Assembly: GCA_023548195.1 (NCBI GenBank)
Contig: JAJHZJ010000014.1
Location: 14,360,718-14,424,717, forward strand
DNA: 64,000 nt
Direction of reading: 5' to 3'
Source: Bettongia penicillata ogilbyi
Lineage: Eukaryota; Chordata; Mammalia; Diprotodontia; Potoroidae
Part shown: positions 1 through 64,000 of the stretch, in pieces
Numbering within the stretch: position 1 is the stretch's first letter
How the letters are laid out: each line of letters starts with the position of its first letter
Program-made: the position numbers and the translations under genes
The notes under the pieces: generated by a model
Told to the model about the DNA's origin: nothing
Database searches by the model: none
Seen by the model: only the letters and a program-made list of their open reading frames with translations

Positions 1-2030
1 ATAATATACTTACAGAATCAAGTAAAAAAGTACTTGAAATAATAAATAACTTTACCAAAGTTGCAGGATATAAAATAAACTCATAGAAATCATAGGCATG
101 TCTATATATTACTAACAAAGTCCAACAGCAAGAGACAGAAAGAGAATTCTATTTAAAGTTGCAGTAGATGTTATAAAATATTTTGGAATCTACCTACCAA
201 AACAAACCCAGGAACTGTATGAACACAATCACAAAGCACTTTTCACACAAATAAAATCAGATCTAAATTATTGGAAAAACATCAGTTGATCATTGGTAGG
301 CTAAACTAATATAATAAAAATGGCAATTCTACCTAAATTTATTTACTTATTCAGTGCCATACCAATCAGATTACCAAAAAATTATTTTATAGAGCAAGAA
401 ATATAATAACAAAATTCATCTGGAAGAAGAAAAGGTCCAGAATATCAAGGGAATTAATAGGGAAAAAATGCTAGAGAAGGAAGCCTAGTCATATCAGATC
501 TTAAATTTTATTATAAAGTAGCAATTGTCAAAGCTGCTTGGTGCTGACTAAGAAATAGACAGGTAGATCAGTGGAATGAGTTAGTTACACAAGATATAGT
601 AGTCAATGACTATAATGATCTACTGTTAGATTAAACCCAAAGGCCCCAGCTTCTGGGATAAGAACCCACCATTTGACAGAACTGTTGAGAATAATATGGC
701 AGAAACTGTGCATATACCAAGGTCTGACACTATACCAAAGTAATGTACAAATGGGTACATGATTTATATATAAAGGCTGATACTATAAGTAAATTAGGAA
801 AGCAAGGAAGAGTTTATCTGTCAGATTTATAGAGAATGGAGGAATTTATGATGAAACAAGAGAGATAGAACATTATGAAATGCAAAATGTATAATTTTGA
901 TTACCTTAAATTGGAAAGGTTTTATACAAACAAAGCCAATGAAATCAAGATTAAGAACGAAGCAGAAAACTGGGAAAGAATTTTTACAATCAGTGTCTCA
1001 ATAAAGGCTTCATTTCTAAAATGTATAGAGAACTGAATCAAATTTATAAGGATACAAGTCATTCCTGAATTGATAAATGGTCAAAGAATATGAACAGGCA
1101 GTTCTCAGAAGAAGAAATTAAAGCTATCTATAGTCATATGGAAAAATGCTCTAAATCCACTATTGATTAGAGAAGTGCAAATGAAAACAATTCTGAGGTA
1201 TCACATCACACGGTATCAGATTGGCTAACATGGCAAAACAGGAAAATGATAAATGCTGGAGAAGATGTAGGAAAACTGAAAGTCTAATGCATTGTGGGTG
1301 AAGCTGTGAACTGATCCAACCATTCTGGAGAGCAATTTGGCACTATGCCCAAAGGGTTATAAAAGTGTGCATATCCTTTGGACCAGCAATACCATTTTAG
1401 GACTATATCCCAAAGAGATCATAAAAATAGGGAAAGGACTTTCATGTACAACAATATTTATAGCAACTCTTTGTGGTGGCCAAGAACTGGAAATTGGGGG
1501 GATGCCTATCAATACCTGAACAAGGTATCATAAGTGAATGGAGTGGAATACTATTGTGCTATAAAAAATGATGAGAAGGCCAACTTTAGAAAAACCTCGA
1601 AAGACTTATATGAACTAGTGCTGAGCGAAGTGAGCAGAACCAGGGGGACATTGTACATAATAACAGGCATAGTGTTCGATGACTGATTTTGATAGACTTA
1701 GTCCTTCTCAGCTATGCAGGACCTAAAATAATTTCAAAGGACTCATGATGGAAAATTCCATCAAAATCCAGAGAAAGAATTATGAAGTCTGAATATAGAG
1801 CAAAATAGGCTATATTCTTTTCTTGTTTTGTTTTGTTTTCATTCTCACCATTCTTCCCATTCATTCTCATTCTTCTATACAACTTGACTAATGTGAAAAT
1901 ATGTTTAAAAGGAATTTAGACCCTATGCCAGATTGTGTATAATCTGGGGGAGGGGAGAGAGAAGTGAGGGGAGAAAATTAGGAACTTATAGAAGTGAATG
2001 TTGAAATATAAAAATAAATTAACTTAAATT
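1..2030 (+). mobile_element. L1 LINE, 3' part of ORF2 plus 3'UTR (enters from left edge)
   Basis: Decayed L1 in sense orientation, truncated only by the window edge. The first kilobase keeps the order of ORF2 after the reverse transcriptase active site. The stretch 1337-1519 is still open for 60 codons and reads like the L1 ORF2 C-terminal domain (CPKGYK, LGLYPKEI, IGKG motifs). Stops and frameshifts elsewhere make it non-functional. The 3'UTR carries a G-rich purine tract near 1945-1975 and ends in an A/T-rich tail near 2010-2030. This is what an ORF2-bearing L1 3' end looks like here, useful to compare with the HAL1-type ends that follow. Confidence 0.85.
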
Positions 2031-2658
2031 TTTTTTTCAGATGGATGGAGCACAGATGGCAGAGTAAAAATAGAGAATTTCCTGAGCTCTTCCCCAAACC
2101 ACTCCAAATACCTGTAAAAATGACTCTAAACAAATTCTAGAGCTACAGAACCCACAAAATGACAGAGTGAAACAAATCCCTATCCCAGGACAATATGGAA
2201 AGTTAATAGGAAGGGTCTATTGCACCAGACAGAGAGAAGAACACGGTCTAGCATGGGCCACACCAGCACCTACAGTTTGGAGCAGGCCTCAGGGGACTGA
2301 ATCATTGGCAGCTGTGGTAGTTTTCAGACTTCTCAAACCACAAATGCCAAAAGAGTCAGTGGGAGAGCTCTGGGCCCACAGAAAGTGGGGAATTGAGTGG
2401 GTGATACAAAATTCTTGAAGCCTGAGACAGAACCCCTTCCCTTACCCCCACTCCTATTGGAAGCAGAGTTCTACTTTGACAAAGAGTTAGAAAGCCAAGT
2501 GTTTGGCTGGGAAGATAAGTAAACATTGTAAAAGAACTCAGACTACAGAATCTTACTTTGGTGACAAGGAAAATCAAGTCATAAAACAAGAGGAGGACAG
2601 CAAAGTCAAAGCTCCTACATCAAAAACCTCCAAGAGGAATATAAATTGATCACACACC

Positions 2659-3594
2659 ATGGAGGAGCTCAAAAAGGATTTTGAAAATCAAGTAAGAGAA
2701 GTAGAGGAAAAGTTGGAAAGAGAAATGAGAGTGAGGTAAGAAAATCATGAAAAACAAATCAACAGCTTGCTAAAGGAGACCCCCCCCCAAATACTAAAGA
2801 AAATAGCACCTTAAAAAATTGACTAACTCAAATGGTAAGAGAAGTCCAAAAAACCGGTGAGGAGAAAAATAACTTATAAAGAAGAATTGGCCAAATAGAA
2901 AAGGAGGTCCAAAACCTCACTGAAGAAAATAATTTTTTCAAAATTAGAAAGGAGCAAATCGAAGCTAATGACTTTATGAGAAATCAAGAAATTATAAAAC
3001 AAAACCAAAGGAAGGACAAGTAGAAAACAACATGAAATATTTCATTAGAAAACTCACTGTCCTGAAAAATATATCCAGGGGAGATCATTTAAAAATTATT
3101 GGACTACTTGAAAGCCATGATCAAAAATAGAGCCTAGACATCATATTTCAAGAAAAGATCTAGGAAAACTGCCCTGATATTCTAGAACCAGAAGGTAAAA
3201 CAAATTGAAAGAATCCACCAATTGCCTCTGGAAAGAGATCCCAAAAGGAAAACTGCTAGGAATATTTTTGCCAAATTCCAGAGTTCCTAAGTCAAGGAGA
3301 AAATTCTGCAAGCAGGCAGAAAGAAACAATTCCAGTATTATGAAAATACAATCAGGATCACACAAGATCTAACAGCTTCTACATTAAGGCATGAAAGGTC
3401 TTAGAATATGATATTCTGGATGTCAGAGAAGCTAGGATGAAAACCAAGAGCCTCCTCCCACCAACACAGTCTAATCCTTCAGGGGGCAAAAATGGACACT
3501 TAGTAGAATAGAGAACCTCCAAACATTCTTGATGAAAATACCAGAGCTGCATAGACAATTGAACTTTCAAATACAAGAACCAAGAAAAGCATGA
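2659..3594 (+). pseudogene. L1/HAL1 ORF1 pseudogene
   Basis: Sense-strand reading shows the ORF1 layout: a coiled-coil region starting with EELKKDFENQV, lysine/glutamate-rich heptads, then the RRM region (ILEPEG and ERDPKR type motifs), then the C-terminal domain ending near 3590. Several stops (for example near 2737, 2876 and 3022) and indels break every frame, so no long protein survives. In an active element the product would be the trimeric nucleic-acid chaperone that coats L1-type RNA. Confidence 0.75.
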
Positions 3595-3716
3595 AAAGAT
3601 AAACAGGAAAGAGAAATCATAAGAGACTTACTAAAGTTGAACTCTTTACATTCCTACATTGAAGGTTGACATTTGTAACTCATGAGACCTTGCTTACTAT
3701 TAGGGTAGTTTGAGGA

Positions 3717-3760
3717 GATAGATAGATGGGTAGATGACAGACAGAGAGATAGATAGAAAG
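3717..3760 (+). repeat. GATA/GACA-type simple repeat in HAL1 3'UTR
   Basis: Imperfect GATA and GACA units just after the conserved AGGGTAGTTTGAGGAG block, about 120 bp past ORF1. Other HAL1 copies carry a different simple repeat at the same site. Confidence 0.8.
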
Positions 3761-5241
3761 AAGTGAGAGAGGAATGTACTGGGAGGAGAAAGAGAAATAT
3801 ACAATGGAGTAAATTATCTCACATAAAAGAAGCAAGAAAAAGGTTTCACAATGGAGGGAAAGATAGGGGAGGCTAGAAGGAATAAGTGATCTTTACTCTC
3901 ATCATATTTGGCTTAAGGAGGGAATAACATACACACTGAATTGGATGTCTTACCCTACAGGAAAGTCAGGAGGAAGGGCATAAGAGTGGGGATGATAGAA
4001 GGGAGGGCAGACTGGAGGAGAGGTAGTCAGAAGCAAACACTTTTCAAAAGGGACAAGGTCAAAGGAGAAAACAGAATGATTGGGGGGCCAGAGAGGTTGA
4101 AGGGAAATATAGCCTTTCACAATGTGACTATTATGGAGGTGTTTTGCATAGCTATACGTGTATAACCTATATTGTATTGCTTTCCTTCTCAATGAGGGTC
4201 AGTAGGGAGTGAAGAAAGGAGAGAATTTGAAACTCAAAATTTTAAAAACAAATGTTAAATTTTTTTTTCTTCATGCAACTGGGAAATAAGATATACAGTC
4301 AATGGGGTATAGAAATTGATCTTGCATTTCAGGAAAGTAAAGGGGAAGGAGATAACATGGGTGTGATAAAAGGGAGGGTAGACTGGGGGAAAGGGTAATC
4401 AGAATGCATGCCATCTTGGGGTGGGGGAGGGGAGGGATAAGAAGAAAATTTGGAACTCACAATCTTGTAGAAATGAATATTGAATATTAAAAATAAATAA
4501 ATAAATTTAAATCTTAAAGTTTTTTCTTAACATGTAAGCAGCAGGGAATAAAATGCCTAAGAATAAATAAAAACTTTATAGTGAGAAAAAAATAATATTT
4601 GGCTTCCCTTCCTCCCCCACTCAGAAAGTTTGAAGGAGCAAGTTCAAAATAGAATTGAAGGTGGGGAAAAAATAGATAACCAAGAAAGTAGTTTGATCTC
4701 ATATTTGAATGAAAACTAAGGGGCCTCCCACTGTCAAAATTTATTAATCAATCAATAAAATTTATTAAGAATGATTATAGTATGCCAGGCACTGTATTAA
4801 GTACTGGGGGCACAAAAAAGTAAAAGACAGTTTCTCCCCTTATAATCTAATGGGGAAGACATGTAAATAAATCTATACAAATAAGCTACATAAAGAATAA
4901 AAAGGAAATAATTAATGGAGGGAAGGCACTGGAAATAAAAGGGTTGGAAGGTTTCATACAGAAAATGGGATTTTAGATGAAGCTTTTAAAAGAAACTAAG
5001 TAAATCAGCAGGAAGAGCAGAGGAGGTAGAGTGATCCTGGTTTTGAGGACAGACAGAAAACTCCTGGAGCCAGGAGATGGAGAGTTTAAGTATCTTTTTC
5101 ATGGAACAACAAAGAGAACAGTGTCACATAATCAAAGAGTATATGGAGGGGAATAAGGTCTATGAAGAATGAAAAATTAGAAGGCAGCTAGATCATAAAG
5201 GGTTTTGAATGCCAAACAGAGCATTTTGTATTTGTTTGAGG

Positions 5242-5243
<2 letters not shown>

Positions 5244-5272
<29 letters not shown>
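5244..5272. repeat. (TG)n microsatellite
   Basis: About 14 uninterrupted TG units inside the reverse-strand L2. Confidence 0.95.
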
Positions 5273-5274
<2 letters not shown>

Positions 5275-5635
5275 TGTTTTACATGATCACATCTGCACTT
5301 TAGGAAAACTGCTTTAGTGGCTGAATGGGATGGGAGAGAGACTTGAGGCAGGTAGATCCACCACTAGGCTATAGTGATGAAAACCTGAAGAGAATTTGAG
5401 AGATGTTACAACAGTGAAATTGACAGGCCTTGGCAGTAGTTTAGATGAGGGGAATCCAGGATGATTTCTAGGTTGTGAGCCTGAGGGACTAGAAGGATGG
5501 TGTTCTCTACAATAACGGGAGATTTGAGGAAAAGAGGGCTTAAGGGGAAGATCATGAATTCTGCTTTGGGTCTATTGAGTTTCAGATGTCTACTGGACAT
5601 TAGTTCAATCAGAGATGCTAGATTGGAAACTGTCA

Positions 5636-6178
5636 AACTATTTTGGAGATATCAAGTTTTCCAAAGCTAAGGGTCAGCAAATAGATTTCACTTGAACTTG
5701 GCATAACAATAATCCTTGTGCTCTGGAATGATCTCACCCTCTGGCAAAGAGTATTGCTTGGATCAGCACCAGGTATTCACTGAGGGACTTAACTTGCCCT
5801 CTTTCCCAGGGCCATCTATAATATTCATAATCACTGTTCCTTGTCACCAATGTACTACACTCCTGTTTCATCACAGAACTCTGATTCTATACCCCATAAG
5901 CAATCATAACCCCCAAGATTTCAGACAATACTTTTCCCACAGGAAATAGTAACTCAAGATCTGTTCCTGTGGGAATAGTAACTCAAGACCTTAAAATGAT
6001 TATATTATGACCCAGCCCAGTATATAAAACCTGTCTTTAGTCCTGCATCCCATTTCTTAGGAGGAGGAATGTGGGGGGAGGCTTTCTATCTACAGGTGTC
6101 ATTTTCCTCACTCTGAAATTAATTAAGCTTCTGTTTATGTCCTGACTCTCCTGTCTCTGCCAGCTCTGCTTGGCTACA
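5636..6178 (+). mobile_element. LTR-like insertion within L2
   Basis: L2 homology stops near 5632 and resumes near 6183. The intervening 540 bp looks like a retroviral LTR on the plus strand: TATATAAAA at 6021-6029, an AATTAAGCTTCTGTTTA block (degenerate poly(A) signal) near 6121, and an end in CTACA. GTCA occurs on both sides (5632-5635 and 6179-6182), compatible with a 4-bp class I target duplication, but the left end does not begin with the canonical TG. An internal direct repeat (AATAGTAACTCAAGA twice) lies at 5946-5987. Family not recognised. Confidence 0.4.
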
Positions 6179-6620
6179 GTCACCCCCTGGTTAGAGACCA
6201 GTTCCGATCTAGTTGACAAGATAAATAGATTGAGGCAGGAAAGATAAATTTGAGAATCATCAACATAGAGATTGTAGTTAAGTCCATGAAAGTTGATGAG
6301 ATCACCAAGCGAAGTAGTATATAGAGAGAAATAAAGGGAGTCTGGGACAGAACCCTGATGGACACCTACAGTTAAAAGGTACAAGCTGGAGGAGGAACAG
6401 TCTTCCTACAGAAGGAAAACCAAAAGAAAATGGTGTCTCAAAAGTTTAGAAGAGAAGAGATAATCAAGTAAAAGAGAGTGATCAGCAGTGTCACAGGCTG
6501 CAAGAGGTCAAGGAGAATGAGGAATAAAAAAACACTGGATCTGGCAAATAAGAAAGACATCATCAGTCATTTTGGAGAGAGCAGGAAGGGTAAGATTAAA
6601 AGTCAGAAGGAGTTCAGAAG

Positions 6621-9600
6621 AGATTGAAAGGAGAGAAAATGAAGGCATCTCTTAGGCATTTAGTGTCACATGACAGCAGTTGGATTGCTTAGATACCAGT
6701 GCAGAGTGATAAATTATAAATTCTCGAAAGCAATACCATTTCTTGGTATAGTACCACATGCAATTAGGGCATATAGTAAATACCTTTGATAAGGTATGAG
6801 AAGTGAGAGGAACGGAAAGGAAGAATGGAGACTGATGAATTTTCATGCTTGAACAAAAACTAAAAACTGTACCCAGTGTGAAAGGTGACCTCAGCTGGGG
6901 GGAAATATATGGAGAGCATCATCTTTTGGTAGACCCTGATGGAGAAACGACCAGCAGCCATTTTATAGAGGGAAGGAAGAAAGATCACTCCAGAGATTTG
7001 ATAGCTTCTTAATTATTCAGGAACTTTCAGACCTTCTAAATTTAGTATCTTTCATCATAGCCCTGATCATTTTACCCTAATTATGGCTCTGATGAAATTG
7101 TTTGAAGAAAGAGCTTTGGAATTCTTAGAGTTGGAGGTCATGCCTTAACTTACTACACAATACTTCAAGGGTCTTTGATTTCGTTGTTGTGGGTATAACT
7201 CTTCATGGACAAAGATTGCAACTATTTAATAATGATAGGTGTTCTTTGTGAGTTGCTGTAGGCCAAAACATTCTCATCCTATGGTTAACCTTTAGTGAAA
7301 CTTTGTAAATTTAGCATAGCTAGTTCTTAGGCATGTAGTTAGTTAAGAGTAGGAGTGGGGATGGAGCCTACTTTACAGTGTTAGAGGGCCTGCCAGAGCT
7401 TGTACTCTGTTGACCTAGCCTTTGAGAACCCAGTTATCAGAGTAAAGCTTTGCTGAAGGACCCAACAGAGTTCCAAAACAGTTGCATGTAATTAAATAGC
7501 ATTTTAAATGGACTAGGAAAACTTGCTCTTTAAAAGAGTTTAATTGATAGAAGGCATCGTAAGGTTTATGTCCTCCAGTTTCCTCCTTATTTTACATGTG
7601 AGAGAGGAAAGATGTGATCCTTATCCCCCAATTCAGTTGATGTAGTAACAATATTTAATCATAAATATGAAGTTTTAATGTGGTAATAAAGTGTTAAATT
7701 AACTGGAATCATAACCATCATTTATACGGTACTGAGAAGTCTCTTGAATGAATCAGAAGAGAACAACAGATTGGTTGAGGAAACAAGTTTATTAGGCCCT
7801 AATGGGTGTTAAATAGCTAAGCCCTGGTGAGTTCCAGTAGTCTGTTCTGGGAACTTTGTTTCAGTTTGGTGAAGGATTTGGCAAAGCCCTATGGAAGGTA
7901 ACTGGTTCAGAGCTTTAGAAATTCAAGTAAAGAGGAAAGAGAGTATTCCAGCCATACACCTTAGAAGAAATCATTTGGGTGATGCATCTATAGATGATAG
8001 TCAACCTCTAGCCCTGAAATTAAAGGGGGTAAAAGATTAAAATACCTGTGGTGATCACTCCTCAAAGAGACATTGATGTGAGCGTGCCCTACATTTTCAC
8101 AACTGTACTTTGAAGATAATTGTGCTAAACTGTCTTCTAGTCCCTCCAGCTGTGTTTCTGGACCTTTCCAGTTCTCCGCAGGGATGGGGAAACTGACTGA
8201 ATCAAAAGGCCACACTTAAGGACCTAGAGGGCTGCAGTTTCCCCATACCTGAAGGGAGTTTACTCAGAACTCAGTTTACCTTCAAAGTAGCCAGGAGGAA
8301 ATAAATATTCGGAGATTGAGGGAACAAATGCCTAATAATTTCCTGTGCTCTCATTTTGCAGTGACTGGATGCCTTTGAATTGTTAATAGTCATAATCTCA
8401 TAATTGCCTCAGAAATGTTTTGAATGTAGGTTACACTTGAAGTTTGGAATTAGCAATCCTGAACTGGGAATTCCTAGTCTTGATGGCTACCTTAAAAGTT
8501 TAAGTTTTCAACAGATCTTGAGTCTCTCAGTAGGGGATGTCCTAAGAGTTTCCTTTTGAATTGACTCCAGCATGGCCATTTTATTTGTAAAAAAAAAAAA
8601 AATCATATAGCCAGTTGAGGCTTTCCTTATTGTGTGGAATTTAATTGAGACTTCCAATAATTTAACTCAAGATGTATTAACTGGTTAGGGCCAAAATAAT
8701 TTCTGACTCAGTTGAAACATTAGCCAGCTATAAACTCCTATTACTGTTATATATTTTTTGATCAATTTATAGCTTGATCTGCTGTAGCTTTTCTCCTGTT
8801 ATTTTTGACATGTTAACATCCTTTGTCCATTAGTCTACTATAAATTTTATAAGCATAGCTTTGAAATAATATATCTTAATTGTATCTTTCTCTGTTTCTC
8901 TGATATAATTGGAAACCATATAAACCTTGGGAAAGTTTTATTGTGTCCTAAATGATAAATTTTAAATACCCTGAATCTATGTTGAGCATGATAAAGATAG
9001 GTTCCTAAAATGTCTGTGTGTTGTTAAGTATGATTACATGCATTACTTATCAATGAATCTGTAAATATTTCCATATCAAGGCTTACTAGCAGCAGAAGTA
9101 ATTTCCTGCCTTCAAGCAGACAGCCACTTACAGGAAGCGAAACCCAATCCCTGGCAGGAGGGAACATAATCTTTTGGAGTTCTGATCTCATCAATTGTCA
9201 TAGACTAGCCAGGGTTACTGACACTCTAGCCTTGAGTTTACTCAGTGTCCCTCATCCATGCTCCTCATAGCAAACCTGCACAATATGAACTTATGCACTG
9301 GCTAATGACAGAACACACACCCTCCCCTTTCCCCTACCTTTTTCTAGTTCCATGTGGATCTGGTCTCCAGGTTGTGGAAATTTGCTGTGATCTTAATGGC
9401 CAGCATCATGACTGCATTCTGTGCTACCAAAGATCTCTGCAGAAAAGTTGAACAGAGAGAATAGGGCAGGACACATCTGGACTTGAAATGGAACTCAACA
9501 TCACACTCCAATCTTTATCCCCTCCTCCTCTAGCCTTGGAAATCTAAAATTGAAACAACAGAAATCAACTTTGATGGCAATAGCACCAGCATGGTAGCAC

Positions 9601-9645
9601 TCTCTGTTACTGGAATGGATTACTCAGGAACAGAATGAATAGAAG
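6621..9645. other. Unassigned intergenic sequence
   Basis: No convincing gene. Open frames are short and lack domains. Weak resemblance to an L2/MIR 3' end at about 6715-6800 (plus strand) is the only repeat hint. A 13-A run lies near 8590. The rest looks like ordinary old AT-rich DNA. Confidence 0.5.
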
Positions 9646-9650
9646 AGGAC

Positions 9651-9724
9651 TGTGTGTGTGTGTGTGTGTGTGTATGTGTGTGTGTGTGTATGTGTGTATG
9701 TAGGGGTGTGTGTGTGTGTGTGCA
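9651..9724. repeat. Compound (TG)n microsatellite
   Basis: TG units interrupted by a few TATG, TAGG and GGTG variants over about 74 bp. Confidence 0.95.
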
Positions 9725-9829
9725 TGCGCAGGACTACACTCCACTAAACTTAAAGGAAAGAGCCCAGCATCCAGCTGGGGCTTGTTCTGTCCCCCCAAAA
9801 GTGCCATGGGGCAGAGAACTAATCTAGTG

Positions 9830-12140
9830 AATTATGATTTGCCCAGTAGAGAAGGAGGTTAAGACACTTTGAGATTCAGGTCCAAGGAAACTACCATCAG
9901 AGTGGAGACAGTCAGAGTGAGCAATAGGGGAAAGTAAGAGGGAACAAAATAGATGGAAAGATCTCATGAGGAAGAAAACTCAGGTCTTGAGCACGAGCAG
10001 ATAAATCAACAAGAAAAATATTAACAGAAAAAGATATGACTTTCAGAACTAGCAAATAATGTTAGACCTCTGTGAATAAATACTGCAAAAGGGAGGAAAA
10101 TGACTCAACACTTGATGTGACAGAGTACCCTATGGAATTTAAGGAGAATATACTCTGAGTTGATTAAAAGAGAAATCAAAATTATGAGAGCAGAATTTAT
10201 GGTCTGTGCAGCAGAAACAATAGTAGAATAGAAAAATTAATCTGCAATGGCAAGTCTGATCGAAGAAATAAAATACAGAAAAACTGATTGGGAATACAAG
10301 TGCACAGATGTAAAAGACAATCCAGTAGAAAAAATACAGTAATATTAAAATATAAAAGAAAACATGTTCTCAATTAAAGCAAAAACACATTGAACTTGAA
10401 GACAGGGTGTATTGTGTAGAGACAGCTTAGTTTGTACTCCCAGAAGAACATGCCACATCAAAAATACTGTTCAAGAAATAATGCAAGAAAACTGCCCCAA
10501 ACTGCTCCAAAATGAAAAACAAAGTACTAATCAAAAGAGTCTACGGATACTTGGAAAACCTTAGAAAAATCACCAAAGATACTAATTCAGTGTAATGGTA
10601 ATTTAAGTGGGAAAAGCTGCCTGGGTCACATGGAAGTCTGAGTCACACGGATCATGTGGTGGGAGAAGTTTGCTGAATGGGTGGAGCTGAGAGGAATTTA
10701 ATGAGAGACCAGTCAGAACTGAAGGACGCAGGCAAGCTAACAGCTAGCTGTGAGCAAGAAAAGGGAATTCTATTTAAGGGAAGCCTGTTTGTGATTTAAG
10801 GGATCTGGTTTGTGGGGGAAGCCTACCAGGGGGAAGGCTTGGGGCAGGTGTTGTCCTCTGTATTGTTATTGTGAATAGATTTTTGTTGCTGTGATGGATT
10901 TGTCTTTACGATGTTGGGATTCAGCTTTCTGATGTCTGAATAAATGTTCTGGTTCTGTCTTCCATGTGGAGAGTCTGTTGTATTTTGCAATTCAGATTTG
11001 TGCCAGGATATTCATGGCCACCATAGGCACTGTGAATATCACACTGATGCTACATTCAGACAGTCTATAACTCCAAGTACAGTTGCAAGCTGCAAAGTAA
11101 ACTCATAAAAAGGAACTGCATTTTTATATGAAGATAACAAAATCCAAGATGTCAAAATAGAAAGGGAAATCTCATTCTAAATAACTATAAAATGAAAAAG
11201 ATATCTGGGAATTGATCTATCAAAGCATACAATAGACTCATTTAGATTCAGTTACAAAGTACTGCTTAAAGAAATAAAGAATAACTGAAATAGTTGGAGG
11301 AATATTCAGAGCTCATGCTTTGCCAACATGATAAAAATCACAATGTGATTAAAATCACGATACTATTAAAATTAATTGACACTTTTAATGCCAAGAAAAT
11401 ACTTTATAGAACATAATGAAAAGTCATTTGGAAAAACAAAAGATCTCGAATATCAAGGGAAATAACAAAAAGAAGTAGAGAATGAAGGGGGAAATAACAC
11501 TTCTAAACTTCAAACTATATTGTAAAGGTGCAGTCATCCAAACCATCTGTTAATGGTTAAAAAAAAATAGAGATAGATCAATGGAACAGACAAAACAATG
11601 ATGAATCAGAAACAGTGGACATCCATAATCCAGTTTTTGAAAATACAAAACATAAATTACCCTTATTTAATTAAAAAAAACTGTTGGGAAAACTGGGGAA
11701 AAAAGTCTCATAGAAATTAGACTTAGACCAACACTTTATACCACATTCCACAATATGTTCTAAATGTATATGTACATTCAATATTAATTATTAAACTGTT
11801 TAAAAAATGAGAAGGGAAGAATATTATATACCTTTCATAGCTATGAGTAGGAAATGTATCCTTAACCAAATGAGGGCAATTACAAAAGATAAAATAGATA
11901 ACGTTGATTTCATGAAACTGAAAAACTCCTGTATAGACAAAATTAATGCACCTAGGATAAGAAAGGAAGCGGCCAAATGAGGAAAATATTTGTTTCAAAT
12001 TTCTCTGATAAGTTTTGGTATCTAGACTATATAAACAATTATATGCATATACATACATATATGACTGATAGCCTTTCATCAATAGATAAGTAGTCAAAGA
12101 ATATGAACAAATAGTTCTTAAAAGAATAATTGCCAAGAAT
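9830..12140 (+). mobile_element. Old L1, ORF1 remnant plus ORF2 3' region, split by a solo LTR
   Basis: 9830-10590 resembles L1 ORF1: lysine-rich coiled-coil text and, near 10470-10510, the CAAGAAATAATGCAAGAAAA block matching the EIIQENCP segment of ORF1. From 11060 to about 12140 the plus strand follows L1 ORF2 downstream of the RT box (KINSHK-type start, then the ISKEITK and post-RT regions). Everything is heavily mutated. The region between ORF1 and late ORF2 is missing, so there is a large internal deletion. A 464-bp LTR (10591-11054) inserted after this L1 was already in place. Confidence 0.7.
10591..11054 (+). mobile_element. Solo LTR with 5-bp target-site duplication
   Basis: Starts TGTAATGG and ends GATGCTACA (TG...CA), flanked by TTCAG at 10586-10590 and again at 11055-11059. 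AATAAA lies at 10939-10944 and a TATA-like CTATTTAAG near 10769, placing a U3-R-U5 order on the plus strand. No internal retroviral region adjoins it, so it is a solo LTR left by recombination. A 5-bp duplication suits ERVL/ERV3 or ERVK-type integrases better than the 4-bp class I type. Family name not recognised. Confidence 0.75.
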
Positions 12141-13500
12141 TTACAACTCCATGACTAAGGTCATGTTCTATTTCCATTTGGATTCTATAATTTTAGAACA
12201 ACTCTACTTCTCACTTGACTTCATCATTCCCTCAATAGGGACAGAATTTTCAGCTCCATGTGAAATAAAGAAAAAAAGTCACAAAACATATGCCTAATTC
12301 TTATAGTCTCACCTGGACTTAATATGTTTATGTATAACTTTGAATGAGAAAGTTGTTTCATCAAAAAAAAAATGTTACCTTTACCAATCTTTAGTATTTC
12401 TAGCCTTTTTATTGTCTTGCCAATAAAAGGAATTTTTCTTTATAGCAGTGTCACAGCTGTTTTTTATTTTAATCTCATCTTCTCCATGTTTTTCTAACTA
12501 AGAATTCTAGACTGTGCTGTAGATGAATCAAATCATATCTTCTTGACACTGATCTTTGTTTATTTTAAGATGATTAATCATAACAATAGTTTGTCACTTC
12601 TTGGGCTTGTTTTTCATTTAGACTACATTTTTCTTTATACTTCATTGTGACTGCCCTGCTTCACTTTTGCATGCCAAAAGCTACTGAAATATTTTAAAAA
12701 CTATTGAAGTGTGCTGTTTAAGAGTTACAGTTTTTGCACATTTTTGTTGGAATCATATCCATTCTTAGTAAACCAAAAAAGAAAAAGAAAACAAAAAACA
12801 AAAAAAAACCCCAAAGCATTGAAATACATGCTAACATTTGATGGATGGAGCACTAAAAAAAGTTCAAAGACCAGCTTTATGGTATTTCATTTATTCAAGA
12901 ACAGGCATTCTAATTTTGCTGCTTAGTGTGAAGAAGCACACATGCATAATGATTGCTGTCACCAAAAGAAACAATATAAAAATTATTGTTTGTCTCAAGT
13001 AATTTGCACAATTGTAATTGTAGGAAGATCTGAAAAAGAGAGCACACTTAGACTGAACTGAATGTATAGTAGCATGATTTACAACCAAATACTAAGAATA
13101 TATTTTGATGTATTCTTCTATGGAAGACCTTCTACAGAACCTTTCAGTTTCAATGAATTAATATGTGCTTAATGAAAACAATTACAAAATTGTTAAAAAA
13201 AAAAAGTGTGGTTCAATTTCAGATGACTATAGAGCATATTTTAGTGTATGGGCTAAAAAAAACTAAGTGAGGCAGCCACATTAGAGGTGCAGATTAAAAA
13301 GAAAAAGTCCTCAGGAAACCTTTTTTAAGGAAAGAATTATGGACAAAACTTTTCTGCTTGAAAAAGTAAAGGGACAGTGTGATAGAGACCACAACAGCTT
13401 ACAACATCAATAAAAGTATCAGGAGATAAACTAGAAAAACATTACTACTATTAATAGATTGAATGGATTTGGGAGGACAATACAATTTTGTTGCTTATAA
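12141..13500. other. Unassigned AT-rich sequence
   Basis: No gene or clear repeat family recognised. Several A-runs (12361-12372, 12799-12808, 13193-13205) and short frames without domains. Confidence 0.5.
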
Positions 13501-13594
13501 AAATTGATGTTTCGGGTCTGACAGAGTCATTTTCAAGGTTTCCAGAGGACAAGCGGTACTAGGGCATTCTGGATAGGTACCTCCCATCACCACC

Positions 13595-13912
13595 ATGAAG
13601 CAGCTTTTGTCTATAATCTATGTTCCCATCAGCCTCCTTCTCCTGTCTGCGTCCTTCTACACAACTTGCTTAGCAGAAACACACAACTCTTCTATGGTTC
13701 CTTCTCTGATGTCAGACTCAGCATTCAGAGCACAGTGCTCTAATGTAGATTTCTGCTCTAAGGCTGCCCAATGCTGTAAGCATGGAATGGATGAAGATGG
13801 TTGGACTGCAGCAGCTATTGACTGGAGTCTCTGGTTTCTTACACTCATTTTACTCCGTGTGGGTAAACTCCAAAAGATAACACCTGATGAATCCAAGTAC
13901 ACACAAGCATAA
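13595..13912 (+). CDS. TMEM213: TMEM213-like single-exon coding sequence (probable retrocopy)
   Basis: A 105-codon frame opens with ATG in a strong context (CACCACCATGA). Residues 1-27 form a signal peptide (Lys then PISLLLLSASF, ending CLA). Next come a short luminal part with an N-glycosylation site (Asn31-Ser-Ser), four cysteines (48, 54, 60, 61) in the CSNVDFC...AAQCC pattern, one membrane helix (about 70-88, WSLWFLTLILL) and a short tail with TPDE. This is the layout and motif set of vertebrate TMEM213 (about 107 residues), a small type I membrane protein expressed in acid-secreting epithelia such as renal intercalated cells. As far as I know the parent gene has introns. The full protein in one uninterrupted frame therefore suggests a processed retrocopy with an intact ORF. 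Asp76 and Arg88, charged residues in or at the helix, hint at relaxed constraint. No splice pattern, poly(A) tail or flanking duplication was seen. A HAL1 insertion begins 65 bp past the stop. Identity fairly sure; retrocopy status inferred. Confidence 0.7.
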   Translation: MKQLLSIIYVPISLLLLSASFYTTCLAETHNSSMVPSLMSDSAFRAQCSNVDFCSKAAQCCKHGMDEDGWTAAAIDWSLWFLTLILLRVGKLQKITPDESKYTQA

Positions 13913-13964
13913 ATTTTGGGTCCATGGACAAACTAGCAAACTCCACTAGTTTCCTACATGAAAG

Positions 13965-13979
13965 GAAGATAATAGTCTT
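13965..13979. repeat. Target-site duplication of HAL1 copy A, left
   Basis: GAAGATAATAGTCTT here and GAAGGTAATAGTCTT at 16883-16897: 15 bp with one mismatch, bracketing copy A next to its poly(A) end (read as T run 13980-13985). Confidence 0.85.
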
Positions 13980-14073
13980 TTTTTTCTTAATTTTTCTTTT
14001 AATTTATTTATTTATTTAACTTTTTGCATTCATTTTCACAAAATTTTGGGTTCCAAATTTTCTCCCCTTTTAT

Positions 14074-14097
14074 CCCCTCCCCCCACCCCAATACCCC
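14074..14097 (-). other. G-quadruplex motif in HAL1 A 3'UTR
   Basis: On the sense (minus) strand four G-runs of four to six bases separated by one to five bases. The same arrangement is kept in copy B (54155-54178) and, altered, at 22470-22500, 4419-4436 and 45040-45070. G-rich purine tracts are a known feature of mammalian L1 3'UTRs. Confidence 0.7.
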
Positions 14098-14832
14098 AAG
14101 CAATCGAATTTTCCCTATCTCCAATCTGACCTCTCTTCTGTCATCCCTCCCTTCTCTTGTCTCCATCTTCTCTTTTCTCCTGTAGGGCCAGATGACTTTC
14201 TATTCCTCATTAACTGTATGTCTTCTTTCCTAGTAGCAACAACAATACTAAACAGTTGTTCCTAAAACTTTCAGTTCCAAATTCTCCCCATCCCTCCCTC
14301 CCCACCCATTTCCTTTGGGAAGGCAGGCAATTCAATATAGGCCATATCTGTGTAGTTTTGCAAATAACTTCCCTGATAGTCGGGTTGTGTAAGACTAACT
14401 GAATTACCCTCCATCCTAACCTGTCCCTCATTGTTTCTCTTCTGTCTTTTGATCCTGTCCCTCCCCAGGTGTTGACTTCAAATTGCTCCCTCCTCCCTTT
14501 GCCCTCCCTTCCATCATCCCCCCCTTGCTTATCTCCTTCTCCCCCACTTTCCTATACTGTAAGATAGGTTTTCATACCAAAATGAGTGTGCATTTTATTC
14601 CTTCCTTTAGTCACATGTGATGAGGGTAAACTTCTTGTTTTTTGGGTTTTTTTTCTCAGCTCTCCTCTTTTTCCCTCCACTAAAAAGTCTCCTACTTGCC
14701 TCTTAAATAACATATAATTACCCCATTCCATTTCACCCTCTTTCTTCCCACTACATTTCTCTCTCACCATTTACCTTAATTTCTTTTAAGATATGCTCCC
14801 ATCCTATTCAATTCAATCTGTGCTCTCTGTCT

Positions 14833-14893
14833 CTGTGTGTGTGCATGTGTGTATGTGTGTGTGCATGCATGCGTGTACATGTGTGTGTGTGGT
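14833..14893. repeat. TG/CATG simple repeat in HAL1 A 3'UTR
   Basis: Mixed TGTG and TGCATG units, about 140 bp past the ORF1 stop on the sense strand and next to the conserved AGACAGAGAGCACAG block. Confidence 0.9.
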
Positions 14894-15025
14894 CCCACCA
14901 ACTACCCAGATACTGAAAAGTTTTAAGAGTTACAAATATTGTCTTTCCATGTAGGAATGTAAAGAGTTCACTTCTGGTAAGTCCCTTATGACTTCCCTTT
15001 GCTGTTTACTTTTTCATGCTTCTTC

Positions 15026-16078
15026 TCATTCTTGTGTTTGAAAGTCAAATTTTCTTTTCAGCTCTGGTCTTTTCATCAAGAATGTTTGAAAGTCCTCTGT
15101 TTCATTGAAAGACCATATTTTCCCCTGAAGTATTATACTCAGTTTAGCTGGGTAGGTGATTCTTGGTTTGAGTCCTAGTTCCTTTGACTTCTGGAATATC
15201 CTATTCCACGCCCTTCGATACCTTAATGTAGAAGCTGCTAGATCTTGAGTTATCCTGATTGTATTTCCACAATACTGGAATTGTTTCTTTCTAGCTGCTT
15301 GTAAGATTTTCTCCTTGAGCTGGGAGTTCTGGAATTTGGCCACAATGTTATTAGGAGTTTCTCTTTTTGGATCTCTTTCAAGTGGTGATGGATGGATTCT
15401 TTCAATACTTATTTTGCCCTCTGGTTGTAGAATGTCAGGGCAGTTTTCCTTGATAACTTCATGGAAGATGATGTCTAGGCTCTTTTTTTGATCATGACTT
15501 TCAGGTAGTCCCATAATTTTTAAATTGTCTCTCCTGGATCTATTTTCCAGGTCAGTTGTTTTTCCCATGAGATATTTCACAATCTCTTCCATTTTTTCAT
15601 TCTTTTGGTTTTGTTTGGTGATTTCTTGGTTTCTTGTAAAGTCATTAGACTCCATCTGTTCCATTCTAATTTTGAGAGAACTATTTTCTTCCGTGAGCTT
15701 TTGAACCTCTTTTTCCATTTGGCTAATTTTGCTTTTGAAAGCATTCTTCTCCTCATTGGCTTTTTGAACTTCTTTTGCCAATTGAGTGAGCCTATTTTTC
15801 AAGGTGTTATTTTCTTCAGCATTTTTTTGGGTCTCCTTTACCAAGGTATTGACCCGTTTTTCATACTTTTCTTGCATCTCTCTCATTTCTCTTCCCAGTT
15901 TTTCCTCCACCTGTCTAACTTGCTTTTCAAAATCCTTTTTGAGCTCTTCCAAGGGCTGAGCCCACCCAACATCCCCCTGGGATGTCTGGGGTACTGAGGC
16001 CCCGCCCTCCACATCTTTCCCTGATGGCAAGAATATGTCCTCGTCATCATCAGATCCGAAAGTTGGGATCATATGCAT
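15026..16078 (-). CDS. HAL1/L1 ORF1 protein, copy A (open from Met18)
   Basis: A 350-codon open frame encoding an L1-type ORF1p, the RNA-binding chaperone of the retrotransposon RNP. Order: acidic N-terminal part, long coiled coil (about residues 45-150 of the open frame, with NTLKNRLTQLAKEVQ heptads), RRM-like region (NLKIMGLPES) and C-terminal domain (NNIVAKF, QAARKKQF, ITYPAKL, ending FDFQTQE). The original start is at 16127-16129 (MPR), but codon 4 is TAA where copy B has AAA. Translation could only begin at the in-frame Met18 used here, losing the basic N terminus. About 30 substitutions and a 2-codon indel separate it from copy B. Otherwise intact. Confidence 0.85.
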   Translation of the reverse strand: MHMIPTFGSDDDEDIFLPSGKDVEGGASVPQTSQGDVGWAQPLEELKKDFEKQVRQVEEKLGREMREMQEKYEKRVNTLVKETQKNAEENNTLKNRLTQLAKEVQKANEEKNAFKSKISQMEKEVQKLTEENSSLKIRMEQMESNDFTRNQEITKQNQKNEKMEEIVKYLMGKTTDLENRSRRDNLKIMGLPESHDQKKSLDIIFHEVIKENCPDILQPEGKISIERIHPSPLERDPKRETPNNIVAKFQNSQLKEKILQAARKKQFQYCGNTIRITQDLAASTLRYRRAWNRIFQKSKELGLKPRITYPAKLSIILQGKIWSFNETEDFQTFLMKRPELKRKFDFQTQE

Positions 16079-16117
16079 CTGTTCGAAAAAACTCTCTATA
16101 GTCTTATTTTTCTTCCC

Positions 16118-16129
16118 TTATCTAGGCAT
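16118..16129 (-). other. Ancestral ORF1 start with nonsense codon 4
   Basis: On the minus strand ATG CCT AGA is followed by TAA at 16118-16120. Copy B reads AAA (Lys) there. A single A-to-T change separates the two. Confidence 0.85.
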
Positions 16130-16277
16130 TTTCCCAGCCAGTTACTTGACTTCTGAGATTCCTGTCCACCCCCGCCTAGATCCGCCCAGCTAGTGCTTGG
16201 GGTCTGAGATTCAATTGGGCTTTCCACGCGCACAGCTGCTAATCAATGTGAGCTTTAGTTCTGGTGCTGGGGTGGGA

Positions 16278-16412
16278 GCAGGGCCATCTCCCAGGCTCAG
16301 CTCCCTCAGGGGCTTTATGCAGAGACCTTCAGAAATGGAGCGAGTGGGGCAGGGCCATCTCCCAGGCTCAGCTCCCTCAGGGGGTTTATGCAGAAACTTT
16401 CAGTAATGAAGA
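16278..16412. repeat. Tandem 71-bp units in HAL1 A 5'UTR
   Basis: Two copies starting GCAGGGCCATCTCCCAGG at 16278 and 16349. The second is about 64 bp with several substitutions. Copy B has the same pair with a 72-bp period. Confidence 0.85.
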
Positions 16413-16767
16413 TCCAGCCTGCTGCTGGGGGAGTCCCGGGCTGCCGCATCTGGTGCCGCCCCCACTTCTGCCTCCACCCCTGCCTCTGCCGCCACTGCTT
16501 CCTCCCGAGGGGTCCCGAGTCACGGAGACAGCCCGCTCCCCTCTTGGTGAGCCCAAACGTGTCTCTCACTGACCTGTAGCTTCTGTGGGCGGAGGGACCT
16601 TCCCGGCCGCTGGAGCTTCTGTCCCTGAAGCCTGCTCGGATCAGCTTCTCTGGGGCCACGGCCAGGGCAGCACTGGGGTGGGGTCCGCTTTCCAGGGCGC
16701 GACGGACCCTGGGGATGGCTCTCCAGGGCTCTCTGGAACGGAAATCTCTTCCACTCTGTTTCTGCAC
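16315..16767 (-). CDS. Sense-strand open frame in HAL1 A 5'UTR (doubtful)
   Basis: A 150-codon frame upstream of ORF1 on the element's own strand, arginine/serine/proline-rich with no recognised domain. Its first 70 codons match, in frame, a frame of copy B (56455-56820): shared GRDFRS, AALAVAPEKLIRAGFRD and SAHRSYRSVR. B lacks 8 codons without losing frame, and the frames diverge after that. Openness of a GC-rich region by chance is quite possible. Confidence 0.2.
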   Translation of the reverse strand: MQKQSGRDFRSREPWRAIPRVRRALESGPHPSAALAVAPEKLIRAGFRDRSSSGREGPSAHRSYRSVRDTFGLTKRGAGCLRDSGPLGRKQWRQRQGWRQKWGRHQMRQPGTPPAAGWIFITESFCINPLRELSLGDGPAPLAPFLKVSA

Positions 16768-16882
16768 ACCCTGCAGTGGTCCAGAACTTATGGGGATCTC
16801 TTTTTACATTAATTCTATGGGCTGTGGGTTCGGAGCTTGTAAACGTGTGTCTTTCTACTCCGCCATCTTGACTCCGCCCCCC

Positions 16883-16897
16883 GAAGGTAATAGTCTT
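16883..16897. repeat. Target-site duplication of HAL1 copy A, right
   Basis: GAAGGTAATAGTCTT, partner of 13965-13979. Confidence 0.85.
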
Positions 16898-17039
16898 GAA
16901 ATAAGATTCAACTTCCAGTTTCAACAAGGATAACTACTTTCACACCTACTTTCAAAAGGTTACTACTTAACCCTGATAGTTTTCCTCTCTCTGTAGCTTA
17001 ATATCAGATTTATTTCCATAAACATTTCTGAATTGAATC

Positions 17040-17890
17040 AACAGGAAGAATTTATGAACTATCAGTTGTGTTCCCAGCACTATCTTGACACTCAAGGATA
17101 CAAAAAAAGAATAAGCAACAGCCATTCCTCAGAGATAAGTGATCACAAGATATAAACAATTTTTGAGAGAACTGCAAATTTTAAATTACATTAATTGCCA
17201 TTTGGAACCTTGTTGCAAATCAATAATAATAAGATAAATACAAATTTTAAAAATTCTGAGTTTTCACCTCTCACGCTGAAAATTGCCTAAGAAAACAAAA
17301 ATGAGGATAGTGCTGGAGGAGTTGTAGGAAGAAAGGAATACTTGTACACTGTTGGTAGAGCTGTGAATCAATCCATCCATTTTGGCTAACCATTTGGAAT
17401 TATGTAAATGTGTGACATTACTTCACACTTTTTGGCCAAATAAATCCCTCTACTAGACATATACCCCAAGAAGTTCAAAGATGAAAACAGTTTCAGCAGG
17501 TCTCTGTGGTAACAACAAGTACAACAAAAGCTGTAAACAAAGTAGAGCAAAAGTCAACTGGTATATAAATGTAATAATTCCTACTACATAGAAAGAAGAA
17601 AAATCACAAGAAGGAACCTGAGCTCTGAGAGACTGAGAAAGCAAAAAAGAAATGGTGCTAGAAAACAATTAAGGGAACACAGTTGTCTCCCTATGACAGA
17701 AGCATGGGGGAGATATACAAAAGGAGACTGTCAGAGCCACTATCAGGTAGTCTTGTTTAATGAGGTTTTTTGTTCATTTGTTTGTTACAAAGACGGGTTT
17801 GATAGGGGAGAGGGTGGGGCAGTGATATAGATCTAGAAATAACTGTAATGTAAAAATAAAAGGCATCAATAAAAGTTAGAAAAAAACCAA
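17040..17890 (+). mobile_element. Old L1, ORF2 C-terminal region and 3'UTR
   Basis: From CAAGGATAC near 17093 the plus strand tracks the ORF2 C-terminal region (TGTACACTGTTGGTAGAGCT near 17345, CATATACCCCAAGAAG near 17457) and a short diverged 3'UTR ending in GTTAGAAAAAAACC near 17885. Many stops. Left border uncertain; 16898-17040 is unassigned and may be 3' flank of the TMEM213-like sequence. Confidence 0.7.
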
Positions 17891-18699
17891 ATGGATGTTT
17901 CTTTTCAGAAAATTGAGAAAGAACCAAGGGAAAGGATTGTTCTAGATTCTCAACACAATAAGACCTCACCATAAATTTCGGATAGGTCCATTTCATTTGG
18001 ATTTATAGGACCCTGTACAGAGGTAATGGTGAAATTGAAAGAAATACTTTCCTGAGCAATGAGTCTCATGTTGCAATAACATTCCAATTTTTCTATTAGA
18101 CACATTTGAGGGCTTTACAATAAAAGACTGAACATTTATGTTCTTAGTGAGAAAGGCTAGACATATCTGAGATACAACAAGGAAATTTTGAAGTTTCTTA
18201 AGAAGTAGTTAGTATCAACAAGAAGTTAGACATAGGATCTGATTTGTCTAGACCCACCAACTGCATCTAGAGTGTCAATTCTAATTATAAACAATTCTAG
18301 ACTATTCAAAATACTAGCAGTATACTATAAGTGACAAGCCGGCATCCTGTACTTTGGTTATCCACACAGTTTATGTAGATTCCTACAGGAGGATAGAGGC
18401 AAGTAAAAGTGAACTTCATGAAAAAATTCCTTAGTACTAGAAGAATAGAAGTGTTTGTCTAGGCATGAAGACAAGCGTGTTCTCAGTTCATGAATAGTAT
18501 GTGAAATATGTCTAAGTAATGACTGACGGAATACAAGCCATCAATTCTTTATTGTTCTGGAATGTTATAGGAAGACAACGTTATATGTGATGAAAGACCC
18601 CCCAAAGTTATCTAAAATAATTTCTGGTCAATGAATTCATCAGTGTCTAGTGGCCTATATTTTTGACATATAATGATTTTTCAGAAGAGGAATGGGAAG
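17891..18699. other. Unassigned, possibly upstream part of the gypsy relic
   Basis: No frame or domain recognised. It lies directly 5' of a gypsy RT on the same strand, where gag and protease would be expected, but no zinc knuckle or DTG/DSG protease motif was found. Confidence 0.35.
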
Positions 18700-19400
18700 A
18701 TATGAATGTGCATAGACAACTGAACTTTGCATAGAAGAACTAAAGGAGGCCATTGGACCATGCCACTAGTTTGCAGGATGCCTTATACTATCTGTCACAA
18801 AGCCATAGGTTTTCAGTGTCAGACTTAGTCAGTTCCCAGTAGCAGATTAATATGGAAGACGAGAAGAAGGATTTCATCTGACCAGACGACTCGAATATAT
18901 GCCCCAGGACATTTTGAGGGCACCTACAAGTTTCCAATGACTGATGGAATCAGTAGTTAACTACATGAATTAATTATGCCTTGATGATATCATTGTTATT
19001 TGTAAGACCTTGGAAGAGAAAAAGATAGTGTTACATCACTTAAAACAATATTGTTAACCTTTTTTATACATCATCAACCACAGGGCAGTCTGGTGAAACT
19101 TATGGACTTCTGAGAATAATGTTTATAAACACATAAAATACAATGCAGGAGATTAAAAATGAAACCTGTTATATTGAAATAGTTATAAAAGTACTAAAAA
19201 CAAAGCAAAACAAGTTTATGAACACCATGCAAAGATCACTTGAATCTGAGGAAACTGGTCTCAAGCTTTCAATTATGAATTTTTGCAAAGCCTCTATTAA
19301 GTGTATGGGTCACACAGTATTCCAGGCGTGATCACTAATCCAGAGAAGGAAGAAGCACTCCTGACTGGAGGCTGTCCACATACCTTTTGAAATCTAAGGA
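18700..19400 (+). pseudogene. Ty3/gypsy reverse transcriptase relic
   Basis: Three consecutive RT blocks appear in order with frameshifts between. About 18771: LQDALYYLSQSHRFSVSDL, the block that holds the first catalytic Asp and normally continues SGY. 18920: APTSF-stop-LMESVVNYM, then CLDDIIVICKTLEE with the catalytic LDD at 18980-18988. About 19248: EETGLKLS, then FCKASIKCMGHTV, the block just after the active site. In living gypsy elements these belong to the pol polyprotein that copies LTR-retrotransposon RNA. The Tyr of YLDD is Cys here, and stops occur in each block. A foreign 180-bp repeat (19053-19232) splits the last two blocks. Mammalian genomes hold only rare old gypsy relics. No LTR was identified. 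Confidence 0.7.
19053..19232 (+). repeat. Unclassified interspersed repeat inside the gypsy relic
   Basis: Starts GTTAACC, contains CAGGGCAGTCTGGTGAA and ATATTGAAATAGTTAT, and ends at AACACCATGCAAAG. It resembles a widespread mammalian interspersed repeat I cannot name. It interrupts RT homology, so it inserted after the gypsy element. Confidence 0.5.
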
Positions 19401-19721
19401 CTTTTCTATGATAAGGCTGTTATTGAAATTTTATTATTAGACAGTGAGAGAAGTTGGATCTGTGCATGGGAGTGCTTCAATGAACTGAGTGTTACTACAA
19501 ACAATACCAGTAAATGGTTGGTGCTGCCCTTTGCATATTGCTACATATTTATGAAAGTTTTACATGTGCCTGTGGACTTATGAGTCAAGAAAGAACCCTG
19601 GAGCTAAGAAGAAACAAATTGTACTGGTATGTGAGCAAAATATGGTCACTAAGAAGCATGAGACATGATTGCTTTGGGTGAAGAGAGGCACTACAAAATT
19701 ATACTTCATATTTCTAAGTGA
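19401..19721. other. Unassigned, probable gypsy continuation
   Basis: Follows the RT on the same strand (RNase H expected) but no motif is readable. Confidence 0.3.
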
Positions 19722-21035
19722 CCATTTGACATTATTCTTTGTGATAGAAGAGGGTTTCTTTGCTTCAGTGTCCTCCGCTGAAGATGAACTCTGGTCTTCT
19801 CTATTCCCGTACTAGTCCTCTATGATTGGATTCTTTCTTCTTTGCCTGTGCATTTAGTTTTTATAAATCACCTCTAGTCCTGAATTATGGGGGATGGTGC
19901 TTCTGGTCTCAGATCCTCTTCAGTTCTCCCCTCTGACCTTGAACTCAAACCAAGCCCTCCAGCCTCCTGTAAGTGCCCACAATCAGCAGCTTCCCCACCC
20001 CGCTGTTTCTACACTCACTCAGCTATGGTTCTTTCTCACCCCTGCTGCTTTCGGCAGCACAGCTGGGTCTGGCATTCCTTGTCAGCAGAGGTTTCCTAGA
20101 TCTCCCTCAGGTTGGATGCCTAACTGCCCTCACTGTCCTGAGGGTAAAACATTCCCAAGGCAGCCCAAGGCAGCCTCCCAACCCAGCTAACCGCAGGGCT
20201 TGCTGTTTGTTGTAGACTCTATCCCAGAAGTGTTTACTCTTCACAAGGACGAAATCTAGTCCTAGGACTTTTCTTCAGGTTTTCTCTGATTGTCCTAAGA
20301 GGGTCCCTGTTCTGTCCCTACTCGTATTTGTTTTCATAGCTCTATGTTCACCCAGAGGTGCTATTTTATCTCTTTTGTGAAGGAAAATCTTGAGAGCTTG
20401 AGATTTTCTGACCTACTCCACTCTTCTCTCAGAATCCTCTCTCCCAGCCTATTTTTTAACTTGGAACTTTACACTAGAGTTGGACTTTACACTTGAGGCA
20501 CTGTCTCAAGCTTTAGGAGTTTTTTTGTGCTGCTTTTTCTCAGAGCTATTTAGGGAGGGAGGCTCTGCAAGTTTTCAGTGCTTCCAAGGTGGTATAATCT
20601 GGGGAGAGGGGTAGTCATTGCTCTCCTGGTCTGCTCTCCAATTTTTACCTAGGAAGGGTCCCTACTCTTCTGTATCTGCAAGTGCTAGTATCCTCTCTGC
20701 CCTGAAACTGTGTATGAGTAATAAAACAAGGTCCTGCATCCAGTGTTAGCTCAGGGTTTCCTGGAATCTCTTTCTGACCACTTGCCTGAATTGAATGCCT
20801 TGTGGTTACTGAGCTGAGAACTCCAGAAGCTGCTAATCACCTCCAAGGCCCACCCCAATGTCATATACCTCTTCTGCTGCCCACCTAAGATTTCTTAGAC
20901 TGGAAAAACATCCAATCCTGACCTTTTGCTGACTCTGCCACTCTAAAATTTGATTTGAGACATTACTTTAGAGTTGTTGGAAGGGAATACTGGGAAAGTT
21001 TTCCCCTAATCTTCCATCTTGGCTCCACTCCCGCT
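19722..21035 (-). mobile_element. L1 5' end: 5'UTR and ORF1 start, no body
   Basis: On the minus strand the right border reads GAGTGGAGCCAAGATGGA, the L1 start with YY1 core. About 1.2 kb of 5'UTR follows, and ORF1 begins near 19850 with MHRQRRKN. Only about 40 codons of ORF1 remain before similarity ends near 19722. A paralogous 5' end lies at 32821-33740. Because L1 copies are usually 5'-truncated, a piece keeping only the 5' end implies a later deletion. Confidence 0.75.
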
Positions 21036-21815
21036 TTTACACTTTCCTGACTCACTGCTCCCTCACCACAATTACTTTTTTGAACCTTCTCTAACCTTCT
21101 GAAACTCCCCCTTTCCTCTACCTTCTCAGCTAAGAATTTTTGCTTCATATTTCAACAAAAAGAGATTTATACCACTCCGAAAGACTGCCCTCTTCTCCTT
21201 GGTACCTCATATCAAATAACTTACCTTCTCCCACTTTCTTCTTCATATTATCTCTTGAGGAGAGATGGTCCTTCTTCTTACCAAGGCAAACCCTTCTATG
21301 TGCACAAGGGATCCCATTCCATCTCTTCCAGGAGACATCTCTGTCATCCTCAGTATTTTACTAATCTTCAATCTCTCCCTGTATGCTAGCTGTTTCCTCC
21401 CTGCTGGCAAGCATGTCCATGTTTCCCTCATCCTCAAAAAATTAATTCATCCATCCATCCCTGCTTGCTATTATCCCATATCTCTTCTCCCTATTGTGGA
21501 TAAATATTCATATAATCTTTCATTTCCTCTCTTCTCACTCTCTTCCTAACTCTTTGTAGTTTGACTTCTACCCATCTCATTCAACTGAAACTCATCTTTC
21601 CAAAGTTACCAATAATCTCTTAATTAACACACCTCATGACCTTCTCTCAGTCCTCATACTTCCTGAATTCTCTGCAGTCTCTGACATTGTAAATCACTGA
21701 ATTTTCCATGATAATTTCTTCTCTCATAGTTTTTGTGACACTATACTCATCTCATTCATCTCCCACCTTTCTGACTTACTGGTCAGTCTCCTTTAGAAGG
21801 ATTAGAGAGATGCAA
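21036..21815 (+). mobile_element. L2 LINE, ORF2 reverse transcriptase region
   Basis: Plus-strand L2 text with FLPAGKHVHVSLILKK and YPISLLPIV (21385-21500), matching the conserved FPxxxKxAxVxPxLKK and NYRPISLLP RT motifs of CR1/L2 elements. Then come decayed versions of the SGFRP, LLDLSAAFDTV and SWF segments up to about 21810. Stops and indels throughout. Confidence 0.8.
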
Positions 21816-22002
21816 GACTATTAGATCTTAATTGAGATCACCTCTGCTAACCCCTTGGGAAATTTCTTTCTTTTTCCTTTATGCTATTTCACTTGGTGAT
21901 TTTGGTCCTGGTCCATTTTTTCTTCTCCTCTACTATTTCTTTTTTTAATATATAATTTATTTTTCAGTTCTTAACATTCACTTCAACAAGAATTTGAACT
22001 CA

Positions 22003-22016
22003 AAATTTTCTCCCCA
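22003..22016. repeat. Target-site duplication of nested HAL1 fragment, left
   Basis: AAATTTTCTCCCCA here and at 22570-22583 (14 bp identical). Confidence 0.8.
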
Positions 22017-22569
22017 AGAAGGAGATAAGCAAGGGGGGGGGATGATGGAAGGCAGGACAATGGGAGGAGGGAGCAATTTGAAGTCAACACTCTTGGGGAG
22101 GGACAGGATCAAAAGACAGAATAGAAACAATGGGGGAAGGATAGGATGGAGGGAAATAGTTAGTCTTACACAACACGACTATTATAGAAGTCATTTGCAA
22201 AACTACACAGATAGGGCCTATATTGAATTGCCTGCCTTCCCAAAGGGAATGGGTGGGGAGGGAGGGATGGGGAGAAGTTGAAACTCAAAGTTTTAGGAAC
22301 AGCTGTTGAGTATTGTTCTTGCTACTAGGAAATAAGAAATACAGTTAATGGGGAATAGAAAGTCATCTGACCCTACAGGACAAAAGAGAAGATGGGGACA
22401 AGAGAAGGGAGGGATGATAGAAGAGAGGGAAGATTGGTGATAGGGGAAATTAGAATGCTCGGTGTATTGGGGTGAGGGGAGGGGATAAATGGGGAGAAAA
22501 TTTGGAACCCAAAATTTTGTGAAAATGAATGTAAAAAAAGTTAAATAAATAAATTTTTATTAGAAAAAT
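22017..22569 (+). mobile_element. Young HAL1 3'UTR fragment nested in older HAL1
   Basis: A 5'-truncated insertion containing only 3'UTR of the same young family as copies A and B (GGAGATAAGCAAGGGGGG start; GGAACCCAAAATTTTGTG near the end; A/T-rich tail). Bounded by a 14-bp duplication. Confidence 0.8.
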
Positions 22570-22583
22570 AAATTTTCTCCCCA
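22570..22583. repeat. Target-site duplication of nested HAL1 fragment, right
   Basis: AAATTTTCTCCCCA, partner of 22003-22016. Confidence 0.8.
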
Positions 22584-23291
22584 TCTCTCCCCACTCCCCC
22601 AGAACAGCATGCACCCCTTCCTCCAGTCAGTCCTCCCTTCTATCACCTATCCTTCTTCCATCCCCCTTCCCCTATATTTCCTGTAGGGCAAAATAGATTT
22701 CTATACCATTTCCTGTTTAGCTTAATTTCCAGTTGCATGCTAAAACAATTTTTAGCATTCATTTTTAAAGCTTTGACTTCCATATTCTCTCCCACCCTCC
22801 CCACCTACCCTCATTGCTAAAACAAGTAATTCAATGTAGGTCATATATGTGTAACAATGCAAAGTACTTCCATAATATTTGTGTTGTAAAAGACTAACCA
22901 TATTTCCCTCTGTCCTATCCTGCACTTCATTTATTCCATTCTCTTCCTCGACCTGTCCTCCCACAATCATGTTGCTTCTAATTATCCCTTTCTCCTATTT
23001 GTTGTCCCTTCTATTATCTTCCCTCTCCTATCTCTTTCCCCCTTGTGTTCCACATAGCGTGTACTATTCTCTCCTTAAACAAAATCCCATGAGATTAAGG
23101 CTCAATTATTTCCTTTCATCTCCCTCCTCTTCCCCTCCATTGTAAAAGTTCTTTCTTCCCTCTTTTATGTAAGATGATTTGCTACATTCTGCCTCTCCCT
23201 TTATTACTCCTAGTACATTCCATTTAACAGCAAATTTTATTTTTTGAGGTATTCTCCCTTCATATTCAGTTCACCCTGTACCCTCTGTCTA

Positions 23292-23432
23292 TGTGTGTAT
23301 ATATATATGTGTGTGTGTATACACATGTGTACACGTATACACATGTATATACATATACCCATGTACATATACATACCTACACATATGTAATATATGCATA
23401 CATAACTACCTATACACACCTACATATATATA
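23292..23432. repeat. TG/TA/CATA simple repeat in HAL1 3'UTR
   Basis: 140 bp of mixed GTGTAT, TACACA and ACATAT units at the HAL1 microsatellite site. Confidence 0.9.
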
Positions 23433-23785
23433 TTTCCTCCAATACTTAAAAAGGTCTCATGAGTTACAAATAACATTTTTCTACGTAGGAACGTAAACAG
23501 CTCAATTTTAATGAGTTCCTTAAGGCTTCTCTTTCCTGTTTACTTTTTCATGTTTCTCTTGATTCTTGTATTGGAAAGTCAAATTTTCTATTCAGCTCTG
23601 GTCTTTTCAATAAGAATGTTTGGAAGTCCTCTATTTCATTGAAATTCCATTTTTTTCTCCTGAAGTATTAGATTCAGTTTGCTGGGTAGATGAGTCTTGG
23701 TTTTAATCCTATCTCCTTTGACCTCTGGAATATTATATTCCAAGCCCTTCAATCTCTTAGTGTAGAAGCTACTAAATATTCCTTG

Positions 23786-24749
23786 AATCTGGCAAATGAT
23801 AAATACCTGTCAATGGATCATTTCCTTCATCATAAACTTAGGCAATAGATCATCAATCAGAATGGAAGGAAAATTTCTAATTGGCAATATCTAGAACCAT
23901 AAAAACCCATTGAAAGCCCAAACATAAACCTGTTCTCAGCAATAGTGCTCATTGATGGAAACTTGTTAGAATGCTACCTCTGAAGGGGACACATGACCTC
24001 TGAATGGGCAGAGAACTGACTTCATTAGTAGTAGTCATTAACATTCTTATGGGGACCTTTAGGAATGTAGTTTGGAGGTTTGTTCCTAGAGGATTTAATA
24101 TTTTTCTTATTTAAGTCAACAAACTTTGATCGCATATATTGATGAAGGTAAATCTTATTAGTGTACCATTAGCCTAATAATCATATGTAGCAGCAAATCA
24201 ATTTAGATTTGTACTGTTACAACTAGTGAAACTAATATCTCACACTTTGTCTAGCTTTTGTGTTTTATGTTTATTGTAATCTACATAAAACAAAACATTA
24301 GAAATTCCTTTCTATAATCCAACATTTAATGAACCATGAAATAACTTAGATTAAGAATCTTTTTATGACTCAGATCAAATTAGCCTTGTGTGCTATGAAT
24401 TCTTTGTACTTTGTGTGCTATGAATTCTTTTAAAATTTTTCTGTTATTTACTATTCAAAATTTTGTCTTTTATTTTATTATATTATGTATAATATATGTT
24501 ACGCATATATTGTCTTTATTATATATAAATAATATATGTAAATATACTATTTATAGTTGCTAGGTTCCTACCTTCAGAGCATTGTTAGTAGTCCCTCATT
24601 GTCACTGATCATTTTTACCCATCTCTTAGCTTTATGTATTACTCGAACATACAATGGGCACATACTTCTTTTTACTTTCGCTCACCTAGGGGTCTTATGG
24701 TCTCTGTCATATTTCAGGTCCAGAATTTCCAAAGTTCTTTGTTGTTGTT
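23786..24749. other. Unassigned AT-rich sequence
   Basis: No gene seen. A 25-bp period direct repeat (TTGTGTGCTATGAATTCTTT at 24386 and again at 24411) and an AT-only stretch with self-complementary TATATA runs at 24475-24550. Confidence 0.5.
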
Positions 24750-25310
24750 TTTCCAATTATTTATTTATTTTTAACACTATTTTTTATTAAAAAATTTTAA
24801 GTTCCAAATGCTCTCCCTCCAATTCCTTCCTCAGCTATTGAGAAGGCAAGCAATATGACATTGATTACATATGCAAAGTCATGCAAAACATTTCCATGTT
24901 GCAAAAAAAGTAAGAAAAGTAAAATGGGAAAGTATGCTTTAGTCTGCACTCAGAGTTCATCAGTTCTCTCTCTGGAGATGGATATCATTTTTTATCATAG
25001 ATCCTTTGGAATTGTCTTGGATTATTGCAGCTAAATCTTTCACAGCTGATCCCTGTTATACTAGTGCCATTATTATGTACAATGGCCTCCTGGTTTTGTT
25101 CACTTCACTCTCCATCAGTTCATATAAGTCTTCTTAGGTTTTTCTGAAACCATCCCCCTTGTCATTTCTTACCTATCACAATCATATACAACTTGTTTAA
25201 CTATTGCCCAACTGATGGACATCTGCTCAGTTTCTAATTTTTTGCCACCACCAAAAGAGCTGCTATTAATATTTTTGTACAGATCAGTCCCTTTTCCTTT
25301 CCTCTGAACA
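24750..25310 (-). mobile_element. L1 3'UTR and ORF2 end
   Basis: Reverse strand shows the L1 3' terminus (A/T tail at 24750-24790), the purine-rich 3'UTR, then end-of-ORF2 text (CAACTGATGGACATCTGCTCAG in reverse at 25209-25230). 5'-truncated near 25310. Confidence 0.75.
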
Positions 25311-26404
25311 GAGGTTGTTTTTTGTTTTTGTTTTTTTGCCCAAAGTTCTACATAACCAAGAGCCACAAACACTTTTTTAGTGAAGAAAAATAGAAACTAT
25401 TCACCTCTTTGTGTTATAAGGTTCTTGGAAAGATAAAGCCCAGAATTTAAGAACCTTATTCCTTATAAAACTAAGTACTAATGTTCCACTAACATCTGGT
25501 TTTCCCTGGAGATGTTTATATGCAACTGTTCTATGAAATCAGCCAACCATGAAAACCAATTTTAGTGAAAGAAATGTGTGGAGATGATTTAACTTAATGA
25601 CTTAGTTAAGTTGAATGACTTCCAGTAGCATAGTAATGTGTTTTGAGAAGAAATTTTAAAAAGAGAGAGAAAAGCTTGTCTCTTATCTTGTTCAAATGAT
25701 TTTCCTTTCCTCGGGGGGAGAAAGGGAAGTCTGAGAATCCATCAGAGTTAATACAGGTTACCTATTACTTTATTTCATAATGTTTGGAAAAGAAAATATA
25801 TAGTCAGTAAAATCTGTTTATTTGGCCCTCCTAGGCATTCCATATGCATGGGAGTTAAGATAAGAGGGAAACAAGATCATTAGAGTGTATTTCTGCCAAC
25901 ATGTCTTTCTAGAGGTTTCACTTGTATAACCAGGGTATCCCATGCCTAATGATCCTACTGAAACCAAGTTTTGCTGAAATATTTGAATACAATATACTGT
26001 CTTCTAGAAACTCTTCTATAAAAGAGTGATTCCATTTCATGCAAAAGATAAGAAATTTACTCTTACTACATAATTCAGATAGAATAAGTCAATGAGAAAT
26101 ATTTCCTTGTTATGTTAAGAATACCACTAACACTGAATTTCTCTGTGAATGGAGAAAGAGTTGTATATATGTCCTCTATTGGTTCATGACATGACAGTCA
26201 TGACTTAGTTCATCTTGGAGAGAAGCGTGAGTAAAACAAGAGAAAGAAAGCAAGGTTTGTTGTCTTATAGTCAGTTATAGTGGTAGCCAAGAAGATTTCT
26301 CTGTTGCACACCATCTACCATGGAAAGAAAGCCCTTTTCTGTCAAATTATTTTTTTAGAAACTGACTGATTTTGAGATTTCAGTTCCATTCAATTTGACA
26401 TAAA
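25311..26404. other. Unassigned sequence
   Basis: No gene or repeat family recognised; short frames only. Confidence 0.5.
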
Positions 26405-26480
26405 TTGCAAGTACCCACTATTTACGAGGCACTGTGTTATATGTTGGGGGTACAAAGATGAAATAGAAGATGTTTGTCAA
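26405..26480 (-). mobile_element. L2/MIR 3'-end fragment
   Basis: Reverse-complement terminus: CACTATTTACGAGGCACTGT followed by GGGGGTACAAAGATG. Confidence 0.55.
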
Positions 26481-26639
26481 ATGGCATGATGGGAAAATAT
26501 GACATACATAGTTAAGTCCAATACAGTTAGAGTAGAATGTGATGGATTTGCTGCAAGATGACAAAACAATAAGAAGTGAAAGGAGTGAGCTCTGATCGTA
26601 TCCTCTCAATGAATTGGAAACATCAACTTATGGGGAGGG

Positions 26640-26705
26640 GTGAGAGAAAAAGAAGAAGAAAGTGAGGAAGAGGAGAGGAAGTGGAAGAGGAGGAGAGAGT
26701 GAGAG

Positions 26706-26763
<58 letters not shown>

Positions 26764-26810
26764 TGGAGAGAAGGATGGAGAGTGGAAAGGAGAGAGAGAG
26801 ATTGACTTAG
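26640..26810. repeat. GA-rich tract with (GA)n core
   Basis: Almost pure purine over 170 bp, with about 25 GA units at 26709-26758. Confidence 0.95.
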
Positions 26811-26984
26811 TAAATCCTGGAGAGTCCTGGGCCATCTTGCCTCTCCATATCCTATGGTAGAATCAGTGGAGACTTTCGCTTCTCCCTGATACCACTAAAA
26901 TCAGTGTCTTGCCAGGGACCAAAGGGCATGTGACTCCCACCTGCTTACCTTTCCACAAACAAGACATTATCTTTTGGTTCTGGG

Positions 26985-27312
26985 CATTTTTTCTGTTCCT
27001 ATGTTACATCCCCCATGCCTGGAATGCTCTCCCTCCTCATCTCTGCCTCTGGCTTCCTTAGTCTCCTTCAAGTTTCAACTAAATTGATCTTCAACAGGAA
27101 GCCTTTCCTCATCCCTCTTAATTTCTAGTCCCTTCGTTCAGTTGATTATTCTATTTGTCCTCTATATAGTTTGTTGGTGCATATTTATTGTGTGTGCCAC
27201 CCCCCATTAGATTATGAGCTCCTTGAGGGTAAGGACTGTCTTTTACCTCTTTTACACCCCTAGTACAGTACCTGGTACATAGGTGCTCAATAAATATTAA
27301 TTGATTGACTCC
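26985..27312 (+). mobile_element. L2 3' end
   Basis: Classic plus-strand L2 terminus: CCTGGAATGCTCTCCCTCC, GAAGCCTTTCCTCATCC, TTATGAGCTCCTTGAGGG, then ACATAGGTGCTCAATAAATA at 27280-27299. Confidence 0.9.
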
Positions 27313-27589
27313 TCCCATGACCAACTAGACTATGAGTAGTGGTGCCAGGCACCACCTATAGCCAATTCTAAACCTAACCAAATTCTTCCTTCTGAGGTAC
27401 AGCCCTGTTCTAGCTCATAGTAACATATTTGAGCTAGGCCTGCTCCTTTTACCTTTCCCTATTCTGAAACAGAGAAATTAATAGTGAATTTTTAAAAATG
27501 TAACATAGTAAGTATCTTACATAATATAAAACACTCAACACTTAAAATTCTTCTATAAATTCAAGTCAAATTACCAGGTGAACAGGCAT

Positions 27590-27660
27590 TTAATTATCAT
27601 TTACTGTGTGCCAGGCACTGTGGGTAAGGCTATAGATACAAATAGCAGCAAAAAAAAAAA
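27590..27660 (-). mobile_element. L2/MIR 3'-end fragment
   Basis: Reverse terminus TACTGTGTGCCAGGCACTGT, then an A12 run. Confidence 0.55.
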
Positions 27661-28871
27661 ATACAGTCTTTTCCTTCAAAAAAAACTGAAAAGCAAGAGG
27701 AAGGAAGAGAAAGTACCCATAAGTATCAGGTGAAGAGGGAGGCAGAGTCAAGACTGAGTGAAACTAAACATTTTCATCTAGTTCATCCAGCACATCTCTT
27801 CAACAAAGGTCTAGAAAAGATACCAGATGGAAATCTAATAGAAAACACCAACAAAAAGTCACAATGAGTTATTTTTGCAGCACAGAATAATTTAGGGAGA
27901 CAGAGAGTCTGCAAATTGCTGATGGGGTCTGACCGGAAGCACACACACACATCAGAAGAACATTATGATGCCCAGAGACTGAAAGAGGGATGATATAAAG
28001 CACCAGAGCAGGAAACACAAGGCAGAAAGAGATCCCAGGTATGGGTGCCATCTTGTAGGTCTGTTTCCCACTATCCAGTTATAGATTTCAACTCAGGGAC
28101 AAAGAGAAATAGTTATGGTTATAGATCCTAGTTATTCAGGGAACATGTTCCAGAAACAAACAATACCTGTGTAACTTTGATTCTAGGACCAGAGGCATAC
28201 TCAGTTCTAGACTTTAGGCCAGCATGTAGATTTGAAGTTGAATAATAAGAGTAGTAGTTCCAGACCAAAAGGGAGCCTGAACCTACAGAGTCTCTCAAAG
28301 GGCTAATAGTGACTGAGTTGAACAGTAGTCTACTGAAAGTTCCAACCAAGGACAAGCTGACAGACCCAAATCTGGAACAAGAACTCGAAGATCTCAGACT
28401 AGGAGGGAAATTAATAGATCCTTTTCTGGATCACATTGGGAACACTGAAAGCTTGCAAGCCCCAAGCCTAAGCTATGAAAATAGCAGAAGGATATAAGAA
28501 GACAGAAGGTCAAGTCAGACATCTAACACCAACCCTACCCCAAAAGTGTGAAAAGTCCAACACTAACATGAAGTCCAATGTCAAGAAATAAACTAAAAGA
28601 CTGAGAAATACAAAAAAGAATCTCAATAGAAATAGCCATTATGGAGACAGGGAAGCTAAAGACACAAACCAGAAGATAATGATTTAAAAACATCTACAAG
28701 CAAAGTCTCCAAGAAAAATAGAGCTTAGATACGAGTTGAATAAGAGTTTCTAGAAGAATTAAAGCAGTAGTTTTTAAAAAGAGCTAAAATTATTTTAAAA
28801 ACTAATGAAGTGAGAGTTTTAGGGGAAAAGATATGAAGTGAAAGTTAACATCTTGAAAAAAGAGACAAAAT

Positions 28872-29409
28872 TTTTTTTAAATTTATTTTAATTTTTATGT
28901 TTCCATGAACACAGCAGAACACAAACAGAGAATTCTTTTCTTGCTTCCTTGTAAGTTTCCACAAACAGAGAATTCTTTTCTTGCTTCCTTGTAAGTTTCC
29001 TTTTGTTCTCTGCTGTGGACTTTTTATTTTTTCTCCCTGTCCACCTTGAGAAGGCTACAATTAAATATGGACATTCACACACACATATACACATACCTAC
29101 ATACACACATATACATATTGTACATACTTCTAGTTAGGAAGGAGGTAGATAACATCTTCATCTGTAAGTCCAAGTCTTTCCAAGTTTTTCTGTTATCAAC
29201 CAACTCATCATATTTTTTATAGTGCAGTGGTGTTCCATCACAATCATATACCACAACTTGTTTGTTTCAATTTCAATTTCAAGAATGTTTCAATTCATTC
29301 CCAAATTGAAAGATATCTCTTATTTTAATCAGGGAGGTGTAAGATGATATCTCAAAGTTGTTTTAATTTGCATTTTTCTCAATTTAGAATTGAGCATTTT
29401 TTTCATATG
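28872..29409 (-). mobile_element. L1 3' fragment inserted in ORF1 of the L1 above
   Basis: Reverse strand 3' tail at 28872-28895, 3'UTR, then end-of-ORF2 text to 29409. It separates two halves of ORF1 of the plus-strand L1, so it inserted later. No clean target duplication seen. Confidence 0.65.
28921..29000. repeat. Perfect 40-bp tandem duplication
   Basis: 28921-28960 and 28961-29000 are identical 40-mers starting ACAAACAGAGAATTC. A fresh duplication inside old sequence. Confidence 0.95.
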
Positions 29410-30639
29410 ACTGCCAGACACTTCCAGAAAGATGAAAATTAAAACTCTTGGAAATAATATAGCCAGAAGAACCTAGGTTGAAGAAAAATAATAGAAGCAC
29501 CAGGAAAAGAATTGAAATATTGAGGACCTACATCCAGGATCACACAAGATTTGGGAGTCATTATATATGGAAGGAATATCTTTGAATATAATATTCCAGA
29601 AGGCAAGGAATACAGGCTTATAATCTATGACCTACTCAGCAAAGTGAATATAATTCTATTGGGGAAAAATGGACCTGTAACAAAAATGAGGAATTCCAAG
29701 CATTTCTAATGAAAAGACCAGAGCTGAATGGGAAATTTGATATAAAATGTAGAAGTAAAGAGAAGCATATAAAAGTAAACATGAGAGAGCAATCATAAAG
29801 AATTAAACAAAGTTAAACCATATATATTCCCATATGTGGAGATGATACATGTAGCTCCTCAAAACTCTATCATCTTGAGATTTCAAAGAAGGGAATCTAA
29901 TTAGAATGAGGGTCTGAGAATGACTCTCTTATGTTAGGATGCTATCAAAAAAAGATTGGAATGGATGGTGAAGAGGAACACGCTGACAGAAGCAGAAAGA
30001 ATGGGGGAATTCATTTCACGTAATTGAAGAGTACAAAAAGAAGTTTAAACAACCAAGAGGGGGAGCAAGTTACACACTCACTCTTTCCTGCACTGAGTAG
30101 AGATGGGAAGAACACACATGCACACATAGTTGGGTACAGAAATACAACTCATCAACAAGGAAATACAAGGGAATGAGGCTAAGGGAAAAAGGGAAAAGAA
30201 TAGGAGGGAGGCTACACTAAGGGAGGCATTAATCAGGAGCAAAATAGACTCTTACAGACGTTGCAGAAAAAAAGAGAAGGAAAAGTATAAGAGAATACAA
30301 TTGAAGGAAATACAGTTAGCAATCATAACTACAAATCAGAATGGGATGAATTCACTCATGCAACAGAAGAAGATAGCAGAATGGATAAGAAACAATACAA
30401 TAATACATTGTTTGCAAGAAACACACTTGAAATAGAAAGATGAACACAGAGTAAAAATTAGGACAGGAGCAAGATCTCTGATGCTACAATTGAAGTGAAA
30501 AAAAAGGAAGAGGTAGCAACTATGATCTCAGACAAAGAGATAGTGAAATAGGCTAAGTTAATAGAGATAAACATGGAAACTACCTTTTAAAAAAAGATAT
30601 CATAAATAATGAATTAATGTCAATGACATAAAACCATAG

Positions 30640-31830
30640 CATCTAAGTTCTTTTTTATAGTTTTATTCATTTATTTAGTAAATTTTTTCCAATTACATGT
30701 AAAAACAATTTTTAGCATTCATTTTTAAAAATTTGAGTTCCAAATTCTCTCCCTTCCTCTCTCCCCACCCCTCACTGATAAGACAAACAATTCAATATAG
30801 GTTATACATGTGTAGTCATGCAAAACATTTCCATATGAGTCATGTTGTGAAAGGAAACAAACCAAAGAAAGAAAAAGAATTGAAGAAAAGTAAACTTTAA
30901 AAAAACAATGCTTTAATTTATTTTCAAACACCATCAGTTCTTTGTCTGGGGATGGATAGTGCTTTTTCATCACAAATCTCTATGAGTTATCTTGGATCAT
31001 TATATTGCTGAGATTAACTAAGTTGTTCACAGCTGATCATCTAATAATATTGCTGTTACTTTGAACACAGTACATTTCACTTTGCATCAGCTCATGCAAG
31101 TCTTTCTAGATTTTTCTGAGAGCATCCTGCTCATCACTTCTTATAGCACAATAGTTTTCCATCACAATCACATACCACAATTTGTTCAGTCTTTCCCCCA
31201 AAATTGATGGGTCTCCCCTCAGTTTCCACTTCCTTGCCACAAGAAGAGAGCTGCTATAAATATTTTTGTACATATAGGTCCTTTCCTTTTTTTTTTAATC
31301 TCTTTTTGGATATAGACCTAGAAATGGTATTGCTAGCTTTTGCTATGGTATACATATGCCCTTTGGGTATAGTGCCAAATTGTTCTAAAGAATGATTGAA
31401 TAAGATCACAACTCTACCAATAGTGCATTAATGTTTCATTTTTCCCATATCCCCTCCAATATTTGTCATTTTCTTTTTCTGTCCTATTAGACAGCCTAAC
31501 AGTTATGAAGTAGTACCTCAGAATTGTTTTAACTTGCACTTCTCTAATCAATAGTAATTTAGAGCATTTTTTCATATGACTATAAATAACTTTGATTAGT
31601 TCATCTGAAAACTGTTTATATTATTGATCATTTATCAATTGGGGAATTCCTCTTATTTTTATAAATTTGATGCTGTTGCTCTCTGTATATTGGAGAAATG
31701 AGGCCTTTATCTGAGAAAATTGATTCAAAACTTTTTCACAGTTATGATGGCTAAATGTATTTCTCTACATTCTAATCCCCCCATTTACTCAAAATTCTCT
31801 CAATCTCTCCTCTCACCTCATCCCTCCTCA
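30640..31830 (-). mobile_element. L1 3'UTR and ORF2 C-terminal region
   Basis: Reverse strand: 3' tail at 30640-30690, then 3'UTR, then a long reverse ORF2 C-terminal region up to about 31830 (the CCAAATTGTTCTAAAGAATG and CACTTCTCTAATCAATAGTA blocks). 5'-truncated where it meets an opposed L1. Confidence 0.8.
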
Positions 31831-31834
31831 AAAC

Positions 31835-32565
31835 AGCTTTGTTTCTCTTACCAGTTCTTTTTATGATACAAATAGAGTACTGATACCTAAACTTGGAAGA
31901 ATGTGAACAAAGAAAGAAAATTATAGACCAATTTCCTTAGTGAATATGGATGCATAAATTTTAAATAAACTATTAACCAAAAGATTACAGCAATTTATCA
32001 TGAGAATAATACACTTTAATCAGGTAGCATTTATATCAGGAGTGTAGGGTTTGTTCAATGGTAGGAAACTATTAGCATAATTGATCATATCAACAACAAA
32101 ACTAACAGAAACCATATGATTATCTCAGTAGGTGCAGAAAATGCTTTTGACAAAATACAACACCCATTCCTTTTAAAAACACTAGAGAGCACAGGAATAA
32201 ATGGAGCCTTCCATAAAATCATAAGTAGCATCTTCTTAAAACCATCAGCATGCATTATATGTAATGGGGATAAGCTAGATGCATTCCAATAAGATCAGTG
32301 TTGAAACAAGGATGTTCATTATTACCACTGTTATTCAGTATGATATTAGAAATCTTAGCTTTAGCAATAAGAAGAAAAAGAAATAAAAGGAATTAGAATA
32401 GGCAAGGAAGAAAGTAAGTTATCACTCTCTGTAGATGATATGATGATATACTTAGAGAATCAAGTCAAAATCTACTTGAAATATTTAATAAACAATGTTA
32501 ACAAAGTTGCAAGATATAAAATAAACCCGCACAAATCATCAGTATTTCTATATGTTACTAAGAAA
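31835..32565 (+). mobile_element. L1 ORF2 reverse transcriptase fragment
   Basis: Plus strand text through the RT: FISLVNMDA-like at 31935, the AFDKIQHPFLLK region at 32140-32180, and the active-site DDMM at about 32433-32444. It then continues to KINPHKSSVFLYVT near 32560, where it stops. Both ends truncated. Confidence 0.8.
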
Positions 32566-32820
32566 GCCTTTTGTGCAGCTGTTTTCAGAGATACTTCTAG
32601 GGACTTGTAAATTTTGAGTTCTCCTAAGAAGGTATGATCAAAAGAGAAGTGTTTACTCCCGCCCTGGCCTGTGTCCTGATCTGTGAATGACCACTCTGTT
32701 ATTCTGTGTGTTCTGCAGCTCCAGAATTTGTTTAGAGTCATTTTTAATATATATTTGCAGAGGTTTGGGGGGAAAGCTTAAGTAGGTCCCTGCTTTTCCT
32801 CTGCCATCTTGGCTCTATCC
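32566..32820 (-). mobile_element. HAL1/L1 5'-end fragment (5'UTR only)
   Basis: Minus strand begins at about 32815 with GAGCCAAGATGGCAGAGG and runs 250 bp through ATGACTCTAAACAAATTCTGG, the same 5'UTR text seen at 2044-2160, 48411-48668 and near 57400-57560. No body attached. Confidence 0.7.
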
Positions 32821-33740
32821 CTCCATTCTAATTTTCAAGGTTCCATTTTCTTCCTTAAGATTCTGGATCTCCTTTTCTAATTGGTTGACTTTCATAATCT
32901 TCTTTTTTGGGATTATTCTTATTTTTTAAAAGTTTTTCCTCTATCTCTGTCATTTGATTTTTAAATTCTTTGTAAAGATCTTGTATGAGCTTTTTTTGGG
33001 CAAGTGACCATTTGAAATTACTACTTAGGGCTTTCTTTAGTTTGATATCCTCCTCTAAAGGTGAATTCTGGTCTTCTATATTCCCATAATAGTTTTCTGT
33101 GGTTGCATTCTTTCTCCTTTGCCTGTGCATTTTTTGTAATAATAGTTTAATTTTTGTAATCAGCTCTAGTCCTGAGGTAAGGGGGATGATGCTTCTGGCA
33201 CCATTTTCAGTTTTCCCCTCCAGCCTGGAACCAAAGATAAACCTCCAACCTCCTTTAAATGCCCACATCCAGCAGCTTTCTGTCCTACTGCTTGTGCACT
33301 CACCAGGTATGTGCTCGTTCCTTCTTGCTCTTTGTGTGGTTGCATACAACTTGCAGCACAGCTGGGTCTGGCATTCCTGGTCAGCAGAGGTTCCCTCTAT
33401 CTTCCCTAGTTTGAAGGTAAATGTTCCTGTGGTTGGAACAGAGGCAATCTCTCATACTAGCCCCAGAGCCTGCTGTTTGTTAAGTGGCTTGCAGCTTGTT
33501 AAAGCAGACCATATCCTAAAGGTGTTTACTCTTCAAAGACACCAAATTTCATCCTGAGATTTTTCTTCTGATCTTTTCAAATTGTCCCAGGAAGACCCCT
33601 ATTATGTCCCATTCTTATTTATTTTTACCCACACTTGGTTCCTCCTAAGGTGCTATTTTATCTCTTTTGTCGGGGGGAAGCTTTGAATTTTTGACCTATT
33701 CTGTCATCTTTCCAGAATCCTTTCCTCGTGCCTTTTTAAA
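32821..33740 (-). mobile_element. L1 5'UTR and ORF1 N-terminus
   Basis: Paralogue of 19722-21035: the 5'UTR text at 33180-33600 matches 19880-20290. On the minus strand an open frame of 164 codons spans the 5'UTR end and ORF1. ORF1 proper starts at the Met of MHRQRRKNATTENYYGN near 33130 and continues with coiled-coil text to 32855. Truncated beyond. Confidence 0.7.
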
Positions 33741-35420
33741 ATCAGGCTAAATAATATCAATTTTGTTAATCTTTTCAAAGAAAAACCTTTGGATTTTATT
33801 GCTCAGTTTTGGAGTGTTTTCAGTTGGCAGTTTATCTTTTTTTTCTTTACTTTTCAGATTTTCTTCTTTTTGTACTTATCTTGCATTTCTTTCCATACTG
33901 AAATTCTATTTTCTTTAAAAAAAAAAGAACGAATGTGATTTATTAAGCTTTCCTATTGTCTCTTTTGTATGTTTTTAGGGATATCACTTTTGTGCTAAGG
34001 ACAGTTCAACTGCATCACAGTTCATTTCTTTTATTCTTCCCCCTTTCACTCTCCATCACTTCCTTTTTATTATTTAGTTATATAACTCTTCCCCCCTTTC
34101 TTTCCTTCTCAACTAAGTGATTAACTCAAAATTCCTCCTTCTCTGTTCCCTTCCAACCTTTTCCTTATTTTTTTTCCATTTTCTGTATCTTTCTCTAACA
34201 GTTGCATTACCATGTTCTCTTTATCAATTGTATTCTCTATATTTTAGGACTTTTATTTTTTGATTCATAATCTGTATATTTATGTAGTCCATGTAAACTA
34301 TCTCTACTCCCACTCCTGCTACTGGATAAATTTCCCAGAACATCACTGTATCTCACTTATGGAATCCTAAAGGGGACAAGATCCTTTAATATCTTCACCT
34401 TGAACCTCCACTGGTATGCTTCTCCCAACATTATTCATTAAGAATCAGTCACTGAACATATAAATTTTAGGTAAAATTGTCATTTTTATTATATTGACCC
34501 TGCTGATCCATGAAAAATTAATATTTCTAAAATTATTTAAATATGATTTTAATTGTGTAAAAAGTTGTTATTTTTTAAAAATAATTCTATTCATATAGTT
34601 GTTGTCTTTGTTTTACCAGGTGTACTCCCAGGTATCTTATAGTGTTTGTAGAGTTATTTTAAATGTAGTATCTTTTACTATCTCTTCTTGCAGGGTTTTG
34701 TTTGTGATATATAGGATTGTTGATTGTTTTTTTGGATTTATTTGTATCCTGCTACTTTGCTAAAATTACTAGTTGTTTCAACTAATTTTTTAGTTGAGTC
34801 TTTGGGATTTTATAGATATATTATTATATCATCTGAAAAAAGAAAGTTTTATTGCCTCATCCTCTATTCTGATTCCATTCATTTCTATTTCTTCTCTTAT
34901 TGCTAGGATTTACAATACATTATTAAATAATGTTGTTGACAGTGGATATCACTGTTTCTTATCTGATCTTACTAAGAAGCCTTTTGGCTTATCCTCATTA
35001 CACACAATGCCTGCTGGTGGTTTTAGAAAAATGTTTTTTTTATCAATTTAATAAAAAATTAATTTATACCTTTCATGTGTTTATAATAGAAATGAGTGTT
35101 GTACCAAATCAAAAGTTTTTTCTGTGTTTGTTCTTATAATAATATGATTATTTTATTTTATTATTGGTATACTCAATTATATATCTTCACATATGTTTCA
35201 AATATATGTTTCCTTATGTTAAACCATCCTTGTATTCCTGTATAAATACCACTTAGCCATAATATATATTCTTTTAATATATTGTTGTAATCTTTTATCT
35301 AGTATTTTATTTAAGGTATTTGCAGCCATATTTATTAATGAAATCGGTCTATAATTTTCTTTCTTTTTACTCTTCCTGGTTTAAGTATCAATATCATATT
35401 TATTTCATAAAAGGGGTTTG
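33741..35420 (-). mobile_element. L1 ORF2 fragments
   Basis: Minus strand. 34470-35420 runs through the RT in order. 33741-34000 corresponds to the linker upstream of the RT (FFEKINKID in reverse near 33770). In sense order that linker should lie at higher coordinates, so at least two fragments are joined out of order. 34000-34470 is pyrimidine-rich and resembles the ORF2 linker seen again at 59520-59740. Confidence 0.7.
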
Positions 35421-35462
35421 GCCCTTGGTACGTACCTGGTACATAGCAGGTGTTTAATAAAT

Positions 35463-35711
35463 TTCTTGTTGTTCAGTTGTTTCAATCATAACTGATTCTT
35501 TGTGACACCACTTGAGGTTTCCTTGGCAAAGATACTGGAGTAGTTCAGTACTTCCTTCTCCAACTCATTTTACAGACAAGGAGACTGAGACAAATAGAGT
35601 TAAGTGACTTGCCATAGGTCACACAACTAGCTAAGTGTTTGAGGCCACATTTGAACTCATGATGATGAGTGCCTGGCACTAACTATATCCACTATGCCAC
35701 CTAGTCTCCCA
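35463..35711 (-). mobile_element. Marsupial CORE-SINE (MIR/MAR-like), reverse
   Basis: Contains TTGTGACACCACTTGAGG, CCTTGGCAAAGATACTGGAG, CTCATTTTACAGACAAGGA, AAGTGACTTGCCATAGGTCA and ends at CCACTATGCCACCTAG, the reverse tRNA-like head. TTTAATAAAT flanks it on both sides (35453-35462, 35712-35721). It sits in an L2/MIR 3' end (35425-35740). Confidence 0.85.
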
Positions 35712-35754
35712 TTTAATAAATGCTAATTAACTATTTGACTATTTCCTGATTTTT

Positions 35755-36560
35755 ATGAAACCATACATTTTGTTATTTCTCATGGTATAATAATATGTTT
35801 ATACATATGTATATATGTATATTTTGCATATACACACATATACATGTATGTCTGTATAAATGGTTTGCCTATCCATCCCCCAATTAATGGGCAACCCTTT
35901 AGTTTCCAATTCTTTGCAACTTCAAAAAAATCTGGTATAAAGATATCTATATATGTGGATGTCATCTCTTTGGGGGTAAAGATTTAGTAATGCTATATTA
36001 TGTGCAACTAAGTAGCAAAATAAATAGAGTGCCTGGCCTTAAGTAAGGAAGACCTGAGTTCAAATCTGGTCTCAGACACTCCACTCATTTGCTGTGTAAC
36101 CCTGGGCAACCAACTTAAATGTGGTTGCTTCCATTTCCTCATCTGTAAAATTAGCTGTAGAAAGAAATAACAAACCACTCTAGTATCTTGGCCAAGAAAT
36201 CCCCAAATAGGGTAATGACGAGATGGACACAGCTGAAATGATGGAACAACAAAAAGATGGATCAAAAGGTATGTACTGCTTCATGACTTTCTAGACAAAA
36301 TTGTAAATTACTCTCCATAATAATTGTTTCAATTCACAGGTCCACCAAAAAAATGCATTAAGGTGTTTTTTTTTTGGAGACCTTCCAACATTTGTCATTT
36401 TCCTATTTTTTTTTACCAACTTTGATAAACTAATGGGTATAACCTAAGAGTTGCTTTAATTTGCATTTCTCTATTGGTGATTGGAATCATTTTTTTTCAT
36501 ATAGCTATTGATAGCTTGGATAGATGTCTTCCTTAACAATTATCATATGGGATATGGTTC
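35755..36560 (-). mobile_element. L1 ORF2 C-terminal fragment, split by a SINE
   Basis: Reverse ORF2 text at 35755-36000 (CAATTAATGGGCAACCCTTT) resumes at 36265-36560 (GCTTTAATTTGCATTTCTCT). The CORE-SINE at 36003-36262 lies between. Confidence 0.75.
36003..36262 (+). mobile_element. Marsupial CORE-SINE (MIR/MAR-like), forward
   Basis: Plus-strand copy of the same family: GACCTGAGTTCAAATCTGGT (RNA polymerase III B-box region), TGTGTAACCCTGGGCAA, TCCTCATCTGTAAAAT, CAAACCACTCTAGTATCTTG, ending GAACAACAAAAAG. Inverted relative to 35463-35711; they could pair in RNA. Confidence 0.85.
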
Positions 36561-36581
36561 TCTCTAACCAATATATACATA

Positions 36582-36941
36582 TGTTAGAGACAAACTTGAC
36601 ACACAAAAAAGGTATCAGGAAAAATTTGTTAAAAATGGAGGTCAGAAAAGGGAAGACTTTCTACATTTCTCCTCGTGAGGGAACAGGTAGCTTCTAGCAT
36701 GTCCACTAGAAGGACTACAACTAGGTCAGGATGGGGCAGGACCCTTATAGAATTCCAAACTTTGAACCTGGAGGGGTCCTGTCTCCTGGTCATGTGACTT
36801 CATGTTCTCCTCTGATGGGCTTTCCTTCAAAATTAAAATAATTCTCAATTTATTGAGCATGCCCAGTAGTTTTCCGACTTTCACTTTACACCCCAGATCA
36901 ACTGGAAATGTGGAAATAAAACTTACTTCCTGTTGCCCACA
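36582..36941 (-). repeat. ERV 3' LTR
   Basis: 360 bp, TG...CA on either strand; sense starts TGTGGGCAACAGG and ends GTCTCTAACA. The terminal 85 bp align with the right LTR; the middle is strongly diverged and 108 bp longer. Confidence 0.65.
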
Positions 36942-36961
36942 AACTCTCCCCTTTTCTCTTT
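36942..36961 (-). other. ERV polypurine tract
   Basis: On the sense strand a run of A and G with GGGG directly upstream of the 3' LTR, the plus-strand primer site of retroviruses. Confidence 0.6.
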
Positions 36962-39559
36962 ATTAAAAGTTTTGTTTCCACACCTAAATCCATTCAATAA
37001 ATACCTCCTCACTTTTTTCCCCTATGAATTCTTCCCTTCATCTGTCTTCCTTTTATATGAATATGGGAAGGGAGCAAAGTTGATCGATGCATTGACAAAT
37101 TACAAGGGGGCATTCCCCTTGTTATAAATACAGATACAGAGATTCAAAAGAAAAATGTAAATCAATGAATTGTCCATTTAGAAGTTCCATCTCATAGAGC
37201 AGTCTGGGAAGGAACATAATCTGATGCAGTTTTCTGGTCTGGATACTCCTACAAGCCATCTTCAGCACAGCATCTCAGCATCTTCTTTCCTTTGTCTTGT
37301 AGAAATCCAGATGTCCACTCTCCTACAAAACTGACCTTTATGTAATTTTAGATTACCAATTCTACCACTCTTACAAAATAAAAATTGGAACTTTGACCAA
37401 TTGTCATATTTAAGAAATTCACATTAGAACCCAGTTTTTACATTTTACATCAATTCACTATTCCTTTCCCCCATCAGGAAGATGAGATTTCACTAAGGAG
37501 TCAATAACAGACAAAATAATCATTTTTAACAGTACATATTACTTCATAAAACAATTTCAACTTCTAGTCATGTGATGCTTCTTTTAAAGCATTTACAATG
37601 TAGACCACAAATCATTTTCCTTTTAACATTAACCAAGAGACAAAATAATAATAACTATGTATGCTAACCTCACAGGTACTTGACCTGATTGCCTCCATAC
37701 TATGCTATTACTAAAATTAAAGGACCCTAACTTATTGTTATTGGTCTAAAATCCCAAGCCTAATAGTTTAATTTTAGACTTAACCTCAGATGTTCCCCTA
37801 GAACAATCTATTATTTAGTAGATCTGGTATTTTGCTTATGAAACATTTGATTATAGAAAATTACCACTAAGAGTAGCGACACTGCAGGAAAACAACAGTT
37901 CCATCCAGGAGTAGATTGTCAACTGGCATCCAGCCAGGCTTAAAGTCTGTCAGATGTCAGTGGGGAAATTGAATCAGGAGAATCCTACATCATCTCAGGC
38001 TGAACAGGCGTTCTCCCAACCTTCCCATGAGATCACCCCTCGCTGGCATCATCTAGCAGCGACTCAGACCACGTTTCTTACTATCCACACCTGAAGTTAG
38101 ACTCAGAAGAATAGTCAATTGATAGTCCCACAAAATCTTAAAACAATAATCAGTTTCAAATATGACTATAACTTCACATTGGCTAAGGAATATCTTTTGA
38201 AGTAAGTCTTAAGTAGCTTACCTGCCTTTCTATACTTGTTCTAGTTCTTGATTAAATAATAATCATAAAATCAAATTTACCATTAAAACCATAAGCTGTT
38301 GCTCTAATAGATTTATATCTGTTTCCCATGCCTTTCTAACCAGGCTCAATCTAAAAGAATGAGCTACATGTATGATAAGTTCAAATACTAACTTCATCTT
38401 ATGTTCATGAAATGAATTCAAATCAAAACAGAAACACAACTTTTCCATCAGTGCAAAATATTACCAGAGGTTACCTGCCTCTGAGAAACTTATATTGAAA
38501 TTCTTTTCCCCAAACTGAAGATGTCTCTTATTTAGTTTCAGTAATTAATTCAGTTAATGTTTTAATACAAAGTGCTTTTACATCATTTTGTCACGGGTAA
38601 AGACCTTATTCCAAGTTGGACCTTTTCCCCTCATCCCAAAAGAGTTTTAGTCACATTTGCCTAAAAAGGCCCTGGAAAACCTCACCTTGAAGGCTCTTTG
38701 GATTTCCCCATGTGAACTGACTCTCCTGAGGCCCATGGTCTTTCCCCTAGACTATGCCCAAATTTCTGTTCTACTTGATCTTATCAATATAAATCTTCAG
38801 GTTACTGGCCACTCCCATCAAGACCATCCCTGGAACCCTTAGACCACCTGGGGCCACACCTGGACTCCTTCCACAGTCCCTCTTCTTTAGCTGAAAGAAG
38901 GCTTGGGTTGAGTTCATTTGAGCAGGACCAATTGTGTTACTATTTCTGCGTCCCAAGCACCCTTGACTTCAACAATTCCATACAATTATGGTTAACTTTA
39001 AATCCCAGTCTTTTTCTGGGACAATAATACAATATCACATTTATACTTTGGTTTCCTTTCATTTATCTAATTATTCCTATAGCATTCAGAAAGAAAGTTC
39101 TATTTCAGGGATTTTATCTTTCACAAGACCATATATATCAGAGTACTCATTTACCCAATTAATTGAAAAGAGCAAGATTCCACTATTTGCATTATGCTTG
39201 CATCTTAAATTATCTGCTTTGATTATAAAAACATGCCATGAAGATGAAAAGCAACAACCTAATTAGATATCACCTCCACTTTATAGTCAGACTCAGAAAT
39301 AGTCAAATGGGAAAATATTCCATTTCAGAGGAACACAGTAGGGAAACTGAGACAGAAAGATCCCATCCCAGGCTGAGGACACAGTTGTCTGCTGAGGAAA
39401 ACTTCTACCTGTAACAGTCACATTCCTCTCTGAGTAGTAGAACACAATCTGTAATGGTCCCAGAAGCTTTGCATTTGATGGCAGGTTTCACACTCAAGAA
39501 TATTACCCGTATTTTCATCTTAGATCTTAAATTTGTTCTAAAAGCCAATCATTAGAGAT
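36962..39559 (-). other. ERV internal region without readable pol/env
   Basis: No RT YXDD box, integrase motif or envelope transmembrane motif found on the minus strand. Short frames such as 38771-38956 have no clear match. Either pol/env were deleted or are decayed beyond reading by eye. Confidence 0.45.
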
Positions 39560-40510
39560 CATTTCACCTGGAGGTCATCACCAGTCAAACATTTCCCAAA
39601 CTTTTGGGCTTCTTTTCAGATTCTCCTCTTCTTCTCAGTGGTAGTGGAATCTTCCAAGTGTCTCCCCAGTTTCTCTCTAATCTGAATGAGGTCTGAGATG
39701 GAGAACAGAACACTCACTCTAATTGTTCCACTAGAAGCAGTCACTTCCCTCAGGGGAAAAAATTCTGAAAGCCCTTTGGGAATAGGGGCTTAGAAAGACA
39801 GACAAGAAGTCCCATTCTTGTTGGGGAAGGGCTGGAGAATGTTGCCTGAACTGGATTAGGCTGCAAGGCCAGGGGATCCAGCAGGCAAGGGGTAAGATCA
39901 GCTGGTTTCTGAGGAGGGCAAGGGGTCAGAGGGGGAGATACCACAGAGACTGCTGTGGGAGTGGAGCCTGAGGCCTCAGTGGTTATCGCCTCAGGGAGAG
40001 TGGCTGCAGTGGAACATACCTCGGCAAGACCTGTGGCTGGAGCCTGAGGTGGGAGAGAGGGCCAAACCCCTGAGACCATAAGAAGGAGATCATCAGAAAT
40101 GTCCTGTTGACCACCATTGCTCCTTTGAGGGGCAGTTCTAGCTATAAGCATCCCCCAATCTTTCCTGACAACTGGATTCTGAAAAAGCTCAACAAATGCC
40201 ATTATGGAGGAAACTTCTAATCATTTTCCTTCCAGTCTTGCAATATAATTCTAACTCTAAGAGTTATTTATTTTTAAGGTCCCCAAAACAGGCCATACTT
40301 CCTGGTCCTCTAGGCAATACTGAGGCCAAACTGTGTTGCAAAAGAACACAAACTTTTTCTTTTTAAGTTCTTTAGAGAAATTAAATTTTTCCCAATTTTT
40401 TTGAAAGACAAACCCAAAGGCAAATTTTTGGGAATTGCAAAGGAGTGGCCCATTATAACAAATTATCTTACAAATACAAATTGGGTAGGCCTTCCAAAAA
40501 TCATACAAAA
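39560..40510 (-). pseudogene. ERV gag pseudogene (class I type)
   Basis: Minus strand, two open pieces. The first (40257-40508) ends with matrix-domain text FCNTVWPQ followed by WP and GT spacing typical of class I gag, and stops at about 40255. The second (39750-40202) is a proline-rich linker (PPLTPCPPQKPADLTP) leading into a capsid start, FPLREV then SDLIQI and KLG near 39640-39750, and a stop near 39616. Capsid text fades after about 39560. In an intact virus Gag assembles the particle; here stops and indels remove that function. Confidence 0.6.
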
Positions 40511-42836
40511 GATTTTACAAAGCGTTTCTTCATACAACAAATATTTTCCTCTCTTAAGAACAGTTTACAATTTATCACATCACAAACATACTTTTGTAAA
40601 TGCTTGTTTTATAGCAAAAACAAGCTTAGTTAAAACTTTCTTCTTAATAGCAGAAATAAACTTTTTAACATACTTCATACATCCTTAGATGGAACAGAAT
40701 TGAAAATCACACCCATATATATAAATATATGTATATTTTTAAGAATTCTCATTTTCTCAATAAGAATTCTACAATAAAGAAACTCTTACACAGAATTCCT
40801 AATAGCTTCTTAACCAATCCATCATTAATTTAACAATGTAGTTCCTAATACAACAACATTTAGATGGATTGTGTAAAGATTTAAACGATTTAAGTTTACT
40901 TAAAATTTAAAACAAGCCATTACCCATTCAGGTGAATACATTTCCACATTATCTTGTACAGTAATTCATCTCCTTATTGCCACATGGGCACACTCTTTCA
41001 CCTGATCAGATAGAGTCATCTCAAATTTGATTGTGCTGTTAACTATTAAATCAAGTTAATCATTTATCACTACATATTTATAACCAAATATAAGCTTCAA
41101 ATTATCAAACTTCTGTCACATCCTTTAAAAATCCCAGTCTATATATGACAGAATCCAAAAATGAAAATTGTGTAACCACTATATTAGACTAATGTTGCAT
41201 CTCACATATGCCCATCCTTGTGTCAAATGCTTTACATAAATATCAAATAACAATATCTTTTTCTGCTGAATTCTGATAGGAATTACATTCTCAGATGCTG
41301 CTTTGTATTCCTTCAGGACAGATTTTAACTTGAATCATATCAAACCTGGATTTATAACCACTAATGACAAACATTTCAAACTTTTTTCCCCATAAGTCAA
41401 AAATACTCTTACTACTTAAAAGAAAATTTCCCTTGAATGAACACTTGGCTGGCCATTTTCAGCTCTGAATAGCTTTCTCCCTTTTACTCTACTTTCTTAA
41501 AGAGCTGAAACACCATCTTCTGGCTCCCCACCTCCACCCCCAAGAGACTGACCAGACTAGGAGCTTTCCCACTTAACTCAGATAGGGAGGGGGAGGGAGT
41601 AACCTCTCCTGAGCATATGGAATCTGTTGTTCAGGCTCTACAGAGTTTGAAGTCCCACTTGTTCTCCTCAGGTTAATTTAAAATATGCCAGTCTCTCCAG
41701 GCAGAAGCTTTCATAGTTTAGAAGATTAAGTAATTGACTTGCCTGAATTCTTATCCTCCTTGTCTTCATCCTTCAGAATCTGGAGAGAGTCAATGCCTCC
41801 AAAAGAAATCACTGAAATTCCAAAGTGAACTTGCAATTTTAAACACACTGTCCATTATTAGATACATTGACCCAATTCAAACCTAAAGTATAGATTTGAG
41901 CTTTGAGATCTCATCAAATCAAAACTCAACTTTTCCCTGCAGACTGCCTAAGGTCCATTTTCCTTTATCTTCCTTTTCACATTCAAAAATGTGGCCAGGG
42001 TTAAGAATGCAGAAAGAAAGTTTTTTTTTCCTCTTCTCTCTCTCTTTTCGACCCCACTCGCTCCTCTGAAACTGCTCCAGGTGGGAGTGGGACAAGGGGA
42101 AGATAATGGGAAAGCCTTGTTGGAAGCCTACATTTATAGTCTTTATCACAGCCATGAAACACTTCACAAACACACAGACTAGACATTTAATAAAACATTG
42201 TGCACATCAATTTGAATTCAAATTCAAGCCCGGTCAAAAACTTGTGGTTTCTAACCAATTCTAAGCATTAAATTCCTCCCTAATAAGCACACTCTAGCTT
42301 CTGAGACAAACAACCATCTAGAGGTCCCAACACAAGATGGCTTAGGGAAATGCCAGAATGTCCCTATTAAGACTAATGTCCCTGATCCCTAGGGACCACC
42401 ATAGTTTTTTTGACTTGGGAGTGGGTCGCATCCACCCAATATCCCCAGAGGCTCTCCTTCCTGTCATTGCTTGAATTCCTAGGATTCTGTTCAAGTTCTC
42501 TCATTAGCTTAGTGCCCAGTAGGAGACTTCCACATAGAAACAGGACTAGCAAAGAGCTTGTCACATGTCCAAACTTCCACTTCATCAGTAAAAGACTGAT
42601 TCAGAGTGAAAGTTCCCAGGGAATGATTTGATCTTTGTTCCGTATACTAAGTTATCTGGTCTGCCAGCAAATTTTGCTCCTTTCCTTCCTCAGAACTCCC
42701 TGCCCATGGTCCAATGTCACATGCTTGAACTGAAGTAGATTTAACTTACAGGGATTGTAAAACAAACAAACAAACTTTTTTACAGTAGCACACATTCCCA
42801 TAAATTTTATCTGACTCAGTCCAAGGCAGAGATAAT
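40511..42836 (-). other. ERV leader and unassigned internal DNA
   Basis: About 2.3 kb between primer site and gag, longer than usual, so it may hold an unrecognised insertion. AT-rich at 40690-41400. No gene seen. Confidence 0.4.
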
Positions 42837-42854
42837 GCCCCATTTTGGGTACCA
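42837..42854 (-). other. ERV primer-binding site
   Basis: Sense TGGTACCCAAAATGGGGC begins 4 bases after the 5' LTR. TGG at the start pairs with the CCA end of a tRNA. Which tRNA is not clear to me. Confidence 0.55.
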
Positions 42855-42858
42855 CATT

Positions 42859-43110
42859 TGTTAGAGATGAACTTAACACTCAGAAAAGGTATCAAGAAAA
42901 ATTTATTAAAAATGGAGTTCAGAAGAGGGAAGGTGTAGACCAAAAGAAGAATAAACTCCTCTTGTGCAACCATGGAGAAACTGAGAACGTCTAGGTCCCT
43001 AGAGGATATCCTCCACTTGACAAAGGACTCAAAAGTCAAGTAACTGTCTGGGAAAATGCCAAAATAAGAGGGGGAAATAAGACTATAGAAGTTTACTTCT
43101 TTGGTGAACA
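42859..43110 (-). repeat. ERV 5' LTR (shortened)
   Basis: 252 bp, plus strand TGTTAGAGATG to GGTGAACA. Matches the left LTR over its first 85 bp and at the far end (TTTACTTCTTTGG versus CTTACTTCCTG). Confidence 0.6.
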
Positions 43111-43229
43111 ATTATTTTCCTCCACCCTTTTAAATGAGGAAGAACAAAACATACCATTACAGAAAGACATCAAAGTCAAGGCTTCTTCATCCAAAACCTC
43201 CAAAATAAATTTTCAATGGTCTCAGTCCA

Positions 43230-44165
43230 CAAAAGACCTCAAAATTTTTTTTTGAAAATCAAGTAAGAGAGGTGAAGGAAAAATTGGGAAGAGAAATGAG
43301 AACGATAAAAGAAAATCATGAAAAGTGAGTCAACAACTTGCTAAAAGAGATCTAAAAAAAATGCTGAACAAAATAACACCTTTAAAATAACCAAAATGGC
43401 AAAAGAGGTCCAAAAAGCCAATGAGGAGAAAAATGCTTTAAAAAGTAGATATAGCCAAATAGAAAAAGAGGTTCAAAAGCTCACTGAAGCAAATAGTTCC
43501 TTAAAAATTAGAATGGAGCAGATGGAAGCTAATGACTTTATGAGAAACCACAAAATTACAAAACAAAACCAAAAGAATGAAAAAATTGAAGACAATGTGA
43601 AATACCTCATTGGAAAAACAACTGACCTGAAAAATAGATCCAAGACAGACAATTTAAAAATTATGGGGCTACCTGACAACCGTGATGAAAAAAAAGATCC
43701 TAAACATCAACTTTCATGAAATTATCAAGGAAAACTTGCTGTGATATTCTACAACCAGAGGGTAAAATAAATATTGAAAGAATCCACTGATCACCTTCTG
43801 AAAGAGATCTGAAAATAAAAACTCCTAGGAATATTGTAGTCAGATTTCAAAGTTCCCTGGTCCAGGAGAAAATATTGCAAGCAGCCAGAAAGAAGCAATT
43901 CAAGTATTATGGAACTACAATCAGGATAACACAAGATCTAGCAGCTTCTACATTAAGCGATCAAAGGGTTTGGAATATGATATTGCAGAAGTCAAAGGAA
44001 CTTGAATTAAAACCAAGAATAACCTACCCAGCAAAACTGCATAAAATATTTCAGGGGAAAAAATGGTCTTTCAATGAAATAGAGGACTTTCAAATATTCT
44101 TGATGAAAAGACCAGAGCCGAATAGAAAATTTGACTTTCAAGCACGAGAATCAAGAGAAGCATGA
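43230..44165 (+). pseudogene. HAL1 ORF1 pseudogene
   Basis: Long fragments survive: 43396-43719 (coiled coil MAKEVQKANEEKNAL to RRM NLKIMGLPDN) and 43875-44165 (C-terminal domain QAARKKQFKYYG, ITQDLAASTL, ITYPAKL, FLMKRP). They are separated by frameshifts near 43690-43720 and 43800. The N-terminal coiled coil before 43396 has stops. Confidence 0.8.
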
Positions 44166-44287
44166 AAAGGTAAACAGGAAAGAAAAATCATAAGGGACTT
44201 TCTAAAGTTGAATTGTTTACATTCCTACATGAAAGGATAATATTTGTAACTCATGAGATTTTTCTCAGTATTAGGGTAGTTGGAGGG

Positions 44288-44308
44288 ATTATATACATAT
44301 AGACAGAG
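44288..44308. repeat. Short TATA/CATA repeat at HAL1 microsatellite site
   Basis: Only about 20 bp of ATATACATATAG, followed by AGACAGAGGGCACAGGG as in other copies: a nearly unexpanded allele of the site. Confidence 0.75.
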
Positions 44309-45135
44309 GGCACAGGGCGAGTTGAATAGAAAGGGATGATATCTGAAAAACTAAAATTAAGGAGTGAAAGAGGACTATATTGGGAGGAGAAAGGGAGAGA
44401 TGGAATGGGGCAAATTATCTCTTATAAAAAGAGCAAAAAAAATTTTTCAATGGAGGGGGAAAGGGAGGAGGAGAGAGGGAAAAGTAAATCTATTCTCATC
44501 ACATTTGGCTTAAATAAGGAATAATGCACACTCCATTTGCTATGAAAATCTATCTTATGCTACAGGAAAGTAAGGGAGAATGAGATAAATGGGCCTTGCG
44601 GGGGGAGATGATAGAAGGAAGGGCAAATGGGAGGAGGGAATAATTAGAAGTAGATACTTTTGGGGAGGAATAAGGTCAAAAGAGAGAATAGAATCAATGG
44701 GGGCAGTATAGGATGAAGGGAAATATAGTTAGTCTTTCACAACTTGACTATTATGGAAGTCTTTTGCATAACTACACGTATATCCTATTGGATTGTTTAC
44801 CTTCACAGTGGGGATGTGTGGGGATGGAGAAAGGGAAAGACATTGCAACTCAAAATTTTAGGAACAAATGTTGAGAATTGTTTTGCATGCAACTGGGAAA
44901 AAAGAAATATAGGCAGTGGGGTATAAAAAATCTATCTTGCCCTACAAGAAAAGAGAGAACATAGGGATAAAGGAAAGGAATGGTGTGATAGAAGAGAGGG
45001 CAGATTGAGGGAAGGAGTATTCATAATGCACAGTGTCTTGGGGTGGGGGAAGAGAAAAGATGGGGAGAAAATTTGGAACTCAAAATCTTGTGGAAATGAA
45101 TGTTTAAAACTAAAACAAATAAATTAAAAAAGAAA

Positions 45136-46544
45136 CGTCTATTACAAAAAATTAAAACAAATCTATTATCTACATTTAACAAAGAATTGGCACAGAAGTC
45201 ATATGATTTATTCAAGATCAGAAAGAGTCAGGACAAGATAAAGCTGATATTCAAAGCCTAAGTCTTTATCAAATTCAACTCAATTTAGTTCATAGGAAGA
45301 TTTTCAGATCACTAAAAAGGTAGAGGAATAGACATATTTTGCAGTCTCAATAATTCTGAAAAAAAAAAAGAAATAATTATGCATAGGAAGTAGAGTAATT
45401 ATAGCTACATAGGACAAGAAAACAACTGCAATAAGGCAGACCTCATTAATTGATACTGAATACTAATTCATAATGCCCTCACTTAGCACTCCTTCTGAAC
45501 CAGCCTCCATCCATCTACAGTATCCTAACCAAAATGTGGATTTGTGTTTTGTGACACATTCAGGGATTTCTATTCTTTTGCAGAGACTCTATGAGCACAC
45601 CCCACTCTTGGCCTTTTCATGTCATCCTGTTGCAAATAGCAGTGGATCTGCATTTTGTTCTGCTCTGTGAGGAGAGGTGAGGGAATATAAGGCTGAACAG
45701 CATTTAATTTGCTTGAGACATGCCACAGATTAAGTGTTAACATCTTCTGGAAGCATTATTAGCTGATGAGATGAAAAGAGAACCCACTTCTTCCTCCCAT
45801 AATATTTCTTTGCCTCCATTTTCTAAGACCCTGGACTTTTGAAAAGAAGATTCTGATTCATAACTTGACTGTGCTCTTTGGTATATGTGGAAAGTGGAAA
45901 GTACTTAGGAAGTGGTTTTTTCTTCCACTTCAGGAAATGGTTGAGAGGATGTGGGATGTGGCAGTGACAGAGATTAGCACTCCCCACACAATATCTTTTA
46001 ACAAACATCTTTTTAATTTCCTTTGTTCAACTAAAATACACATGTATACTGCACAGATTTCTTATGAAGAGAATTACCCAGATTGAAGGTAATTTCCTGC
46101 ATGTGTAGTGGCACACTGAAAACTCAACTTTCCAAAGTTTTAATATTTGAGAGCAATATTACTTTCTCATTGCCCTTGTGGCCAGTAATTAGTGTTGCCT
46201 TGGGTGCCTGGGAGACTTTGACATGGTGGAAGGGGAAGAGTAATCTATTAATTTGTAGACCAAAATCCTCTAGTGAACAATGAAGATAATTTAGCAGGTA
46301 TAAAACCTATACATGGATAGTTTTCTCCATGAAGTAGTCAGGTAGTCAGTGAGCCAGTGGACTGAGAGCCATTCTGACTATTGACCAAAATGTATATACT
46401 GCTCCATAAACAATTAATTAATTGAGAGTTTACTTTTTCATAGATAGCAGAAAGTGGGATAACAAGCTACTCTTGTGGATGATGATAACATTACCCACCA
46501 CCATCAGCTATACACTTAACACACATATTATTTGAAATATTTCT
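45136..46544. other. Unassigned sequence
   Basis: No gene or repeat family recognised. Short frames (for example 45473-45670) lack domains. Confidence 0.5.
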
Positions 46545-47387
46545 TTTTTTATTTCTAAGTACTTTTTAAAAATTAAATTTACTTATTTTCAGTTTTCAAC
46601 ATTTACTTCCACAAAATTTCAAATTTTCTTCCCATCTCCCCCCTTCCCCACCCTATGATAGTGTGTATTCTGATTACCCTTTCCTCCAATCTACTCTCCC
46701 TTCTATCACCCTTTCACCTCTTATTCTCTTCCATTTTCCTGTAGGGCAAGATAGATTTCTATAACCCATTGCCTACATATCTTATTTCCTAGTTGAATGT
46801 AAAAACAATTTTTAGCATTCATTTTTAAAGTTTTGAGTTACACATTCTTTCCTTCCCCCCACCCACCTTCATTGAGAAGGCAAGCAATTTGATATAGGTT
46901 ATATATGCGTAGTCATGTAAAACACTTCTATAACAGTCACATTATAAAAGACTATATTCCCATCTCTCCTGTCCCACTTTCCATTTATTCTATTCTCTCC
47001 TTTGACCAGTCCCTCTACAAAATGTTTGCTTCTGATTACCCATTCCCCCAATCTACCATCCCTTCTATTATCTTCTCTGTCTTATCCTCTTTCCCCCTGA
47101 TTTCCTGTAGGGTAAGATAAGCTTACATACCGAATTGAGCGTGTATGTTATTCCCTCCTGAAGCTAAATATGATGAAAGGAAGGCTCAGTTATCCAATCT
47201 CACCTTCCCCCCTTCCTCTCCATTGTAAAAGCTTCTTCTTGACTCTTTTATGTAAAATGATTTGCTATATTCTACCTCTCCATTTCTCTTCCTCCTAGTA
47301 CATTCCTCTCAACACTTCATATTATTTTTTAGATACCATCCCTTCATATTCAGCTCATCCAACGCCCTCTGTCTCTGCCTATCTCTG

Positions 47388-47441
<54 letters not shown>

Positions 47442-48371
47442 TATATATATATATATTCATATGCACACACATATATACATATACATATATACATATATAT
47501 ATATGTATGTGTATATATATTCCCTCCAACTATCCTGACATTGAGAAATATCTCATGAGGTACAAATATCATCTTTCCATATAGGAATGTAAACAGTTCA
47601 ACTTTAATAAGTCCCTTATAATATCTCTTTCCTTTTCACCTTTTCATCCTTCTCTTGATTCTTGTATTTGAAAGTCAAATTTTCTATTCATCTCTGATCT
47701 TTTCAACAAGAATGGTTCAAGTCCTCTATTTCACTGAAATTCCATTTTTTTCCCCTGAAGTATTATACTCAGTTTTGCTGGATAGGTAATTCTTGGTTTT
47801 AAGCCTAGCTCCTTTGACTTCTGGTACATCATATTTAAAGTTCTTCAGTCTCTTAATGTAGAAGCTGCTAAATCTTGTGTTATCCTGAATGTGTTTCCAC
47901 AATACTTGAATAATTTCTTTCTGGATGCTTGCAATATTTTTCCTTTGACCTGTGGAATTTGGCTACGATAGTCCTACGAGTTTCCCTTTGGGGATGTCTT
48001 TCATGAGGTGATTCTTTGGTGGATTCTTTCAATTTCTATTTTACCCTCTGATTCTAGAGTATCAGGTCAATTTTCCTTGAGAGTTTCTTGAAAGATGATG
48101 TCTAGGCTCTCTTTTTGATTATAGCTTTCAGTTAGTCCAATAATTTTTAAATAATCTCTCCTGGATCCATTTTCCAGATTAGTTGATTTTTTTTTCCAGT
48201 GAGATACTTCACATTGTCTTCTATTTTTTCTTTCTTTTCATTCTGTTTTATAATTTCTTGATTTCTTATAGAGTCATTAGCTTCTATTTGCTCCATTTCA
48301 ATTTTGAAGGAATTCTTTTCTTCAGTGAACTTTTGTGCCTTACTTTCCATTTGGCCAATTCTCCTTTTTAA
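46545..48371 (-). mobile_element. Old HAL1-like element, 5'-truncated
   Basis: Reverse strand: 3' tail at 46545-46600, 3'UTR with both modules, microsatellite, then ORF1 C-terminal and RRM text and part of the coiled coil to 48371. ORF1 is broken by stops and small indels. The 48147-48350 piece still reads EEKNSFKIEMEQIEANDSI. Confidence 0.75.
47393..47520. repeat. (CT)n then (TA)n/CATA microsatellite
   Basis: About 20 CT units (47398-47436) followed by TA and ATACAT units; HAL1 microsatellite site. Confidence 0.95.
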
Positions 48372-48668
48372 AAAATTATTTGCTTTTAGTATTCAACATT
48401 CACTTCCATAAGGTCCCATAAGACCTGCTCCAGCTCCATCTGGCCCTGCGTGGCCCACACAAAACTGCACTCCACTCCCAACTCAGGTGTGATAGACCCT
48501 TCCTGTCGAACTTGCAACTGGGCCTGTGCTGGACATTTGCTTCAGTCTGTCGTTTTGTCACTTACTGCTATTCTAGAATTTGTTTAGAGTCATTTTATAG
48601 GTTTTTTGAGGAGTTTGGGGGGAGAGTTCTAGCAGGTCCCTGTTTCTACTCTGCCATCTTGGCTCCAC
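48372..48668 (-). mobile_element. Internally deleted mini HAL1/L1 (5' end joined to 3' end)
   Basis: Minus strand starts at about 48665 with GGTGGAGCCAAGATGGCAGA, gives 250 bp of 5'UTR, and at about 48411 jumps to the terminal 40 bp of an L1-type 3' end (GGAAGTGAATGTTGAATAC) with A/T tail. The result is 300 bp, holding both termini without ORF1. It sits at the truncated end of the HAL1 to its left. No clean target duplication seen. Confidence 0.6.
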
Positions 48669-48744
48669 CTTATTTGACATTTTTCTTTGTAGTGGTACTT
48701 ACTGTCATGACATTACCGTGAAATTTAATGGACTTAATGTCTGC

Positions 48745-49065
48745 TCTTTTTAAAGCCTTCCTATACTTCCAAGTCTAGTTTACTATTTCCATGAAACTTT
48801 TCTGATTCCCTGATCTACTGTTTTCCCTCAATCAAAAGTAATCTCTTTCTCCTTTAATCTCCTACCATACTTTGTTTCTCTTTTATGAAGTTAACTTACT
48901 AACTTTCTATTATTGTTGTTGTTGCTATTATTATAGTTATTATTATATGTACCTACCTTATCTTTCTTGGTAAACTGTGAGATCCTTGAAAGCAGGGACC
49001 ATTCATGTTTTCCTCTTTCATTGTGCCAAAGTCATGAGTTTGAAACAGTGAGAACTTAATGAATT
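48745..49065 (+). mobile_element. L2 3' end
   Basis: Plus-strand L2 text including AACTGTGAGATCCTTGAAAG and GCAGGGACC, then a decayed AGAACTTAATGAATTTTTC end. Confidence 0.7.
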
Positions 49066-50349
49066 TTTCTTGAACTTGAAAATATATTGGATTTTCATAA
49101 AGTGGGTGAAGAATTCTTTGTTTGGCTAAATTCATTTTAAAATGAAGTGTAAATGTAACAACTTATTTGTCTTGGATAACTTTAATTTCAGTGTAGTGTA
49201 CTGTCCTTATTTACAAAATGCAGTGAAAATAGATTTAGACTTAGAAATTAACATGCCCTGAGTGAGTATGGGTAGTAAGACTTTATTATTGATCTGATGT
49301 TATTCAAATAAAGCAAAAAAAAGAGTGAAAAAGAGCTCCTAGTAGCAACTAATATCATATCTAGGATTCCATGTGTTTTGAAAGAGTTATGTTTTCCTGA
49401 CTCTGTCAAAATGCCTTTCTTTTCAGTGTGACCACAAATAATGTGATTACAAATTCTGCAAAATATGGGTATACATGTTCCCACAATATGGTTTTAGAGC
49501 TTATAATACTGGGTTGATCTGAAGTAGCAAAGGTAGATTCTTAGTTTAGAATACCTGCATACACATCGCTAACTGAACTAACTAATGGTCACTAGCTAAG
49601 TAGTCAACATTTTGCAATCATTCCACTGAAAATTTTAATCATCTGATTTCACAATGAAAGAATTAGTTCACAATGAAAGAATTAGTTCTTGCACAGAAAT
49701 AAAAAAGTAAGACCAGAAAACTTTGAAAGAAGTATAAGAGGGCATTCTCTGATAAAATGACCAACTACGCAAATGAAACTGGCTTGTTGCTTGATAATTA
49801 AAAAGAAGAGACCTTCTGAGTCAGTTCCCAAAAGGTACAAGCAGATGTTTGCACTGTTTCACAGCTGCTTAAAATGATGTAAATCCAAAGAATTTTTCTT
49901 TGTTATTATAAAGTAAAAAAAAAATCTAGAAAGCAAATTTTAGTCATTCAGATACTCTTAGCAAATGACATCTGGTTTCTGTGGAGCTTATTTAAGCAAT
50001 TCTTTTCTTAAAAAGTTTGCCAAGGAGAGCAACTCTAAACTTTCAATCCATCATCATAAAAACTATAAAATTTAGATTCTAATGTAGCATATATTTTAAG
50101 TAATGTTAAGTCTTTATATCTAAACTGGGAAGTTTTATTTTAAGAATATAGGATGAATATATAATTAGTTAGGGAAATTCATAATAGTTACATTGAGAAT
50201 TTTAAGATTTAAATCCAAATTGATTCCATATGTTCGGCAATGGTCTTATGGCTGGGAATAGAGTTAAATAATACAACGTTAGAAGTTACATAAGATGTCA
50301 GCTCTGTAAAACTAGAATATGTTTCAATTGTCCTTTACATTTAAGGTGA
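49066..50349. other. Unassigned sequence
   Basis: No gene or repeat family recognised. A 19-bp unit (TTCACAATGAAAGAATTAG) is tandemly doubled at about 49648-49686. Confidence 0.5.
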
Positions 50350-50516
50350 AGCAACACAGAATAAATAATCACATTATTAGTTTTCTGGTGCTAGAAAGGA
50401 AGCTGAAAGGAAAAGAATGACAAAATAATGTACAAAGCAAATTAACTGTAAAGGAGATGTGAAGAAAGACACTATCTGCATCCAGAGAAATAATTGACAA
50501 AGAGAAGTATGTACAG

Positions 50517-50547
<31 letters not shown>

Positions 50548-50765
50548 TGATAACCATCTCTGAGGTGGAGTGGGGAAGAGGGAAGAAAAAAAAAGGAGAA
50601 GGAAAAGGAAATTTACATGATAAGTTTGTTGTATATTTAAAAGGAATAGCAAGTTGTACATAGTGAATTTGCAGTTTCATGTGCATCTTTTTTATTACAC
50701 TGTTAGGAAAATGCCTGTTTTATTCCAGAAATTTTAAAAATATAATTAATTAATTTTTTAAAAAA
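50350..50765 (+). mobile_element. L1 3'UTR fragment
   Basis: Plus-strand 3' end with GCATCCAGAGAAATAATTGA, a (TG)n tract (50519-50545), ATGATAACCATCTCTGAGG, AATAGCAAGTTGTACATAG and an A/T-rich tail. The same 3'UTR type recurs at 61110-61310. Confidence 0.65.
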
Positions 50766-51904
50766 GAAAAAGCAGGTCAATGGAAAAACATAAGCACAAA
50801 CTCTTGCAAAAGAAATAAATGTTGACACTCTCCACAGATATCATGCCTTTGAATTTATATTTAGAAGGTAATATGATATTTTCTTGTGTCACTAAAGACT
50901 CTGATTTCAAAGAATCCTAGGTTTATTACTGGGAATCTGACTCCAGAGGACTCAGTTTATTTCTTTCATACATTTTCCCCTCTCTGGAATAAAATCTTAG
51001 GGATTTATAATCAAAGCTTAGGAATGGTGTAGGTCTAGGTTTTCCTAAAGATGGTTAAGAATTTCCCTTCAACAAAGGTACTTAATGGAACATGTGGTTA
51101 TCAAGTAAAATTAAGCTTTTATTTCACCCACTAGAGAAAATGTTTAGAAACAACTCACAGGAAACTATTAAAAATATAGAAACCAAAAAAAAATCAAGTA
51201 ATCCATAAATACCTTAAATGCCCCTAAGAAAGTAAAAACATGTTAAGATGCTATTTACCCCCATCCACTTCAGAACAATACCATAATATTGATTGATAAG
51301 ATCTAGAACTCGGGGTCTCAGAGAATGACATTGGTTTTTCAGCTCTATGGTAACTCCATCGAATAGCCTCCTTTCTTGCTTGAGAAGAATAGTATTAAGG
51401 AAATTTTCTCCCTCTAGGAGGCCAGTTCCAACTCCATTCAAGACTGGAAATGACTATTTTCTGATGTGTTTTCAGAAAAGGAAACAAAAACTCAGAAGTC
51501 AACCAGGAGAAATCCCTCCTCCTCTCCTTAATTCTCTCCTTTTGCCCACCCCTGCCCCATCCTCCCACATGCCTTGCTACTTGTTTCTCTGAAAGTTCAA
51601 TACGGAATAATTTAGTAAAAGAAAATTTGAGTCTTAAGCTGACTCTCAAAAAAAGCATTTAACAAAATGGAAATGAGCAAAGGCCATTCCAAAAGGGGAG
51701 GAAAAAGTGAAAGAGAAATCATGGAAATAGGCAGAAAGTATACATAGTGAGCTATAGGAGACTAGCAGAAGTGAAAAGAAGAGGTTGTATTAGGAGGAAT
51801 AAGGAAAGAAATTGGATAGTTAAGATCAAATGATAGAAGATCTTGAATGTGAAACTCAAGCTAAATGGGGAACCATGACTACCTTCTTTGATAGGTATTA
51901 TTTA
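50766..51904. other. Unassigned sequence
   Basis: No gene recognised. 51665-51900 may be very old L2 but this is weak. Confidence 0.45.
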
Positions 51905-52030
51905 GTTCCCCCCAGACTATGACCTCTTTGAGATAAGGCACTATTTCTTTCCGTACATTGATTCCCTATTGCTTATCATAGCGCCTGGTACAGAGTAAGT
52001 GCTTAAGAAATACCAGCTGATTCCTTGACT
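51905..52030 (+). mobile_element. L2/MIR 3' end
   Basis: GACTATGACCTCTTTGAGAT ... GCGCCTGGTACAGAGTAAGT then GCTTAAGAAAT. Confidence 0.75.
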
Positions 52031-52124
52031 GATAAAGAATGACAATAAATAAATGGTATTTGATAAAGGTGATATTGAAATCTTACATAAAGCAGATTAG
52101 AGTAGGAAATTGCTTTAACCTAGG

Positions 52125-52430
52125 TATGAGTCATTTATTCAACGAGCATTTATTAAGTTCTTACTATGTACCAGGTACTATAATCATCTCTGGGAATACA
52201 AAGAAGACACTAACAATGTTAGCCCTCAAAGAGCTTAGTTTTTAATGGGGGTCTAGGCAGTATGTTAATAAATAGGTATGCACAAGATATATAAAGAATT
52301 AATGCAAAGTGACCTTAGAAAGTAAGGCTCTAGCATTTGAGGAAACTAGGAAATGTCTCCTGTAGAAGGTAGTACATAAGCCAGCATTTTTAAGATTTAA
52401 AGGCTGGTAACCTCTTATTAAATATTCATC
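52125..52430 (-). mobile_element. L2 3' region, reverse
   Basis: GAGCATTTATTAAGTTCTTA, ACTATGTACCAGGTACTATA, GGAATACAAAGAAGACAC, then CTCAAAGAGCTTAG and CTCCTGTAGAAGGT blocks in L2 reverse order. Confidence 0.8.
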
Positions 52431-53264
52431 CAGTGAGCATTTATTAAGCACTTAGTATTTTTAATTAATTAATTTTTAGTTTTCAACATTCCTTTCCGCA
52501 AGATTTTGACTTCCAAATTTTATCCCCATTTCTCCTGTCCTCTCACACCTATGACAATGTACATTCCAATTACCTCTTCATCCAATCTGCCCTCCCTTCA
52601 ATCACCCCTCTTCTCTTATTCTTTTTCTGTTCTATTTTCCTGTAGAAGAAGATAGATTTGTATACCCCATTGCCTGTATATCTTATTTCCCAGTTGCATA
52701 TAAAAACAATTTTTAACATTCATTTTTAAAACTTTGAGTCCCACATTCTCTCCTTCTCTCCCTCCCTCCCTACCCACCCTTATTGAGAAGGTAAGCAATT
52801 CTATATAGCTTATACATGTGTAGTCATGCAAAACATTTCCACAATAGTCATGTTGTGAAAGACTAATTATATTTCCCTTTATCCTATCCCACCCCTGTTA
52901 ATTCTATTCTCACCTTTGATCCAGTCCCTCCTCAAAAGTGTTTGTTTCTGATTACTTTCTCCACCAATCTGCCCTCCCTTCTATCAACCCTCCTCTCTTA
53001 TCCCCTTCCCACTCACATTCCTGTAAGGTGAGATAGACTTTCATATCCAATTGAGTGTGTATGTTATTCCTTCTTTAAGCCAAATCCAATGAGAATTCCC
53101 TCCCTGCTCTTCCCCTCCACTGTAATAGCTCTTTCTTGCCTCTTTTATGTGAGATAATCTGCTCCATTCTATTTTTCCCTTTCTCCTCCCACTACATTCC
53201 TCTCACTTTAATTTTATTTTTTATATATCATCCCTTCATATTCAGCTCACCCTGTGCCCTCTGT

Positions 53265-53302
53265 CTATATATATGTATGCATGTATGTATGTATAGGTAT
53301 AT
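53265..53302. repeat. TATG/CATG simple repeat in HAL1 3'UTR
   Basis: TATATATATGTATGCATG units at the HAL1 microsatellite site. Confidence 0.9.
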
Positions 53303-54055
53303 ATGAGAAAAGTCTCAAAAGTTTCAAATATTATCTTTCCATGTAGAAATGTAAACAGTTCAACTTTAGTAAGCCCCTTATGATTTCCCTTTCCTGTTTA
53401 CCTTTTCTTGCTTCTCTTGAGTCTTGTATTTGAAAGTCAGATTTCCTGTTCAGCTCTGGTCTTTTCATCAAGAATGATTGAAAGTCCTCTATTTAATTAA
53501 ATGACCATTTACCCTCTGAAGGTTTGTATTCAGTTTTAATGGGTAGGTGATTCTTGATTTTAAGCCTCACTATTTTTTTTGGCCTCCAGAATATCATATT
53601 CCAAACCAATGTAGAAGTTCCTAAATCTTGTGTTATCCTGATTGTATTTCTATGACACTTGAATATTTCTTTTGGGGTACTTGTAATAATTTCTCCTTGA
53701 CCTGGGAACTCTGGAATTTGACTACAATATTTCTAGGAGTTTCCTTTTGGGAATGGCTTTTATGAGGTGATTGGTGGCTTTTTTCAATTTCTATTCTGCC
53801 CTCTGGCTCTATAACATAAGGACAGGTTTCCTTGATAATTTCTTAAAAGATGGTGTCCAGATTCTTTTCTAGATCATGGCTCTCAGATAGTCCAAAAATT
53901 TTTAAATCATCTGTCCTGGATATATTTCCAGGTCAGTTGTTTTTCCAATGAGATATTTCACATTGTCTTCTACTTTTTCATGCTTTTGGTTTTGTTTTAT
54001 AATTTCTTTATTTGAATAGAGTCATTAGCTTCCATTTGCTCCATTCTTATTTTGA

Positions 54056-54070
54056 AGGAATTGTTTTCTT
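54056..54070. repeat. Target-site duplication of HAL1 copy B, left
   Basis: AGGAATTGTTTTCTT, identical over 15 bp to 56938-56952. Confidence 0.92.
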
Positions 54071-54154
54071 TTTTTTCTAATTTATTTATTTATTTATTTA
54101 ACTTTTTACATTCATTTTCACAAAATATGGGGTTCCAAATTTTCCCCCTTTTAT

Positions 54155-54178
54155 CCCCTCCCCCCACCCCAATACCCC
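54155..54178 (-). other. G-quadruplex motif in HAL1 B 3'UTR
   Basis: Same four G-runs as copy A on the sense strand. Confidence 0.7.
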
Positions 54179-54907
54179 AAGCAATCTAATTTTCCCTATC
54201 TCCAATCAGCCCTCTCTTCTGTCATCCCTCCCTTCTCTTGTCTCCATCTTCTCTTTTCTCATGTAGGGCCAGATGACTTTCTATTCCTCATTAACTGTAT
54301 GTCTTCTTTTCTAGTAGCAACACAAAACTAAACAGTTGCTCCTAAAACTTTTAGTTCCAAATTCTCCCCATCCCTCCCTCCCCACCCATTCCCTTTGGGA
54401 AGGCAGGCAATTCAATATAGGCCATATCTGTGTAGTTTTGCAAATGACTTCCCTGATAGTCGTGTTGTGTAAGACTAACTGAATTACCCTCCATCCTATC
54501 CTGCCCCTCGTTGTTTCTATTCTGTCTTTTGATCCTGTCCCTCCCCAAGTGTTGACTTCTAATTGCTCCCTCCTCCCTTTGCCCTCCCTTCCATCATCCC
54601 CCCCTTTGCTTATCTCCTTCTCCCCCACTTTCCTATACTGTAAGGTAGGTTTTCATACCAAAATGAGTGTGCATTTTATTCCTTCCTTTAGTCAAATGTG
54701 ATGAGGGTAAACTTCTTGGTTGTTTTTTTTCTCAGCTCTCCTCTTTTTCTCTCCACTAAAAAGTCTCCTACTTGCCTCTTAAATGACATATAATTACCCC
54801 ATTCCATTTCAACCTCTTTCCTCCCACTACATTTCTCTCTCAGCATTTACCTTAATTTCTTTTAAGATATGGTCCCATCCTATTCAATTCAATCTGTGCT
54901 CTCTGTC

Positions 54908-54970
54908 TCTGTATGTGTGTGCATGTGTGTATGTGTGTGTGCGTTCATGCATATACATGTGTGTGTGTGA
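54908..54970. repeat. TG/CATG simple repeat in HAL1 B 3'UTR
   Basis: Mixed TGTG, CATG and TATG units at the HAL1 microsatellite site. Confidence 0.9.
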
Positions 54971-55103
54971 TCCCACCAACTACCCAGATACTGAAAAGTT
55001 TTAAGAGTTACAAATATTGTCTTTCCATGTCGGAATGTAAACAGTTCACTTCTGGTAAGTCCCTTAAGACTTCTCTTTCCTGTTTACTTTTTCATGCTTC
55101 TTC

Positions 55104-56201
55104 TCATTCCTGTGTTTGAAAGTCAAATTTTCTTTTCAGCTCTGGTCTTTTCATCAAGAATGATTGAAAGTCCTCTGTTTCCTTGAAAGACCATATTTTC
55201 CCCTGAAGTATTATACTCAGTTTTGCTGGGTAGGTGATTCTTGGTTTGAGTCCTAGTTCCTTTGACTTCTGGAATATCCTATTCCACACCCTTTGATTCC
55301 TTAATGTAGAAGCTGCTAGATCTTGTGTTATCCTGATTGTATTTCCACAATACTGGAATTGTTTCTTTCTAGCTGCTTGCAATATTTTCTCCTTGACCTG
55401 GAAATTCTGGAATTTGGCCACAATGTTCCTAGGAGTTTCTCTTTTTGGATCTCTTTCAGGCGGTGATCTGTGGATTCCTTCAATTCTTATTTTGCCCTCT
55501 GGTTCTAGAATCTCAGGGCAGTTTTCCTTGATAATTTCTTGGAAGATGATGTCTAGGCTCTTTTTTTGATCATGACTTTCAGGTAGTCCCATAATTTTTA
55601 AATTGTCTCTCCTGGATCTATTTTCCAGGTCAGTTGTTTTTCCAATGAGATATTTCACATTCTCTTCCATTTTTTCATTCTTTTGGTTTTGTTTGGTGAT
55701 TTCTTGGTTTCTCAGAAAGTCATTAGACTCCATTTGTTCCATTCGAATTTTGAGAGAACTATTCTCTTCAGTGAGCTTTTGAACCTCTTTTTCCATTTGG
55801 CTCATTCTGCTTTTGAAAGCATTCTTCTCCTCATTGGCTTTTTGAACCTCTTTTGCCAATTGAGTTAGCCTATTTTTCAAGGTGTTATTTTCCTCAGCAT
55901 TTTTTTGGGTCTCCTTTACCAAGGTATTGACCCATTTTTCATACTTTTCTTGCATCTCTCTCATTTCTCTTCCCAGTCTTTCCTCCACCTGTTTGACTTG
56001 CTTTTCAAAATCCTTTTTGAGTTCTTCCAAGGCCTCAGCCCATCTGACATCCCCCTGGGATGTCTGGGGTACTGCGGCCCCACCCTCCACGTCTTTCCCT
56101 GATGGCAAGAATATTTCCTCGTCAGATCCGGAAGTCGGGATCATTTGCATCTGTTCGAAAAAACTCTCTATAGTCTTATTTTTCTTCCCTTTTCTAGGCA
56201 T
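55104..56201 (-). CDS. HAL1/L1 ORF1 protein, copy B (intact, 365 aa)
   Basis: Complete ORF1p: basic N terminus (MPRKGKKNKTIESFFEQ), acidic segment, coiled coil about residues 60-165 with regular heptads (NTLKNRLTQLAKEVQKANEE), RRM-like region about 170-260 (NRSRRDNLKIMGLPES, FQEIIKENCPEILEPEG) and C-terminal domain about 260-355 (ERDPKRETPRNIVAKF, QAARKKQFQYCGN, ITYPAKL). In L1 biology ORF1p trimerises through the coiled coil, binds the element's RNA in cis and is needed for retrotransposition. Length fits mammalian ORF1p (about 340-370). Start chosen as the first Met after the 5'UTR; copy A confirms it. No stop or frameshift. Confidence 0.93.
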   Translation of the reverse strand: MPRKGKKNKTIESFFEQMQMIPTSGSDEEIFLPSGKDVEGGAAVPQTSQGDVRWAEALEELKKDFEKQVKQVEERLGREMREMQEKYEKWVNTLVKETQKNAEENNTLKNRLTQLAKEVQKANEEKNAFKSRMSQMEKEVQKLTEENSSLKIRMEQMESNDFLRNQEITKQNQKNEKMEENVKYLIGKTTDLENRSRRDNLKIMGLPESHDQKKSLDIIFQEIIKENCPEILEPEGKIRIEGIHRSPPERDPKRETPRNIVAKFQNFQVKEKILQAARKKQFQYCGNTIRITQDLAASTLRNQRVWNRIFQKSKELGLKPRITYPAKLSIILQGKIWSFKETEDFQSFLMKRPELKRKFDFQTQE

Positions 56202-56330
56202 TTTCCCAGCCAGCTACTTGACTTCTGAGATTCCTGTCCACCCCCGCCTAGATCCGCCCAGCCAGTGCTTGGGGTCTGAGGTTCAAATGGGCTTTCCGCA
56301 GCAAGCTTTAGTTCAGGTGCTGGGGTGTGG

Positions 56331-56465
56331 GCAGGGCTGCCTCCCAGGCTCAGCTCCCTCAGGGGCTTTATGCAGAGACCTTCAGTAATGGAGCGGAGTG
56401 GGGCAGGGCCAGTCTCCCAGGCTCAGCTCCCTCAGGTTGTTTATGCAGAGATTTTCAGTAATGAA
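56331..56465. repeat. Tandem 72-bp units in HAL1 B 5'UTR
   Basis: Units start GCAGGGCTGCCTCCCAGG at 56331 and GCAGGGCCAGTCTCCCAGG at 56403. Confidence 0.85.
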
Positions 56466-56820
56466 GATCCTGCCTGCTGCTGGGGGAGTCTGGGCCACAG
56501 CCACCGCTGCCTCTGCTGCCGCCCATGCCTCTGCCTCCGCCGCTTCCTGCCCCCATCTCTGCTGCTGACGCTTCCTCCCAAGGGAGCCCGAGCCACGGAG
56601 ACACTCCGCTCCTCCTCTTGTCCAGCTCAGCCTTCTCTCTCACTGACCTGTAGCTTCTGTGGGCGGAGGGACTTTCCCGGCTGCTGGAGCTTCCGTCCCT
56701 GAAGCCTGCTCGGATCAGCTTCTCTGGGGCCACAGCCAGGGCAGCGCTGGGGTGGGGTCCTCTGTGAACGGCTCTCCAGGGCTCACTGGAACGGAAATCT
56801 CTTCCCCTATGTTTATGCAC
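56455..56820 (-). CDS. Sense-strand open frame in HAL1 B 5'UTR (doubtful)
   Basis: 121 codons, no recognised domain. In-frame match to the copy A frame over the first 65 or so codons. Confidence 0.2.
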   Translation of the reverse strand: MHKHRGRDFRSSEPWRAVHRGPHPSAALAVAPEKLIRAGFRDGSSSSRESPSAHRSYRSVREKAELDKRRSGVSPWLGLPWEEASAAEMGAGSGGGRGMGGSRGSGGCGPDSPSSRQDLHY

Positions 56821-56937
56821 CCCCTGCAGTGATTCAGAATTTATGGGGATCTCTTTTTACCTTAATTCTATGGGTTGTGGGTTCAGAGCTCGTAAACGTG
56901 CATCTTTCTACTCCGTCATCTTGGCTCCGCCACCCTC

Positions 56938-56952
56938 AGGAATTGTTTTCTT
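56938..56952. repeat. Target-site duplication of HAL1 copy B, right
   Basis: AGGAATTGTTTTCTT, partner of 54056-54070. Confidence 0.92.
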
Positions 56953-57840
56953 CATTGAACTTCTGGACCTCCTTTTCCATTGGCCAATTCGACTTTTAAG
57001 GTATTCTTCTCTTCATTGGTTTTTTGGCCTCTTTTGCTGTTTGGATTAGTCAATTTTTTAAAGTGGTATTTTCTGCAGTATTTTCTTGTGTCCCCTTTAA
57101 CTAGCTGTTGACTCAATTTTCATGACTTTATTGCATCATTCTTATTTCTCTTCACAATTTTTCCTCTACTTTTCTTACTTGATTTTCAAAATCATTTTTG
57201 AGTTCTTCCTTGGCCTGAGACCAATTCATATTTCTCTTGAAGGCTTTGAATGTTAGAGATTTGACTTGCTTGTCTTCTTTAATCTGAGTTTTTTCCCTCT
57301 GTTTGTTCATTTTCCCAGCCAATTACTTGGCTTTGTAACTCTTTGTTAAAGTAGAACTCTGCTTCCAGTGTAAAGTGTCTACTATCCCAGTCTTCATGGG
57401 TTTTGTGCAACTCTTTTCAGAGATACTTCTAGGGACCTGTAAATTTTCAGTTCTTCTGAGGTGGTATGATCAAAGGAGAAGTGTTACTCTTCATTTGGCC
57501 TGTCTACTGATCTGTGAGTGACCACAAGCACTCTTTTCTGCCTTAGAACTGTGAGGAGCATTCCCTTTCCACTCCCTTCATAAGCTCTACCATACTATAA
57601 CTCCTCCTAGCCCTAGTACCACCACCCTGGGCCATGACCCATATCCAAACCTGGGAAAACCAAGAGAATTCTGCCTTAGCAGCAGCAAAGGGATTCCTGC
57701 AATCCCCCTCTGATCAACCACTTTATCCTCTGTGGCTGAAATCTCCAGAAGCAGCCATTGTCACTATTGTCACTGCTGCCACTGCCCTGGGGCTGAGGCT
57801 AAATCACACTCCTCTCTCACCCAGTTCCAACACTGTATTC

Positions 57841-58130
57841 ATACTCAGGTATTTTATTTTTACTCCCAGTATTTTAAATTGGGTATTTTTTACTATCTCT
57901 TCTTGCAGGGTATTGTTAGTGCTATTATAGAAATACTAATGATTTGTGTGGGTTTATTTTATATTCGGTTAATCTGCTAAAATTATTGTTTCAACTTTTT
58001 AGCCAAATCTCTACAATATTCCAAGTGTATCATCATGTTATCTGCAAAGAGAGATAGATTACCTCATTTCCCATTCTAATTCCTTCAATTGCTTCTTCTT
58101 GTGTTGCTATTACTAGCATTTCTAATAAAA
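57841..58130 (-). mobile_element. L1 ORF2 fragment
   Basis: Reverse ORF2 text matching 34640-34920 (ACTATCTCTTCTTGCAGGG, CTAAAATTATTGTTTCAAC). Confidence 0.65.
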
Positions 58131-58683
58131 CCATATCTTTATTAATGTAGTCCATGATTACATTAACTTGTTTGGATGCTATATCACATTGTTGATTTAT
58201 ATTGAGTTCACTAAAATAAAATAATCTTTCTTTCAGGAAAATTGCTCTCAAACTTTGCTTTCCAAAAGTGTTAATTGTGAAGTAAAAGTTTGAACTTTTA
58301 TGTCAGAAGCACCAGGTTTGACACTGAGATGAAAAGAATTTCAACCGCTTCCAGAGTTGATGACAACATGAACCATAGAAAGATATCAGTTCAATGAACT
58401 AACAGCACAAAAGATTAATCCCTTATATATAACATATTCATTTTCAACCCCATTCTTCATAAACTATCATGTTATGTCAAGGTTGTATAAGATTACCTTT
58501 GAGCTTTCAGTAGAACTCAAATATGTTACCCCCTTCCTCTACCTGGAGCCACCATCTTTCCTGATCCACAGAAAGACAAAAGACAGATATTCATTCTGGC
58601 TGGGTCTTCAATGTGGCAGTACTCTGCAATAAAATACTACTTGGCCAGAGAATGAAGGAACACAGTGAACTCGATGAGGACAC
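58131..58683. other. Unassigned sequence
   Basis: No gene seen. Confidence 0.45.
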
Positions 58684-58880
58684 CAAAGTATGAATACAGA
58701 GTATGAATACTGAGTATGTGTATGAATATGAATGAATATGAATACATAGTTCATATGAATACTATGAGTATGAATACATATATTGAGTATGAATATAGAG
58801 TATGAATACAGAGTATGAATATGATGTATGAATGCATCAGAATATGAACATAGAGTATGATAGAATATAATGTATGTTTC
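58684..58880. repeat. Degenerate AGTATGAATAC tandem array
   Basis: About fifteen variants of GAGTATGAATACA and GAATATGAAT over 195 bp, with period drifting between roughly 6 and 15 bp. Confidence 0.8.
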
Positions 58881-61110
58881 TGTTGTTTATTATTAAATAT
58901 AATTTTTGTTGCATTGTGATCTGAAAAATGATACTTTTAATATTTCTGTTTTAGCTATAATTTTTGTGTTTTCTAACATGTGGCACATCTGTGTAAAAGT
59001 TCCATGGTCTTCTGAGAAAAAGGTGTATGCCTATCAATTTGCATTTAATTCTCTCCAGATATCTAGCATCTCTAGGTTATCTAAAATTCCATTTACTTCC
59101 TTGACTTCTTTCTTATATTTTTGATTAGATTTGTCTAATTCTCAGAGAGGAAGATTAAAGCCTCCCACTATTTTAGTAATATTATATATCTCCATCTGTA
59201 ATTTATTTACCTTTTTTTTAAACTTAGATGCCATTCTATTTGGTGCATATAGGTTCAATATTGATATTGCTTCATTGTCTGTGGTACCTTTTATCAAAAT
59301 GTAGTTACATTTTGTCTCTTTTTAATTAAATTTATTTTAGCTTTAACTTTGTCTGAGATGATTGCTACCCCTGTCCTTTCTTTTTTTATCACCTAAACTA
59401 AACCTCCATTTTAACTCTATGTGTATCTCTAATTTTTAAATAAGTTTCTTGTAAACAAGATACTGTTGGATTCTCATTTTTTAATCCATTCTTCTATCCG
59501 TTTCTATTTTATGGGTGAGGTCATTCCATTCACATTCAAAGTTATAATTACTATTTGTGAATTTCCCTCCATCTTATTTTTATTCATTATTTTTCTTCTC
59601 ACCCTCTCTTTTTGTCCTATCCTTATTACCTTATTATCTCCCCTTACCCCTCTATTCCTTATTCTACCTGCTCCTCAGAGTCTTTTACTTATCTTCTTCC
59701 CCCCACCCTCCAAAATCTTAATCTATACATCTTTGTAAGAGTCCCTCCAACTATGTTCTACTCTTCTTACTTCTTTATGAATTTAGAAGACTTTTATACC
59801 CTTTTAGATGAATTGGGTATGCAACTAAAAAAACCTAGAAAAAAAACAAACCAAAAATCCTCAATTAAATACACAATTGGAAATACTTAGAATTAAAAGT
59901 AAGATTAATAAAATTGAATGTAAAAATGAATTAATAAAGAAAACTTGAAGTTGGTCTTATGGGCAAAACTCAATAAAATAGATAAACCATTAGTTAATCT
60001 TATTTTTAAAAAAAGAAAGAAAAAAACAAATCACTAGTGTTAAAAATTAAAAGGGTGAATACACCACTAATGAAGATGAAATTGAAGAAATTATAAGGGG
60101 TTTTCTTCCTGTATAACACACCAACAAATCTAGCAATTTAAGTGAAATGGAAGACAGTTACAAAAATATAAATTGCATAGATTAGCAGAGGAGGAAATAG
60201 AATCTCTAAGTATACCTATTTTAGAAAAATAAATCAAATGGGCCATAAATTAGCTTCCTAAGAAAAAAATCTCTAAGACCAGATAAATTTATGAGTGAAT
60301 TCTATCAAACATTTAAAAATCAACTATTTTTAATATTAAATAAGTTATTTGGAATAATGGGCAGAGAAGGTATCCTATGAAACCCTTTTTATGAAACAAA
60401 TATGATACTTATATCTAAACCAGGAAAAACAAAAACAAAGAAAGAAAATTATAACCAATTTCATTAATGAATACAGATGCAAAAATTCTAAATAAAATAC
60501 CAGCTAAAAGATTACAACAATACATTACAAAGATTATACATTGTGACCAAATGGAGTTTATACCATGAATGCAGGGGTGGTTTGACATAAGGTAAGCTGT
60601 TAATCTAATTGAATATATTAATAATAAAAGTTTATTTAAATCATATGATTATGTCAATAGATGCAGAAAAAGCTTTTGATAAGGTACAACATTCCTTTCT
60701 ATTAAAAAGCACTTGGAATTGTAAGTATACATGTATATTTTTAATTGATAAAAAGCATTTACTTAACACCATCAACAAGCATTATTTGTAATGAGGATAA
60801 GTTAGAATCTTTCGCAGCAAAATCAGATGTGAAATAAGAATAGTCACTTTTACCAATACTATTCAGTATTGTATTGGAAATCCTAGCAATAACAGAAAAA
60901 GAAGAAAAAGAAATAGATATAATCAGAATAGGGAATGAGATAATAAAGCTCTCTCTTTTTGCAGATATGATGACATACCTAGGAAGTCCCAAAGACTCAA
61001 CTAAAATTTAGTTGAAACAAACAATAATTTTAGCAAAGTAGCAGGATATGAAATAAATCCATTTAAATCATCAGTATTCCTATATAATGAAAACAAAACC
61101 CTGCAAGAAG
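58881..61110 (+). mobile_element. L1 with 5' inversion (twin-primed structure)
   Basis: 58881-59760 is reverse L1 ORF2, endonuclease to linker region, with its sense-3' end at the left. 59761-61110 is forward ORF2, starting in the linker a short distance downstream of that point and running through the RT (AEKAFDKVQHSFLLK near 60662; the DMMTYL box near 60965). Adjacent inverted pieces that are consecutive in the parent L1 are the signature of twin priming. Many stops. ORF2 ends near 61110. Confidence 0.7.
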
Positions 61111-61115
61111 AGATA

Positions 61116-61154
<39 letters not shown>

Positions 61155-61310
61155 TTGTGTCTAATGGTAGCCATCTCTAAGATGGAGAGGGGAAGGGAAG
61201 AAAGGAAGGAATGAAGGAATGAAAGAAAGAAGAAAAAAGAAAGATACATGGTAACCTTATATTTCAAAAGAATAGCAAGTTGTGTGTGTATATGTGGGTA
61301 ATTTATATTT
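61110..61310 (+). mobile_element. L1 3'UTR-like sequence with (TA)n
   Basis: (TA)n at 61117-61148, then ATGGTAGCCATCTCTAAG and AATAGCAAGTTGTGTG as in 50519-50655. Confidence 0.65.
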
Positions 61311-61317
61311 AATGAAA

Positions 61318-61725
61318 TAAAAGACTTTCAAGCATTCCTGATGATAAAGCAAAAGTTGGGTAGAAAAATTGACGTTCAAAAACAAGACTCAAGAGAAGCA
61401 CACAAAGGTAAACATCAAAGAATCATAAGGAACTCAATAACGTTAAATTGTTTACATTCTTATATGGGAAGAAGATACATGTGTCTCCTAGAAACTTTAT
61501 CATTATTAGGTCAGTTACAAAAAAATTACATAAAAAGAGCGTAAGTCAAAAAAAACGAAGGGGTTCAAAAGAGTAGCGCACCGGAAGAGGTAAGGGTGAG
61601 GTAGAATGGGAAAAACTTTCTTACATAAAAGAAATATGAAAGGAAGAACTTTTATAATAGAGAAAAAATGAGTTTGGTGGGTAATTCTTGAACTTCACTC
61701 TCATTGGAATTTGTTTAAAAAGAGA

Positions 61726-61759
<34 letters not shown>

Positions 61760-61985
61760 CAATACTCAGCTGGGTATAGAAATCTGTCTTGCCCAACAGA
61801 GACATAGGACAAGGGGATAAGAGATGTGGGTGTGGGGGGCAAGGAAGTATAACAAGACGGAAGGTGGATTAGGGGATATGGTAGTCAGAAGCAAAATAAA
61901 CTTTTGAGTAGGGATAGAAAAAAATAGTGAATAGGATGCATAGGAGAAAAGAGGATGGAGTGAAATACACAGATAGCAATTGTCA
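61318..61985 (+). mobile_element. HAL1 3' fragment (end of ORF1 plus 3'UTR)
   Basis: Opens with ORF1 C-terminal text (DFQAFLM, then KQDSREAHKGK) and passes straight into the HAL1 3'UTR (TTAAATTGTTTACATTCTTA). 5'-truncated, 3' end frayed. Confidence 0.7.
61729..61757. repeat. (AC)n microsatellite
   Basis: About 14 AC units, at a different 3'UTR position from the shared HAL1 site. Confidence 0.95.
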
Positions 61986-62690
61986 AACTCATCTGACTGA
62001 ATTTATCCTTGTCCCCATTCTCAGACCAATGGATTGCCAGAGGGGGACCAGACATTATCACTCTCAGACTACCTATTTTGTACATGTCCCAAACTCTCCC
62101 CTCCAGAGAGTTCCAGGTTTACTCTATGGACTTCCACTTGTTACGCAAAACAACTTAGCTTGTGAAACTGAGATATCTGTAACCTCTACCACCTGCAGCT
62201 GGACCATAAAGCTTGTTCCCAGTCGCCTCTTTTGATACCTCAGTACTTACTGTGTGGCATCCTGAACTGTAATTCACTGGGCACTGAATGGGGTGCCTTT
62301 TCCTAATGACTCCAACCAGGAATCTATATCTGAGCTCTCCTTCCTTCCATCTCCAGCAATTGAGAAGGAAGGTTGATAATGAGGTCTGTGAACTTCAGGA
62401 GAAGTTAAAGATGGAGAAAGAACAAATTAAGTCAGGTGAAGGTTTATACAGAGATATAGTAGATGTTAAAGAGCCCCTGAAGCAGACCACTCCTTCTTTC
62501 TTTGCCTTTAGAGTTTCTCCCTCCTCTGACAAGAGGTTTCATTACTAAAAAAGAACTGGCTCATATTGATGGGGCTCCAAGGATAAAAAGGAGGAATCAA
62601 TTTGTGTACACTAAATTATTTTAAGTAGCTTTACCACTACTGTTTACTGTCTTTGTGTCTGTCCTTCTGGAGTGATATTTATGTTAAGAT
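61986..62690. other. Unassigned sequence with a possible exon
   Basis: More G+C than its surroundings and no repeat recognised. 62357-62435 is bounded by CATCTCCAG and GGTGAAG (AG acceptor, GT donor). In between is an open 26-codon helix-forming, charged peptide (starting QLRRKVDNEVCELQEKLKME) lying in an 86-codon frame (62288-62548). It could be a coiled-coil exon or a retrocopy piece; no gene recognised. Confidence 0.25.
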
Positions 62691-62692
62691 GT

Positions 62693-62693
<1 letters not shown>

Positions 62694-62740
<47 letters not shown>
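62694..62740. repeat. (TG)n microsatellite
   Basis: About 22 uninterrupted TG units. Confidence 0.97.
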
Positions 62741-62742
<2 letters not shown>

Positions 62743-64000
62743 CAAAACAAGTTGCTTTTTTTCCTACCCCTTTGCAGCCCAAACAAGGGGAGAGGAGATA
62801 CAACTTCTTGCTCCTCCCCATCCAATTAATTTGAATAAATCCCTTATCTTTCCACTGAATTATGCAATTCTCTCTGTCACTCGAAGTAGAATTACCTGAA
62901 AGGTAATTTACACAGAGAGGAAGTTAGAGGATGGCTACAAATTGATTTTTTTACCTGCCTTTAAGATAGTTATTAAAACTTTAATTGAAAATTGATCTCC
63001 AATGTTGGAAATTGTAAGTCCAGGTTTAACTGAATCCCAAAATAAAGGTTTGGAAATCTTGTTCAATTTAAATCTGGGGAACTGTCTGGCTTCTTAATCA
63101 CCAGAGTTTTAAGCTGAGGATTATCACCATATTTCCTTAAAAATGATTTTATTCATAATAATGGATTCTTTTGAGGTGCTAAAAGTATATGGGGCTTAGA
63201 TAAATTGAGAACACCATTTGGGAATGTAGATCCAGTTGTAACTGAATTTATTCTGGTCTTATTTTAAGTGAAATTTGTCTCCTAATAAGATGCTTTTGGT
63301 AAGTCAGGATTCATTGTGCTACTTTTCATTAAGATTAAGTGTTTAAAAAATTACATGGATCTGGAAATGCGTTAATTGTGTGATCTTGAAATGTTACCTC
63401 AGTTTACCAATCTGTAATGTGGATATTTTATGATTTTAGATCAGTATTCTTTAGGGTGATAGTTTCATTATAGATTCAATTAATGAAACTGCTCTTTTAG
63501 AAAAGCAATAGACATTTATAATGTATATTCTGTGAATTTGGGATGGCGGGTATATCTTTAAGATGTCCCTATCTGTGAAAAGCAGAGTCCTGGGATTTTG
63601 CCAGTCCTACTAACCGTTTAAGTACCGTGGTTTCATTTTAGTTGAGAACTAAAAGTTAAAAGAGGAGAAATTCCCATTTTATTACACTGCAATGAGTTTT
63701 TAAGCCTTAATGACTTAGCCTATTCCAAATGAAGTCACTTGATGATCATGCTCACCCACCTTAGCACTGGGCCTTTGACCTGGCTTATTAAAGCCTTTAT
63801 TTATTAGTATTATTTGGGCATGGTTATGTTTGAATCAGAGATATTGTTAATATGATAAAAGGTTTCATAACACTTAAACTTGAGAACTGAAAAATTCAGG
63901 GATGGAACTATGGGAAAGTTTACAAATCTCCTCACAAGTAAGAAAGTAAATTCCAACTACATTTATTTTGATGTATTCAAGTTTTGTCTTAAACTTGGTA
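62741..64000. other. Unassigned sequence
   Basis: No gene or repeat family recognised to the right edge. Confidence 0.5.

Follow-up and report, generated by a model that had tools for sequence, protein, structure and literature searches.

Results

A complete L1-type insertion without ORF2

The window, the whole 64,000-nt stretch of Bettongia penicillata ogilbyi DNA that was analysed, contains a complete L1-type insertion of 2867 nt on the minus strand at positions 54071-56937. Sense-strand coordinates along the element are given as el, where el 1 is window position 56937 and el 2867 is position 54071. In minus-strand order the element is composed of a 5'UTR of 736 nt, an ORF1 of 365 codons, a post-ORF1 region of about 1.0 kb and an A-rich tail. 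It is bounded by the target-site duplication (TSD) AGGAATTGTTTTCTT (plus strand) at 54056-54070 and 56938-56952, identical at 15/15 positions, and both ends are fixed by this TSD. The features of the locus, together with the closest relative in the window, are as follows.

54071-56937, minus strand: whole HAL1-type (half-L1) element, 2867 nt, ends by TSD; matched by 40/40 scored genomic places
54056-54070, no strand: TSD copy adjoining the 3' tail
56938-56952, no strand: TSD copy adjoining the 5' end
56202-56937, minus strand: 5'UTR, 736 nt, G+C-rich (0.62 over el 131-736)
56883-56935, minus strand: 5' terminus (el 3-55) in common with L064, an intact L1 of the same genome (aligns with L064 171-223)
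56321-56466, minus strand: tandem pair of 73-nt 5'UTR units, their number being 2, 3 or 4 elsewhere in the family
55104-56201, minus strand: ORF1, 365 aa, with a coiled-coil region holding 63-nt repeats, an RRM (PF02994) and a C-terminal domain (PF17490), by domain matches
54071-54103, minus strand: A-rich tail with TAAA repeats, read from the sequence
52460-54070, minus strand: older same-family copy struck by the insertion, 3' part
56953-57223, minus strand: older same-family copy struck by the insertion, 5' part; alignment is continuous across the insertion site
13991-16882, minus strand: copy A, a full-length relative, 91.4% identical; longest frame 350 aa, one stop inside ORF1

The TSD, the A-rich tail and the absence of an ORF2 match bear out the initial annotation, which had described the element as full length at both ends yet lacking ORF2. 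When the flanks are joined over one TSD, they align unbroken to el 896-1945 at 79%; the host of the insertion is an older copy in the same orientation.

The genome (3.39 Gb) was searched with the element as query and 40 of 21595 candidates were scored; all 40, the 54071-56937 copy included, match the element. The 44 copies compared below are this element, copy A and 42 others; the fetched places came from the whole-element search (the other 39) and from a 3'-end search (four), and one of them, L048, was excluded. The 44 copies are 2830-3024 nt long. One further arrangement was seen at L027 551-4909, where a full copy runs straight into another of like orientation, which is partial but 5'-complete (el 7-1459); no clear TSD is seen.

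The 5' terminus is of L1 type: the alignment of el 3-55 with that of L064 (score 41) was reached by 0/300 and 0/200 shuffles. Homology of the remaining 5'UTR, past the first 60 nt, to the L1 5'UTR was rejected, the score being reached by 138/200 shuffles. The 73-nt unit is present twice in 27 copies, three times in 16 and four times in one, and both the 2-unit and the 3-unit states occur in both main clades of the family. Promoter monomers of other L1s resemble this unit in their varying number. The 5'UTR of the element is likely to act as an internal promoter.

Insertion sites

Of 43 family loci, 33 have an exact TSD of 10 nt or more, against 1/215 when flanks were mismatched between loci. 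Chance duplication was rejected by this control, and the perfect 15-bp TSD noted initially is accordingly not a chance match. Position +1 of the TSD is A in 28/33 loci and position +2 is A in 28/33; the consensus of the L1 endonuclease nick expects A at both. On these sequence grounds, insertion is seen to have occurred at an L1-type nick site with a TSD. The parasitism of L1 that had been proposed for the element fits both the TSDs and the nick motif. A candidate helper is present: out of 40005 candidate RT loci 150 were scored, and by hand count about 60 of these lie in a stop-free 1298-codon frame.

Self-nesting was considered as a targeting signal: at 15/44 fetched loci, upwards of 80 nt of the flanks belong to the family (17% of flank bases). 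We do not claim such a signal, as nested places may rank higher in the search and copies of the family are common. Three nested pairs share a host site within family ORF1, at el about 1170-1182, 1398-1413 and 1766-1782: the window insertion (54070/56953) with L029, L031 with L051, and L039 with L047. The hosts of the first two pairs are only about 70% alike, so that these insertions are independent, and the hosts of the third are 93% alike, a likeness that copies of the family show in any case.

ORF1 of the element

ORF1 (55104-56201, minus strand) is an open frame of 365 aa from its ATG, and both L1 ORF1p domains exceed their cut-offs (PF02994, E 6.1e-14; PF17490, E 5.5e-11), in agreement with the intact ORF1 reported at first. 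Its best match among solved structures is human LINE-1 ORF1p (2yko, E 5.2e-32), to which residues 148-357 align; the human protein comes from an autonomous element. The copy had also been called the best preserved, which is true within the window and fails in the family, where an ORF1 frame of 360 aa or more is present in 19/44 copies, this one among them. With that many copies open, the open frame of the 54071-56937 copy is partly luck. At 17 positions its ORF1 has a residue other than the one most frequent in the family; among these is the following.

55293-55295, minus strand: ORF1 codon 303, CAA (Gln), aligned with the first Arg of the human pair that we take to be R261/R262

In the other 43 copies this codon is CGA (Arg) in 32, CAA in 7 and TGA (stop) in 4, which as a sequence pattern is that of CpG decay. 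JM111, a human double mutant in which both arginines are changed, is described as abolishing retrotransposition (PMC6295051). We considered whether Gln here marks a dead protein and dropped the idea: JM111 alters both Arg, and P0001 of the tammar and P0035 of Sarcophilus also have Gln at the position. Because these two proteins share it, the Gln is only a hint that loss of one Arg may weaken the 54071-56937 copy.

Age of the family

The closest pair among the 44 copies is 2.6% apart. The tree is star-like with terminal branches of 1.4-3.6%; the branch of the 54071-56937 copy is 2.9%, and 36 of the other 43 copies have shorter ones. Near-identical copies, which a currently active element should have, were sought with three queries: the best other match was 96% with the element (40 of 21595 candidates scored), 97% with its 3' end (40 of 4970) and 97% with a central copy (40 of 19072), and since 40 places were scored per search, a small young subfamily could be missed. 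The initial annotation had taken the copy to be recent and had suggested a search for near-identical copies; with nothing above 97% from the three queries and a terminal branch of 2.9%, that part did not hold.

These data bear on whether the element belongs to a HAL1 family that is active today with a functional ORF1p. Open frames in 19/44 copies and the presence in the genome of L1 with intact ORF2 frames would suit such a family, but the lack of any copy above 97% among the 40 places scored for each query, the star-like tree with its terminal branches and the 17 uncommon residues in ORF1 of the 54071-56937 copy speak against it, and we regard present activity as very unlikely. Judging from the copies compared, the family is apparently quiet now, and the 54071-56937 copy is a decaying fossil, about 3% from its source, lodged in a still older one from the family.

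Selection on ORF1

Mean pairwise dN/dS of ORF1 was 0.42 in the larger clade (630 pairs), 0.39 in the smaller (21 pairs) and 0.38 between clades (252 pairs), and it was 0.39-0.50 against five other window copies holding ORF1 sequence. Over 200 sampled pairs the value was 0.42; neutral simulations along the same tree gave 0.69-0.75, with 0.59 in the lowest single run. Copies without an in-frame stop numbered 22/44, and 32 neutral runs gave 0-14. A value near 1 had been named initially as the outcome that would speak against selection; the observed range of 0.38-0.50 is not near 1, and the proposal that ORF1 was kept under selection is upheld by a dN/dS of about 0.42, well below the neutral 0.69-0.75.

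On the tree, nonsynonymous and synonymous changes were 45:37 on internal branches and 463:248 on terminal branches (Fisher p 0.07; p 0.21 without CpG sites). This weaker evidence is in the right direction and not significant. Premature stops made up 0/82 ORF1 changes on internal branches and 31/742 on terminal branches. Together, dN/dS, the neutral simulations and the tree counts indicate that the replicating lineage kept ORF1 and that single copies decay after insertion. RNA packaging would be the selected function.

The same ORF1 constraint would be produced if ORF1 had been kept for an action on L1, as a restraint or a host-used product, the family then being a gene source that is partly domesticated. 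The constraint, however, spans dispersed mobile copies while single copies decay, as the 31 terminal-branch stops record, no single conserved locus came to light in this genome, and we think such a role very improbable.

Derivation from a full-length L1

L064, a full L1 of the same genome, has an ORF2 frame of 1298 codons, separated from its ORF1 by a spacer of about 560 nt. The post-ORF1 region of the element was compared with L064, with older L1 sequence in the window and with a second L1, L065, which had been fetched for the ORF1 of the parent and is 5'-truncated. The parts of the region are as follows.

54541-55103, minus strand: remnant of the L1 ORF1-ORF2 spacer, homologous to the L064 and window L1 spacers
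54474-54541, minus strand: interval holding the ORF2-loss junction, el about 2397-2464, aligned through by five other window copies
54343-54474, minus strand: L1 3'UTR block, el 2464-2595, matching window 30853-30726 (minus strand) and L065 6271-6410
54100-54171, minus strand: second copy of the L1 3'-terminal block, el 2767-2838, adjoining the tail; 72% to L065 6360-6429

For the spacer, el 2034-2397 aligns with L064 2423-2744 (score 130) and el 1839-2366 with the spacer of an old window L1 at 29763-30226 (score 96), each reached by 0/200 shuffles. Narrower comparisons were weaker. The match of el 1955-2400 to the window spacer was reached by 1/200 shuffles, that of the first 120 nt to the beginning of the L064 spacer by 6/200, and that to window 29801-30320 under stricter scoring by 13/200. 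The ORF1-ORF2 spacers themselves (L064 2289-2847 and window 29763-30285) are about 520-560 nt long with a purine-rich end; that of human L1 is far shorter.

For the 3'UTR, el 2464-2595 matches the window L1 at 30853-30726 (minus strand) with score 107 (0/200 shuffles), and this match begins about 220 nt past the point where ORF2 similarity ends, at residue 1277 of 1298. The block is also 72% identical to L065 6271-6410 (E 1.8e-14). A further window L1 3'UTR, at 25079-24300, gave score 42 (0/200), and another window stretch, 1690-2650, score 33 (1/200). The two L1 3'-terminal blocks of the element hold a 35-nt repeat, 71% alike. With the 3'UTR of L064 the 3' region has only a weak match (score 29), reached by 13/300 shuffles for the whole region and by 2/300 for its last 110 nt; a separate test of the 3' region gave 2/200. 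For the L1 family with the 3'UTR of the element, 40 of 13114 candidates were scored and no other copy among them exceeded 81% identity to that in the window; by this divergence the L1 family carrying the HAL1-type 3'UTR is itself old.

The post-ORF1 region is thus an L1 ORF1-ORF2 spacer joined to an L1 3'UTR, and the family is therefore L1 minus ORF2. On these alignments, the stretch missing relative to the ancestral L1 would measure about 4 kb, beginning at the spacer end and reaching into the 3'UTR.

The loss is inherited. With an ORF2 of the same genome as tblastn query, none of the 44 copies gave a match at E 1e-3, and this query does detect ORF2 pieces in L065 and elsewhere in the window. 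An ORF2 remnant after ORF1 was likewise rejected, the best tblastn match having only E 0.7. Six other window stretches were compared at the junction interval; five extend into it and align across it, and the sixth stops short. The junction identities of the five are 52/76, 66/79, 63/79, 73/77 and 52/80 positions, and their overall identities to the element are 75, 79, 77, 92 and 70%, respectively. Since window copies at 70-92% cross the same junction, ORF2 was lost once, long ago. The ORF1-only state had been annotated as inherited, subject to the closest copies not carrying ORF2; both the 44 copies and the five shared junctions agree with this, and a deletion private to the 54071-56937 copy is rejected. 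Internally deleted L1 copies exist in general, and ORF1 frames open in 19/44 copies might be put down to youth, but chance internal deletion of an ordinary L1 in a few copies is scarcely credible when 44/44 copies lack ORF2, five other window copies, old and young, have the junction in common, and L064 is 26% divergent where its ORF1 DNA can be aligned and unlike the element over almost the whole of the UTRs.

Discussion

We conclude that the element is very probably a marsupial non-autonomous retrotransposon of HAL1 type, an L1 minus ORF2, the spacer end and the 3'UTR start. It has an L1-type ORF1p without ORF2, spacer and 3'UTR homology flanking the lost ORF2, an A-rich tail with L1-type TSDs, and an ORF1-only state inherited in a multi-copy family; ORF2 with EN and RT, the mark of an autonomous L1, is absent.

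HAL1s are described as having ORF1 only, as derived from L1 and as thought to depend on L1 RT/EN (PMC5322556, PMC5753468), and as having arisen independently several times (PMC5753468, citing Bao and Jurka 2010). The element resembles the mammalian HAL1 of these descriptions in having ORF1 only, an L1 origin, an A-rich tail and TSDs, so the remark made at the outset that HAL1 is already known applies: its biology is of HAL1 type. Set against HAL1s, its UTRs, spacer-3'UTR junction, 73-nt 5'UTR units and doubled 3' block are described here. Among open-licence papers on half-L1 or marsupial L1, none describing this family was found, which says little about print. By comparison with the published descriptions of HAL1s, the family is a well-documented new one of the known HAL1 kind. 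The autonomous L064 resembles the element in its 5' terminus, ORF1 (59% aa) and spacer, and weakly at the 3' end, whereas it has ORF2 and its ORF1 groups with a different tammar ORF1.

The course may be pictured as follows. A full-length L1 lost ORF2 plus the spacer end and the 3'UTR start to become a half-L1. The family spread with ORF1 under selection, ORF2 being absent from every copy examined, young and old. Transcription may start from the element's own 5'UTR, and the RNA would be coated in cis by the ORF1p that it encodes; a co-resident autonomous L1 would supply ORF2p in trans, used via the A-rich tail. The absent ORF2, the nick motif and the L1 with many intact frames suggest that L1 ORF2p moved the family in trans.

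The element shows the anatomy of the change from L1 to half-L1, in which ORF2 was lost along with the spacer end and the 3'UTR start. It also offers evidence that selection has retained ORF1 in a retrotransposon that encodes no reverse transcriptase. The family is thus a natural test of why a parasite of L1 should need an ORF1p of its own, cis packaging being the candidate reason.

ORF1 lineage and nearest relatives

The nearest named ORF1 proteins are from Notamacropus eugenii (84%) and Vombatus ursinus (68%; 77% over a shorter stretch); a Monodelphis domestica protein is 70% identical over three quarters of the query. A midpoint-rooted protein tree was built from 74 ORF1s, namely 68 of 114 matched proteins (chosen by length), five HAL1 copies and L064. 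The HAL1 ORF1 groups with tammar P0001, P0002, P0003, P0005 and P0013 (100/100), wombat P0006 and P0012 joining next (98/96), and the L064 ORF1 groups with tammar P0011 (100/100). From these separate groupings we infer that the two lineages parted before the host-tammar split; the long life of the half-L1 state itself would rest on the older window copies. A bolder and tentative reading, somewhat short of an even chance in our judgement, is that of one ORF1-only lineage whose ORF1 split from that of the present L1 before the host-tammar divergence, and which retained that ORF1 under selection for tens of Myr, outlived the L1 family that gave its 3'UTR and switched L1 helper families. One further protein, P0014, is filed under a Bacteroidales MAG; it is a marsupial-type L1 ORF1, 52% identical to that of the element, and is probably host DNA in a gut metagenome bin.
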